From: Megasphaera sp. NM10
GTDB taxonomy: Bacteria; Bacillota; Negativicutes; Veillonellales; Megasphaeraceae
Length of the DNA stretch: 32,634 bases
Direction: 5' to 3'
NCBI RefSeq assembly: GCF_000417505.1
Contig: NZ_APHY01000072.1
Location: 1 to 32,634, forward strand
Shown here: positions 1-32,634 of the stretch, piece by piece
How positions within the stretch are numbered: position 1 is the first letter of the stretch
Layout: each line of letters begins with the position of its first letter
Made by a program: the position numbers and the translations under genes
Notes under the pieces: generated by a model
What the model was told of the DNA's origin: nothing
What the model saw: only the letters and a program-made list of their open reading frames with translations
Databases searched by the model: none

Positions 1-806
1 GATGAGGACGTCGATGTGGGGCAGTCGTTCAGCCGGGGCATTTCGGCTTTGGCCATGGTCTGCAAGGCGGCATCGCGTTCAAAGAATTTATCGGTCGGGA
101 TGACTTCCAGGGCGGCGATGTCATCGCTGGGGCTCTGGACCATGCCGACGGAGAAAACGACGTTTACATGTTGCAAGAAGGCTTTCGATACGCGTTCCAG
201 GTTGGGCCCGAAAGCGTCATAACCCCGGCCGTGGAAGGTCGAAGCGCCTTTGTGCTTGCCGCAGCCGATGCAGATCATCTTCAGCAGACCTGATTCGTGT
301 TTATATTTGAAGTGTGTATGCGGTTTAATCTTGTTGAATAAGATGATGCCGTCGGCTTCGTAGGCGTTTTTATCGCAGTAGACCGGGAAGCCATCGTCCA
401 ATGTAGCGACTTCGACGACGTCCATGGTGGAAAGGACGGGGACGCCTAAATAGTCTTCATTGATGCCGAACTGGGCTAAATGGGCTTTTTGGCCTTCAGC
501 GGTGGCTCCGGCATGGCTGCCCATAGCCGGGAAGACAAAGGGCTTGGCGCCCCAGGCCTTGAGCTGGTCACACAGGGCTTTCATGATTTCCTTGTAGTGC
601 GGGAGCCCGCGGCTGCCGGCTGTGATGCCGATGCGTTTACCAGGCAGGCTGGCCGTCGTCTTTTCATCGAGAGCCAGGAGCTGCTGTTTCAGTGTGCCCA
701 CGGGATCGTCTAAATCTTTATGGGGGAAAGACTGGTGTACTTTGACCATCTGCGGGATGACGATACCGTCGGTCAGGGATTGCTTGTCGAGTTTGGGAAA
801 GAACAA
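1..806 (-). CDS. LarA-like (DUF2088, lactate racemase domain) protein, 3' end outside the window
   Basis: I read this on the minus strand from a TTG at 804-806, seven bases after a strong AAAGGAGGT ribosome site. The protein begins FFPKLDKQSLTDG. It carries stretches typical of the lactate-racemase N-terminal family: GKRIGITAGSRG, FPAMGSHAGATAEGQ, KIKPHTHFKYKHESGLLKM and GCGKHKGAS. Members of this family include the nickel-pincer lactate racemase LarA and many uncharacterised relatives, so the substrate is unknown. The reading frame breaks near base 24: after MPRLN the next conserved block (LPHIDVLI) is in another frame, and one added base repairs it. A TATAAT-like -10 lies at 859-864. The gene is separated from the upstream transporter gene by a terminator at 893-941. 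Confidence 0.75.
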   Translation of the reverse strand, partial: MFFPKLDKQSLTDGIVIPQMVKVHQSFPHKDLDDPVGTLKQQLLALDEKTTASLPGKRIGITAGSRGLPHYKEIMKALCDQLKAWGAKPFVFPAMGSHAGATAEGQKAHLAQFGINEDYLGVPVLSTMDVVEVATLDDGFPVYCDKNAYEADGIILFNKIKPHTHFKYKHESGLLKMICIGCGKHKGASTFHGRGYDAFGPNLERVSKAFLQHVNVVFSVGMVQSPSDDIAALEVIPTDKFFERDAALQTMAKAEMPRLNDCPTSTSS

Positions 807-830
807 AGAAAGGACCTCCTTTAAAGTGGA

Positions 831-864
831 CTCGCAGGATAGTCTGCGGGATACCCTTATTATA
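831..864 (-). promoter_or_regulatory. -10 box and small leader hairpin of the LarA-like gene
   Basis: On the minus strand TATAAT occupies 859-864. The leader that follows contains a five-pair stem (CGCAG and CTGCG, loop ACTATC) at about 832-848, just before the ribosome site. No good -35 box is visible at the right distance, so the promoter is only partly supported. Confidence 0.4.
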
Positions 865-892
865 CGCCGTTAGGGGAAAAGAAGAAATATGC

Positions 893-941
893 AAAAAAAG
901 CCCTCGTACCAAAAAATGTATTGTGTACGAGGACTTTTTTT
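893..941. terminator. Terminator after the OPT transporter gene, usable on both strands
   Basis: An eight-pair stem, CCTCGTAC at 902-909 with GTACGAGG at 925-932, is flanked by seven A on the left and seven T on the right. It lies about 50 bases after the stop codon of the minus-strand transporter gene. Confidence 0.85.
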
Positions 942-991
942 GAGGATTTTGTCGAAATTTTAATGAAATTCTAATGTAAGCGGCATATTCC

Positions 992-3075
992 TTACTTGCT
1001 TTCGGCATCTTCCGGATTGAACTTGGTAATCAAGATGTGGCGGACGAAGATGGCGATCATGGCGATGAAGCAGAGCAGGCCGAGGATATCAGCTGTAGAC
1101 TGGAAGTCTTTGCCGACCAGGGCCAGCGGGTTTTCGCTGCCGCCGGAAGTAACGGAAACGACGATGAGCAAGGCGATGATGACGCCCATGAGGCTTTCGC
1201 CGACGATGAGGCCCGATGCAAAGAGGACACCGCGATGATTGCAGGCTTCTACGTCTTCTTCTTCGTGGCCAGGGCTGCGGCGGGCAGCGCGGGCTTTCAG
1301 GGACTTATGGATGAGATAACCCATGACCGAACCGATGACCAGAGGGATTTCCAGTGTCGGCGGCAGGTAAATGCCCATGCCGACAGCCAGCGGCGGCAAT
1401 GCCAGGGATTTCGTGTTTTTCGTCAAAATGAGGTCGATGATGATGGCGGCGATACCGACACCGAAGAGGATGTAGTTCCAGTCGAGGCTGGCACTGAAGA
1501 TACCTTGGGCGATGGTCGTCATCAAGGTTGCCTGCGGAGCTGCCAGGGCCTGGGTCGGATCCATGCCGGCACGGGGAAGGGCACCGGTGAAGCCATAGGC
1601 CTGATAGAGCAGGTTCAGGACCGGAGCGATGGCGAAGGAGCCGATGATCGAGCCCAGGATGAGGGCGACCTGCTGTTTCCACGGCGTAGCGCCGACGAGG
1701 TAGCCTGTCTTGAGGTCCTGCAGGTTATCGTTGGAAATAGAAGCGATGCTGACGATGACGCTGGTGATGAAGATAGCAAAGGCCGTAGCGAACTGCGTGC
1801 CCTGCATGGTTTCAAAGACACCGGCCGAAGAGCCGATACCGAGGACGACCAGGGACGATACGATGATGCCCAGGATGCCGATACCGGAAATCGGGCTGGC
1901 CGACGTGCCGATGAGGCCTGCCATGTAACCGCAGGCAGCAGCGACGAAGAAGCCCATGAGGATGGCGACCAGGATGCCGACGACGATGAACATGAGCGTT
2001 ACCGACATGGAAAGGCCGGCGTTGCTGACGAAGGTGTAGAAAGTGATGAACAAGCCGATAAGGATGGCCAGGAAGACCAGGCCGACCGATTTCGGCGACA
2101 TGTCGATGTCCGTATGATGGAGTATCTTCTTTTCTTCCGTATCGTTGGCGCGCAATGCGTTGATGGACATCTTGATGCCGTCGACGACCGGTTTGGCCAG
2201 GCGGATCAAGGTCCAGACAGCGGCGATACCGATGCAGCCGGCACCGATGAAGCGGACTTTCTGAGCCAGATGGCCTTGGCGAAAGCGGCGGCACTCTGGC
2301 CTTCAGCCGGCGTGATGACCGACGTCAGATAGGGAACGAAGACGTACCAGGCCAGGAGCGTACCGACTAAGATAGCCATGCCGCTGGCGATGCCGATGAG
2401 GTAACCCGCGCCGAGGAGGGCTGTCGAAAAGCCCAGGGGAATCTGGGTGACGGCTTTGCCGAACGAGAGCCAGTAGCTGAATTCGGAAGAAACGACGTGG
2501 AAGCCGTTGGAACAGAGACTGAAGAGACCAGCCAGGGCCGTGCCGCCGACGATATCTTTCATGCCTGTTTCTTTTTTGCTTGTGTCTTCGCCGTTGGCTT
2601 CTTCCTTGCGGATTTCACTGCCGACTTTCAGGATTTCAGCAGCAGCCCGGCCTTCCGGATACGGCAGGTCGCTGTTGACGACCATAGCCCGGCGCAGGGG
2701 GATAGTGAACAAGACCCCGAGAGAGCCGCCGCAGGCGCAGAGCAGCAGGGTCTGCCAGAACGGGAAGCCCTGCCAGTACCCCAGCATGAGCAAGCCCGGC
2801 AGGATGAAGATGATTGCAGATAAAGTGCCGGCAGCAGATGCCTGCGTCTGTACCATGTTATTTTCCAGGATGTTGGAATGTTTGAACATGCGCAGGATTG
2901 CCATGGAGATGACTGCAGCCGGGATGGACGACGAGAACGTCAGGCCGACTTTTAAGCCCAGGTATACGTTGGAAGCCGTAAAGATAACGGTGATCAGGGC
3001 GCCGAGGATCATACCGCGGGCCGTCAATTCCGGCATACTTGGGTAGTTCACAGTCAGATTTGATTGTGGTTTCAT
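992..3075 (-). CDS. OPT-family oligopeptide transporter (apparent frameshift near 2266)
   Basis: This is an integral membrane transporter of about 694 residues once one base is restored. It is expected to take up oligopeptides or metal chelates with a cation. The N-terminal half contains TASNVYLGLKVGLTFSSS and NNMVQTQASAAGT, hallmarks of the OPT/YSL family, and many hydrophobic helices run to the end. I start at the ATG at 3073-3075, eight bases after GGGAGG, rather than at longer in-frame starts. Around 2266 the plus strand reads GAGCCAGA; GAGCCCAGA would join AKAIW to AQKVRFIGAGCIGIAA and continue into IRLAKPVV. The second piece alone has no ribosome site. The gene diverges from pepD, so peptide import and dipeptide cleavage are encoded back to back. 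Confidence 0.85.
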
Positions 3076-3176
3076 AGAAAAACCTCCCAAATAAAAATTA
3101 AGCAGTACTAAAACGTACAACTTCACTGACGCTTATATTATACTCAATTTTTTTGCATTCGTCATATATCAATTTG

Positions 3177-3187
3177 TACACTGTACG
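3177..3187. promoter_or_regulatory. Perfect 11-bp palindrome between the OPT gene and pepD
   Basis: GTACACTGTAC is a perfect inverted repeat around one central base. It sits in the 255-base divergent intergenic region, upstream of both genes. A minus-strand TATAAT (about 3136-3141) for the transporter and the pepD -10 box flank it. It could be an operator, but an 11-bp palindrome can also occur by chance. Confidence 0.3.
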
Positions 3188-3266
3188 CGGAAAAACAGCT
3201 GTATAATTACTTTTTCGCAAGCAAAAATATACACATGCGGATAGTAGCCCGATGCGCCTCGTCCGT

Positions 3267-3274
3267 GGTATAAT
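3267..3274 (+). promoter_or_regulatory. Extended -10 promoter of pepD
   Basis: TGGTATAAT at 3266/3267-3274 is an extended -10 box. No convincing -35 is present, as is common for extended -10 promoters. The start codon follows about 56 bases downstream, after a GAAGGGAG ribosome site. Confidence 0.5.
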
Positions 3275-3330
3275 AAATAAACGATTAAGCAAGTCAATCG
3301 CAGAGACTTTTTGAAGGGAGCGTTTGTCAT

Positions 3331-4785
3331 ATGAACGATCATGAAATCATTGAAGGTGTCATCCACGAATTTGCAGGACTGGCCAAGCATCCGCGTCCGT
3401 CCCACCATGAAAAAGGCGTCAGCGATTATATCGTCAGCCGTCTCCATGAACTGGGCGTTGCCGATGTAACACAGGACGAAGTATATAATGTCATCGCCAA
3501 TGTTCCGGCCAGCAAGGGCTGCGAAGATTGGCCGCTTACGGTCCTCCAGGGCCATATGGATATGGTCTGCGTCGCCAAGCCCGGCGTCGATTTCGACCCC
3601 TTGACCAGTGAAATCAAACTGGTCCGCGAAGGCAACATCCTCCACGCCGATGGGACCAGCCTCGGTGCCGATGACGGCATTGCCGTCGCCTTGGCGCTGT
3701 ATCTCATCCAGCAGGATATCCAGCACGGCCCGCTGCGCCTCATCTTTACGGTCGATGAAGAAACGGGCATGACCGGGGCTACCCATCTGGATCCGAAATA
3801 CGTCCAGGATGTGCAGTACATCATCAACTGTGACTCTGAATACATGGATGTCCTCTGTGTCGGCTCGGCCGGCAGCGTCCATACGCATTTCAGCCGGCCC
3901 ATCCACTGGCAGGCTGTTGAAGGTAAACAGGCGTTTACTATCACAGCCAAAGACTTTGCCGGCGGCCATTCCGGTGAAACCATCAACGACGGCAAGAGCA
4001 ACGCCATCAAGGCCCTGAGCCTGGCCCTCCGCCGCATTGCCCAGGCCGGCGTATCCTATGTCCTGGCATCTATCACGGGTGGCGTAGCTGCCAATGCTAT
4101 CCCGTCGGAAGCCTCGGCTGTCATCGTTGTCGACGATGTAAACGCAGGTGAAACGGTGAAGAAAGCCGTCGGCGAAGAACAGGCCGAAATCGCGGAAGTG
4201 TATGGTGAAGTCGAAAAGAACGCCCACTTCCTCGTCGAAAGTGCCGACGTACCGGCCCAGACCTTCTCGGCTGACGATACGAAGAATCTGGTCAGCCTGC
4301 TGAACATCCTTCACTGCGGCGTCTTCGCCATGAACCAGCTGCTGCCGAAGCTGCCGGACCTGTCGGCCAACATCGGTACGATCCGGACTGAAGGCGACCA
4401 TGTCGCCATCCAGTATTTCCCCCGCGCTTCGGCCGATGCCCGCCTGCGCGAATTGATGGCTATCCTCCCCGTTTACGCAGAGTTGACAGGCTGTGACATC
4501 GAACTGGCTTCGCCGGAACCGGCCTGGACGGAAAATCCGCACAGTAAACTCGTTCCCCTCGTCGCTGACGTTTACAAGGAAGAAGCCGGCAAAGAAGCCC
4601 GCATCGAAGCCATGCACGGCGGCCTGGAAACAGGGTACTTCTTCTCCATGAACCCGAAACTGGACATCATCTCCGTCGGCCCGACGACGCATGACATCCA
4701 CAGCGCCGATGAATCGGTCGAACTCGATACGGTAGCCCTCCTGACCCGCATCGTCGCCAAGACATTGGGAAAATTAAATAATTAG
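3331..4785 (+). CDS. pepD: Beta-Ala-His/aminoacyl-histidine dipeptidase (PepD, M20C)
   Basis: This cytoplasmic zinc dipeptidase of 484 residues hydrolyses Xaa-His and other dipeptides. M20 metal-site motifs are all visible: GHMDMVC (His75, Asp77), GTSLGADDGI (metal-bridging Asp around 114), and TVDEETGMTGA (catalytic Glu143 and metal ligand Glu144). GGHSGETI lies in the lid domain, and GGLETG and THDIHS occur near the C terminus. The length is normal for PepD. The start ATG follows GAAGGGAG. The stop codon TAG lies inside the first unit of a 7-bp repeat array that continues into the intergenic region. A long antisense reading frame on the other strand looks like a codon-bias shadow. Confidence 0.93.
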   Translation: MNDHEIIEGVIHEFAGLAKHPRPSHHEKGVSDYIVSRLHELGVADVTQDEVYNVIANVPASKGCEDWPLTVLQGHMDMVCVAKPGVDFDPLTSEIKLVREGNILHADGTSLGADDGIAVALALYLIQQDIQHGPLRLIFTVDEETGMTGATHLDPKYVQDVQYIINCDSEYMDVLCVGSAGSVHTHFSRPIHWQAVEGKQAFTITAKDFAGGHSGETINDGKSNAIKALSLALRRIAQAGVSYVLASITGGVAANAIPSEASAVIVVDDVNAGETVKKAVGEEQAEIAEVYGEVEKNAHFLVESADVPAQTFSADDTKNLVSLLNILHCGVFAMNQLLPKLPDLSANIGTIRTEGDHVAIQYFPRASADARLRELMAILPVYAELTGCDIELASPEPAWTENPHSKLVPLVADVYKEEAGKEARIEAMHGGLETGYFFSMNPKLDIISVGPTTHDIHSADESVELDTVALLTRIVAKTLGKLNN

Positions 4786-4815
4786 TGGCTAGTGGATAGT
4801 GATTCGTGGCTCGTA
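4782..4815 (+). repeat. Heptad repeat array at the pepD 3' end
   Basis: Degenerate 7-bp units run in register: TTAGTG, GCTAGTG, GATAGTG, ATTCGTG, GCTCGTA. The pepD stop codon is inside the first unit, and the last unit runs directly into the GTAGGGG element. Confidence 0.7.
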
Positions 4816-4921
4816 GGGGCTTGCATGTGGCAAGCCCGTTCCTGGATATATGTGATTTCCCAGTCAGGTGTCATGGGCGTCATATAAATACCCAGCGGGT
4901 CGCCCACGTGGCGACCCCTAC
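4813..4921. repeat. GTAGGGG double-palindrome element, copy 1
   Basis: This 109-bp element begins GTAGGGG and ends CCCCTAC. Each end is its own palindrome: GGGCTTGC/GCAAGCCC on the left and GGGTCGCC/GGCGACCC on the right, around ATGTG and CACGT centres. The middle resembles copy 2 (GGATATATGTGATT, CAGTCAGG). Confidence 0.8.
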
Positions 4922-4935
4922 AGTAAAACTTAACA

Positions 4936-4968
4936 AAAAGAGGCTGTCTTCATGCGACAGCCTCTTTT
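4936..4968 (+). terminator. Terminator of pepD (GCTGTC family)
   Basis: AAAAGAGGCTGTC pairs with GACAGCCTCTTTT at 4956-4968 around a seven-base loop. It is separated from the pepD stop codon by about 150 bases of repeat elements. Confidence 0.85.
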
Positions 4969-5034
4969 GTTGTATTTGCAACGGTTTTATTTGGATATTT
5001 TTGCTATAGTATAAGTGTACGAAAAGGGGGGAGT

Positions 5035-5295
5035 ATGATGGAAAAAACGCATATTGACCGACTGGTTACACCCGATTATTTTAACCGCAAGGAATGTGAA
5101 GGCTGCGGCTGTTGCATCAGTATCTGCCCGTATGAAGCTTTGTCGATGCAGACCTGCGCCGACGGCATCCGGCGGCCCCGCGTCGATATGACTAAATGTC
5201 TGCGCTGCAACCGCTGTATGGATGCTTGTGAAATTTACAAGTGTTACTATATTCCTCAAAAACAATATGAAACTGCCAGGAGGGCTGCACTATGA
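5035..5295 (+). CDS. Two-cluster [4Fe-4S] ferredoxin-like protein
   Basis: This 86-residue protein has two bacterial ferredoxin motifs: CEGCGCCISICP (Cys21, 24, 27, 31) and CLRCNRCMDAC (Cys55, 58, 61, 65). Further cysteines occur at 26, 41 and 70. It should carry two [4Fe-4S] clusters and pass electrons. The start ATG at 5035 follows AAAAGGGGGGAG; a second ATG is adjacent. Its stop overlaps the start of the next gene by four bases (ATGA), so the two are translationally coupled. That makes it the likely electron donor or partner of the downstream diiron protein. Confidence 0.8.
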   Translation: MMEKTHIDRLVTPDYFNRKECEGCGCCISICPYEALSMQTCADGIRRPRVDMTKCLRCNRCMDACEIYKCYYIPQKQYETARRAAL

Positions 5296-5993
5296 AATAC
5301 TCGCTGAATCCACACATCTTTGTCTTTGGCAAGACCATCAAGAAGCCGAAGATTTCCATTTCTTTTTTATCTTACCTGCTTCGGGGGAAACAGAATATCC
5401 TCATCGACACGGTTCCCGATAAAGCAGCCGATGCCTATATCCAGGACATCGAAAGTGTCCTGCCTGTCAGCCAGATCGATGCCCTGATTCTCAACCATTC
5501 CGAAGAAGACCATAGCGGAGCCCTGCAGGCCGTCCTGGACCGTCATCCCCAGCTGCCCATCTACTGCACGCCGGCCACGAAGGAACGGCTCCAGCCGACG
5601 TATCCGGAAGCTGATTTCCGCGTCGTCCAGCATGGCGAAAGCCTGACGTTAGGCGATTATACCTTCCAGTTCATCCATACGCCGGGGCTCCACTGGCCGG
5701 ATAATATGGTCACCTGGCTGGCTTCGGAAAAAATCCTCTTCTCCAATGACCTCTTTGGCCAGTATTTAGCCGAAGAACCGCCGGTCGATGCCGGTTATTC
5801 CAAGGAAGCCATCCTCAAAGGCACCGAACCCTATTTTGAACGGGTCTTTGCCCCTGCCTCTGAAAGCGATAAAGCCATCATCGCCGATATCGCCGCTATG
5901 CCTATCCAGACAGCAGCAACCGGCCATGGCCTCATCTTGCAGAGCCAATGGCCGGCTGTCCGGGATTTCTATGTATCACACGTGATCAAATAA
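5292..5993 (+). CDS. Stand-alone flavodiiron-type diiron domain (ODP-like, MBL fold)
   Basis: This 233-residue protein has the metallo-beta-lactamase fold in its flavodiiron version. The diiron ligand set appears complete: HSEEDH gives His69, Glu71, Asp73 and His74; GLHWPDN gives His134; SNDLFG gives Asp153; ATGHGL gives His212. The spacing matches flavodiiron proteins. The C-terminal flavodoxin (FMN) domain of those enzymes is absent and the protein ends just after the domain. Such FMN-less proteins are known as oxygen-binding diiron proteins. Likely roles are O2 or NO sensing or reduction, with electrons from the coupled ferredoxin. The gene overlaps the convergent downstream gene by 18 bases. 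Confidence 0.8.
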   Translation: MKYSLNPHIFVFGKTIKKPKISISFLSYLLRGKQNILIDTVPDKAADAYIQDIESVLPVSQIDALILNHSEEDHSGALQAVLDRHPQLPIYCTPATKERLQPTYPEADFRVVQHGESLTLGDYTFQFIHTPGLHWPDNMVTWLASEKILFSNDLFGQYLAEEPPVDAGYSKEAILKGTEPYFERVFAPASESDKAIIADIAAMPIQTAATGHGLILQSQWPAVRDFYVSHVIK

Positions 5994-6596
5994 ATATTTC
6001 GTATCGTAACTGAGGTCCATGTACTGCGCAATCGTTTCGTCGTCGAATCCGTATTCTTCCGACTTATGGGTCAAATTACCCCATTTGATCTGGAGCTTCT
6101 TCTTGGAATTCAAGGGTTCTTCGTATTCGATGCGCAGTTCTTGTGCTTCTTGGGAGTGGTCCTGGACCTTGACAAACAGGCCTTTGTCGAAAGTCAGCTC
6201 GTAGACTTTTCGGAAAGCATGGGGAAGCTGGAAACCGAAGGGAACGAAGTATTTATCGATGAAGCTGTTGGCGATGAGGATGGACCCGCTGTAATCCATG
6301 ACGTGGTTGAGTTCATATTTCAGGTCCCCTGCCGGCGAATGGAAGGAAACGGGATGGATGCCGTCGATGGCAGGCGGTTCCATGCCGTTGTTATTGGTCA
6401 GCAATTTATGGAGGGTCAGCATCTTTTCATCGTTGAAGCCGAAGATCGCCGTATATCCGCGCAGGCAGGCTTCATTGTACATGATGGGATGGAGGCCGAA
6501 TTCCTCGATGTTAAAGAAGTCGTCCACCTCTTCGATGGCGACGATACTGAATTTATACGTGGCAAAATCGAAACCGTCAAAAAATTGGGCGCGCAT
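5976..6596 (-). CDS. Conserved-looking protein of unknown function, second gene of the xpt operon
   Basis: I do not recognise this 206-residue protein. It begins MRAQFFDGFDF, is acidic, and shows no signal peptide, membrane helix or cysteine motif. It looks like a soluble globular protein with alternating aromatic and charged segments. Its AAGGAG ribosome site overlaps the stop codon of xpt twelve bases upstream, so it is almost certainly cotranscribed and coupled with xpt. Its 3' end overlaps the convergent diiron gene by 18 bases, with no terminator between them. The tight coupling suggests a purine-related or housekeeping role, but that is inference only. Confidence 0.6.
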   Translation of the reverse strand: MRAQFFDGFDFATYKFSIVAIEEVDDFFNIEEFGLHPIMYNEACLRGYTAIFGFNDEKMLTLHKLLTNNNGMEPPAIDGIHPVSFHSPAGDLKYELNHVMDYSGSILIANSFIDKYFVPFGFQLPHAFRKVYELTFDKGLFVKVQDHSQEAQELRIEYEEPLNSKKKLQIKWGNLTHKSEEYGFDDETIAQYMDLSYDTKYLFDHV

Positions 6597-6607
6597 GATG
6601 ATTCTCC

Positions 6608-7182
6608 TTATTCGACGAAGACAGGTTTGTTATTTTCAAAACGGGCGATGCGGGCCAGAGATTCGACGCGGAAGCCTTTATCTTCCAACGTCCTGCGGCC
6701 GCTCTGGAAAGTCTTTTCGACGACGATGCCGATACCGGCGACAGTACAGCCTGCCTGGCGACGATGTCCGTCAGGCCGACGGCAGCAGCTCCACTGGCCA
6801 GGAAGTCATCGATGATGAGAACCGATTCGCCGGCGTGGAGATAGGCTTTGCTGATCGTTGCCGTATATTCTTCTTCTTTCGTATACGAGTAGATCTTGGC
6901 CGTATACTGTTCGCCCTTGGTGAGCAGGGATTTCTTCTTGCGGGCAAAGACGATAGGCAGGTTGCCCATGGCCAGGGAAGCCGCATAGGCTACGGCGATG
7001 CCCGAAGCCTCGATGGTGACGATGCGGTCGATGTGTACGTCTTTGAAACGGCGGGCGAACTCCTGACCGACGTGATTGATGAGGTTCGTATCGATTTGCT
7101 GGTTCAAAAAGTTATCAATCTTCAAAATCCGGTTGTCGATGACCAGGCCATCCTGTAAAATTCGCTGTTTCAATTCTTCCAT
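6608..7182 (-). CDS. xpt: Xanthine phosphoribosyltransferase (apparent frameshift near 6750)
   Basis: This enzyme converts xanthine and PRPP to XMP in purine salvage. The sequence follows Bacillus Xpt closely: [12 protein letters not shown] at the N terminus, [10 protein letters not shown] (residues 57-66), FARKKKSLL, and the PRPP site [11 protein letters not shown] (121-131). I choose the ATG at 7182 because it matches the family start and lies about eleven bases after GGGAGG; two in-frame upstream ATGs are possible. After IVARQA the frame breaks. The continuation [18 protein letters not shown] and [12 protein letters not shown] to a stop at 6608 lies one frame over. Adding one base near 6748-6751 restores it. 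Confidence 0.88.
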
Positions 7183-7356
7183 TACTTCCATGTCCTCCCT
7201 GTGATGAAAAATGGTAAACATTGTCTACTATAATAGTACTAGTCTAATACGATTTTATAGGCAAGTCAATAAAATTCTAAGTTTACTTATGGTTTTAAAA
7301 CAGGTATACTAAAGTTGTCTAATGATAAGTTATCTATCTTTGAGGGAGGTCATGAC

Positions 7357-10300
7357 ATGCAGTCTATCCGACGTTTGTATGTTGCCAAGAACGGTGTTTT
7401 TGCTGACGAAGCAAAACGATTGCTCACTGATTTACAGGAAAACCTGTTGATTAAAGGGTTGACCGATATTCACATTTACCACCGCTATGACGTATCCGGG
7501 CTCGATGATGCGGCTTTTGAAGCGGCTAAAAATATGATTTTCTCCGAACCGCCTGTCGATGCCGTCTATGACGAATTGCCGGTTGGCAAGGACGACACGG
7601 TCCTGGCCGTCGAATATCTGCCGGGCCAGTACGATCAGCGCGCCGATTCGGCCATGCAGTGCCTGCAGATGCTGACCATGAAGAACGACAGCCTCGTCCG
7701 CACGGCACAGGTCCTCGTTTTGTCCGGCAGCTTATCCGCTGATGACGTCGCTGCCATCAAACATTATTGCATCAACCCCGTCGAAGCCCGCGAAGCCTCG
7801 CTGGACCCCGTTTCGACGCTGGAAATGCCCTGGGAAAAACCGGCTGACGTCCCCGTCATCGACGGCTTCGATGCCATGGATGACGCCGCTTTGAAAGAAC
7901 TGTCGGCACACATGGGCCTGGCCATGAGCTTCGACGATTTGAAGTTCGTCCAGACCTACTTCCGGGATGAAGAAAAACGGAATCCGACAGTGACGGAAAT
8001 CCGCGTCATCGACACCTATTGGTCGGACCACTGCCGTCATACGACGTTCATGACCGAACTCACGGATGTTTCTTTTGAAAACGGGACGTTTACGGCGCCC
8101 ATCCAGCGCGCTTATGAATCATATAAGACGACGCGGGAAAACTTGAACCGTAAGAAACCACAGACCCTCATGGATATGGCGACTATTGCCGTCAAAGAAT
8201 TGAAAGCTGCCGGTAAACTCGATAACCTTGACGAATCGGAAGAAATCAACGCCTGCACGATCATCATCCCTGTCGATGTCGATGGCGTCGAAGAAGAATG
8301 GCTCCTCCTCTTCAAGAATGAAACCCATAACCACCCGACGGAAATCGAACCGTTCGGCGGCGCAGCTACCTGCCTGGGCGGCTGTATCCGCGACCCCTTG
8401 AGCGGCCGTTCCTATGTCTATCAGGCCATGCGCGTCACCGGTGCTGGCGACCCGCGCCAGTCGGTCAAGGATACGCTCGTCGGCAAACTGCCCCAGCGTA
8501 AGCTGACGACAGGCGCTGCCAAGGGCTACAGCTCTTATGGCAACCAGATCGGCCTGGCTACGGGCGAAGTCAAAGAATATTACAACCCCGGCTTCATTGC
8601 CAAGCGCATGGAAATCGGTGCCGTCCTCGGCGCAGCTCCGCGCAATAACGTCGTTCGCGAAGAACCGCTCCCTGGCGACATCATCATTCTCCTCGGCGGC
8701 AAGACCGGCCGCGACGGCTGCGGCGGTGCTACGGGCTCGTCCAAGAAACATACCGTCGAATCCCTGGAAACGTGCGGCGCCGAAGTCCAGAAGGGCAATG
8801 CCCTGACGGAACGCAAGATCCAGCGCCTCTTCCGCCGCCATGAAGTCACGGTACTCATCAAACGCTGCAACGACTTCGGTGCCGGCGGTGTCTCCGTCGC
8901 TATCGGCGAATTGACAGACGGTCTGGACATCAACCTCGACAAAGTCCCGAAGAAATACGAAGGCCTGGACGGTACGGAACTGGCTATTTCCGAATCGCAG
9001 GAACGTATGGCTGTCGTCGTCGCTCCGGAACACGTCGATGAATTCATGAAATATGCCGCCGAAGAAAACCTGGAAGCGACGATCGTCGCTGTCGCTACGG
9101 ATACAAAACGCCTGGTCATGCACTGGCGCGACCAGAACGTCGTCAATATTACCCGCGCTTTCCTCGATACCAACGGCGTCACCCAGCATCGCAAAGCCGT
9201 CGTCGTCGCTCCGGAAGACAAAGATTTCTTCAAGCTCCGGAAGTCAAAGACGTCGCCAAGACCTGGCTCGATACCATGGGTACCCTGAATATCGCCTCTG
9301 AACAGGGCCTGGCCGAACGCTTCGACAGCACCATCGGCGCCCGCACGGTCCTCATGCCCTTTGGCGGCAAATACCAGAAGACGCCGGTCGAAGGCATGGT
9401 TGCCAAGATTCCGGTCGAACACGGCAATACGACGACGGCCAGCATCTTCACCCATGGCTATGATCCGGACCTGGCTATCTGGAGCCCCTTCCACGGTGCC
9501 CTCTACGCCGTCATCCAGTCCATTGCCAAACTGGTAGCCCTCGGCGGCGACCGCAAAAAAGTCTATCTGACCATGCAGGAATTCTTCCAGAGCCTGGGAA
9601 CCAATGAAAAGGCCTGGGGCCAGCCGGTCAGCGCCCTCCTCGGTGCTTTCGTAGCCCAGCAGGTCATGGAAGTGGCCGCTATCGGCGGGAAAGACAGCAT
9701 GAGCGGTACCTTTGAAAACCTCACCGTTCCGCCGACGCTCGTTTCCTTTGCCATTGCACCGGAACACACGAACCATATCATCTCACCGGAATTCAAAGCC
9801 GCTGACGACGCAGTCCTCCTCTTCGACCTGCCCCGTGACGCTGAAGAAATGCCGGACTTCGATACTTTTAAAGCCCACTGCGATTTCCTCCATCAGGCTG
9901 TCCTCGATGGTAAAATCAAAGCCATGCATGCCGTCGGTCAGGGCGGTATCGCCGCTGCCGTCGCCCAGATGGCCTTTGGCAATGGCATTGGCTTCGCCGT
10001 TGATGCATCCTTTGCTACGCAGGAACTGTTCAACCTCCGCTATGGCTCGATCCTCGTCGAAACCGACGCTGCTACGGCTGCTGAATGGGTCAAACGGGCT
10101 CACGTTTCCCTCGTCGGCAAGACGACGGCTGCTGCTGATGTGACCGTCGATGGCGTGACGATTTCTCTGAAAGACCTCCAGGATGCCTGGGAAAAACCGC
10201 TGAGCCACGTCTTCCCCATCAAGAGCGAAAGCGGTACAGGTGATGCCGAACTGCCGCTGTTCACGACGTATGGTCCGCGCCGCAGCGAAGCCTTTGGTAC

Positions 10301-11098
10301 GCCGCGGGTCTTCATTCCCGTCTGCCCGGGCACGAACTGCGAATACGACTCGGCCGCTGCCTTTGAACGGGCTGGCGCTACGACGGATGTCATGGTACTG
10401 CGCAACAACACGCCGCAGGATCTGGCAGAATCTATCGATGAAATGGCTAAACGTATTGCCAAAGCCCAGATCATCATGTTCCCTGGCGGCTTCAGTGCCG
10501 GTGACGAACCGGAAGGTTCAGGCAAGTTCATTGCCACCTTGTTCCGCAACCCGGTCCTGTCGGAAGCCCTGGAAAACCTGCTCTATCAGCGCGATGGCCT
10601 GGCTCTCGGCATCTGCAACGGCTTCCAGGCCCTGATTAAACTCGGTCTTCTGCCTTACGGTCATGTCCAGCCGTTGAAAGCTGACAGCCCGACGCTGACA
10701 TACAATACCATTGGCCGCCATCTGTCGCGCATGGTCGAAACCAAGGTCGTTTCCGTCATGAGCCCGTGGTTCAGCAGCTGCAAAGCCGGTGACGTCCACA
10801 CCGTCGCCATCTCCCATGGCGAAGGCCGTTTTGTCGCCACACCGGAACAGATTCGCGAACTGGCTGCCAAAGGCCAGATTGCCACACAGTACGTCGACCT
10901 TTCCGGCAAAGCGACTTATGACAGCGAATACAACCCGAACCAGTCGGTCCTGGCAGTCGAAGGCATTACCAGCCCGATGGCCGTGTCCTGGGCAAGATGG
11001 CGCACACCGAACGCTTCAGCGCCGAAGACGTCTTCCAGAACATCGCTGGCAACAAACTCCAGCTGATCTTCAAATCGGGCGTAGAATATTTTAAATAA
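7357..11098 (+). CDS. purL: Phosphoribosylformylglycinamidine synthase, long PurL-PurQ form (two apparent frameshifts)
   Basis: This is the fourth step of purine synthesis, FGAR plus glutamine and ATP to FGAM. The long form, about 1247 residues, fuses the synthetase to its glutaminase. I start at the ATG at 7357 after GGGAGGT. Visible blocks are the N-terminal domain, YWSDHCRHTTF, FKNETHNHPTEIEPFGG, GGKTGRDGCGGATGSS, FGAGGVSVAIGEL, and a C-terminal amidotransferase with PGTNCEY, FPGGFSAGDE, the nucleophile Cys in GICNGFQ, and SHGEGRF. The frame breaks near 9232 (FFK to APEVKDVAKTW) and again near 10976 (ITSP to DGRVLGKMAHTERF). With both repaired the protein ends SGVEYFK at 11098. Both halves keep catalytic residues, so sequence error is likelier than decay. 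Confidence 0.93.
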
Positions 11099-11102
11099 AA
11101 GA

Positions 11103-11195
11103 TAGTTTTTAGTTTGCAGTTTATAGTTTGTAGCGGATGGCAAAAATTTGAAACCATCTTCTACAAACTACAAACTCCGTACTGCAAACTAGAGG
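11103..11195. repeat. Inverted heptad module after purL
   Basis: The left arm has units TAGTTTT, TAGTTTG, CAGTTTA, TAGTTTG (11103-11130). The right arm has the inverted units CTACAAA, CTACAAA, CTCCGTA, CTGCAAA, CTAGAGG (11161-11195). The centre (GGATGG and CCATCTT around an AT-rich loop) is also self-complementary, so the whole module can fold into one long hairpin. Confidence 0.75.
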
Positions 11196-11199
11196 GAAA

Positions 11200-11243
11200 A
11201 AGGGGCTGCGCATGGTGGTAAAAACCTTCGTGCGACAGCCCCT
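11200..11243 (+). terminator. Terminator of purL (GCTGTCGCA-like family)
   Basis: AGGGGCTGCGCA pairs with TGCGACAGCCCCT across a loop of about 18 bases. The following T-run is weak (TTGCATTT), so termination may be partial. Its tail overlaps the -35 region of the rpsF promoter. Confidence 0.65.
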
Positions 11244-11271
11244 TGCATTTCCCCATCACCTATGATATAAT
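11243..11271 (+). promoter_or_regulatory. Promoter of rpsF-ssb-rpsR
   Basis: TTGCAT at 11243-11248, a 17-base spacer and TATAAT at 11266-11271, with TG one base upstream of the -10 (extended -10). Confidence 0.6.
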
Positions 11272-11275
11272 TAAC

Positions 11276-11330
11276 AAGCTTGAACTGTGTCAAGCTCCTA
11301 ACCCTTCTGCGGGAAGGGTCATATGTCCAA
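11276..11330 (+). promoter_or_regulatory. Structured leader of rpsF, possible S6:S18 binding site
   Basis: The leader holds two hairpins: AGCTTGA with TCAAGCT at about 11278-11297, and CCCTTC with GAAGGG around TGCG at about 11303-11319. Many bacteria place an autoregulatory S6:S18-binding RNA in exactly this position. I could not confirm its consensus, so only the structure and position are supported. Confidence 0.35.
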
Positions 11331-11346
11331 AAGAGGAGGTGATTTC

Positions 11347-11631
11347 GTGAACAAGTACGAAGTCATGTTTATTGCAAAACCGCTCGAAGAAGCAGAAGTA
11401 GATCCGATCGTTGAATTGGTATCCAACCTTCTCACCAAGAACGGCTGCACTATCGAAAAAGTAGATCGCTGGGGTAAACGTCATCTCGCATACCCTGTTA
11501 AAAAACAGGCTGATGGCTACTACGTTTTGATCAACTTTGAAGGCGAACCTGACGTCATCAAAGAAATCGACCGTGTCATCAAGATCCACGATACTATTCT
11601 GAAACACTTGATCGTCAAGATCGACGAATAA
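11347..11631 (+). CDS. rpsF: 30S ribosomal protein S6
   Basis: S6 is a small-subunit protein that binds with S18 in the platform of the 30S subunit. The sequence, 94 residues, reads NKYEVMFIAKPLEE at the start and contains KVDRWGKRHLAYPVKK, both diagnostic for S6. I use the GTG at 11347, which lies six bases after GAGGAGGTG, rather than a longer in-frame start at 11323 that would put the ribosome site inside the gene. The gene leads the usual rpsF-ssb-rpsR operon, with 16 bases to ssb. Confidence 0.95.
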   Translation: MNKYEVMFIAKPLEEAEVDPIVELVSNLLTKNGCTIEKVDRWGKRHLAYPVKKQADGYYVLINFEGEPDVIKEIDRVIKIHDTILKHLIVKIDE

Positions 11632-11647
11632 CCGGAGGCGCAAAGGT

Positions 11648-12088
11648 ATGAACTCAGTCCAGTTATTAGGGAATTTAGCTCGTGACCCGGAAATCCGTTT
11701 TACGAAGACCGGCCGGGCAGTCGCTATGTTTACCGTTGCTTGTACGCGGTCGTATATTCCGGCCGGCAGTTCAGAACCGCGGGAATTAACTGATTTTATT
11801 CCTTGTGTTGCTTGGGGTAATTTGGCGGAAAACTGTGGCAATAACTTGTCCAAAGGCAGCCGTGTATTCGTCCAGGGCCGTATCTCCGTTCGTTCTTACG
11901 AAACGCAGGATGGTCAGAAACGCTATCGCACGGAAGTTGTATGCGACTTCGTTGCCCAGACAATGGGATCAGAACACCAGCAGGCTGCTCCGGCACCGCA
12001 TGCTAGTGCACCGCAGCCCAAACCGGCTGCACCGGGGACCGGCTTTGACAGCATGGGTTCCAGCACAGACGAAGAAATCCCATTCTAA
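11648..12088 (+). CDS. ssb: Single-stranded DNA-binding protein
   Basis: SSB coats single-stranded DNA during replication and repair and recruits partners through its tail. The OB fold occupies about residues 1-105 (NSVQLLGNLARDPEIRFT at the start, FVQGRISVRSYETQDG later). A Pro/Ala/Gln-rich linker follows, then the conserved acidic tip DEEIPF at the very C terminus, which docks replication and repair proteins. The length, 146 residues, is normal. Its position between rpsF and rpsR is the standard Firmicutes arrangement. Confidence 0.96.
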   Translation: MNSVQLLGNLARDPEIRFTKTGRAVAMFTVACTRSYIPAGSSEPRELTDFIPCVAWGNLAENCGNNLSKGSRVFVQGRISVRSYETQDGQKRYRTEVVCDFVAQTMGSEHQQAAPAPHASAPQPKPAAPGTGFDSMGSSTDEEIPF

Positions 12089-12133
12089 AAGGTCAGACAC
12101 ACCCCTTCTAATTCTTGAAGGAGGAAACTATAC

Positions 12134-12364
12134 ATGAGAAGAGATCGCTCGAGAAAACCGAGAAGAAAAGTATGCAGCTTCTGCGTAGATCATGCTGAAC
12201 AGATCGATTACAAAGACGTTGCAAAACTTCGCCGTTTCACAACAGAACGCGGTAAAATCTTGCCGCGCCGCATTTCCGGCGTTTGCGCTAAACATCAGCG
12301 TAAACTGACTGTTGCCATCAAACGCGCACGTGCAATCGCACTCTTGCCGTATACGGCTGAATAA
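12134..12364 (+). CDS. rpsR: 30S ribosomal protein S18, zinc-binding type
   Basis: S18 has 76 residues and partners S6 on the 30S platform. The N-terminal part is basic ([16 protein letters not shown]), then [22 protein letters not shown], the S18 signature. CSFC near residues 14-17 together with VCAKH further on gives the four-ligand zinc-ribbon (C+) form of S18 rather than the zinc-free form used under zinc limitation. The ribosome site GAAGGAGG precedes the ATG. A strong terminator follows two bases after the stop. Confidence 0.96.
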
Positions 12365-12365
12365 T

Positions 12366-12403
12366 AAAAAAAGACTTGTCGCTTTGCGGCAAGTCTTTTT
12401 TTT
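12366..12403. terminator. Terminator after rpsR, symmetric
   Basis: AAGACTTGTCGC pairs with GCGGCAAGTCTT around TTT, with A- and T-runs on both sides. It can serve rpsR and also the convergent guanine deaminase gene. The T-run touches the next repeat element. Confidence 0.9.
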
Positions 12404-12511
12404 GTAGGGGCGACACGTGGGGCGCCCGCATCGGAATATGTACGATTTTCCTGTCAGGGTGCTAGGCGAATCATACAAATGCAACGGGCCGCCCTTTGGG
12501 ACGGCCCCTAC
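12404..12511. repeat. GTAGGGG double-palindrome element, copy 2
   Basis: This 108-bp copy begins GTAGGGGC directly at the terminator T-run and ends GGCCCCTAC. The left arm has an ACACGTGG centre. The right arm is GGGCCGCCC/GGGACGGCCC around TTT. The middle resembles copy 1 (GGAATATGTACGATT, CTGTCAGG). Confidence 0.78.
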
Positions 12512-12531
12512 AACGGCTAACGGCTAACTCC
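12511..12531 (-). repeat. Heptad array overlapping the guaD stop codon
   Basis: On the minus strand the units are GGAGTTA, GCCGTTA, GCCGTTG, running into TAGGGGC of copy 2. They encode the last residues (VSR) and stop codon of guanine deaminase. Confidence 0.65.
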
Positions 12532-13764
12532 ATCTACATAGCGGGCGATGATGTTGCGGTCGTCGCCGTCGTAGATGAACTGCTGGAGTTTTTCAAAAGG
12601 CGTCCGTTCCAGGCCTTCGATGTCGTCCATGTGGATGACCAGGGCGTCAAAGGCGTAGCCTTTTTCAAAGCTGCCGGTCTGGCCGTAGAAGCGGCCCGGT
12701 CCTTTGGTGGCCAAATACAAGCCTTCACCGATGGTGAGGGCTTTTTCTCTATCGTGCTTCAGGGAATAGAGTTTCGATATTTCAATGGTCAAGGCAATCT
12801 GCTTGTTCATGGCCGGTGTATGGCCGGCAGCGACGTCGCTGGCAATCGTGCAGGTCAGGCCGTTTTCCAGGTTGCGCCGCAAGGGCATGATGCCACTGGT
12901 CAGGTTGGCATTGGACTGGGCGCAGTGTGCTAAGTAAACGCCTTTATCGCGAAGTAAACGTTTTTCTTCGTCTGATAAATAGATGGCATGGGCCATGATA
13001 GTCTTTTCGGGCCGCAAGAGTCCAAAGGTATCATAGACGGCCGTATAAGACGGCAAGTCGGGATGGAGCTCTTTGACCCAGGCGACTTCATTCCGGTTTT
13101 CCGACAGATGGGATTGGACGGGCAAGTCGTAGGTTTCACAGAGGCGACCCAGGCCGGTCATCAGTTTTTCTGTCGTCGACGGGACGAAGCGCGGCGTCGC
13201 GATGAAGCGGACCTTGTGCAATGCTTCGCGGCAGCGGACGGCCAGCTCTTCCGTATCGGCCAGGGAGCGGTCCGTATCTTCCAGGAGGTAGTCCGGGGCG
13301 TTGCGGTCCATGTTTACTTTGCCGATATAGGCTTTGAAACCCATGGTTTCGGCCAGTTCCATGAGCTGCCACGTCGATTCTTTATGAATCGTCGCAAAGG
13401 CGGAAAAACATAGGGTCCCTTCGGCCTGGAGGCGTTTCAGGAAGGCCGTATAGACGCGACGGGCAAAGACGAGGTCGGCGAATTTCCCTTCGGCCGGAAA
13501 GGTGTAATGTTCCAGCCAGGGAAGGAGTTCTTCGTCAAAGCCGAGGCCGCGGTTTATGTATTGCGGGGCGTGGATATGCAGGTCGACGAAGGCCGGAATG
13601 ATGATATCCTGGTTGTAATCGACGACTGTTTCCGGGCCTGTCGTTTCCGGCAGGTCCGTCATGAAGCCCGTTACGACGCCGTTTTCGATATGGGCATATT
13701 GATTTTCACGGATCGTCAGTTCATGGCGTGACGGCGTGAAGAGAAAATTTCCTTTAATGAACAT
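12517..13764 (-). CDS. guaD: Guanine deaminase
   Basis: This amidohydrolase converts guanine to xanthine, feeding xanthine phosphoribosyltransferase and purine catabolism. It has 415 residues. The metal-site motif is VDLHIHAPQY (His63, His65), followed by the guanine-deaminase-specific LPWLEHYTFPAEGKF. SHLSEN, MAHAIYL and ASDVAAGHTPAM supply the later histidine and aspartate ligands. The start ATG at 13764 follows AAGGAG. The gene lies 22 bases downstream of the lipid kinase on the same strand, so the two probably share a transcript. The C-terminal codons and stop lie in a heptad repeat array. Confidence 0.9.
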   Translation of the reverse strand: MFIKGNFLFTPSRHELTIRENQYAHIENGVVTGFMTDLPETTGPETVVDYNQDIIIPAFVDLHIHAPQYINRGLGFDEELLPWLEHYTFPAEGKFADLVFARRVYTAFLKRLQAEGTLCFSAFATIHKESTWQLMELAETMGFKAYIGKVNMDRNAPDYLLEDTDRSLADTEELAVRCREALHKVRFIATPRFVPSTTEKLMTGLGRLCETYDLPVQSHLSENRNEVAWVKELHPDLPSYTAVYDTFGLLRPEKTIMAHAIYLSDEEKRLLRDKGVYLAHCAQSNANLTSGIMPLRRNLENGLTCTIASDVAAGHTPAMNKQIALTIEISKLYSLKHDREKALTIGEGLYLATKGPGRFYGQTGSFEKGYAFDALVIHMDDIEGLERTPFEKLQQFIYDGDDRNIIARYVDGVSR

Positions 13765-13786
13765 GTAAACGCTCCTTGTCTATCGT

Positions 13787-14677
13787 TTACGCAGGTACGT
13801 AAACGGATAAGAATGATGGCAGGACTTCGATGTCCAAGGGGAAAGCCGGCCCTTCGTCGCCGTCCATGTTGGTCGAGAGATGGCTGCCATCCAGCAGTTC
13901 GATGCGGACGCGGTCCATGGTCTTCAAGGTCATCAGTTCCGACGTCAGCGGCTGGCCGGCCAGGAATTCCGGGATGACCTTGATGAGGTCCAGATAATTG
14001 AAGTCCTTGAAGATGCCCAGCCAGATTTTTCCGTCGTCGACGCGGGCCTGGGGCGCCAGGTTGCGGAAACTGCCGACGGAATTGGTCAGCATGACGACGA
14101 TGAGGGGCGAGCGGTGGACTGTCGAGCCCTGGGCCGTCGTGATCTTGAACAGCGACGTCTTATGGGCCTGCATGGCCTTGATGCCGGTCAGGAAATAGGC
14201 CAGCGGGCCGAGGCGCGTCTTCTGTTCGATGGATACGTGGCCGACGGCTTCGGGCATGATGCCGGCGGCAATGGTATTGACGAAGTAGCGGTCGTTGGCC
14301 TTGGCGATGTCGACTTTGACCGTCTTGCAGTGCTGCAGCATGGCGATGGCAGCTTCCGGATGGAGGGGGATGTTCAGGGCCCGTGCCAGATCGTTGATGG
14401 TTCCCAGGGGGATGAAGCCGAAGTGGATGGCACTGTTGGCCTGTGCCAGGCCGTTGATGGTTTCATTCAGCGTCCCGTCGCCGCCCATGGAAAATACCGA
14501 ATCGAAGCCGGTCAGGGCTGCTTCCTTGGCCCATTCCGTCGCGTCGCCGGCTTTCTGCGTTTCCCGCAATTCGACGTCGTCGAACATCGTTTCCAGTTGT
14601 TGTCTTAAATTATCCTTGTGATATTTTGCCCGTTCACGCCCTGCTGTAGGGTTGACGATTAACATACACCGTTTCAA
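13787..14677 (-). CDS. Diacylglycerol/lipid kinase family protein (YegS/BmrU type)
   Basis: This soluble lipid kinase of 296 residues probably phosphorylates diacylglycerol or a related lipid. Family motifs are the N-terminal IVNPTAGRER, the nucleotide-binding MGGDGTLNE (Gly65-Thr69), PLGTINDLARAL and, near the C terminus, NMDGDEGP. I place the start at the TTG at 14677, nine bases after AAGGAG; the alternative ATG at 14665 would leave a poor spacing. It heads a two-gene transcript with guanine deaminase, a pairing with no obvious metabolic logic. Confidence 0.85.
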   Translation of the reverse strand: MKRCMLIVNPTAGRERAKYHKDNLRQQLETMFDDVELRETQKAGDATEWAKEAALTGFDSVFSMGGDGTLNETINGLAQANSAIHFGFIPLGTINDLARALNIPLHPEAAIAMLQHCKTVKVDIAKANDRYFVNTIAAGIMPEAVGHVSIEQKTRLGPLAYFLTGIKAMQAHKTSLFKITTAQGSTVHRSPLIVVMLTNSVGSFRNLAPQARVDDGKIWLGIFKDFNYLDLIKVIPEFLAGQPLTSELMTLKTMDRVRIELLDGSHLSTNMDGDEGPAFPLDIEVLPSFLSVYVPA

Positions 14678-14735
14678 CTTGCTCTACTCCTTACTTGTAA
14701 ATTGTGATAAGTCCTTAACGTGACTGATGATTACT

Positions 14736-14764
14736 ATTATAGCGGTAAAAAAGTCGTTCGTGAA
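14736..14764 (-). promoter_or_regulatory. Promoter of the lipid kinase-guaD transcript
   Basis: On the minus strand TTCACG (14759-14764), a 17-base spacer and TATAAT (14736-14741). The -10 is perfect; the -35 matches consensus at four of six positions. Confidence 0.5.
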
Positions 14765-14847
14765 GGTGTAAACAAAGGATTTCTCTGATTTTCGTCGAAC
14801 TCTTTAAGTAATGTTCACTTGTAATTTTTTGAAAAGGGGAGATTGGA

Positions 14848-16455
14848 ATGAATTTTGATGCATCTGTGTATCCCTATGGCTCCCACCGGGAAGTGGTCTA
14901 TGGCCGCCGGGGCATGGTCTGCACGTCTCAGACCCTGGCTGCCCAGGCCGGGCTGGATATGCTGAAAAAAGGCGGCAACGCCATCGACGCTGCCCTGGCT
15001 GCGGCCATGTGCCTGACTGTCCTGGAGCCGACCAGCAACGGCCTGGGCAGCGACGTCTTCGCCCTGATATGGACGAAGGGGAAACTCTATGGCATCAACG
15101 GCAGCGGCTGGTCCCCGGCAGGACTGACGCGGGATGAATTGCTGAAGCGGGGCTATGACCAGGTCCCGCTCCGGGGCTGGGAGCCGGTCATGGTCCCAGG
15201 GGCGCCGGCGGCGTGGGCCGAAGTCCATCGCCGTTTTGGCCGACTGGCCTTTGAAGAACTCTTTGAACCGGCCATTGCCTATGCCCGGGATGGTTATGCG
15301 GTCATGCCGAACCTGGCAGCTATGCTGGCCGACAGTATGGCATCCTTTGCACCTTATCGGGGGAAGAAAATCTTTCAGCACTTATTCGATACTTTTTTCC
15401 CTCATGGCCAGGCGCCCAAAGCCGGTGATATCCTCAAATTGCCGGAACTGGCCAAGTCTCTGGAAATCCTGCGGGACAGCCATTGCCGGGCCCTGTACGA
15501 CGGTGAGCTGGCCGATGCCATTGATGCCTGGTCCCGGAAAACGGGCGGCCTCATCCGCAAGGCCGATTTAGCAGCGTATCGGCCGCAGTGGACCGACCCG
15601 ATCCATACGGCGTACCGTGGCTACGATGTCTGGGAAATGCCGCCCAACGGCCATGGCCTGGTCGTCCTCATGGCCCTGGATATTGCCAGTGGGTTTACTT
15701 TCAGTAAACGGGATGACGTTGAATCGCTCCACCGCCAGATTGAAGCCATGAAACTGGCCTTCTGCGATGGCAAGAAATATATTGCCGACCCGCGTTTCAT
15801 GAAGACGGCTGTCGACGATTGGCTCTCTCCAGCCTATGCCGACCAGCGGCGGGCCCTTATCGGCCACGAGGCCCTGCTGCCGCAGCCGGTTGATGTAAAT
15901 TGTGGCGGTACCGTTTACTTGTGCAGTGCCGACGGCGAAGGCAATATGGTTTCTTTCATCCAGAGCAACTACAGCGGTTTCGGTTCGGGCATCGTCGTTC
16001 CGGGATACGGCATTTCTCTTAGCGACAGGGGTCATAACTTCTCTATGGACCCAGCCAGCGATAACTGCGTCGGGCCGCGGAAGAAGTCCTATCATACGAT
16101 CATTCCCGGCTTTTTGACGAAAGACGGCCGTCCTGTCGGCCCCTTCGGCGTCATGGGCGCTTTCATGCAGCCCCAGGGGCAGTTCCAGGTCCTGCTGAAT
16201 ACCATCGACTATCATCTCAACCCTCAGGCAGCCCTGGATGCTCCGCGCTGGCAGTGGGTCGGCGGCAAGACCATTGAAATGGAACGGGCCTTTCCAACCG
16301 CTGTCGTCGAAGAACTGCGCCGCCGCGGCCATGACGTCGTCGTCAAAGACGATATCCAGACCTATGGCCGGGGACAGATCATCTGGTGCGATGACCAGGG
16401 GACGCTCATGGGTGGGACCGAACCCCGGGCCGATGGCTGTGTTGCCGCCTGGTAA
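14848..16455 (+). CDS. Gamma-glutamyltransferase-family protein (YwrD-like, cytoplasmic)
   Basis: This Ntn-hydrolase of 535 residues belongs to the gamma-glutamyltransferase family, which cleaves gamma-glutamyl compounds such as glutathione. Early motifs are GRRGMVCTSQTLAAQAGLDML and GGNAIDAALAAAMCLTV. The self-cleavage and nucleophile region is CGGTVYLCSADGEGNM, with Thr355 the likely nucleophile. NYSGFGSGIV and a GAFMQPQGQFQ segment follow, as in other members. No signal peptide is present, unlike the classical secreted enzyme. The start follows AAAAGGGGAG. It lies 67 bases before the PLP enzyme in the same direction; together they could release and then degrade cysteine, which is inference. 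Confidence 0.87.
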   Translation: MNFDASVYPYGSHREVVYGRRGMVCTSQTLAAQAGLDMLKKGGNAIDAALAAAMCLTVLEPTSNGLGSDVFALIWTKGKLYGINGSGWSPAGLTRDELLKRGYDQVPLRGWEPVMVPGAPAAWAEVHRRFGRLAFEELFEPAIAYARDGYAVMPNLAAMLADSMASFAPYRGKKIFQHLFDTFFPHGQAPKAGDILKLPELAKSLEILRDSHCRALYDGELADAIDAWSRKTGGLIRKADLAAYRPQWTDPIHTAYRGYDVWEMPPNGHGLVVLMALDIASGFTFSKRDDVESLHRQIEAMKLAFCDGKKYIADPRFMKTAVDDWLSPAYADQRRALIGHEALLPQPVDVNCGGTVYLCSADGEGNMVSFIQSNYSGFGSGIVVPGYGISLSDRGHNFSMDPASDNCVGPRKKSYHTIIPGFLTKDGRPVGPFGVMGAFMQPQGQFQVLLNTIDYHLNPQAALDAPRWQWVGGKTIEMERAFPTAVVEELRRRGHDVVVKDDIQTYGRGQIIWCDDQGTLMGGTEPRADGCVAAW

Positions 16456-16522
16456 AGGTCGTTTACTTTTCTTCTTCCGGAAAATATGATAGGATGGAGA
16501 AAACTAAAGGAGGACTGTCCCC

Positions 16523-17527
16523 ATGAAACCGAAACTTTCTATTTTAGACCCTAATCCGACGCCGCTCCAATACCTGTCCGGCCTGTCGCAGGAATTATTC
16601 CGTGAAATCTATATCAAGCGCGATGACCTGACGCCTTTCGGCGGCGGTGGCAATAAACTGCGTAAATTAGAGTATCTGATGATCGAAGCCCTCAACTCTC
16701 AGGCGACGACCATTGTGACCGTCGGAGCGCCGCAGACCAACCATGGCCGCCTGACGGCGGCTGTTGCCGCGAAATTCGGCCTGAAATGCATTATCGTCGC
16801 TGTCGGCGATACCGATGGCGAACTGAGCGGCAATTTACTCCTCGACGGTATTTTTGGCGCCCGCGTCGTCCTCAAGCATGACGATGGCCGCGACCACGAC
16901 GTCCAGCTCGAAGAAACGGTCAAGAAAGTCATGGCCGCCGAATTAAAGAAGGGTGAACAAGTTTACTTCATCCCCATGGGCGGCAGCGATACGACGGGTA
17001 TGCTGGGCTACATGGACTGCGCCCGCGAACTCGACGCCCAGGCCAAGGAACAGCAGATCGACGGGGCGACGGTCTATGTCGCCGTCGGCAGTATGGGGAC
17101 ATATCTCGGCTTGTACTGCGGCTTGAAAGCCATCCAGTCGAATTTGAAACTGGTAGGCATTGCCGTCATGCCCTTCGACATGGAAAAATTAAAGGCCTAC
17201 TTTAAGCAGGCCAAGGAAGAATATGGCTTTGATTTCGACGGCGACTTCCACGTCGAAACGGGCTATATCGGCAAGGGCTACAACGAACCGGAACCGCGGG
17301 TCCGCGAAGCCATCTACACCATGGCCCGTCACGAAGGCATCCTCCTCGACCCGTGCTACACGGGCAAGATGTTTGCCGGCGTCCTGTCGATGATCAAAGA
17401 AAAGAAAATCAAACTGGGCCGGCAGGTCATCCTCGTGCATACCGGCGGCATGCCTGGCCTCTACACCAAAGCCCATCGCATCAAATTTGAAAACGAACTC
17501 AAAAACCAGATCGAGATTGTGAAGTAA
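16523..17527 (+). CDS. D-cysteine desulfhydrase / ACC deaminase family PLP enzyme
   Basis: This fold-type II PLP enzyme has 334 residues. The PLP lysine is Lys45 in GGGGNKLRKLEYL, followed by GAPQTNHGRLTAA and the phosphate-binding AVGSMGTY. HTGGMPGLY near the C terminus is typical of D-cysteine desulfhydrases, which make pyruvate, H2S and ammonia. ACC deaminase activity is an alternative that sequence alone does not exclude. The start ATG follows AAAGGAGG. A weak promoter (TTTACT at 16462, 17-base spacer, TATGAT at 16485) precedes it, so it may be transcribed alone as well as with the upstream enzyme. Confidence 0.82.
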   Translation: MKPKLSILDPNPTPLQYLSGLSQELFREIYIKRDDLTPFGGGGNKLRKLEYLMIEALNSQATTIVTVGAPQTNHGRLTAAVAAKFGLKCIIVAVGDTDGELSGNLLLDGIFGARVVLKHDDGRDHDVQLEETVKKVMAAELKKGEQVYFIPMGGSDTTGMLGYMDCARELDAQAKEQQIDGATVYVAVGSMGTYLGLYCGLKAIQSNLKLVGIAVMPFDMEKLKAYFKQAKEEYGFDFDGDFHVETGYIGKGYNEPEPRVREAIYTMARHEGILLDPCYTGKMFAGVLSMIKEKKIKLGRQVILVHTGGMPGLYTKAHRIKFENELKNQIEIVK

Positions 17528-17530
17528 GGG

Positions 17531-17579
17531 GTTAGCAGTCAGCCGTTAGCAGTTAGTGGCTCGTGGCTAGTGGCTCGTA
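17531..17579 (+). repeat. Seven-unit heptad array after the PLP enzyme gene
   Basis: Seven consecutive units stay in register: GTTAGCA, GTCAGCC, GTTAGCA, GTTAGTG, GCTCGTG, GCTAGTG, GCTCGTA. The last runs into GGGG of the adjacent element. This is the clearest array in the window. Confidence 0.85.
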
Positions 17580-17670
17580 GGGGACGCCCAAAGCCTTTTT
17601 GGCCCGTCAAGTGCCGACCAACGGAAGGCATAGGACGGCTGCCAAAACGGACAGCAGCGATGGGCGTCCC
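17577..17670. repeat. GTAGGGG element, divergent copy 3
   Basis: It begins GTAGGGGACGCCCA and closes with the inverted TGGGCGTCCC at 17661-17670, a perfect ten-base terminal inverted repeat. Unlike the other copies it lacks the CCCCTAC end and the CACGTG centres. Confidence 0.6.
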
Positions 17671-17694
17671 GCATTCGTGGTCCCTTTCTCTTTA

Positions 17695-17774
17695 TAGTTT
17701 GTAGTACGGAGTTTGTAGAAGAGGGCTTTAAATTTAAAAACCTTCACTACAAACTACAAACCTAAAACTCAAAA
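17695..17774. repeat. Inverted heptad module before the shared terminator
   Basis: The left units are TAGTTTG, TAGTACG, GAGTTTG, TAGAAGA (17695-17722). The right inverted units are CTACAAA, CTACAAA, CCTAAAA, CTCAAAA (17747-17774). Both arms closely match the module after purL. Confidence 0.75.
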
Positions 17775-17805
17775 AGGGGCTGTCGCACATGCGACAGCCC
17801 CTTTT
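17772..17805. terminator. Shared bidirectional terminator (GCTGTCGCA family)
   Basis: AAAAGGGGCTGTCGC pairs perfectly with GCGACAGCCCCTTTT around ACAT. It lies between the convergent PLP enzyme gene and the phosphate transporter gene and can serve both. Confidence 0.92.
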
Positions 17806-17815
17806 ACTATGTCTT

Positions 17816-18811
17816 TTAAAAGAACACTTTTGTCAATATGACGTACGACAAGGCGCCCATGACAGCCGTGCAGGGAATGGTCATGACCCAGGCCGTGACC
17901 ATCTGCCGGGCGACGCTCCAGTGGACAGCTTTGACGCGTTGTGCCGAACCGACACCCATAATCGACCCGGAAACGACGTGTGTCGTCGAGACGGGCAGGT
18001 GCAGCAAGGTGGCCGAGAAGATGACGACCGCTGAGTTCAAGTCGGCTGCAAAGCCGTGGACGGGATGCATCTTGAATATCTTGCCGCCGACGGTACGGAT
18101 GATCTTCCAGCCGCCGACGCTGGTCCCCAGGGCCATGGACAGGGCGCAGAGGAATTTGACCAGGTCCGGTACTTCCAGGCTGGTGATGAAGCCGCCCGAT
18201 ACCAATGCCAGGGTGATGATACCCATGGATTTCTGGGCATCATTGGAGCCGTGGGAAAAAGCCATGAGGGCCGCCGACACGACTTGCAGCCTGTTGGCCG
18301 CCAGGTTTACCTTGGCCGGTTTGAATGAATGGCAGACGGCAAAGATGATCTTCATGATGATGAAGCCCGTAATGATGGCCGAAACCGGTGAAATGATGAG
18401 GGACAGGACGATTTTCAGGATACCCCAGCCGTTGAGGGCGGCTACGCCGGCCGATACGATGATGGCACCGATCATGCCGCCGATGAGGGCGTGAGACGAA
18501 CTGGAAGGCATGCCGACCCACCAGGTCAGGAGGTTCCAGATGATAGCGCCGACCAGGCCGGCGATGATGATCATTTCGTTGACTAACGTCGGCGAGACGA
18601 CGATGTCGCCGCCAATCGTCTTGGCGACACCTGTCGAAATCATGGCGCCGAGGAAGTTGAGGATAGCCGTACCGACGATGGCGACGCCAGGGCGGATGGC
18701 ACGTGTCGATACGCAGGTTGCGATGGCATTGGCCGTATCGTGGAAGCCGTTGATGAAGTCAAAGACCAGAGCCAGGACGACGACCATGATGATGAGCGAC
18801 ATATCAAGCAT
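17816..18811 (-). CDS. Low-affinity inorganic phosphate transporter, Pit family
   Basis: This membrane protein of 331 residues imports phosphate, probably as a metal-phosphate or with protons. The two signature repeats of the family are present: FINGFHDTANAIAT at residues 19-32 and FSHGSNDAQKSMGIIT in the second half. About ten hydrophobic segments are visible. Its start overlaps the stop of the DUF47 gene by eight bases, so the pair is coupled. This order, DUF47 protein then Pit, is common in bacteria. Confidence 0.92.
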   Translation of the reverse strand: MLDMSLIIMVVVLALVFDFINGFHDTANAIATCVSTRAIRPGVAIVGTAILNFLGAMISTGVAKTIGGDIVVSPTLVNEMIIIAGLVGAIIWNLLTWWVGMPSSSSHALIGGMIGAIIVSAGVAALNGWGILKIVLSLIISPVSAIITGFIIMKIIFAVCHSFKPAKVNLAANRLQVVSAALMAFSHGSNDAQKSMGIITLALVSGGFITSLEVPDLVKFLCALSMALGTSVGGWKIIRTVGGKIFKMHPVHGFAADLNSAVVIFSATLLHLPVSTTHVVSGSIMGVGSAQRVKAVHWSVARQMVTAWVMTIPCTAVMGALSYVILTKVFF

Positions 18812-19433
18812 ATTTCATGGTCACCTCTTTAATGGTATTTCCCAGGGTTTCGACGTGGTCGGCCGCTTCTTCCAGGGTCCCTAAGATATCTTTCCAGCGG
18901 ATGACGTTGAGCAGGTCCGTTTCATCGCCGCTGAAGAGCCTGGAAATTTCCTGGCGATAGATATGGTCTACTTCCGATTCGAGGCGGTTCAGTCGTTCAG
19001 CATGACGCATGAGTTTGGCTTCGTTGTGGTCGATATCCTTCAAGAAAGAGAAAATCTTTTTCAATTCTTCGCCCATAGTGACAATCTGTTCGGTCATGGC
19101 GATGGCCGCTTTCGGCGCTTCCGTGACGTGATACATGCTGGTGCGCATGAGAGCGCCCTGCAGGGAATCGATGCAGTCTTCGAGCTGACACGTCAGTTTG
19201 TAAAAATCTTCCCGGTCGATAGGCGTGATGAAGACACGGGACAATTTGAAGATGACTTCCTGGTTGGTTTTGTCCGACGTGTGTTCCAGTTTGACGATTT
19301 CCTTGAGATGCATGGAAATGGTTGAAACGTCCTCCATGACTTCATGGGCGATGAGGGCGCCGCGATGGAAATTTTCGGCGTTGGTCATGAGATAATCGAA
19401 GAATTCTTCGTGCTTGTTGCTGATACTGAACAT
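18804..19433 (-). CDS. DUF47/PhoU-like accessory protein of the Pit transporter
   Basis: This helical protein of 209 residues belongs to the DUF47 family, related to PhoU. Its genes usually sit next to pit and the proteins are thought to regulate phosphate uptake. The motif LEHTSDKTNQEV followed by FITPIDREDFYKL is diagnostic, and RLESEVDHIYRQE resembles the second PhoU-like helix bundle. No membrane segment is seen. The start ATG follows AGAGGAGG, and translation is coupled to pit by an eight-base overlap. Confidence 0.88.
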   Translation of the reverse strand: MFSISNKHEEFFDYLMTNAENFHRGALIAHEVMEDVSTISMHLKEIVKLEHTSDKTNQEVIFKLSRVFITPIDREDFYKLTCQLEDCIDSLQGALMRTSMYHVTEAPKAAIAMTEQIVTMGEELKKIFSFLKDIDHNEAKLMRHAERLNRLESEVDHIYRQEISRLFSGDETDLLNVIRWKDILGTLEEAADHVETLGNTIKEVTMKYA

Positions 19434-19549
19434 GTTATTTCCTCCTCTGTGTACTTAAAATCAGTATATGAGAGACATATCATTGTTTTGAAAAGAATAT
19501 GTAAAGATTGAGTAAATTTTAGCTACATGTTTTATTTTTTTTGAGTCAA

Positions 19550-19558
19550 TGGTATAAT
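19550..19558 (+). promoter_or_regulatory. Extended -10 promoter of the permease gene
   Basis: TGGTATAAT is an extended -10 box identical to that of pepD. The -35 region (TTTTAT) is weak. It places the transcript start near 19565, about 45 bases before a hairpin with a T-run. Confidence 0.55.
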
Positions 19559-19609
19559 AAAAACGGTATTGTTATTTTTTATAGGTATGTATATTGTTAA
19601 GAAAAAATC

Positions 19610-19634
19610 GCTTGCCATGGTGCAGGCTTTTTTT
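19610..19634 (+). terminator. Terminator-like hairpin in the permease leader (possible attenuator)
   Basis: GCTTGC pairs with GCAGGC at 19622-19627 and is followed by seven T. It lies between the promoter and the permease start codon, so a fraction of transcripts may stop there. No known riboswitch aptamer is recognisable in the short leader. Confidence 0.5.
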
Positions 19635-19657
19635 GAACATGAGGTGACTTTTACGAA

Positions 19658-20985
19658 ATGAACGAAAACCTGACTAAACGGATCCATCCCGTTGACGAAA
19701 TGCTGCCGGCTGGCCGGCTCTTTGCCTACGGTCTGCAACACGTCCTGGCCATGTACGCCGGGGCTGTAGCCGTACCGATCATCATTGCCCAGACCCTGCA
19801 CTTGTCGCCGGCTGAACTGGTCCACCTGATCAATGCCGACTTATTTTCCTGCGGCATCGCCACGCTGATACAGACTTTAGGCTTCTGGAAAATCGGCGCC
19901 CGCATCCCGATGATCCAGGGGGTCACTTTTGCGTCGGTCACGCCGATGATCCTCATCGGGGCGGAACACGGAATTACGGCCATTTACGGATCGATTCTCA
20001 TTGCCGGGCTGTTCACTTTCTTCATTGCTCCTTTCTTTAGCCGGTTCATCCGCTTTTTCCCGCCTGTCGTCACGGGGACGATCATCACCATCATCGGTAT
20101 CACCCTGCTGCCGGTAGCCGTCAACTGGATGGGCGGCGGCAATCCGAAGTCGCCGGACTTCGCCTCACCGATGAATTTGTTCCTGGCCTTCATCACCCTG
20201 GTCATCATCATCGCCATTTACCGCTGCGGCAAGGGCTTCTTGAGCAATGTTTCTGTCCTGCTGGGACTCATCGGCGGGACGATCATTGCCATGATTTTAG
20301 GGCAGACGAACTTCGCCGAAGTCGGCAACGCGGCCTGGATTGGGTTAGTCACGCCTTTTTCCTTCGGCTTCCCGACTTTTGATATCGGCTCGATCCTGTC
20401 GATGATCGTCGTCATGATCGTCACGATGGTAGAAACGACGGGGGACTGCATCGCTATCGGGTCCATCGTCGGCCGCCCCATTGGCCGCAGCCGCCTGGCA
20501 CGCTGCCTCCGGGCTGATGGCTTATCGACCTTTATCGGCGGTATCCTCAACAGCTTCCCTTATACGGCCTTTGCCAGAACGTCGGCCTCATCGCCGTCAC
20601 CCGCGTCAAGAGCCGTTTCGTCGTCGCCGCGTCTGGCATCATCCTCATCGCTTTGGGCCTGTTCCCGAAGATGGCGGCTGTCGTCGCCTCTATCCCGAAT
20701 TCCGTCTTAGGCGGTGCAGGCGTAGCCATGTTCGGCATGGTCATTGCCAGCGGTATCCGGGCCTTGAGTAAAGTTAAATTCGACGGGACGTACAATCTGA
20801 TGATTGTCGCCGTCAGTATCGGCGTCAGCATGATCACCCTGACGGCGCCGAACTTTTTCCACAGCTTCCCGTCGTGGGCGAACATCGTCCTGCACAGTGG
20901 CATTACCCTGGGCAGTATTACGGCTGTCGTCCTCAACCTGATTCTGAATGGCAGCGGCCGGGAAGATGATGTAAACGAAGATTAA
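19658..20985 (+). CDS. Xanthine/uracil-type permease, NCS2 family (apparent frameshift near 20575)
   Basis: This is a membrane symporter of about 442 residues for purine bases, most like bacterial xanthine permeases. It starts MNENLTKRIHPVDEMLPAGR, then YGLQHVLAMYAGAVAVP. The substrate-site motif is VETTGDCIAIG, and the NSFPYTAFAQN motif is split by the frameshift. At 20571 the sequence reads TTGCCAGAAC; adding one C gives TTGCCCAGAAC and joins FPYTAFAQNVGLIAVTRVKS to LGLFPKMAAVVASIPNSVLG. It fits the purine salvage genes in this window (xpt, guaD). No terminator separates it from the L,D-transpeptidase gene 54 bases downstream. Confidence 0.87.
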
Positions 20986-21039
20986 ATAAATGTAAATCAA
21001 AATAAAGGCGCATCAGCGCGATGAAAGTGAGGGATTTTT

Positions 21040-22173
21040 TTGCTGAAACGAATGATGGCTCTGACCTGCGTCCTGGCCTTGACCGCTGGAGCTGCCTGGG
21101 CCGATACGCCGGAACTGAAGACTGGACCGGCTCCTTTTGCAGTCAAAGTGGAAATCAAGCCGACGGCGGCGCCGCAGGAAGAAACGAAACCGGCCCAGCC
21201 AGCCGTAACGGCGAAGAAGGACACGAAAAGCCAGACGGCCGCCAAGGAAGGCCAGCAGGCCAAGGCGGTCGAATCGGAAAAGAAAATAGGTATCAACCTG
21301 GCCAGCCGTATCTTAACGCTCTATGAAGGCGATACGAAGGTCAGGATGTATCACGTCGGGGTCGGCAAGACGTCGACGCCGACGCCGACCGGTTACTATG
21401 CCGTCCAATATAAGGAAGTCAACCCAACCTGGGTCGACCCGGATGACACGAGCATCCAGATCGGTTCAGGTCCGGACAACCCTATTGGCTACCGCTGGAT
21501 CGGCTTTTACGGTAACTATGGGATCCATGGGACCAATCATCCTGAATCCATCGGCGGCTATGTATCCAATGGCTGCGTGCGCATGAAAGAAGCCGATGTA
21601 GAAGACCTCTACCAGTATGTATCCGTCGGGACGCCGGTTACGGTCTACTATGACCGCCTGGTCATCGACGTCGACCCGGACCATACGGTTTCTTATTATA
21701 TCTATCCTGACGGCTACGGCTGGCAGTCCCTGAGCATCGCTCAGGTCAAGAAGGCCCTGGCCGGCTATGGCGTAGAAGATTTTGCTGATTTCCAGGAAAT
21801 CTCCGATAAGATCAACGCCTCCGATGGCAACGTCACGTACATCGCCAAGGCTTACGATTTAGTTGTAAACGGCCATAAACTGGCCAAGCGGGCACTGGGC
21901 AAGAATGGCCAGATTTACCTGCCGTCCGTAGCCGTGGCGACGGCGCTGAATCTGGATTTACAGTGGAATTCCCAGCAGGGCATCCTGACCAGTCCTTATG
22001 GCATCGCCCCGGGATACGTCAAGAGCGACGTCGTTTACATGAACGCCGTCGACGCCTACTCCCTGTTCCATCTCAAAGGTGAACTGACGCCGGACTATGT
22101 CTATAATATGTACTCCGTCAAAGGCAACAGTACACCGACCGTCGTCATCTCGCCGGGAAGCGGGAATGATTGA
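21040..22173 (+). CDS. Secreted L,D-transpeptidase (YkuD domain) with C-terminal stalk-like domain
   Basis: This exported cell-wall enzyme of 377 residues should form L,D-crosslinks or attach proteins to peptidoglycan. Residues 1-22 form a signal peptide ending AWA before DTPELK. A Pro/Ala/Lys-rich linker runs to about residue 82. The YkuD domain follows (KKIGINLASRILTLY onward), with catalytic His163 in IHGTNHPES and Cys179 in SNGCVRM. The last 90 residues (DLVVNGHKLAKRALGK, GQIYLPSVAVATAL) resemble the stalk/copper-amine-oxidase-N-like domain common in Negativicutes envelope proteins. I prefer the TTG at 21040 after GTGAGGG; an ATG at 21052 is possible. Confidence 0.87.
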   Translation: MLKRMMALTCVLALTAGAAWADTPELKTGPAPFAVKVEIKPTAAPQEETKPAQPAVTAKKDTKSQTAAKEGQQAKAVESEKKIGINLASRILTLYEGDTKVRMYHVGVGKTSTPTPTGYYAVQYKEVNPTWVDPDDTSIQIGSGPDNPIGYRWIGFYGNYGIHGTNHPESIGGYVSNGCVRMKEADVEDLYQYVSVGTPVTVYYDRLVIDVDPDHTVSYYIYPDGYGWQSLSIAQVKKALAGYGVEDFADFQEISDKINASDGNVTYIAKAYDLVVNGHKLAKRALGKNGQIYLPSVAVATALNLDLQWNSQQGILTSPYGIAPGYVKSDVVYMNAVDAYSLFHLKGELTPDYVYNMYSVKGNSTPTVVISPGSGND

Positions 22174-22195
22174 CGTTTGATGCGATGGCTTTTTT

Positions 22196-22291
22196 GTAGG
22201 GGCTTACACGTGCTTTTTTAGCCCGTCAGGTATATGCAAGATGGCCATGCACCGATTGGCGTGAACGGGCGCCCCACGTGGGCGCCCCTAC
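22196..22291. repeat. GTAGGGG double-palindrome element, copy 4
   Basis: This 96-bp copy begins GTAGGGGCTTACACGTG. It ends with the palindrome GGGCGCCC/GGGCGCCC around CACGT, then CTAC. The middle (GGTATATGCAAGATGG, CCGATTGGCG) matches copy 5. Confidence 0.8.
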
Positions 22292-22321
22292 GACGAACGA
22301 TAAACGACCTACGATGAACTC
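22287..22321 (-). repeat. Heptad array adjoining copy 4
   Basis: On the minus strand the units are GAGTTCA, TCGTAGG, TCGTTTA, TCGTTCG, TCGTAGG, running into GGC of the element. Five units stay in 7-bp register. Confidence 0.75.
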
Positions 22322-22356
22322 AAAAAGAGGCTGTCTTAATGAGACAGCCTCTTTTT
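22322..22356 (+). terminator. Terminator of the L,D-transpeptidase gene (GCTGTC family)
   Basis: AAAAAGAGGCTGTCT pairs with AGACAGCCTCTTTTT around a short TAATG loop. It ends two bases before the -35 box of the next promoter. Confidence 0.9.
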
Positions 22357-22358
22357 CA

Positions 22359-22387
22359 TTGACAAATACTGACATATGTCATATACT
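22359..22387 (+). promoter_or_regulatory. Strong promoter of the NifX-like/glutaredoxin operon
   Basis: TTGACA at 22359-22364, a 17-base spacer and TATACT at 22382-22387. The spacer contains an operator-like palindrome. Confidence 0.8.
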
Positions 22388-22413
22388 AAAATCAAATTAA
22401 TCGACATATGTCA
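22370..22413. promoter_or_regulatory. Two palindromic operator sites (GACATATGTC)
   Basis: Site 1, TGACATATGTCA at 22370-22381, fills the spacer between -35 and -10. Site 2, CGACATATGTCA at 22402-22413, lies just after the expected transcript start. The identical ten-base cores are 32 bases apart, close to three helical turns, so a dimeric repressor could bind both on one face. The regulator is unknown and not encoded nearby. Confidence 0.7.
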
Positions 22414-22419
22414 AAAAAA

Positions 22420-22440
22420 GACGGGCCGCGAGGACCCGTC
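22420..22440 (+). promoter_or_regulatory. Leader hairpin of the NifX-like gene
   Basis: GACGGG pairs with CCCGTC around a nine-base loop in the 5' leader, after a run of A. No T-run follows, so it is not a terminator; it may stabilise the messenger. Confidence 0.4.
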
Positions 22441-22470
22441 TGGTTATTGCAGATTGGAGGAGAAATTGTT

Positions 22471-22869
22471 ATGATGAGAGTAGCAGTTACGTATGAAAAT
22501 GGGAATGTATTCCAGCATTTCGGCCATTCGGAAAAATTCAAGATTTATGATGTCGAAGATGGGCATATCGTCAAGGCTGACGTCATCGACACCAAAGGTC
22601 AGGGCCATGGTGCCCTGGTCGGTTTCCTGCAGGCCCAGGAAATCAATGCCGTCATTGCCGGCGGCATCGGTGGCGGAGCCCAGCAGGCCCTGGCGGCCGC
22701 TTCGATTGACCTCTATGGCGGCGTTACGGGCAGTGCCGATGAAGCCGTCAAGGATTTGCTCAATGGTACGCTGAAATTCAATCCCGACGTAGCTTGCAGC
22801 CATCACGACCAGCAGCATGGCCATGGTGAACATCACTGCGGTTCCCACGGCTGCGGAGGTCATCAGTAA
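22471..22869 (+). CDS. NifX/NafY-family (dinitrogenase Fe-Mo cofactor biosynthesis domain) protein with His-rich tail
   Basis: This small protein of 132 residues belongs to the NifX/NafY/YaaK-like fold, which binds metal-sulfur clusters or cofactors. Family features are MRVAVTYENGNVFQHFGHSEKFKIYDVEDG at the start (split here: VAVTYENG, FQHFGHSEKFKIY) and AVIAGGIGGGAQQAL. Residues after about 110 form a tail rich in His, Cys and Gly (HHDQQHGHGEHHC, GSHGCGGHQ), a probable metal-binding segment. I start at the ATG at 22471, after GGAGGAG; an upstream in-frame ATG at 22408 lies in the operator region and is unlikely. No nif genes are near, so a general metal or redox role is likelier than nitrogen fixation. 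Confidence 0.82.
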   Translation: MMRVAVTYENGNVFQHFGHSEKFKIYDVEDGHIVKADVIDTKGQGHGALVGFLQAQEINAVIAGGIGGGAQQALAAASIDLYGGVTGSADEAVKDLLNGTLKFNPDVACSHHDQQHGHGEHHCGSHGCGGHQ

Positions 22870-22901
22870 CCTGTCTGTTCCCTGGAAAGGAGACGATTCC
22901 C

Positions 22902-23183
22902 TTGAAGAATATCACCGCTTTTTATATGAACGGCTGCCCCTATTGCAAGGGCGCCAAAGAAGCCTTGGCTGAACTGATCGAAGAAAATCCGGCTTACCGC
23001 CAGGTAGCCGTCGACTGGTACGAAGAATCGGAACACCCCGAAGTCGTACAGGGCCATTCTTACTACTATGTGCCGTCTATGTTCATCGGCACGGAAAAAC
23101 TCTACGAAGCCCAGCCAGGCCAGTCTTATGACGACATCAAGGCCCATGTCAAAGCGGCCCTGGATGCGGCGCTGAAGGCTTAA
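22902..23183 (+). CDS. Glutaredoxin-like thiol-disulfide protein
   Basis: This 93-residue thioredoxin-fold protein has the active site CPYC at residues 12-15 (MNGCPYCKGAKEAL), as in classical glutaredoxins. The cis-proline region is YYYVPSMFIG. The start is TTG at 22902, eight bases after AAAGGAGA. It follows the NifX-like gene by 32 bases with no terminator, so the two share the operator-controlled promoter. Its stop codon overlaps the stop of the convergent bioA gene. It may reduce disulfides or work with the NifX-like protein on metal clusters; that link is inferred from the operon only. Confidence 0.83.
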   Translation: MKNITAFYMNGCPYCKGAKEALAELIEENPAYRQVAVDWYEESEHPEVVQGHSYYYVPSMFIGTEKLYEAQPGQSYDDIKAHVKAALDAALKA

Positions 23184-24525
23184 TCGCCACCTAAGACGGC
23201 ATGGACGGCATCCCGGCAGCGGCGGACGGCTTCATCCATGGTCTGCTCATCAATGGTGAGGGGCGGATTGAAGTAAATGACGTCGCCAATGGGGCGCAGG
23301 ACCAGTCCCAGGTCCATGGCTTTGCGGAAGACGTGCCAGCCGACCCGCTTTTCCGGGTCAAAGGCGCGTTTACTCCGTTTATCTTCAACTAATTCAATCG
23401 CATTGATCAGGCCGATGTGGCGGATTTCGCCGACATGGCTGTGGCTGCCGAGAGCAGCGTCTAACTTTTCGTGAAGGTAGATGCTCTTTTCGGCAGCTTT
23501 TTTTAATATATCGTCGCGTTCCATGATGTGTAGCACAGCCAGGGCCGCCCGGCAGGCCAGGGGATTGCCGGCATAGGTGTGGCTGTGGACGAAAGCCTTA
23601 TGGGTCTTGAAATCGTCGTAGAAGGCCTGGTAAATGGCATCGGTCGTAATCGTCAGGGACATGGGCAGGTAGCCGCCGGTCAGGCCTTTCGACGTGCAGA
23701 GGATATCCGGGCTGACGCCGGCGTGTTCAATGGCGAACATCTTGCCCGTCCGGCCGAAGCCGGCAGCGACTTCATCGTCGATGAGCAGGACGCCGTACTG
23801 GTCACAGAGCTGGCGCAGGCGGCGCAGGTATTCTGGCGGGTAGATGCGCATACCCGCCGCGCCTTGCAGGATCGGTTCGACGATGAGGGCTGCCGTTTCT
23901 TTGCCGTAAGCGGCGAAGGCCTTTTCAGCGCCGACGAAACATTCGCAGTCACACGTATCCCGCGTTTGGCCATAGGGACAGCGGTAGCAGTCGAGGCCGT
24001 CGAAATGGATGTTATTCATCATCATGGGCTTGTAAATGCGGGCATAGAGGTCCATACTGCCGACGGACAGGGCGCCGATGGTCTCGCCGTGATACGATTC
24101 AGACAGGCACATGAAACGCTGCCGTTCAGGGTGGCCCGACTGATACTGATATTGAAAGGCCATCTTCAGGCACATTCGACAGACGATGAGCCATTGTCGG
24201 TGAAATTGAAATGCGTCAGCCCTTTTGGCAGCAGCGGCAGCAACGCCTGACAGAGCTCGATGGCCGGGCGATGGGAGAAATTGGCAAAGATGACGTGTTC
24301 CAGCTGGTCGAGCTGGTCTTTGATGGCGTCATTGATTTCGTCGTTGCAGTGGCCGAGGAGATTGCACCACCAGGAACTGATGATGTCGATGTATTCTTTG
24401 CCTTCTGTGTCATAGAGATAGCAGCCTTTGCCGTGGTCGATGACGACGGGCGGGAAGACTTCGGCGTCTTTCATCTGCTGAGCCGGATGCCAGATGTATT
24501 TTAAGTCAGCTTCAAGTAAACTCAT
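23180..24525 (-). CDS. bioA: Adenosylmethionine-8-amino-7-oxononanoate aminotransferase (apparent frameshift near 24170)
   Basis: BioA transfers the amino group of S-adenosylmethionine to KAPA, giving 7,8-diaminopelargonate in biotin synthesis. Motifs are YIWHPAQQM, IDIISSWWCNLLGHCN, LSESYHGETIGALSVG, DEVAAGFGRTGKMFA and the PLP lysine in CTSKGLTGGYLP. I use the ATG at 24525, eight bases after AAGGAG. After GSSSVECA the frame breaks; adding one C to the minus-strand TGTGCCTGAAG joins it to LKMAFQYQYQSG. With that base the protein has about 448 residues, a normal length. It is the last gene of bioY-bioD-bioA, twelve bases after bioD. Confidence 0.93.
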
Positions 24526-24537
24526 GTAAATCACTCC

Positions 24538-25206
24538 TTACTGGTATAGTTGAATCAAAGCCTGGGCATCGGCCTGTAAAAGTTCGGCGTTGTCGCCGAC
24601 GACGGCCAGGACGGGCTTGCCGCTGAGCTTTTCAATCATGCGGATGTTGTCTTTTTCCATGGTGCTTCCCGTATAATGGTTGACGATGAAACCTTGGACA
24701 GGCAGGCCCTTTTCTTTCATATAAAAGGCGGTCAGGACGGCGCCGTTGATGGTCCCCAGGCCAGCCGGGCAGACGATGAGCGATGGGATGTGCAGCCAGC
24801 CGATGAGATCTTCCAGCTGGAAGCTGATGGCATCATCTTCGCGGAGGGGACAGATGATGCCACCGCTGCCTTCGACCGTGACGTAGGGATAGGCTGCCGT
24901 GACGCGCTGCCAGTCGCGGAGGATGACGCTTTTTTCGATGGGCTTCTCTTCCCAGCGGGCTGCCAGGTGAGGCGACACGGCGTGGTCGTAAAGATAAGAC
25001 AAGAGCAGGTCCGGCGATTCGCCAATCCCGGCTATCTCATTTACATAACCGGCATCACTGGCCGCGACGGTCGGGGCGCCGCTGATGGCAGCCTTATAAT
25101 AACCGACGTCATAACCGTGCTGGCGCAGTGTCTTGATGAGCAGGGCTGTGACATAGGTCTTGCCGATGTCCGTCCCCGTCCCGGTGATGAATAAACCTTT
25201 ACTCAT
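24538..25206 (-). CDS. bioD: Dethiobiotin synthetase
   Basis: BioD closes the ureido ring of dethiobiotin from diaminopelargonate, CO2 and ATP. The protein has 222 residues. The P-loop GTGTDIGKT (residues 9-17) is the BioD signature. YKAAISG, VEGSGGIICPL and IVCPAGLGTINGAVLT match the carbamate and magnesium-binding regions. The start ATG follows AGGAG. The gene lies 17 bases after bioY and twelve before bioA, so all three are cotranscribed. Confidence 0.95.
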   Translation of the reverse strand: MSKGLFITGTGTDIGKTYVTALLIKTLRQHGYDVGYYKAAISGAPTVAASDAGYVNEIAGIGESPDLLLSYLYDHAVSPHLAARWEEKPIEKSVILRDWQRVTAAYPYVTVEGSGGIICPLREDDAISFQLEDLIGWLHIPSLIVCPAGLGTINGAVLTAFYMKEKGLPVQGFIVNHYTGSTMEKDNIRMIEKLSGKPVLAVVGDNAELLQADAQALIQLYQ

Positions 25207-25223
25207 AGTAAACGAACTCCTTT

Positions 25224-25790
25224 CTAGAGGGCAATGGTCCGACGTATTCGGCGGGTCAGGAAGGCGGCGACGATGCAGAGAAAGATGTCACCGGGAATGG
25301 GCAGGACGAAGCAGTAGACGAAGAGTGTCCACAGACTGATCGGTGTGCCCAGGTATACGTTATTGATTAAAGCTAAATAGACCATGCCGCAGGCGTAGAC
25401 GATGATGAGGCCGGCAAAATCAGCAGCCAGCAGGCGCTGCAGCGATGGCATGGCGCTTTGATGGGCAATGTATCCGGTCAGCCAGGCACCGCCGATGAAG
25501 CCGATGAGATAGCCGAAGGTCGGCTGGAAAATATAGGACGGACCGCCGCCAGACGTGAAGACCGGCAGTCCGACCAGCCCTAAGAGGACGTAGACGGCCA
25601 CCGAGGCGGCGCCGCGGCGGCTGCCCAGGAGCAGTCCGGCCAGGGTGGTGAACAATAATTGCAGCGTAAAAGGACAGAACGGAACAGGGATGCGGATAAA
25701 GGCCCCGATGGCGATGAGCGCCGTGAACAGGGCGAATAAGACCATATCCCGCGTATCCCAGTGGTGGGCTGAGAGGACAGAAGAAACCAT
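25224..25790 (-). CDS. bioY: Biotin transporter substrate-binding subunit BioY
   Basis: BioY is the biotin-specific membrane S-component of ECF transporters; some work alone. The 188-residue protein has about six hydrophobic helices. Typical segments are RIPVPFCPFTLQLLFTTLAG and GRRGAASVAVYVLLGLVGLP (here SRRGAASVAVYVLLGLVGLP), plus FGYLIGF and FVLPIPGDIF. I choose the ATG at 25790, just after AAGGAG, over a longer frame that would run into the operator. No ECF ATPase or EcfT gene is in the window. The operon therefore couples biotin uptake with two late synthesis steps under one BirA-type operator. Confidence 0.93.
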   Translation of the reverse strand: MVSSVLSAHHWDTRDMVLFALFTALIAIGAFIRIPVPFCPFTLQLLFTTLAGLLLGSRRGAASVAVYVLLGLVGLPVFTSGGGPSYIFQPTFGYLIGFIGGAWLTGYIAHQSAMPSLQRLLAADFAGLIIVYACGMVYLALINNVYLGTPISLWTLFVYCFVLPIPGDIFLCIVAAFLTRRIRRTIAL

Positions 25791-25810
25791 GAAATCACTC
25801 CTTTGGATAA

Positions 25811-25844
25811 ATGTAAACCACAATAATATTTAAAAAGTTTACGA
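25811..25844 (-). promoter_or_regulatory. BirA (biotin repressor) operator of bioYDA
   Basis: ATGTAAACC, 16 bases, then AGTTTACGA. This matches the known BirA operator pattern TTGTAAACC-N16-GGTTTACAA at 15 of 18 arm positions with the exact spacing. It lies just downstream of the bioY promoter and upstream of the bioY ribosome site. Confidence 0.8.
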
Positions 25845-25852
25845 TAATCTGG

Positions 25853-25881
25853 ATTATAGCCAATAATCGACTTATTGTCAA
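25853..25881 (-). promoter_or_regulatory. Consensus promoter of bioYDA
   Basis: On the minus strand TTGACA (25876-25881), a 17-base spacer and TATAAT (25853-25858), a perfect sigma-A match. The BirA operator begins nine bases after the -10 box and covers the transcript start. Confidence 0.9.
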
Positions 25882-26017
25882 TTTTTAAATAGTACAAATT
25901 AGTTAACAATAATCCGGTGAGAATTTCTCCCATTGACAAAAGCGAAAGAAGTGATTAATCTATAATTACAAAATAGATATAAATTATTTTGTTTAAAAAA
26001 GAAATGGAGGAATTGCG

Positions 26018-27043
26018 ATGTCAAATGTTAATATTGACTGGTCGGCCTTAGGTTTTGAATATCAGCCGATTGCAAAACGTTATGTTGCCAACTATAAAGA
26101 TGGCAAATGGGGCAAAGGGGAATTGACGGATAACCCGAATGTCGTCCTCAATGAATGTGCCGGCATCCTGCAATACTGCCAGCAAGTCTTTGAAGGCTTA
26201 AAAGCCTATAAAACCAAAGACGGCCGCACGGTCACCTTCCGTCCGGACCAGAACGCAAAACGTTTGATGGACTCGGCAAAACGCTTGGAAATGCCGCCGG
26301 TTCCGGAAGATATGTTCATGGAAGCTGTCGACGAAGTCGTCCGGGCCAATAAGGATTATATTCCTCCCTTTGAAAGCGGCGGCGCTCTCTACCTGCGTCC
26401 GTATCTCTTTGGGACTAACCCGGTCATCGGCGTCAAACCGGCTGACGAATATCAGTTCCGCCTCTTCGGCACGCCTGTCGGCTCTTACTTCAAGAACGGC
26501 GTCAAACCGATTACGATCTGCATTTCTGACTTCGACCGTGCAGCACCGCGCGGCACAGGCCATATCAAAGCCGGCTTGAACTATGCCATGAGCATGTATC
26601 CTTACATTTTGGCTCATCAGAACGGCTTCGATGAAAACATGTTCCTCGACCCGGCTACGCGCACGTACGTAGAAGAAACGGGCGGCGCTAACTTCCTCTT
26701 CGTCAAGAAAGATGGCACTTTGGTTACGCCGAAATCGGACTCCATCCTGCCGTCCATTACCCGCCGTTCCCTGATCACGATCGCAATGGACATGCTTGGC
26801 ATGAAAGTCGAACACCGTCCGGTTAAGTTCGCAGAAGTCAGCGAATTCGCTGAAGCCGGCCTCTGCGGTACGGCTGCCGTCATCTGCCCGGTAGGCAAAG
26901 TCGTTGACCACGGCAAAGAAATCTGCCTCCCCAGCGGCATGGACGAAATGGGTCCTGTCCTGACGAAACTGTACAAGACCTTGCGGGGCATCCAGATGGG
27001 CGAAATCGAAGGACCGGAAGGCTGGATCCACGAAGTTAAATAA
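26018..27043 (+). CDS. ilvE: Branched-chain amino acid aminotransferase
   Basis: IlvE is a class IV PLP enzyme that interconverts leucine, isoleucine and valine with their 2-oxo acids. The protein has 341 residues, typical of the eukaryote-like long form. Motifs are QQVFEGLKAY, ALYLRPYLFGT, the PLP lysine Lys184 in GTGHIKAGLNYA, YVEETGGANFLFV and GTAAVICPVG. The start ATG follows ATGGAGG. A TTGACA (25933-25938) and a TATAAT (25961-25966) lie upstream but 22 bases apart, so the promoter is uncertain. The leader is too short for a T-box. Confidence 0.94.
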   Translation: MSNVNIDWSALGFEYQPIAKRYVANYKDGKWGKGELTDNPNVVLNECAGILQYCQQVFEGLKAYKTKDGRTVTFRPDQNAKRLMDSAKRLEMPPVPEDMFMEAVDEVVRANKDYIPPFESGGALYLRPYLFGTNPVIGVKPADEYQFRLFGTPVGSYFKNGVKPITICISDFDRAAPRGTGHIKAGLNYAMSMYPYILAHQNGFDENMFLDPATRTYVEETGGANFLFVKKDGTLVTPKSDSILPSITRRSLITIAMDMLGMKVEHRPVKFAEVSEFAEAGLCGTAAVICPVGKVVDHGKEICLPSGMDEMGPVLTKLYKTLRGIQMGEIEGPEGWIHEVK

Positions 27044-27053
27044 TTTATATTTC

Positions 27054-27143
27054 GTAGGGGCTCGCACGTGGCGAGCCCGCGGGTATATGTAAGATGCCCG
27101 TGAACCGATTTGCGCGAACGGGCGCCCCACGTGGCGCCCCTAC
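27054..27143. repeat. GTAGGGG double-palindrome element, copy 5
   Basis: This 90-bp copy lies ten bases after ilvE. The left palindrome is GGGCTCGC/GCGAGCCC around ACGTG. The right is GGGCGCC/GGCGCCC around a CCACGT centre, ending CTAC. The middle (GGTATATGTAAGATGCC, GAACCGATT) matches copy 4. Confidence 0.8.
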
Positions 27144-27145
27144 AG

Positions 27146-27183
27146 AAAAAAGGCTTGTCGCATGTGCGACAAGCCTTTTTTTT
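27146..27183. terminator. Bidirectional terminator between ilvE and mntP
   Basis: AAAAAAGGCTTGTCGCA pairs with TGCGACAAGCCTTTTTT around TG. It ends at the mntP stop codon and serves both convergent genes. The core is a variant of the GCTGTCGCA family. Confidence 0.9.
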
Positions 27184-27740
27184 TACAACACGCCCAAGCC
27201 TTCCAGAAATATTTTTAAACCAATCAAGATGAGGACGGCCCCGCCGATGCGTTCGGCCTTATTTTTATAGCGCATCCCGAAGAGGCTGCCGACTTTTATC
27301 CCGGCTGCCGAGAACAGGAACGTCGTCACGCCGATGAGCGTCACAGACGACACGAGGGCGATGTCCATAAAGGCGAAGGTGACCCCGACGGCCAGGGCGT
27401 CGATACTGGTTGCGATAGCCAGCATGAGCATCGTATAGGGACTCATGGACGCATCACAGTGCTCTTCGTCCTCAAAGGACTCCTTAATCATATTGAGGCC
27501 GATGGCGCTGAGCAGGATGAACGTGACCCAGTGATCATAGGCATCGATCATGTCGGCGAAAAAGCTGCCCAGACCATAGCCGATAGTGGGCATCAGAGCC
27601 TGGAAGCCGCCAAACCACAGGCCGGCCAGGACCATGTGGCGCCAGTTGATTTTTCCCAGCGACAGGCCTTTACAGATGGAAACGGCAAAGGCATCCATGG
27701 ATAGGCTGACGGCCAGCAAGAGTAAATCAAGTGTATTCAT
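27183..27740 (-). CDS. mntP: Manganese efflux pump MntP
   Basis: MntP exports Mn2+ and protects against manganese excess. The protein has 185 residues and about six membrane helices. The internal repeat typical of the family is visible: LSMDAFAVSICKG near the N terminus and TSIDALAVGVTFAF in the second half, each with a membrane-embedded aspartate. A cytoplasmic loop carries EDEEHCD. The start ATG follows GAGGAGAG. The 5' leader is only about 35 bases, too short for the yybP-ykoY manganese riboswitch that often controls mntP. Confidence 0.92.
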   Translation of the reverse strand: MNTLDLLLLAVSLSMDAFAVSICKGLSLGKINWRHMVLAGLWFGGFQALMPTIGYGLGSFFADMIDAYDHWVTFILLSAIGLNMIKESFEDEEHCDASMSPYTMLMLAIATSIDALAVGVTFAFMDIALVSSVTLIGVTTFLFSAAGIKVGSLFGMRYKNKAERIGGAVLILIGLKIFLEGLGVL

Positions 27741-27781
27741 TCTCTTCTCTCCTCATCAATGCAGCAATATACAATTCAATT

Positions 27782-27810
27782 ATTATAGGAGATAGGGAAA
27801 TCGATGTCAA
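27782..27810 (-). promoter_or_regulatory. Consensus promoter of mntP
   Basis: On the minus strand TTGACA (27805-27810), a 17-base spacer and TATAAT (27782-27787), a perfect match. Confidence 0.85.
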
Positions 27811-27819
27811 CGAAAAAGA

Positions 27820-27847
27820 TTGCCAAATCAACGAATTGTGCTACAAT
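27820..27847 (+). promoter_or_regulatory. Promoter of the secreted metallophosphoesterase
   Basis: TTGCCA (27820-27825), a 16-base spacer and TACAAT (27842-27847). It is back to back with the mntP promoter. Confidence 0.6.
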
Positions 27848-27879
27848 ACATTTTGTGACAAGAAAGGACGTGAAAACAC

Positions 27880-29235
27880 ATGAAATATAGAAAGCGCCAT
27901 CTCCTGGCGGCGCTCCTCAGTGCGTTTACTTTATTTTCCGGTCAGGCCATGGCCATGTCCGTGGATAACCTGATGCAGGTCGTCGCCAAGGACAGTGCGA
28001 TAGGCAAGACCATTTCCTGGCAGTATGACAGCGACCGTAGCGATTACAGTGTAGAATACCGTCACAAGGACCAGGGTGATGTCCAGTTGGCTTATGTGAC
28101 CGAAGGGAAACGGCCTCCCATTTACGACGCCGACAATCCGGCACCCTATACGTATGGGGCTTACATGCAGAAACTGACACCGGCGACGGAATATGAATAC
28201 CGCATCGTCAATGCTGACGGTGCGACCGATTGGATTACTTTTTCGACGACAAAAGAAGATTTAAACAAATACAAAGTCCTCGTCTTCGGCGACTCTCAGT
28301 CCACCGATTACAGCGTCTGGGGGCAGACGGCGCAGATCGCCTGGCAGCAGAACGATGATGCGGCTTTCTTCATCAACATGGGCGACATTACCGACAACGG
28401 ACAGGCCTACTTCCAATGGCGGGACTGGTTTGAAAATGCCGATGTCCTGACCAGCCACATCCCTTTTGCCCCGGTCCTGGGCAACCACGAAGCCTATAGC
28501 ATGGATTGGAAATTTGCCGAACCGTATACGTATAAGGCCCTGTTCGCCGTGCCCTATGGTGGACCGAAGGACCAGAACCGCCTGGCTTACTCCTTCGATT
28601 ATGGCGACGTCCACTACGTGTCCCTCAATACGGATTATGAAGAATTGAACGGCTGGCGTCCGACGATGATGGAAGATGAAGCAGCCTGGCTCGACAAGGA
28701 TTTGGCTGCGGCCAAGAAGGCCGGGAAACGGCTGGTCGTCCTCATGCACCGTCCGCCTTGGGACAGCCCGTATAACGGCACCCTCGATGTAAACGGCAAA
28801 TACTTCATGCCGCTCTTCGATAAATACGACGTCCCCCTGGTATTTACGGCTCATGAACACTGCTATGAACGGACCGTTCCCATCAAGAACGACCAGGCCG
28901 CTACGGAAGGGACCGTCTACATTGCCACGGGCCGCTCCGGGACAGAAGCCTGGGATGGCTCGGTCAAGAAGCCGACTGATGTCATTTACTATAATCCAAT
29001 GGATATGCCCATGTACCTGACGCTCCAGGTCGAACCGGATGAATTCCGCGTCAGCGCCATGAAAAATGACGGCACCCTGATCGATACCGTTTCCATCCCG
29101 GCCAAGCACCAGGAAGCGGAAGTTTCCAAAAACGCAGACAACACCGTAAAGGCGCCGGAAACGAAGACCAAGAAAGATAAGCAGAGTGCTAAGCAACATG
29201 CTAAGAAAAGTGTAAACAAACATAAACAGAAGTAA
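27880..29235 (+). CDS. Secreted purple-acid-phosphatase-like metallophosphoesterase
   Basis: This exported protein of 451 residues has a signal peptide (residues 1-25, ending GQAMA). A fibronectin-like N-terminal domain follows (YSVEYRHKDQGDV, LTPATEYEYRIVNADG), then a calcineurin-type phosphoesterase domain. Metal-site motifs appear in order: FGDSQSTD, MGDITDNG, LGNHEA, LMHRPPW and TAHEHCYER. This is the arrangement of bacterial purple acid phosphatase-like enzymes, which release phosphate from phosphoesters outside the cytoplasm. The last 40 residues are lysine-rich and low in complexity, perhaps for wall binding. A phosphate link with the Pit genes is possible but they are not adjacent. 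The start ATG follows AAAGGACG. Confidence 0.88.
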   Translation: MKYRKRHLLAALLSAFTLFSGQAMAMSVDNLMQVVAKDSAIGKTISWQYDSDRSDYSVEYRHKDQGDVQLAYVTEGKRPPIYDADNPAPYTYGAYMQKLTPATEYEYRIVNADGATDWITFSTTKEDLNKYKVLVFGDSQSTDYSVWGQTAQIAWQQNDDAAFFINMGDITDNGQAYFQWRDWFENADVLTSHIPFAPVLGNHEAYSMDWKFAEPYTYKALFAVPYGGPKDQNRLAYSFDYGDVHYVSLNTDYEELNGWRPTMMEDEAAWLDKDLAAAKKAGKRLVVLMHRPPWDSPYNGTLDVNGKYFMPLFDKYDVPLVFTAHEHCYERTVPIKNDQAATEGTVYIATGRSGTEAWDGSVKKPTDVIYYNPMDMPMYLTLQVEPDEFRVSAMKNDGTLIDTVSIPAKHQEAEVSKNADNTVKAPETKTKKDKQSAKQHAKKSVNKHKQK

Positions 29236-29310
29236 AGACGGTTGTTTTCTTTCTGGAAGATGTGTATAATTAACAGTTACAGAAAGTAAACAGAAGAGGA
29301 GCGAATGAGA

Positions 29311-30102
29311 ATGAAAAAATTAGCAAAAAATATGATCCTTTGTGCGCTCGTGACGATGAGTTTATCAGCCGTCTGCTTTGCAGAAGATACGACTACGACG
29401 GAAACGACGGCAACAGAACCGCAGGCAACAGCTACGGTGACGACAACGACTCAGGCCGCTCCGGACCAGAATGTCGTCGACTGGCTCGACCCGGCTGCCG
29501 GTGAATGGTACAGCACCAAGGGCAACCTGGTCATGACCATCGAAGGCAACACCATCAACGGCTGTACGGTAACGGACCCGAAAGACTGCACCTATGACTA
29601 TCCGCGGACCGGGACCTTCACCATCCATGAACAGACTGGCGACCGGACGATCAAGATGGACCTCATGGGCCATAAATCCCATCAGTACCTCATCGTAGAC
29701 AATAAGATGCCCTTACGCCGTTCCCTCAACGCCGACCGTTACGAATCCATTGGCGGCGTCTACCTCGGCATGACCCAGGAAGACCTGACGGCTGCCTATG
29801 GCCAGCCGAGCAGTACTGCCGAAGATCAGGGAACAGACCGCTGGATTTATGATAACCATCACATGGATGCTTATCTCCAGGGCGGCATTGTCATCGGTAT
29901 CCGCATTTATGACGGCAGCGATTTGAAGTTCGATAAATCTGGCCTGACCGCTTCTGATACAGCAGGTGCCTATGCCAAATCTTACGAATTGGAAACGACG
30001 CCGGAAGTCCCGACAGAAGCCAACGCCATTTCCAAAGCCTATAAACTGCCCCAAGGCGAATACCTGCGCTTTGGCCAGAATTTCGTCCAGCTTTCCATCT
30101 AA
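29311..30102 (+). CDS. Exported protein of unknown function, Thr-rich N terminus
   Basis: I do not recognise this 263-residue protein. Residues 1-24 form a signal peptide (MKKLAKNMILCALV to VCFA). Residues 25-52 are rich in Thr and Ala. A beta-rich segment follows (GEWYSTKGNLVMTIEGNTI), then VYLGMTQEDLTAAYGQPSS, which resembles the SmpA/BamE-like motif found in small envelope proteins. I prefer the ATG at 29311, nine bases after GAGGAG, to one two codons upstream. A -10 box TATAAT at 29265 with TTGTTT at 29242 suggests its own promoter. It lies after the phosphoesterase gene and ends at a strong terminator. Confidence 0.65.
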   Translation: MKKLAKNMILCALVTMSLSAVCFAEDTTTTETTATEPQATATVTTTTQAAPDQNVVDWLDPAAGEWYSTKGNLVMTIEGNTINGCTVTDPKDCTYDYPRTGTFTIHEQTGDRTIKMDLMGHKSHQYLIVDNKMPLRRSLNADRYESIGGVYLGMTQEDLTAAYGQPSSTAEDQGTDRWIYDNHHMDAYLQGGIVIGIRIYDGSDLKFDKSGLTASDTAGAYAKSYELETTPEVPTEANAISKAYKLPQGEYLRFGQNFVQLSI

Positions 30103-30135
30103 TCGGATAGATACTAATTGCACATCGACTGAAAT

Positions 30136-30178
30136 GGGGCCTCACATGACGGGAATCTTCATGTGACAGCCCCCTTTT
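30136..30178 (+). terminator. Terminator after the exported unknown protein gene
   Basis: GGGGC and CTCACATGA pair with TCATGTGA and CAGCCCC around a loop, then TTTT. The outer stem keeps the GGGGC/CAGCCCC ends of the terminator family, while the inner stem has diverged. Confidence 0.8.
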
Positions 30179-30180
30179 CG

Positions 30181-30209
30181 TTGCATTATTCTTTGAAATA
30201 CGGTAAACT
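30181..30209 (+). promoter_or_regulatory. Promoter of the coiled-coil protein gene
   Basis: TTGCAT (30181-30186), a 17-base spacer and TAAACT (30204-30209). The leader is about 115 bases and includes a weak hairpin followed by seven T at 30263-30269. Confidence 0.45.
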
Positions 30210-30331
30210 AAAGGTAATTGATTTATATGAATTGCTGTTGCGCTGGCTGGCATGGTTAAGCCTTTTTTTATTGGAAAAATGAGCCAGGTAAATGCAAAAA
30301 CAGAGATAGTAAACATGAGGAGAGAAAACAC

Positions 30332-30901
30332 GTGATTACGACAAGAGATTTAATGGACCGCTATAATATCAAGACCCGTCAGGGCATCATCCAGTTCGTC
30401 AAAAAACATCTGGACGAAATCAATCATGACGGAGAAGAACACGCCACCATGCAGAAAGGCGAATGGGCCTTCGATACGGAAGCTGTCCGCATCCTCGACC
30501 AGCTGCGCGGCCTCCACGACCAGGCGACCATTACCGAACTGGAAAGTGAAAAAGTATCCAATGCCCAGCAAGAATCGCACAACCTGCGCATTTTGCTGCT
30601 CAAAGCCCAGCAGGACCTCAACACGGCCCAGCAGCAGGTCATCACGTTGCAGCAGAACCTGATCGCCAAACAGAACGAACTGTCTGAAGTCAAAGTCAAA
30701 GCCCTGGAAGCTCAGCAGAACAAGGACCAGGCCGATGCCCTGCAGAGCGAACTGGACCGTCTGAAAAAAGAAGGCAGTATCATCGAAGACGAACACAAAC
30801 AACTCCAGGAAACACTGGCCACCGTCCAGGCTGAACGAGACAGCCTGCGCCAGCAGCTGGCCGAAAAAGACAACCGCCATTGGTGGGAATTCTGGAAATA
30901 A
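30332..30901 (+). CDS. Coiled-coil protein with N-terminal HTH-like segment and WWEFWK end
   Basis: I do not recognise a specific family for this 189-residue protein. Residues 1-65 look like a helix-turn-helix or merR-like start (TRDLMDRYNIKTRQGIIQF), with WAFDTEAVRILDQLRGLH resembling effector or plasmid-replication accessory proteins. Residues 70-175 form a long Gln/Leu-rich coiled coil (QQVITLQQNLIAKQNELSEV). The protein ends HWWEFWK. The design, DNA-binding-like head, coiled coil and aromatic tail, resembles DUF536-type replication-associated proteins of plasmids. The start is GTG, after GAGGAGAG. It has its own promoter and a perfect terminator, so it is a single-gene unit. Confidence 0.65.
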   Translation: MITTRDLMDRYNIKTRQGIIQFVKKHLDEINHDGEEHATMQKGEWAFDTEAVRILDQLRGLHDQATITELESEKVSNAQQESHNLRILLLKAQQDLNTAQQQVITLQQNLIAKQNELSEVKVKALEAQQNKDQADALQSELDRLKKEGSIIEDEHKQLQETLATVQAERDSLRQQLAEKDNRHWWEFWK

Positions 30902-30919
30902 TCATATACCGGGAACAGG

Positions 30920-30963
30920 GACTATGGCATGGAAATCCTGAGAGCATGCCATAGTCTTTTTTT
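30920..30963 (+). terminator. Terminator of the coiled-coil gene
   Basis: GACTATGGCATG pairs perfectly with CATGCCATAGTC (30945-30956), followed by a run of T to 30963. Confidence 0.95.
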
Positions 30964-31061
30964 AGGCTCCCATGATAGGGAAGCTGGCCGCCAAAGGCGG
31001 TCTGAGAGGTTAAGGCTCCCATGATAGGGGAGCTGGCTGCCGAAGGCAGTCTGAGAGGTTC
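30964..31061 (+). repeat. Tandem 49-bp repeat, two units, each with two hairpins
   Basis: Units at 30964-31012 and 31013-31061 differ at five positions. Each has a GCTCCC...GGGAGC stem (one mismatch in unit 1) and a second stem, CCGCC/GGCGG in unit 1 and CTGCC/GGCAG in unit 2. The change from C-G to T-A is compensatory, so the structure has been kept. Each ends CTGAGAGGTT. Similar dispersed repeats are common in Firmicutes genomes. Confidence 0.8.
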
Positions 31062-31083
31062 TTTGAAAAGGAGAGATACGGCC

Positions 31084-31626
31084 ATGAGCGATAATATTAC
31101 GATTCGGTCAGCCTGTGAAAGTGATGCGGCAGCTTTGGCCCGGATTTACGCACACTATGTGGAAAAGACGGCCATTACGTTTGAATACACCGCGCCGGAT
31201 ATGGTGGAAATGGAACGACGCCGCCAAGAGATTTCGCAGCACTATCCCTACTTGGTTGCCGAAACAGACGGCAAGGTCATCGGTTATGCCTATGCCCATG
31301 CATTCTATGGCCGTGAAGCCTACGCCTGGTCGGTGGAATCGAGTATCTACGTCGATGTAAACACCCGTAAACACGGGATTGGCCGTAAACTGTACGAAGC
31401 TCTGGAAAAAGCCTTGAAATCCATGGGAATCCTCAACATCAACGCCTGCATTGTCGTACCCCGTGATGATCAGGACCCGTATGTCACCAACGGCAGCTTG
31501 AACTTCCATCAACGCCTTGGCTACACCCTGGTCGGTCGTTTCCACAACAGCGGCTACAAATTCGACCGTTGGTATGACGTCGTCTGGATGGAAAAAATGA
31601 TTGGCCCCCATACCGTTCATCCCTGA
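31084..31626 (+). CDS. GNAT acetyltransferase, phosphinothricin-acetyltransferase-like
   Basis: This 180-residue enzyme transfers acetyl from acetyl-CoA to an amino group, as in the PAT/YwnH group. It reads IRSACESDAAALARIYAHYV, VIGYAYAHAFYGREAYAWSVESSIYVD and the acetyl-CoA loop TRKHGIGRKLYEAL. LNFHQRLGYTLVGRFHNSGYKF is typical of the C-terminal part. The substrate is unknown; related enzymes act on phosphinothricin or amino acid analogues such as methionine sulfoximine. I choose the ATG at 31084, after AAAAGGAGAG; a longer frame would run through the 49-bp repeat. Confidence 0.87.
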   Translation: MSDNITIRSACESDAAALARIYAHYVEKTAITFEYTAPDMVEMERRRQEISQHYPYLVAETDGKVIGYAYAHAFYGREAYAWSVESSIYVDVNTRKHGIGRKLYEALEKALKSMGILNINACIVVPRDDQDPYVTNGSLNFHQRLGYTLVGRFHNSGYKFDRWYDVVWMEKMIGPHTVHP

Positions 31627-31659
31627 TTTCCGGCAAAAAATGAGACCCTTTTTGCTTTA

Positions 31660-31687
31660 TAGTTTGTAGCATGGAGTTTGTAGGGAG
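31660..31687 (+). repeat. Heptad array before the nuclease fragment
   Basis: Units TAGTTTG, TAGCATG, GAGTTTG, TAGGGAG. The first three nearly match the left arm at 17695-17715. Its last TAG closes the reading frame upstream of the fragment. Confidence 0.7.
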
Positions 31688-31695
31688 AGGGGGAT

Positions 31696-31896
31696 TTGGC
31701 AGTCATGTGCAACTTAGGAGAAGGAATATACGAAGATGGCCTGATGAAAGGCAGGGAAGAAGGTAAAAAAGAAGGTAAATTGGAATTTGCTCTCGAATTG
31801 TTGAAAGATGGAATGTCCTTGGAAAAAGTGGCAAAGTATAGCAAATTATCATTGTCCATGATTGAAAAAATGGCTAAACAAAATAAATTGATTTAG
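31696..31896 (+). pseudogene. C-terminal fragment of an Rpn-family PD-(D/E)XK nuclease/transposase
   Basis: The 66-residue frame reads VMCNLGEGIYEDG, then a charged Lys/Glu/Gly run, then ALELLKDGMSLEKVAKYSKLSLSMIEKM. This is the usual tail of Rpn-type recombination-promoting nucleases, whose catalytic PD-(D/E)XK domain would lie upstream and is absent. The frame is closed upstream by a TAG inside a heptad repeat. A purine-rich site (GGAGAGGGGG) precedes a TTG at 31696 and an ATG at 31705, so a small protein might still be made. Base composition is more AT-rich than its neighbours, in keeping with transfer. I favour a remnant, but short stand-alone tails exist. Confidence 0.65.
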
Positions 31897-31905
31897 GAGC
31901 AGTTG

Positions 31906-31947
31906 GATGTATGATGTTTGAAGCGATAGCTTTCAACTTCAAACGCA
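31906..31947 (+). repeat. Heptad array with hairpin before the tRNA terminator
   Basis: Units GATGTAT, GATGTTT, GAAGCGA, TAGCTTT, CAACTTC, AAACGCA keep a weak 7-bp register. GTTTGAAG and CTTCAAAC within it form a perfect eight-pair stem. The string GTTTGATGCGATGGC after the L,D-transpeptidase gene is similar. Confidence 0.5.
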
Positions 31948-31986
31948 AAAAGAGGCTGTCGCATATGCGACAGCCTCTTGATTTTT
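31947..31986. terminator. Terminator downstream of tRNA-Thr (GCTGTCGCA family)
   Basis: AGAGGCTGTCGCA pairs perfectly with TGCGACAGCCTCT around a short centre. A T-run follows on the plus strand and an A-run precedes it. It can end the tRNA transcript (minus) and the fragment transcript (plus). Confidence 0.85.
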
Positions 31987-32062
31987 TGGAGCCACTAATA
32001 GGATTCGAACCTACGACCCTCTCATTACGAATGAGATGCTCTGCCAGCTGAGCTATAGTGGC
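31987..32062 (-). tRNA. tRNA-Thr (anticodon CGT)
   Basis: The 76-base gene folds as a full cloverleaf. The acceptor stem is GCCACTA with TAGTGGC. The D-arm is AGCTCAGCTGGCAGAGC and the T-loop is GGTTCGAATCC. The anticodon loop TTCGTAA on a TCTCA/TGAGA stem gives anticodon CGT, reading ACG. The 3' CCA is encoded. A perfect promoter lies upstream on the same strand. Confidence 0.97.
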
Positions 32063-32074
32063 AAGTACTCTTAT

Positions 32075-32103
32075 ATTATATTCACGAGGCCTATAGTTGT
32101 CAA
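32075..32103 (-). promoter_or_regulatory. Consensus promoter of tRNA-Thr
   Basis: On the minus strand TTGACA (32098-32103), a 17-base spacer and TATAAT (32075-32080), a perfect match twelve bases before the tRNA. Confidence 0.9.
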
Positions 32104-32378
32104 CACTTTTTTTTAAACTTTTCTGATTTTTTTTGAAGAGTTATTATGGCGTGCGAAAACGGCCCTGCTAGTGAAGGAGAACCTGGCAGGGCTGTTTCCG
32201 TGATGATTGTGAAAGGGTTTAGGTTGTAGTTGTGAGGTGGTTCTACTGGCCTGCTTATATTATATAATACCATGTATAGGAATTTTCTCGTATTAGGGGA
32301 CTAACTACGGATTTTTTGTTACTAACATCGATATACAGGGACGAATGGGAATTATTTCAAGTTTTTTTGGAAAATGTG
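32104..32378. other. AT-rich spacer before the rRNA operon
   Basis: No gene is visible in these 275 bases. They contain T-rich tracts, the hairpin at 32157-32197, and a second possible promoter (TTCTAC at 32241, 16-base spacer, TATAAT at 32263-32268) that could act as an upstream rRNA promoter. Confidence 0.5.
32157..32197. terminator. Terminator-like hairpin upstream of the rRNA promoter
   Basis: GCCCTGC at 32162-32168 pairs with GCAGGGC at 32186-32192, with AAAAC before and TGTTT after. T-runs are short on both strands. It may insulate the rRNA promoter from upstream transcription. Confidence 0.45.
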
Positions 32379-32407
32379 TTGACAAGATGGAAAAGGTCTG
32401 GTAAGAT
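32379..32407 (+). promoter_or_regulatory. rRNA operon promoter
   Basis: TTGACA (32379-32384), a 17-base spacer and TAAGAT (32402-32407), with AT-rich sequence upstream. The transcribed leader of about 145 bases contains TTTGAAAACTGAACA, a string common in Firmicutes rRNA leaders, and a small AAGAGC/GCTCTT hairpin just before the 16S gene. Confidence 0.8.
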
Positions 32408-32557
32408 ATACAAGTCGTCGCGATGAGGCGATGACACGATGACCTTTGAAAACTGAACAATGAACTGAATGAACGCCAACGTGCGAGGTTCTATTTATAG
32501 AACGTCAAACAATGAGTAATACCAAATAATAAACAAGAGCCAAACGCTCTTCCATAT

Positions 32558-32634
32558 ATCATGGAGAGTTTGATCCTGGCTCAGGACGAACGCTGGCGGC
32601 GTGCTTAACACATGCAAGTCGAACGAGAAGAGAT
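32558..32634 (+). rRNA. 16S ribosomal RNA, 5' end only
   Basis: AGAGTTTGATCCTGGCTCAG (the universal position 8-27 segment) begins at 32565, so base 1 falls near 32558. The sequence continues GACGAACGCTGGCGGCGTGC and stops at the window edge inside the V1 region. The bases GAACGAGAAGAGAT agree with my memory of Megasphaera 16S. Confidence 0.98.

Follow-up and report, generated by a model that had tools for sequence, protein, structure and literature searches.

The window, a stretch of 32,634 nucleotides from Megasphaera sp. NM10, contains two overlapping genes on the forward strand. The first gene (positions 5035..5295) encodes a 2[4Fe-4S] ferredoxin of 86 residues, referred to here as Fd; alignment places its start codon probably at position 5038. 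The second gene (5292..5993) encodes a protein of 233 residues, the diiron protein, which is identified by Pfam, by its ligands and by a structural model as a flavodiiron metallo-β-lactamase domain without FMN. The two-cluster ferredoxin had been described as overlapping the start of the diiron gene by four bases, and this overlap, ATGA, is exact in its coordinates. The next gene, p206 (206 residues; 5976..6596, reverse strand), is convergent and runs into the diiron gene with its last 18 bases. On the upstream side, a hairpin of 13 pairs resembling an intrinsic terminator (4936..4968, forward strand) lies between an M20 dipeptidase gene and the Fd unit. An Rfam scan of the window found two features only, both at the window end: a tRNA-Thr (31987-32062, reverse strand) and the first 77 bases of a 16S rRNA gene (32558-32634, forward strand).

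The ferredoxin and the diiron protein

Pfam Fer4 matches Fd in a profile search. The protein has two CxxCxxCxxxC motifs (C21-24-27-31 and C55-58-61-65) and three additional cysteines. The first motif, C21xxC24xC26C27xxxC31P, is encoded by positions 5095..5127 and the second, C55xxC58xxC61xxxC65, by positions 5197..5229, both on the forward strand. C21, C24, C26, C27 and C31, as well as the second motif, are invariant in all nine aligned rows.

A Shine-Dalgarno-like AGGAGGG, read from the sequence within the Fd gene (5278..5284, forward strand), precedes the diiron gene with a spacer of 7 nt. A second species, G211, has GGGAGG at the equivalent position. Furthermore, the order of the two genes, their overlap and their length are the same in G211, where Fd is 82% and the diiron protein 91% identical to those of the window. 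Because the arrangement is identical in two species, neither the overlap nor the absent domain is a frameshift or an assembly error. Judging from the ATGA overlap, the separate ribosome site and the occurrence in both species, the two genes are translationally coupled and operon-like. The dN/dS ratio of the diiron gene between the window's own genome (G000) and G211 is about 0.08-0.11 (0.060/0.537 or 0.058/0.738, depending on which of two methods is used), and the gene is under purifying selection.

The confirmation from G211 matters because the xpt gene (xanthine phosphoribosyltransferase; 6577-7221, reverse strand) in the same window looks frameshifted. Compared to its relatives, residues 1-143 and 143-191 are in different frames, which is probably an assembly error. 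The purL gene (7315-11066, forward strand) is present as two overlapping frames of 657 and 596 residues, and this split suggests another frameshift in the draft genome. Two transporter-like frames at 992-3126 (reverse strand) are likewise frameshift-like.

The diiron ligands form the cluster H69-x-E71-x-D73-H74 (5496..5513), followed by H134 in LHWPD (5691..5693), D153 in SNDLFG (5748..5750) and H212 in TGHG (5925..5927), all located by alignments and all on the forward strand. The position of D153 is presumably that of the bridging ligand in flavodiiron proteins. All seven ligands are retained, as the initial annotation had proposed, and none of them varies in 27 aligned rows. The same positions are 99-100% conserved across 78 flavodiiron rows, and the ligand set His-x-Glu-x-Asp-His...His...Asp...His is the one given for flavodiiron proteins in PMC6033852. 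The absence of the flavodoxin domain was also borne out: in both species the protein extends no further than the border of the diiron domain. Thus, of the two-domain flavodiiron core, the diiron ligands are present and the C-terminal flavodoxin/FMN part is absent.

The Pfam ODP model matches the diiron protein with 67.6 bits, compared to a cut-off of 27.2. Flavorubredoxin models cover it only with their N-terminal half (residues 22-219 on model positions 32-234 of 479), and their scores are far under the whole-protein cut-offs. By sequence, the solved structures nearest to it are those of E. coli flavorubredoxin and further flavodiiron proteins. The AlphaFold model, with a pLDDT of 94.5 and a pTM of 0.92, is confident without a second domain. 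In structure alignments it can be superimposed onto residues 2-247 of E. coli flavorubredoxin with a Z of 33.1 over 231 residues at 31% identity, whereas the ODP chemotaxis sensor structures, the next matches after the flavodiiron proteins, give Z values of 23.5-25.6. The diiron protein therefore consists of a flavodiiron diiron domain alone, terminating at the domain border, and is nearer to flavodiiron proteins than to ODP. From its ligands and its predicted fold, two irons are expected in the standard flavodiiron site.

Outside the first shell, several positions that are conserved in the 78 flavodiiron rows are altered in the diiron protein. G22, Y25 and N26 of the N-terminal FHG...GTTYN loop are changed, the histidine of DxFGQH is a tyrosine (position 158), and the WR that follows the last ligand (HGxIWR) is LQ. 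We take several of the altered positions to lie on the flavin side. The alterations could mean that catalysis has been lost.

The initial annotation had offered an oxygen sensor as an alternative to an enzyme. In Treponema denticola, oxygen is reported to be sensed by a stand-alone diiron protein of the ODP fold (PMC7666581), and this precedent, together with the rank of the ODP structures in the alignments, would suit an ODP-like protein that senses or scavenges O2 or NO without steady turnover, with Fd only resetting the diiron site. However, the model is nearer to flavodiiron proteins (Z up to 33.1), no signalling gene adjoins the diiron gene, and the majority of the genes behind the operator described below are effectors. 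Furthermore, the MCP domain PF00015 has no match in the own genome, which is 99.85% complete, but has matches in 7 of 14 control genomes. A role as an oxygen sensor in chemotaxis, as known for ODP, is thus unlikely, and the broader reading as a sensor or scavenger appears improbable as well.

Distribution and history of the locus

Within the genus the diiron gene was found in two of 15 genomes, both times behind Fd. The pair is not conserved in Negativicutes, a point on which the initial annotation had asked for a check: among the matches listed for 300 genomes of the class, the short diiron gene occurs only in G000 and G211. In a 398-genome sample of the phylum, which is without G211, the short gene is present in the own genome only, again among the matches listed; the class and phylum lists comprise the stronger matches and could miss a strongly diverged short copy. 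The other strong matches listed in the phylum sample are longer frames, and even the two shortest (304 and 318 residues) include the start of a flavodoxin domain. A search of 84,980 species genomes, from which very near genomes may be left out, gave 61 loci, comprising 25 full-length flavodiiron-type frames of at least 387 residues and 36 loci that match over a short stretch only. The own genome, at 99.85% completeness, encodes two full-length flavodiiron proteins besides the diiron protein.

Plasmids and phages were considered as sources of the diiron gene and rejected. No plasmid match reaches 60% identity (62 records, the best 20 of which were inspected; the annotated ones are norV), and nine records of the phage collection match with 25-33% identity. 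Placement of the diiron protein in the flavodiiron tree failed. Its fork is weak (69/77) and its branch has a length of 4.7, so that no donor lineage emerges from the tree.

Fd is more widespread. Homologs (E below 1e-10) are present in 10 of the 15 genus genomes and, at the same threshold, in none of 46 other genomes of the order. In eight of the ten Fd-bearing genomes no diiron gene stands beside Fd, and in three of these (G003, G035 and G232) Fd has the same neighbors, xpt and p206, as in the window. Because Fd occurs without the diiron gene in eight genomes, in three of them at the same locus, it must have some other use. The net charge of Fd (K+R-D-E) is +3 and +2 in the two genomes with the diiron gene, and the diiron protein is acidic, with a charge of -8.7 at pH 7. 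In its three nearest relatives without the diiron gene Fd is itself acidic (-4, -4 and -2). The five remoter solitary ferredoxins vary between -1 and +2, so that charge complementarity between Fd and the diiron protein, as calculated from composition, is a mere hint.

No Pfam or NCBIfam model matches p206, but homologs are found in all 15 genus genomes (51-97% identical outside the own genome), near xpt and/or purL in 14 of them. The C-terminus of p206 follows the pattern [YF]MD[LI]SYxTKY[LM]F. In ten other genomes the protein ends in KYLF-stop (eight genomes), KYMF-stop (G241) or KYLFT-stop (G151). In the five species that have Fd at the p206 locus, that of the window included, the stop that in relatives follows KYLF has been lost and three residues have been gained. 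These are DHV or EHL where the diiron gene follows, and GRS or GRE where it is absent. The stop codon of the diiron gene lies within the antisense of the last codons of p206. In the simplest account, Fd would have entered beside p206, alone or together with the diiron gene, in the common ancestor of the five species. On the p206 tree, whose forks are weak, one change is needed for either a gain or a loss of the diiron gene.

This history invites another explanation of the short gene, namely that it is a truncated flavodiiron fragment of little function that lies behind an established regulon ferredoxin, with Fd serving Hcp or the full-length flavodiiron proteins. The position of the diiron stop codon in the antisense of a gene that lost its own stop, the long branch, the lack of orthologs beyond two species among the matches listed and the conservation of Fd alone would all agree with such a fragment. 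A dN/dS ratio of about 0.1, the seven retained ligands, the separate ribosome site and 91% identity in two species argue against it, and we consider it quite unlikely.

The operator and the genes that share it

A conserved palindrome was found by aligning the region before Fd in six genomes, and it is also present in G080, where Fd is at another locus. In the window the palindrome, TGTTGTATTTGCAACG, occupies positions 4968..4983, with the core GTTGN6CAAC at 4969-4982 and its center at about -41.5. A -10 element, TATAGT (5005..5010, forward strand), with a TG at 5002-5003, is located 22 bp from the core. We take a center at about -41.5 to be the position of a class II CRP/FNR activator. A sigma-70 consensus scan of the window did not have the Fd promoter among its predictions, probably because the promoter lacks a good -35 box.

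There are 25 occurrences of the pattern TGTTGYWWTTRCAAC, at 23 distinct sites, in 13 of the 15 genus genomes, compared to one of the reversed pattern. At 23 promoters, representing 21 sites, the distance from the core to a -10-like hexamer downstream is 22 bp in 19 and 23 bp in three; two sites without a gene start nearby (G151:C118 and G120:C29) are omitted from this count, and two divergent sites are counted both ways. The sole promoter without a spaced -10 belongs to a regulator gene, whose divergent partner has the 22 bp spacing. In G035 and G232 an equally good TATAAT is also found 37 bp away. The combined pattern GTTGN6CAAC-N22/23-TATAnT has 64 matches in 14 of the 15 genomes and two in the reversed control; the corresponding numbers in the own genome are eight and zero. 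All ten Fd homologs have a site 22 bp from a -10 element if three half-altered sites, GTTGN6TCAC in G235, G223 and G172, are added to the seven with GTTGN6CAAC; the half-altered form was added after inspection, and the count is 7/10 without it. When the regions upstream of Fd were shuffled, site and -10 appeared together in 1 of 30,000 cases.

Looser searches were discarded. With up to three mismatches, operator matches in the window are no more numerous than expected by chance, 42 of 100 shuffles having at least as many, and with one mismatch the own genome has 13 matches versus seven in the control, which is hardly specific. A clear excess over the control is seen for two patterns only, the exact palindrome and its combination with a spaced -10.

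The first genes behind the 64 sites were assigned by eye, with Pfam and NCBIfam names taken from representatives. They are hcp (10), a DUF1858 gene (10), a FrdX-like two-cluster 4Fe-4S protein (9), Fd (7), a cupin (7), a flavodoxin (5), a 61-residue ferredoxin (5), a full flavodiiron gene in first position (2, including a 5'-shortened frame in G151), an acetyltransferase (2), a CRP/FNR regulator (1), a lactate/malate dehydrogenase (1) and unclear or apparently unrelated genes (5). At L265 and L271 the gene seen is the second of a DUF1858 operon, and at L245 it is the diiron gene behind Fd. The NCBIfam name of the DUF1858 gene is hybrid cluster protein-associated. The operator and -10 configuration before Fd, newly found here, is thus common to hcp and other genes. 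The Fd-diiron unit (C72) and hcp (C92) share the operator in G000, and both also have it in G211.

In G000, G211 and G151, which account for three of the seven cupin sites, a full-length flavodiiron gene comes after the cupin gene. The double-cupin gene of the own genome, on contig C99, is operonic with the full-length flavodiiron gene (L177 3449-4195 and 2078-3409) and has the same operator. G003, G035 and G232 have the cupin site and the full-length flavodiiron gene on different contigs. The L-lactate/malate dehydrogenase gene (own genome C8, L165 1501-1594), with the operator 23 bp from the -10, was found in G000 only among the 15 genomes. A small GNAT acetyltransferase-like protein, its family assigned by eye, has the operator in G080 and G043 (L216 and L225, about 1500).

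A CRP/FNR regulator is present in all 15 genus genomes. In G043 and G116 the operator is common to the regulator gene and the FrdX-like gene; the regulator gene of G000 (G000:C66:30581-31240) has a GTTGN6CAAC site about 28 bp before it. The regulator has no NCBIfam model at E 1e-15 or better, and its nearest solved structure is Lmo0753. HcpR regulons are reported to hold hcp, frdX and ferredoxin- or hemerythrin-like genes, and their operators to change along with the recognition helix (PMC1274295). By analogy, the genes behind the operator appear to be an HcpR-like nitrosative-stress regulon, and the CRP/FNR-family protein is its candidate regulator. According to PMC12915319, hcp and frdX of C. 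difficile are induced by NO by way of HcpR, and an hcpR mutant shows sensitivity to nitrogen species but none to oxygen species. This difference favors NO over O2. Rex is reported to bind sites identical to those of HcpR1 (PMC5701242), and the operator could belong to Rex or a different redox regulator.

Possible function and comparison with known systems

The initial annotation had proposed that the pair is a split O2/NO reductase. The FMN-less domain and the coupled ferredoxin on which this proposal was based are present, and the operator that the pair has in common with hcp and the full-length flavodiiron operon makes it more plausible; the limited conservation of the pair counts against it. 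The reading that we prefer, with a probability of roughly 0.4, is that the pair is an add-on arm of a nitrosative-stress (perhaps also oxygen-stress) regulon, in which a lineage-specific FMN-less diiron domain most likely serves as a ferredoxin-fed reductase of NO (or O2). The synthesis of Fd would be switched on when an HcpR-like activator of the CRP/FNR family binds the palindrome at -41.5. The flavodoxin-less diiron domain, which in one lineage stands behind Fd and is translated together with it, is expected to bind two irons in the standard site. The domain would most likely reduce NO (or O2) with electrons from the co-made Fd, which may dock where the FMN of the partner subunit sits in ordinary flavodiiron proteins. 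NO or O2 is the likely substrate because of the place of the diiron gene in the regulon, and Fd is the likeliest electron source, since both proteins come from one unit and the usual flavin is missing.

A flavodoxin in trans is another candidate for the electron donor. A stand-alone flavodoxin of 151 residues carries the operator of the diiron unit in G000, G211 and three relatives, and FMN is the usual donor to the flavodiiron site (PMC6033852). This flavodoxin might reduce the diiron domain, forming a flavodiiron protein split into two, while Fd would feed the flavodoxin or something else. However, the three relatives, G003, G035 and G232, have the flavodoxin with its operator and are all without the diiron gene, and the flavodoxin gene is not adjacent to the Fd-diiron pair. 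The altered residues of the diiron protein may include, as we assume, those that meet the flavodoxin half, which also counts against a flavodoxin donor. Such an arrangement is rather unlikely, although as an alternative donor the flavodoxin has to be taken seriously.

Within the preferred reading of a ferredoxin-fed reductase, the most specific form is a flavin-free NO/O2 reductase of two proteins in which Fd occupies the FMN seat, and which arose in one lineage as a flavodoxin-less domain came to lie behind a stress-regulon ferredoxin. This form is put forward tentatively, its probability being rather low. Flavodiiron proteins are understood as a diiron center plus FMN, the FMN being the immediate electron donor. 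An FMN-less version that is under selection, is made together with a ferredoxin and has the operator of an ordinary flavodiiron operon allows a direct test of whether a flavodiiron center can be driven by an iron-sulfur cluster. Furthermore, the regulon, with its operator, spacing, members and candidate activator, is a concrete and testable map of the nitrosative-stress response in the genus. In open-access literature searched by title and the start of the abstract, a collection that mostly leaves out subscription papers, no account was found of an FMN-less flavodiiron protein with a ferredoxin; a search of the same kind had no account of an HcpR regulon in this genus or group among the papers listed.

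The regulon resembles the HcpR regulons described in PMC1274295 in combining a CRP/FNR regulator, hcp and ferredoxin-like genes with a palindromic operator, to which a DUF1858 gene is added here. Unlike in those regulons, the operator is GTTGYnnnnRCAAC and not GTAACnnnnGTTAC or TGTGAn6TCACA, and a flavin-less diiron gene is included. The HcpR1 cluster of Desulfovibrio desulfuricans, which is NO-responsive, contains a flavodoxin, an FMN protein and a 4Fe-4S ferredoxin (PMC5701242). The combination of ferredoxin and flavodoxin is alike in the two regulons, but the genes that this source names for the cluster include no diiron protein.

The diiron protein resembles the ODP sensors of Treponema denticola and Thermotoga maritima in being a stand-alone diiron domain without FMN. 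It differs in its genetic context because ODP is described as genetically coupled to a chemoreceptor (PMC7666581), whereas no MCP domain was found in the own genome of the diiron gene. The T. maritima ODP is reported, in the description given in PMC7785958, to have an altered histidine ligand; H74 is kept in the diiron protein.

The likeness is closest to the class A/B flavodiiron proteins, such as the E. coli flavorubredoxin NorV, ROO and FprA, with which the diiron protein shares the metallo-β-lactamase diiron domain and the seven ligands (Z about 32-33). The link extends to regulation: the same operator precedes the diiron unit and the cupin-flavodiiron operon of the own genome. Unlike the class A/B proteins, the diiron protein is changed in the FHG..GTTYN loop, in the histidine of DxFGQH and in the WR of HGxIWR, and it has no flavodoxin/FMN domain but a co-translated ferredoxin.
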